Positions 1 through 10,627 of a stretch of 10,627 nucleotides of DNA are shown here, piece by piece. The stretch spans positions 1 through 10,627 of the forward strand of contig DAOVMD010000065.1 of NCBI GenBank assembly GCA_030630935.1, in the 5' to 3' direction. The position numbers and the translations under genes were made by a program. This DNA comes from Candidatus Mcinerneyibacteriota bacterium (GTDB lineage Bacteria; AUK180; JAQVHJ01). The notes under the pieces were generated by a model. That model had not been told where the DNA came from and ran no database searches. It saw nothing but the letters and a program-made list of their open reading frames with translations. The stretch's first letter is position 1; each line of letters opens with the position of its first letter.

Positions 1-857
1 CCTTTTAATTTTTTATTTTTTATCAAGTGTTCTAATATCAATGCAATCACGATATTAGGAGGGATAAATTTTCCTTTTTCGTCTATAATTCCAAACCTGT
101 CAGCATCACCATCTGTAGCAATCCCGATATCAGCTTTATTTTTTTTAACAGTTTTAGACAGTTCAACTAAATTCTCTGCGTCAGGTTCGGTTGATCTATT
201 TGCAAATAGAGGATCTCTAAAATCATGTAGTAATTTCAAGTCAACATTCCCTTCGAGTAATTTATCAAGGTAGCCTATAGAAGTTCCGAACATACAATCC
301 TGGACAACTTTGAGTTTTGCAGATTTAATCTTCTTGAAATTTATTAATTCTCTAATTTGCTTAAAGTAATCATTCATTGGGTTTATAATTTTAATTAATC
401 CTTTTGATGCTGCAGTTTCAAAATCCAATTTTTTAATATCCTTCTCTTTAATGAGTTCAATATATTTTTCAATCTCCATAGTTACTTCAGATGGTGCCGG
501 AGCTCCAGATGCAGGAGAAAATTTCAAACCGCTATATTCCGCAGGATTATGCGAAGCTGTAATATTAATCCCACCTGCAAGTTTTTTCTTTATAATCATA
601 TATGAAATCACGGGAGTCGGGCAAAAAGTATTGACGAAAAGAACAGGAATCTTATTTCCTGCCAAAACTTCTGCAGATAATTTTGCAAATTCAGGAGATA
701 GAAATCTTGTATCATATCCGATAATTACAGGAGTCTTTTTCCTTTTTGATTTTAATATATATTTAGCAATTGCTTGAGAAACTAATGCAACTCCGGAGAA
801 AGTAAAATCTTCAGCGATTATCCCGCGCCAACCCGATGTTCCAAATTTAATTTTCAT
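1..857 (-). CDS. Phosphoglucomutase/phosphomannomutase family protein, 3' end beyond the window
   Basis: The frame is open from an ATG at 857 to the window edge, giving 285 residues without a stop. Family members are usually about 450-470 residues, so domain 1, most of domain 2 and none of the C-terminal domains are visible. The N-terminus reads FGTSGWRG (5-12). The phosphoserine loop TASHNP is at 100-105 with catalytic Ser102, and the metal-binding loop DGDADR is at 249-254. These are hallmarks of the alpha-D-phosphohexomutase family, which moves phosphate between C6 and C1 of a hexose in the cytoplasm. The sugar-specificity loop lies in the missing part, so glucose, mannose or glucosamine cannot be chosen. 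GTSGWRG fits PGM/PMM better than the GTDGIRG-like start common in GlmM. A Shine-Dalgarno AAGGAG (869-864) lies 6 nt before the ATG, and that ATG overlaps the cheR stop in an ATGA. Confidence 0.93.
   Translation of the reverse strand, partial: MKIKFGTSGWRGIIAEDFTFSGVALVSQAIAKYILKSKRKKTPVIIGYDTRFLSPEFAKLSAEVLAGNKIPVLFVNTFCPTPVISYMIIKKKLAGGINITASHNPAEYSGLKFSPASGAPAPSEVTMEIEKYIELIKEKDIKKLDFETAASKGLIKIINPMNDYFKQIRELINFKKIKSAKLKVVQDCMFGTSIGYLDKLLEGNVDLKLLHDFRDPLFANRSTEPDAENLVELSKTVKKNKADIGIATDGDADRFGIIDEKGKFIPPNIVIALILEHLIKNKKLK
854..857 (-). other. ATGA stop/start overlap between cheR and the sugar-phosphate mutase
   Basis: Read on the minus strand, positions 857-854 spell ATGA. The ATG (857-855) starts the mutase and the TGA (856-854) ends cheR. 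With the Shine-Dalgarno AAGGAG inside the last cheR codons, this arrangement usually gives coupled translation from one mRNA. Confidence 0.9.
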
Positions 858-1687
858 TTTTCACTCCTTAATCTTTTTTTATAAACTCTCTCTTTTACGG
901 ATAAGCTCCTAAAATAACTCTCACCAATTCCTAAGATAGTCTCAACCTTGCCCAGAACAAGGTATCCGTTATTGATAAGATCATTATGGAATTTCTTCAA
1001 AATCTCTTCCTGGAGAGTCTTTTCAAAATAAATAAATAGATTTCTACAAAAAAGAATATTAATTCTTGTAAAATGAGCATCTTTAATTAAATCTCTCTTT
1101 TTAAACTGGATCATCTCTTTTATTGAATCCTTAATTTTGTAGTTTCCGTCTTTTTGCTTATCAAAATACTTGGGTATGATTTCAGGCTCTTTATCAAGAA
1201 GTACTCTTAAATTTTTTGCGGGATATATTCCCCGCTCAGCAATTTCTAAACTTTTATCGTCAATATCAGTTGCAAAAATATCAATTTTTACCCTTTCAAT
1301 CTTTCTGCCAAATGCTTCACGTAATGCTATCGCAATTGAATATGGTTCCTCACCTGAAGAACAAGCAGCACTCCAAATTCTTAGCTTGAATAAATTTTTA
1401 TCCTCAGAATAAGGAACAAATAAATTTGACTGAAGATACTTAAAAGCAGTATAGTCGCGGAAGAATTGAGTTACATTAATTGTGATTGTATCAATTAATG
1501 TATTCATCTCCTTATCATTATTTTGGAGAAAATCAAAGTATTCTTTATATGAATGGATATCTAAAGCACGCAGTCTTACTCGAAGCCGCCTCTTTAAACA
1601 TTTATCTTTATAATGAGTGAAGTCCAGAGAACTCGACCTCTCAATCTTTCTGAGAATTAAACGAAAAGCAATATCCTCTGGCGACAT
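854..1687 (-). CDS. cheR: Chemotaxis protein methyltransferase CheR
   Basis: This 277-residue protein has the size and layout of CheR, which uses S-adenosylmethionine to methylate glutamates in the cytoplasmic part of chemoreceptors. An N-terminal helical domain (about 1-80) carries a basic KRR patch (33-34 region) and the NVTQFFRD motif (71-78). The Rossmann-type methyltransferase domain follows, with the SAM loop WSAACSSGEEPYS (105-117), the acidic ATDID (139-143) and FCRNLFIYF (213-221). There is no C-terminal TPR fusion, but two separate TPR genes lie directly upstream. The ATG is 1 nt after the upstream TAA. It has no good Shine-Dalgarno sequence, so translation is probably coupled to the gene before it. 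The stop TGA overlaps the mutase start. All catalytic motifs are present, so the enzyme is likely active. Confidence 0.96.
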   Translation of the reverse strand: MSPEDIAFRLILRKIERSSSLDFTHYKDKCLKRRLRVRLRALDIHSYKEYFDFLQNNDKEMNTLIDTITINVTQFFRDYTAFKYLQSNLFVPYSEDKNLFKLRIWSAACSSGEEPYSIAIALREAFGRKIERVKIDIFATDIDDKSLEIAERGIYPAKNLRVLLDKEPEIIPKYFDKQKDGNYKIKDSIKEMIQFKKRDLIKDAHFTRINILFCRNLFIYFEKTLQEEILKKFHNDLINNGYLVLGKVETILGIGESYFRSLSVKERVYKKRLRSEK

Positions 1688-1688
1688 A

Positions 1689-2999
1689 TTAAACTTGACC
1701 TAAAATTTCTAAATTTCTATGAGCGAGTTTATTGGTAGGGTCGATCTCCAGAACTTTTTTCCAGCAGGCGATTGCATCAGATTTTTGATTCTTCTTTAAA
1801 TAAATTCCCGCAAGTTTATTATACCCATCAATATAGTCTGGTTTCAATTTTAGAACATTTTGAAATAATTTAATTGAACCGACAAAATCTTTTTGGAGAT
1901 ATTTAAGGTTTGCAAGTTCCATGATTGCAATAACTTTGTTGGGGTTAATTGAAATAATTTTTGTGAAAAAGGATTCTGCCTTTTCAAAGTTATTTTCTTT
2001 TGTATAAATCTTGCCCAAACTCATTAAAATACCAATATCCTTTGGTGTAATATTTAAAGCATTATTGAAAATTTCAAGTGCTTTTGCCTTCTGGTCTAAC
2101 TTATAATAAGTTAAACCGAGATACTTGAAAATTGAAACATCATCAGGGAATAGTTTGGCTGCTTTTTCAAACTCTTCTAAAGCTTGTTTAAAAAGTCTAT
2201 CTTTATAAAATTTCACTCCTAATTGGAATGATTTACTATCAATTGATGAGGGATTAATATCTAAAAACTGTGTTATCTCCGACTTAAATTCATCTTCTAA
2301 CTCTTTCTCTCTACTCAACTCAATGATCTTATCTTTTATTAATTCATTTAGCACTTGTAAAACAATGAATTTACTTCTTTTACTATTAAAAACAATGTCA
2401 TTTACTGTATTGTTATCATCTACTAAACTTAGTATCTCATAATCAATTGCTGGATATTTTTCATCGGTCTTGGGATTAATAATTTTATATATTTGGATGC
2501 CGGGTATTTCCTTTTCAAGATTTTCAACTTTATCAATTCTATCAATACTCCCCATTAGTAAACTTTGAATAGCAATTTTATATGCATTGGGATAAGTCTT
2601 TTCAATATCTTTTCCCTTTAGAAATTTGAATTTACCTACATTCATTGAAAGGAAATCAACAACAATCTCTTTAATCTGATCTTCCTGAAGCTGAATAAAC
2701 TCCTGCTTGTTAATTTTCGCATCTTTTAATAGCCTACTAAAGATTTCCTTCTGAGTCTTTCCAAAAGACCGTAAAACCTTAAATTCCTTTAAGCTTAAAT
2801 TGTTATTCCTGACGTAAACATCAAAAATATTCTCCCTTATCGAAGATGAGATTGCTCCTCGAATCTCTCCTTTTAGAAAATAAATCTTACCGGTAAATTC
2901 ATTTACTGCAATCTCTAATATACCTGTCTTCTTCCCAAATGTAATTATCTGGAAAAGATCTGGTAAGGGTATTGTATCAAGTGTACCTTCAACTGTCAT
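1689..2999 (-). CDS. DUF4388 (PatA N-terminal-like) protein with a C-terminal TPR domain
   Basis: This 436-residue soluble protein has three visible parts. Residues 1 to about 135 resemble DUF4388, the domain at the N-terminus of PatA-type regulators. They open with EGTLDTIPLPDLFQIIT, followed by a KKTGILEI strand and GKIYFLKGEIRGA, and close with a GKFKFLKG strand. Residues about 186-230 look like a small winged-helix fold (LSLVDDNNTVNDIV, then VLNELIKDKIIEL), as often follows DUF4388. Residues 252-421 form five 34-residue TPR units plus a half unit to the end. I see no signal peptide or membrane segment. The function is unknown; TPRs normally bind proteins, so a scaffold or regulator in the chemosensory complex is plausible. 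The start follows a strong GGAGG (3014-3010, spacing 10) and overlaps the preceding TPR gene by ATGA; cheR follows after 1 nt. Domain calls are from pattern recognition. Confidence 0.85.
   Translation of the reverse strand: MTVEGTLDTIPLPDLFQIITFGKKTGILEIAVNEFTGKIYFLKGEIRGAISSSIRENIFDVYVRNNNLSLKEFKVLRSFGKTQKEIFSRLLKDAKINKQEFIQLQEDQIKEIVVDFLSMNVGKFKFLKGKDIEKTYPNAYKIAIQSLLMGSIDRIDKVENLEKEIPGIQIYKIINPKTDEKYPAIDYEILSLVDDNNTVNDIVFNSKRSKFIVLQVLNELIKDKIIELSREKELEDEFKSEITQFLDINPSSIDSKSFQLGVKFYKDRLFKQALEEFEKAAKLFPDDVSIFKYLGLTYYKLDQKAKALEIFNNALNITPKDIGILMSLGKIYTKENNFEKAESFFTKIISINPNKVIAIMELANLKYLQKDFVGSIKLFQNVLKLKPDYIDGYNKLAGIYLKKNQKSDAIACWKKVLEIDPTNKLAHRNLEILGQV
2996..2999 (-). other. ATGA stop/start overlap between the two TPR genes
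   Basis: On the minus strand 2999-2996 reads ATGA. The ATG starts the DUF4388-TPR gene and the TGA ends the 17-unit TPR gene. The pair is probably translated together, which supports the two proteins acting as partners. Confidence 0.88.
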
Positions 3000-4900
3000 G
3001 TACTTGTTTCCTCCCCTTCTTCATCTTTAAATTTTGATCTAGATAATGATTTTAACCATTCATCACATTCCCGGATGCCAAGTTTCGCTTCTTTTACTCT
3101 ATATACATTTGTAGACCTTTCTAAATAAATTCCCCACTGTTCAATTGCTTCTTTGTACCAAGCCTTATTCAAATATACTTTTCCAAGATAAAAATAAGCT
3201 TCAATGTAACTATCGTCAATTTCAAGAGTTCTACGATATTCCCAGACCGCTTCAGACCACCATTTTTTATGGGCATAAGCTCCGCCTAAATTAAAATGAG
3301 CAGCAGGATTATCGGTATTGATTTGAATTGCTTTATCGTACATCATAATCGCGTCATCAAAGTTCTTTAGCTTCTGATATGTTGCTCCGAGATTCACAAA
3401 GAACATTTCATTATCGGGTTCAAGTTCAATTGCCTTCTTATAATGAGTAATTGCTTCATCAGATTGATTAACTAAAATTAGAATATTAGCGAGATTATTA
3501 AAATAACCTGCATCTGCACTATCTAATTCAATTGCCTTCTTCAAGAATTTAATCGCTTTCTCAAGGGATTTCTTTGCTTTATATAATAAACCAATCTCAT
3601 TAAATATCTCAGCATTATTTGGATTCTTTTTTAAGGCTTTCTGATAATATGATAGTGCCTTCTCAGGATCATGCATTCGCCGGAAGCATTTACCAAGGTA
3701 GAAATTCAAATCCTTTAAATCCGGATTAAGCTGTTCAATCTTTAAGAAAATTTTCAAGGCAGAATCCATGTTATTCTCTTCAAGATAAATTCGACCTAAA
3801 CTCATCAGAGCGTCATCATATTCCGGGTTGATATCAATCGCTTGCTTTAATAGTTTAAATCCTTCATCATGCATACCTTCATGATAATAGATTGTTCCAA
3901 GATTCCCCATTGCAAGAGAATTCTTTGGATTAATCTCTAATATCTGCTTGTAATATTTGATACCATTCTCAATATCATTCTTACGCCAATAAACTTTTGC
4001 AATATTAAGAAGAGCAGACTCATAATTCATATCAAGATCAATTGCTTTTTTTAGATTTTTTTCTGCTTCATCATATTCTTTTCTTATAATTAATAAAACT
4101 CCGAGATTATTATATAATATTTGGTTTTCAGGTTCAAGAACGATTGCTCTTTTTAAATAATCAATCGCTCTCGAATATTCCTTTAACTTAGTGTAAATTT
4201 TTGCTAAATTTACTAAAGGTTCTGCATATTCCGGATTGGCTTGAATTGAGTTTTCAAATTCCTTAACCGCTTCATTAAAACGACCGGTATTCATATAAGC
4301 CTGACCCATTGTATTCAATGCGATTGCATATTCCGGGTCTTTTTTTACAACCGGTTTACTTAATTTCTTAATGTCTTCTTCGTACATCTTCATTGCTTTT
4401 TCATCAAGACCTACTCTGGCATGGGCTTCTGCATAATTAGGATTGATCTCCACCGCTTTATTATATACCACAGTAGCTTCATCATACATACCCTTATCAC
4501 CGTAGGCAAAACTTAAATTATAATGAGCATCTGCATTGTTTGGATTAATATCGATAGATTTCTTAAAGTACTTTATTGCATCGTCATACATACCTTTATG
4601 GTAATATACTTCACCGAGATTATTAATTGCAACATCATTTGTTTTATCTAATCCAATCGCCTTCTTATATTCTGTGATCGCTTCATCATAATTCCCCATC
4701 TCTTTGTGAGCAACACCAAGATTATTATGAGCAAGTGCATAATTCGGTTCAAGGATCAGAGACTTGTTAAAGGCTTCAATTGCGTCGAGGTACATCTCTT
4801 TTGAAAAATAAAATACACCAAGGTTATTTAATGCTCCGGGATTATTCTGATCAACTTTACTGGCGTACATCTTAAATATATCTTTTGTCTTATTACCCAT
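2996..4900 (-). CDS. 17-unit tetratricopeptide repeat protein in a chemotaxis operon
   Basis: The chosen ATG gives 634 residues, almost all of it TPR. After an 18-residue leader, 17 consecutive units run from residue 19 to 597. All are 34 residues long except unit 5 (155-189), which is 35 and irregular. The canonical pattern (NLG near position 8-10, Y or F near 12-13, EA or DA near 21, P at 34) is clear in most units. The tail (598-634) has one more helix and ends in a charged, acid-rich stretch. There is no signal peptide or membrane segment, so the protein should be a cytoplasmic superhelical scaffold; its partner is unknown. The ATG is 4 nt after the cheW stop, with an AAGG overlapping that stop but only 2 nt away. 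A TTG at 4915 would add five residues but has no ribosome site. The next gene overlaps by 4 nt. Confidence 0.88.
   Translation of the reverse strand: MGNKTKDIFKMYASKVDQNNPGALNNLGVFYFSKEMYLDAIEAFNKSLILEPNYALAHNNLGVAHKEMGNYDEAITEYKKAIGLDKTNDVAINNLGEVYYHKGMYDDAIKYFKKSIDINPNNADAHYNLSFAYGDKGMYDEATVVYNKAVEINPNYAEAHARVGLDEKAMKMYEEDIKKLSKPVVKKDPEYAIALNTMGQAYMNTGRFNEAVKEFENSIQANPEYAEPLVNLAKIYTKLKEYSRAIDYLKRAIVLEPENQILYNNLGVLLIIRKEYDEAEKNLKKAIDLDMNYESALLNIAKVYWRKNDIENGIKYYKQILEINPKNSLAMGNLGTIYYHEGMHDEGFKLLKQAIDINPEYDDALMSLGRIYLEENNMDSALKIFLKIEQLNPDLKDLNFYLGKCFRRMHDPEKALSYYQKALKKNPNNAEIFNEIGLLYKAKKSLEKAIKFLKKAIELDSADAGYFNNLANILILVNQSDEAITHYKKAIELEPDNEMFFVNLGATYQKLKNFDDAIMMYDKAIQINTDNPAAHFNLGGAYAHKKWWSEAVWEYRRTLEIDDSYIEAYFYLGKVYLNKAWYKEAIEQWGIYLERSTNVYRVKEAKLGIRECDEWLKSLSRSKFKDEEGEETST
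3110..4846 (-). repeat. Protein-level array of 17 TPR units
   Basis: The segment encodes 17 tandem TPR units in strict 34-residue (102-nt) register, apart from unit 5 with 35 codons. The units are alike as proteins but clearly diverged in DNA, with only short shared blocks such as those encoding GMYD(D/E)A in units 3 and 4. This is an old, stable array rather than a recent tandem amplification. Confidence 0.85.
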
Positions 4901-4904
4901 AACC

Positions 4905-5363
4905 TTACACTGCAATTATTTTGTTAAAATCTAAAATTATAACCGGTTCATCATCAACTTTCCCTATACCTTCCAGGTAATCAGTTGAAATACCGGCAAC
5001 TAACTTTGGAGCAGGTTCAACATCGTCTTCTGAAATGTTCTTCACTTCTTTAACTGAATCTACTAATAAACCTATCTTCTGGGTTTCAGTACGTGCAACC
5101 ATAATCATTGAGTTTGGAAGAATATCCGTGTTTGCCAAACCTAGTTTCTTTTTTAAATTAATTATTGTTATAACTTCTCCACGGAGATTTATAATTCCTT
5201 CAATGAAACTATCTGCATTTGGAACCCTAACAATATTAATCATCTCTTGAATCTCGTTAATATTTGTAATTCTGAAACTAAAGAGTTCATCGTCTAATTT
5301 AAATAAAATTAGTTGTGCAATCTCAGATATACCTATGATTTGCTTCTTAACTTTTTGCTTCAC
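4905..5363 (-). CDS. cheW: Chemotaxis coupling protein CheW
   Basis: This 152-residue single-domain CheW is of normal length. CheW bridges CheA and chemoreceptors in the membrane-associated signalling array. The fold begins at QLILFKLDDELFSF (about 17-30). It includes VRVPN (45-49) and the family's most conserved stretch, GIINLRGEVITIINL (56-70), with Arg61, and ends with a PVIILDFNKII strand. The start is a GTG, chosen because an AGAGG overlapping the upstream stop lies 5 nt before it and no ATG fits better. It sits between a CheC-type gene (8 nt gap) and the long TPR gene (4 nt gap). It is the only stand-alone CheW here, although CheA carries its own CheW-like P5 domain. I see no missing key residue. 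Confidence 0.95.
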   Translation of the reverse strand: MKQKVKKQIIGISEIAQLILFKLDDELFSFRITNINEIQEMINIVRVPNADSFIEGIINLRGEVITIINLKKKLGLANTDILPNSMIMVARTETQKIGLLVDSVKEVKNISEDDVEPAPKLVAGISTDYLEGIGKVDDEPVIILDFNKIIAV

Positions 5364-5373
5364 ACGAACCTCT
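5361..5373 (-). promoter_or_regulatory. Ribosome binding site and GTG start of cheW
   Basis: On the minus strand AGAGG (5373-5369) overlaps the TAG stop of the upstream CheC-type gene and is followed by a 5-nt spacer and GTG (5363-5361). It decides the cheW start, which would otherwise be unclear because there is no ATG at this position. Confidence 0.75.
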
Positions 5374-5986
5374 AAATCTCAGTTGTGATTTTGCTCAAGA
5401 TTACTTCAATCCCTTCAATATAGGGAATCATAAAAAAGAAAGACGAAAAAGCGTTTTCAGAATCATTAAATTGAGTCTCTATGAAATATATTGTATCAGC
5501 AATATCCTTATCATCAAGTGCAGATTTAAGAACCTTCTCACTTTTATCAGTCAATAAATGCGGCATGGAAGGAATCAATAAAAGATTCAAGAAATCACTC
5601 ATTGCTGATAAATACGAACCCGATATAATATTTGCGATTTCTTTAATTGTTGAGTGGCTGAGATCATCAAGAATTATGGTCTCACCTGGTTTTCTTTTCA
5701 TTAAAATATCAACCAGAGAAAGGGCATCTGTTCGGGAGAGAAGAAAAATGATTTTCCCGGTTGCCTCTCCCAAAATAAATAGTGATACTCCTACCATAAT
5801 ATCATCAACGTTCGAAATAAATTTGTGTAAATCAGCTTTTTTAATCACCTGAGAAGATAGAATTTTTATCTCAATTTTCTTTTTCAGTAATTGAGATAAT
5901 GAGGTTGCTGCATGACCTGAACCAATACTACCTATCTCCTTTAATGCATCAAGTTGGAGCTGTGTTAGTTTTGTTAAATCTATCAT
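5372..5986 (-). CDS. Second CheC-family phosphatase, with only the second active site intact
   Basis: This 204-residue protein belongs to the CheC/CheX/FliY family, which dephosphorylates CheY-P or related receivers. The family site is D/S-x3-E-x2-N-x22-P, often present twice. The second site is complete: Ser112, Glu116, Asn119 and Pro142. The first keeps Asp13 and Glu17, but has Ser20 (codon AGT, 5929-5927) for the Asn and Leu43 for the Pro. These numbers match the other CheC in the window, so the two are paralogues. After Pro142 it departs from the typical CheC pattern, lacking the DM-containing helix and carrying a charged stretch (about 146-163). It may therefore have lost CheD binding and act as a dedicated phosphatase; this is inference. 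Two-site architecture argues against CheX. A GGGAG (5995-5991) precedes the ATG, 17 nt after cheA. The position between cheA and cheW is unusual. Confidence 0.88.
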   Translation of the reverse strand: MIDLTKLTQLQLDALKEIGSIGSGHAATSLSQLLKKKIEIKILSSQVIKKADLHKFISNVDDIMVGVSLFILGEATGKIIFLLSRTDALSLVDILMKRKPGETIILDDLSHSTIKEIANIISGSYLSAMSDFLNLLLIPSMPHLLTDKSEKVLKSALDDKDIADTIYFIETQFNDSENAFSSFFFMIPYIEGIEVILSKITTEI

Positions 5987-6003
5987 CTTTCTCCCTGCTT
6001 AGT

Positions 6004-8085
6004 TTATAATATTCCTTGAATATCCAAAATTAAGGCAGGATTACCATTTGCCAAAATGGCAACACCTGAAAAAGTCCTAATCTTCTGGAGCAATTTATCT
6101 AATGCTTTAATTACAATCTCCTGTTGGCCTAATAATTCATCAAAAACAATACCTGCTTTCTTCTCCCCAATTTCTACTACAACAATAGGTTTCAAGTCAT
6201 CATCTTTCATCTTAGAATCAATGTTCAATACTCTATTCATCCTGATTATCGGCAGAATCTCCTTACCCTTTAATAAAACAGTTTCTTTATTCTTTATTGT
6301 TTGTATATCTTTTATATAAATTTCAGAAGTCTCCTTGATATTAACCATTGGGAGTAAATAAATCTCATCTTTCAACCTAACAAGAAGTGCCTGAATAATT
6401 GCAAGAGTTAAAGGTAATTTTAATTTGAAAGTTGAACCCTTACCTACTTCAGATTCAATTTGGAGAATTCCACTTAAGGATTCAATCTTATTCCTAACAA
6501 CATCCATCCCTACTCCACGTCCGGAAATATCAGTGACTTTCTTTGCAGTCGAAAATCCAGGTTCACAAATTAATGAGAATATCTCTTCTTTCGTTAATTC
6601 TTTCCCTGTATCTTTTGTAATAATACCACGTTTAATACCTTCTGCCTTAATCTTCTCAGAACTCATACCCTTACCATCATCTATTACTTCAATAATAACC
6701 TGATTTTTCTCTCTGCGTGCAATAAGATCAATTTTTGCAACTTTAGATTTACCGCTCTTCTTTCTTGCTTCTTTTGTTTCTATCCCATGATCAACGGCAT
6801 TTCTTAGTAAATGAACTAAGGGCTTACCTATCTCATCTAAAATAGTCCTATCTAACTCAATATCCCTTCCTGTAATGTTGAAGCTGATATCCTTCTTTGC
6901 ATCCTTTGCAAGATCTCTAACCATCCTTGGGAACCGGTCAAAGATCTGCCCAACAGGAACCATTCTTGCCGTCATGATTAGCTGCTGAAGATTAGTTGCG
7001 ATTCTTGAAAGCTGAACAATTGTATCATCTAATTCCTTTAAATTATATCTACGGGCTTGATCCTGAAGTTGAATTTTGTTGATGACTAATTCACCAACCA
7101 AATTAACCATATCATCCAATTGCTCAATATTAACCCGGACATTTTGAATTGCCTGGGTCCTTAGTAATGTCTCAACCTGTTTCTTTCCTTTCGATAATTT
7201 ACCCTTAGTACCTTTCGGTGTGATCACCAGTTCAGGTTTTGAAGGTACTACTTCCGATTTCATCGGAAGTGATTCCTCAACAGGTTCATCTAAATCAAGT
7301 TTAACCAGATCTACCGAATCAATTTCTCTAATCTCCTTGATAAAACTCTGGATTAATTGCGGATCTTTATGAGATAACATTAAAAGAGAAAACGATAAAT
7401 CAAATTTCTCCTCTTCTATTTCATCAACTCTCGGAATTGATTTTATAATATCTCCCATCTCTTCAAGTTTTTGGAAAACCATGTATGCTCTAACTGATTT
7501 CAACATACAGGTTTCTTCAAGATTTACAGTTAACAGGATTGGAGTAAATCCGGATGCTGAGCCTTGGTTTAAAAGGTTTAATTCATAACTATTTAAGGAA
7601 AAAGCATCTGAAGGTGGAATCTGCTCAGATTCCGGGATTGGAATAGCTTTCTGATTTTGAGGTTGAGTTACCGGCTGTGCCTGCTTCGGTGGAGTTGCAG
7701 AAGGTGTTGCGGCTCTGAACTCTTTTACTTTATTTATTATATCTTTTATTTCAACCCCTTCTTTTTCACCTTGAGAGATGTTCTGAATCATCATGGTCAT
7801 CATATCCATCCCTTCAAATAATATTTCAAATATCTCTAAGCTGAACTTGAGATTACCACGTCTAATATCATCAAGAAGATCCTCAAGCTTATGTGCCAGC
7901 TCAGCAATAATATCGAATTCCATTGTTGCTGACATACCCTTCAAGGTATGCATGGCTCTAAATATATTTTCAAATACAACCGAATCATTCGGATTATCTT
8001 CTAAGTAAACAAGATTATTATTTATCTCTTGCAAGTTCTCTGTTGCTTCACTTAAAAATACATCAAGGTACTTAGATAAATCCAT
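6004..8085 (-). CDS. cheA: Chemotaxis histidine kinase CheA
   Basis: This is a full-length 693-residue CheA, the kinase that autophosphorylates in receptor arrays and passes phosphate to CheY and CheB. P1 (about 1-105) has the phospho-accepting His46 in MHTLKG. A Pro/Gln-rich linker spans about 127-160. A P2 domain (about 180-264), resembling Thermotoga P2, should dock CheY/CheB. A second linker is Lys/Pro-rich. P3 dimerisation helices lie at about 312-378. The P4 ATPase follows with the N box HLLRNAVDHGIE (425-436), G1 DDGKGM (469-474), an F-box region around 511 and G2 GKGST (548-552). The CheW-like P5 runs from about 560 to the end. All catalytic elements are present and no receiver is fused. 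A GGAG (8095-8092) lies 6 nt before the ATG, and the gene starts 11 nt after cheB. Confidence 0.98.
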   Translation of the reverse strand: MDLSKYLDVFLSEATENLQEINNNLVYLEDNPNDSVVFENIFRAMHTLKGMSATMEFDIIAELAHKLEDLLDDIRRGNLKFSLEIFEILFEGMDMMTMMIQNISQGEKEGVEIKDIINKVKEFRAATPSATPPKQAQPVTQPQNQKAIPIPESEQIPPSDAFSLNSYELNLLNQGSASGFTPILLTVNLEETCMLKSVRAYMVFQKLEEMGDIIKSIPRVDEIEEEKFDLSFSLLMLSHKDPQLIQSFIKEIREIDSVDLVKLDLDEPVEESLPMKSEVVPSKPELVITPKGTKGKLSKGKKQVETLLRTQAIQNVRVNIEQLDDMVNLVGELVINKIQLQDQARRYNLKELDDTIVQLSRIATNLQQLIMTARMVPVGQIFDRFPRMVRDLAKDAKKDISFNITGRDIELDRTILDEIGKPLVHLLRNAVDHGIETKEARKKSGKSKVAKIDLIARREKNQVIIEVIDDGKGMSSEKIKAEGIKRGIITKDTGKELTKEEIFSLICEPGFSTAKKVTDISGRGVGMDVVRNKIESLSGILQIESEVGKGSTFKLKLPLTLAIIQALLVRLKDEIYLLPMVNIKETSEIYIKDIQTIKNKETVLLKGKEILPIIRMNRVLNIDSKMKDDDLKPIVVVEIGEKKAGIVFDELLGQQEIVIKALDKLLQKIRTFSGVAILANGNPALILDIQGIL

Positions 8086-8096
8086 ATCCTGCTCCG

Positions 8097-9137
8097 CTAC
8101 TCAATAATAAAATTTATAATTGAATCAATAATATTATTCAATGGTAAAACCTGGTCTGCTGAATCACTTTCAATTACCGATTTCGGCATTCCAAAAATCA
8201 AAGATGTCTCCTTATCCTGGGCAACAACATGCCCATCATATTCTTTTATCATCTTACAACCTTGAGTCCCATCATGACCCATCCCTGTTAAAATTATTCC
8301 AAGTAAACTCTTGGCAAAAATTCGGGATAATGAATCCATTGTAATATCAACCGATGGTCGAACACCCCAAACAGGCGGGTCCTGGTTCAATGCAATCTTC
8401 AATTTCTTATCCCTTTTAGGAATAATACGCATATGAAAATTCCCGGGAGCAAGGTAAACAAAATCACGTTTGATTTCGTCGCCCTCTTCTGCTTCCTTTA
8501 CGGTTACCTGCGATATTTCATTTAATCTTTGCGCAAACGAAGTAGTAAAACCCGCAGGCATATGCTGAACAACAAAATATGTTGCGTTTAAACCTTTTGG
8601 TATAAATGGTATTATCCTTTCCAGAGCTCGCGGTCCGCCGGTTGAAGAACCAATTATAACTCCTTTTAAATCTCCGGTTAGAGAGTACTTGATCTGAAAT
8701 TTTCCACTATGTTTCTTAAAGTCTTCCCGGACTTTATCTAATCTGATTTTTGATGCTGTAATAATCTTATTAATTAATGTAGTTTGAATATCAGAAAGGT
8801 CTAAAGAAATTGTCCCTGAAGGCTTCTGAACAAAATCAATTGCGCCGTTTTCAAGTGCTGTAATTGTGGCAGCTGCATCTTTCTTTGCAAAAGCGCTTAG
8901 GATAATCACTCTTGTTGGACAATCCTTCATAATCTTTTTTAGGGCGGTTAAGCCGTCCATAACCGGCATTTCAATATCCATTGTTACTACATCGGGATTG
9001 AATTTTTTAATATATTCAATTGCTTCCTCACCATTCTTAGCTGTATCAACAACTACTAGTTCGGAATTTGAGTTTATTATATCAGATATGATTCGCCGCA
9101 TTAAAGCGGAATCATCAACAACTAAAACCCTAATCAT
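8097..9137 (-). CDS. cheB: Chemotaxis response regulator and protein-glutamate methylesterase/deamidase CheB
   Basis: This 346-residue protein has the standard two-domain CheB layout. The N-terminal receiver (1 to about 120) has acidic Asp8/Asp9, phospho-acceptor Asp54 in TMDIEMP, Ser81 and Lys105. A linker (about 121-157) leads to the C-terminal methylesterase. Its catalytic triad is Ser165 (IGSSTGG), His192 (QHMP) and Asp289 (TGMGHDG). Phosphorylated CheB removes methyl groups from receptor glutamates and can deamidate glutamines, opposing CheR. cheR is in the same operon but six genes downstream, past cheA, cheW and the TPR genes. The ATG follows GAGGT (9147-9143) with a 5-nt spacer, and that site overlaps the cheD stop. 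No key residue is missing. Confidence 0.98.
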   Translation of the reverse strand: MIRVLVVDDSALMRRIISDIINSNSELVVVDTAKNGEEAIEYIKKFNPDVVTMDIEMPVMDGLTALKKIMKDCPTRVIILSAFAKKDAAATITALENGAIDFVQKPSGTISLDLSDIQTTLINKIITASKIRLDKVREDFKKHSGKFQIKYSLTGDLKGVIIGSSTGGPRALERIIPFIPKGLNATYFVVQHMPAGFTTSFAQRLNEISQVTVKEAEEGDEIKRDFVYLAPGNFHMRIIPKRDKKLKIALNQDPPVWGVRPSVDITMDSLSRIFAKSLLGIILTGMGHDGTQGCKMIKEYDGHVVAQDKETSLIFGMPKSVIESDSADQVLPLNNIIDSIINFIIE

Positions 9138-9145
9138 TGATTACC

Positions 9146-9634
9146 TCAAAATATTTTATTACCTTTCTTGATCGAATGAACTTCAACAAGTCCAACTTCA
9201 AGATCGAGAGAAATTGTTCTCCCAAAATTACCCCGGACATCTTGATTAACCAGCTTGATTTCGAATTCTTTCAAGTATTTAATAGTAGCTTCAACATTCC
9301 GGTCGCCAATATTTAATATATCGCTCTTGGATTCAAATGAAAACATTGAAGCACCACCAAAAATCTTCGCCTCAAGATTTCTCTTTCTTGCACCCATCTT
9401 TAAAAGTTCATTAATTAAAAACTCAATTGAACAATCTGCAAACTTTGCAAAATTATCGTTCCGGGTAAAACCTTTTGATGATGGCAGCATAATGTGAGCC
9501 ATTCCACCTATCTTCAGTTTAAAATCCCAGATAGTAAGTCCGACACAGGATCCTAAACCATAAGTAATTAAGACACTTGGGGACGTTGAAATTTGAACAT
9601 CCGCCATCTTAACTTTAATCAGTTCCTTCTTCAT
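9146..9634 (-). CDS. cheD: Chemoreceptor glutamine deamidase CheD
   Basis: From the chosen ATG this is a 162-residue CheD, which converts receptor glutamines to glutamates and binds CheC. The catalytic triad is Thr24, Cys30 (in GLGSC) and His47 (in GGMAH). These sit exactly three residues later than Thr21, Cys27 and His44 recalled for Thermotoga maritima CheD. Other family blocks are the FGGASMF stretch and the IGDRNVEA stretch. The ATG at 9634 was chosen because its N-terminus (MKKELIKV) matches the usual length. A GTG at 9646 would add four residues and an ATG at 9607 would remove nine; none has a strong ribosome site. The start lies inside the end of cheC (20-nt overlap), so translation is probably coupled to cheC, fitting the CheC-CheD complex known in this pathway. 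Confidence 0.95.
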   Translation of the reverse strand: MKKELIKVKMADVQISTSPSVLITYGLGSCVGLTIWDFKLKIGGMAHIMLPSSKGFTRNDNFAKFADCSIEFLINELLKMGARKRNLEAKIFGGASMFSFESKSDILNIGDRNVEATIKYLKEFEIKLVNQDVRGNFGRTISLDLEVGLVEVHSIKKGNKIF

Positions 9635-10250
9635 AGTCCGGTACACCCAACGATTTAATTAATGAAATTAATGCAGCGGGTTCAGGCAAAAAGAATAAAT
9701 TTGCCCGAATCTTATCATCTTTCTCCAGGAACTCAGTTTTTACCATTAGAATATGAGTGGTCTTCTGTGCAAGTTGAATACAAATCATATCAATAATTGA
9801 CCCGCACATATCATAAGCAAAAGCCGGAGTCGACTGCATTAGACGCATATGTGTAAACTGCGAAAATGCCGAAAGGTAAGATCCAACCAGGATATTTGCA
9901 ATCTCCTCAAGAGCGGACTTCGAGATTAAATCCAATTCTCCTGTTACCTTATAGCTGGGACCAAGCATAATTTTTACTAATTTCAATCCCTCATCCTTCT
10001 CAAGCATGAGTAACATTGAACCGGAAGTATCTCCTGAAATAGTAAAATAAACTCCAATCTTTACAACTTCTGGACCACCAAGTTTATCTGGAATCTCCTC
10101 AATAGGGTATATTCCAACTTCCGGAACTATTAAGTCTATACGTTTGGACAGCATAGTCGAAAGAGCTGTCGCTGCATTTCCTGCACCTATTGAACCCAGC
10201 TCTTTTAACGCATCTAATTCCATTTGGGAAAGATTTTCTAACTTATCCAT
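9615..10250 (-). CDS. cheC: CheC, CheY-P phosphatase and probable CheD partner
   Basis: This 211-residue CheC is of normal length and contains the duplicated site D/S-x3-E-x2-N-x22-P. The second site is complete: Ser112, Glu116, Asn119 and Pro142. In the first, Asp13, Glu17 and Pro43 are kept but the Asn is Ser20 (codon TCA, 10193-10191). It can probably still dephosphorylate CheY-P through the second site. It keeps the typical helix after Pro142 with Asp147-Met148, in the part of CheC linked to CheD binding, and cheD overlaps its 3' end, so it is the likely CheD partner. The ATG at 10250 was chosen over an upstream in-frame start at 10358: the family begins near MDKL, a GAAGGA lies 8 nt upstream, and the extra codons would lie inside cheY. 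It overlaps cheY by 8 nt. Confidence 0.95.
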   Translation of the reverse strand: MDKLENLSQMELDALKELGSIGAGNAATALSTMLSKRIDLIVPEVGIYPIEEIPDKLGGPEVVKIGVYFTISGDTSGSMLLMLEKDEGLKLVKIMLGPSYKVTGELDLISKSALEEIANILVGSYLSAFSQFTHMRLMQSTPAFAYDMCGSIIDMICIQLAQKTTHILMVKTEFLEKDDKIRANLFFLPEPAALISLIKSLGVPDYEEGTD

Positions 10251-10627
10251 TTTCCTTTTCCTTCTTTTCTTGAAGTATCCTGGCAACTGCTTCAAGAACC
10301 CTGGAAGGTTGAAATGGTTTAACAACAAAATCTTTTGCACCTGCTTGAATAGCTTCAATAACCAAAGCTTTCTGACCCATCGCTGAACACATTAGGATAT
10401 TGGCGTTCGGGTCAATTTTAATGATTGACTTAACGGCTTCGATTCCACCCATCTCAGGCATAACAATATCCATTGTTACCAGATCCGGTTTCAGTTGCTG
10501 ATACTTTAATACAGCTTCAGTACCAGTCCCTGCTTCACCTACAATCTCATAGCCGTTCTTGGTGAGAATGTCTTTTATCATCATTCTCATAAAAATTGCG
10601 TCATCTGCAATTAGGATTCTAGCTCCC
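10243..10627 (-). CDS. cheY: Chemotaxis response regulator CheY, 5' end beyond the window
   Basis: This is a single receiver domain of 127 visible residues. The frame stays open to the window edge, so the first ATG inside it (10590) is not the true start: the codons before it encode ARILIADDAIF, which holds the essential acidic pair. Probably only a few residues are missing. In visible numbering the acidic pair is Asp8/Asp9, the phospho-acceptor is Asp53 (TMDIVMPE), the switch Ser is 81 (CSAMG) and the Lys is 103 (VVKPF). CheA phosphorylates CheY, which then acts on the motor; here CheC-type phosphatases would reset it. The sequence IFMRMMIKDIL resembles CheY of Thermotoga and Bacillus type. 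No output domain follows. It overlaps cheC by 8 nt. Confidence 0.95.
   Translation of the reverse strand, partial: GARILIADDAIFMRMMIKDILTKNGYEIVGEAGTGTEAVLKYQQLKPDLVTMDIVMPEMGGIEAVKSIIKIDPNANILMCSAMGQKALVIEAIQAGAKDFVVKPFQPSRVLEAVARILQEKKEKENG
10248..10264 (-). promoter_or_regulatory. Ribosome binding site and start of cheC
   Basis: On the minus strand GAAGGA (10264-10259) is followed by an 8-nt purine spacer and the ATG at 10250-10248. The site lies inside the last codons of cheY and supports the short cheC start. Confidence 0.7.

Follow-up and report, generated by a model that had tools for sequence, protein, structure and literature searches.

A conserved TPR and PATAN-TPR protein pair within a chemosensory operon of Candidatus Mcinerneyibacteriota, probably directed at type IV pili

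In this study, we show that two genes lying between cheW and cheR in a genome of Candidatus Mcinerneyibacteriota, one encoding a large TPR protein and the other a DUF4388(PATAN)-TPR protein, are a conserved part of a chemosensory system. The pair is probably the output module of this system, which would steer type IV pili rather than flagella. Only in a few bacteria is it understood how polarity GTPases and type IV pili receive chemosensory signals, and the partner genes are scattered in those genomes. In two other phyla, the receptor kinase, the adaptation enzymes, the TPR scaffold, PATAN, Roadblock proteins and MglA are encoded in one conserved operon, and the class studied here carries a reduced TPR-PATAN core within its che operon, next to PilT in one family. 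Such a one-operon arrangement makes the contact between Che proteins and pilus regulators directly testable, and DUF4388/PATAN-TPR proteins gain a probable role in bacteria other than cyanobacteria and myxobacteria.

The window, i.e. the whole stretch of DNA analysed (10,627 nucleotides), corresponds to contig C76 in full; the draft genome (G000) has 3.16 Mb and is 80% complete, and every gene of the window is encoded on the minus strand. In the direction of transcription, a cheY whose start is lost at the contig end (10243..10626) is followed by genes identified by domain search: a first copy of cheC (9615..10250), cheD (9146..9646), cheB (8097..9137), cheA (6004..8085; Hpt, P2, dimerisation, HATPase and CheW domains, also placed in a tree), a second copy of cheC (5372..5986) and cheW (4905..5363). 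Then come the TPR gene (2996..4900), the DUF4388-TPR gene (1689..2999), cheR (854..1687, 277 amino acids; domain search) and a phosphoglucomutase/phosphomannomutase-like gene (3..857), which is cut at the contig end and was named by sequence resemblance. According to the domain search, CheA has a single Hpt domain and CheR consists of CheR_N and CheR domains only, with no fused TPRs.

The junctions are tight and exactly as originally described. The TAA of cheW is followed by GGTT and then by the ATG of the TPR gene at 4900 (4-nt gap), an ATGA (2996-2999) is common to the stop of the TPR gene and the start of the DUF4388-TPR gene, and a single T separates the TAA of the latter from the cheR ATG at 1687 (1-nt gap). 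Together, the two genes occupy 3.2 kb of the 10.6-kb contig, the rest being che genes and the phosphosugar mutase gene.

The TPR protein (634 amino acids), which we propose to be a scaffold or output adaptor on the basis of Pfam, an AlphaFold model and its orthologues and homologues, is made almost entirely of TPRs and is predicted to be cytoplasmic; no signal peptide was seen in its sequence. A long TPR array spans it in Pfam, and the AlphaFold model (mean pLDDT 86) is a superhelix of 16 regular helix pairs and one irregular pair, so that the 17 units counted previously are right if the irregular pair is included. Alignment and model place an irregular, non-TPR insert at residues 156-188 (4337..4435, minus strand; irregular helix pair at residues 156-180), whose motif D-x-x-A-M-x-M-Y-E-E-D is kept across the class, and the superhelix is broken at the same position in the TPR proteins of all three lineages compared. 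Against PDB sequences, the protein matched mostly designed TPRs, OGT and other eukaryotic TPR proteins.

The second protein (436 amino acids) matches DUF4388 (PF14332), known as the PATAN domain, at residues 4-157 (2529..2990, minus strand) with an E-value of 6.7e-20 in Pfam, which also detects the C-terminal TPRs (about five). A segment following PATAN is wHTH-like as judged from its sequence; the structure model is poor in this region, and also in the PATAN half (mean pLDDT 55). No receiver domain (Response_reg) was matched by Pfam in this protein, no NCBIfam model matched it, and the PATAN profile found no real match among PDB sequences.

Conservation of the pair was assessed in seven genomes of the class (G000-G006). 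The DUF4388-TPR gene is present beside cheR in 7/7 genomes, with 62% identity in the sister genus (G001) and 27-31% in the other class genomes, and the TPR gene is present in 6/6 genomes whose contigs cover its place (the G001 contig ends at the DUF4388-TPR gene, the place of the TPR gene being outside it); no close relative keeping the other che genes was thus found to lack the pair. Five complete operons (G000 and G002-G005) have the TPR gene and then the DUF4388-TPR gene between cheW and cheR, and the pair is also present in G006, where a contig break within the DUF4388-TPR gene divides the operon between two contigs. Orthologues of the TPR protein within the class are 39-43% identical; its average identity to relatives (41.5%) is near that of CheA (44%) and above those of CheR (37%) and CheW (34%), which indicates strong constraint. 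As both gene order and sequence are kept across the class, the association of the two genes is not due to chance. Spurious ORFs were rejected since both genes are conserved across genera, and so was a pair confined to one genome, given its presence across the class genomes.

Motility genes of the class point to pili. FlhA is needed for flagella; no homologue of it was detected in the seven class genomes (0/7), by a search that gave matches in four control genomes including well-known flagellated ones, and PilT/PilB-type ATPases were found in 7/7. In the sister family (f2), a PilT-family ATPase gene (TIGR01420, 471 bits for a cut-off of 319) directly follows cheR and precedes that of a small CheW-like protein. 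This is the only family with a pilus gene inside the che operon: in G000 and G001 the PilT orthologue is encoded outside it (L071 in the window's genome), which counts against a pilus output, and a phosphosugar mutase gene lies 3' of cheR instead. Family f1 has this mutase gene (3-857 in the window) where f2 has pilT, and it is so placed in G001 too. A separate Roadblock-MglA-Roadblock-PATAN locus is present in G002-G006, and in G001 as pieces on two contigs; MglA is thus found in G001-G006, and neither it nor this locus was found in the 80% complete assembly of the window's genome. Elsewhere in the class, the gene of a TPR protein of 398-466 amino acids abuts pilB (L060, L078, L079); this protein resembles the TPR proteins of the operon, perhaps only as generic TPRs.

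Regarding inputs, class genomes encode one to eight receptors. The sole receptor found in G006 is of a type of about 570 amino acids present in six class genomes. In the five loci read (L128-L132, i.e. G006:C187, G000:C450, G004:C19, G003:C6 and G005:C88), this receptor is encoded with an ABC sugar-type transporter, i.e. a UgpB-like substrate-binding protein and MalF/MalG-type permeases, and in most of them with an adenine deaminase gene. The che operon of family f2 begins with genes for a cyclic-nucleotide-binding-domain protein and a long CheW (L045, L047, L048, L049), which makes a cyclic nucleotide input possible. The window's genome has a second, Wsp/ACF-like che cluster (L054, G000:C16, 4185-10578), which encodes a CheA of 796 amino acids, CheB, a CheR with a TPR-like extension (504 amino acids) and two CheW proteins.

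Loci of other phyla were found with a PATAN profile derived from class sequences and were picked by their PATAN matches, so the counts below show recurrence and not frequency. The full order recovered in two other phyla is cheW-cheY-cheA-cheC-TPR-PATAN-(Roadblock)3-MglA-DnaA-like-PATAN-cheR-cheD-cheB. In G338, cheW-cheY-cheA-cheC-TPR-PATAN is followed by Roadblock-domain genes and by genes for an MglA-type GTPase, a DnaA-like ATPase and a second PATAN-TPR protein. Contiguous cheA-cheC-TPR-PATAN genes occur in 17 of the 19 loci of this phylum (G338 and 16 of 18 further loci), the two others being one that ends at a contig edge and one with no detectable cheA, and cheR, cheD, cheB and cheW lie further downstream in most of six extended loci. 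The phylum of G272 has the identical full order in four loci, and two more reach contig ends but agree with it. In both phyla, the homologues of the TPR gene adjoin cheC and PATAN, and cheR is seven genes away. The DnaA-like ATPase gene between mglA and the second PATAN gene is found in both (L126, 10442-12217; homologues in L164-L181, L190, L192 and L240-L243).

PATAN genes also occur in other neighborhoods: beside pilB/pilT, often but not always with mglA and without che genes (L119, L120, L207, L217), beside mglA/Roadblock genes (L210, L212, L219), and next to cheY-cheA, in most cases together with cheW (L194, L196, L201, L202, L204, L206, L218). In the phylum of G338, PilT is near-universal, so that its association with PATAN is weak evidence there, and FlhA is also encoded in 30 of 84 PATAN-bearing genomes, so that a flagellar output is possible in that phylum.

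The relatedness of the three lineages was assessed from TPR proteins and trees. A model of TPRs 3-4 and the break, built from the other two phyla only, gave 64-73 bits to the class TPR proteins and 39 bits to the next-best TPR protein among the loci collected. The reverse test was weaker, the class model placing most, but not all, TPR proteins of the other phyla above unrelated ones. In the CheA tree, a branch supported at 97/91 has all three lineages on the same side, except for one very long stray row, and in the PATAN tree the class PATAN sat on a long branch and is assigned to neither PATAN1 nor PATAN2 of the other phyla.

Conservation of the pair in the class, pilT after cheR in family f2 and the MglA/Roadblock operons of other phyla together make a type IV pilus or MglA-type polarity output probable. 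The original prediction had held that the pair is unlikely to be incidental and might connect the array with a polarity or cell-surface system; both statements are supported by the synteny conserved with PilT and, in the other phyla, with Roadblock/MglA. PATAN-domain sensory regulators control type IV pili (PMC7690835, PMC12288463) and bind PilB1/PilC in Synechocystis (PMC12288463, PMC10519157), and SgmX of Myxococcus xanthus, with 14 TPRs, binds MglA-GTP and is required for polar PilB (PMC7519303, PMC7668184). Co-occurrence of PATAN proteins with SgmX has been described (PMC11580455), as have MglA/MglB genes in the vicinity of PATAN genes (PMC4316618). Both the known PATAN-PilB binding and the link that SgmX makes between MglA and PilB agree with a pilus or polarity output. 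CheA and CheY, with adaptation by CheC, CheD, CheB and CheR, would signal to the cytoplasmic TPR superhelix, which with its PATAN-domain partner would recruit or gate the pilus motor ATPases (PilB/PilT), either directly or via an MglA-Roadblock polarity switch, MglA acting as the intermediate where present. With cheC adjacent in two phyla, the Che partner of the TPRs may be CheC or CheY-P; this partner, like every protein contact and the direction of the signal, is a prediction.

Other roles of the pair were weighed against this output. As an array scaffold, it would hold the arrays of CheA, CheW and receptors at the pole and would not act on the pilus motor. TPR superhelices commonly serve as scaffolds, the pair has cheW and cheC as immediate neighbors, and the polarity genes MglA/Roadblock co-occur with it, but PATAN is known as a ligand on the motor side (PilB) and its genes accompany pilB/pilT without che genes at the four loci mentioned above, and we consider this role unlikely. 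The output could also be surface polysaccharide, development or transcription instead of pili, for which one may invoke the wHTH-like segment, the pgm gene in the operon of family f1 and the lack of pilT in the operon of the window's genome; with PilT inside the operon in family f2, MglA/Roadblock in the operons of other phyla and a poor structure model for the wHTH-like region, this appears the least probable of the alternatives.

The TPR proteins might, as originally supposed, supply in trans the TPR function of FrzF/WspC-type CheR proteins, i.e. be a detached TPR domain regulating CheR or positioning it at receptors. CheR-TPR fusions do exist, mostly in pathways with alternative functions (PMC3447774), and the TPRs of FrzF control site-specific methylation (PMC2535941); in the window's operon the pair abuts cheR, and in the other phyla cheR comes after PATAN2. 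Against this, the homologues of the large TPR protein adjoin cheC, far from cheR, in these two phyla, its repeats number 16 or more for three in FrzF, and the window's genome has a separate CheR-TPR fusion (in L054). We know of no link between PATAN and CheR. A CheR-serving role of the large TPR protein, which agrees with gene order in the window's class only, is thereby weakened, and we regard it as very unlikely.

With a pilus-directed output thus retained, we tentatively advance a broader proposal, which falls a little short of probable: a chemosensory class common to at least three phyla may exist whose output is a TPR-PATAN relay that targets a Ras-like MglA polarity switch as well as the motor of the type IV pilus; one operon would combine the sensor with polarity genes in some phyla, and with motor genes in another. 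Such a class was absent from the literature found, in which DUF4388/PATAN with che or MglA operons has partial precedents only (PMC4316618, PMC11580455 and others). Its parts (PATAN, TPR, MglA, PilT) are already known, and their combination would be, judging by sequence, a variant of chemosensory type IV pilus control.

Among known systems, the FrzF/WspC fusions share with the window the presence of TPRs within che clusters, but its CheR is TPR-free, its TPR proteins are much longer, and their counterparts in other phyla track cheC/PATAN/MglA and not cheR. The Pil-Chp system of Pseudomonas aeruginosa is similar in its chemosensory control of twitching; it uses ChpA, with many Hpt domains, and PilG/PilH, whereas the window has a single-Hpt CheA, two CheC, CheD and the TPR/PATAN pair. 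The PATAN-REC regulators of Synechocystis (PixG, PixE, LsiR, PilG) share the PATAN domain, which in the window is fused to wHTH-like and TPR segments without a receiver, CheY being separate; to our knowledge, PATAN-PilB binding is established only for these cyanobacterial PATAN-REC proteins. SgmX (and Bd2492 of Bdellovibrio) is likewise cytoplasmic, made of TPRs and encoded in a lineage that has type IV pili and MglA. SgmX uses its C-terminal TPRs to bind MglA-GTP, and the homologue of the window's TPR protein shares an operon with MglA in other phyla. However, SgmX is encoded outside che operons, with TamAB-type genes (PMC3983030), whereas the neighbors of the window-type TPR gene are che, PATAN, pilT or Roadblock/MglA genes, and not TamB/TamA-type ones; the two proteins are likened here by architecture and context, at the level of generic TPRs.
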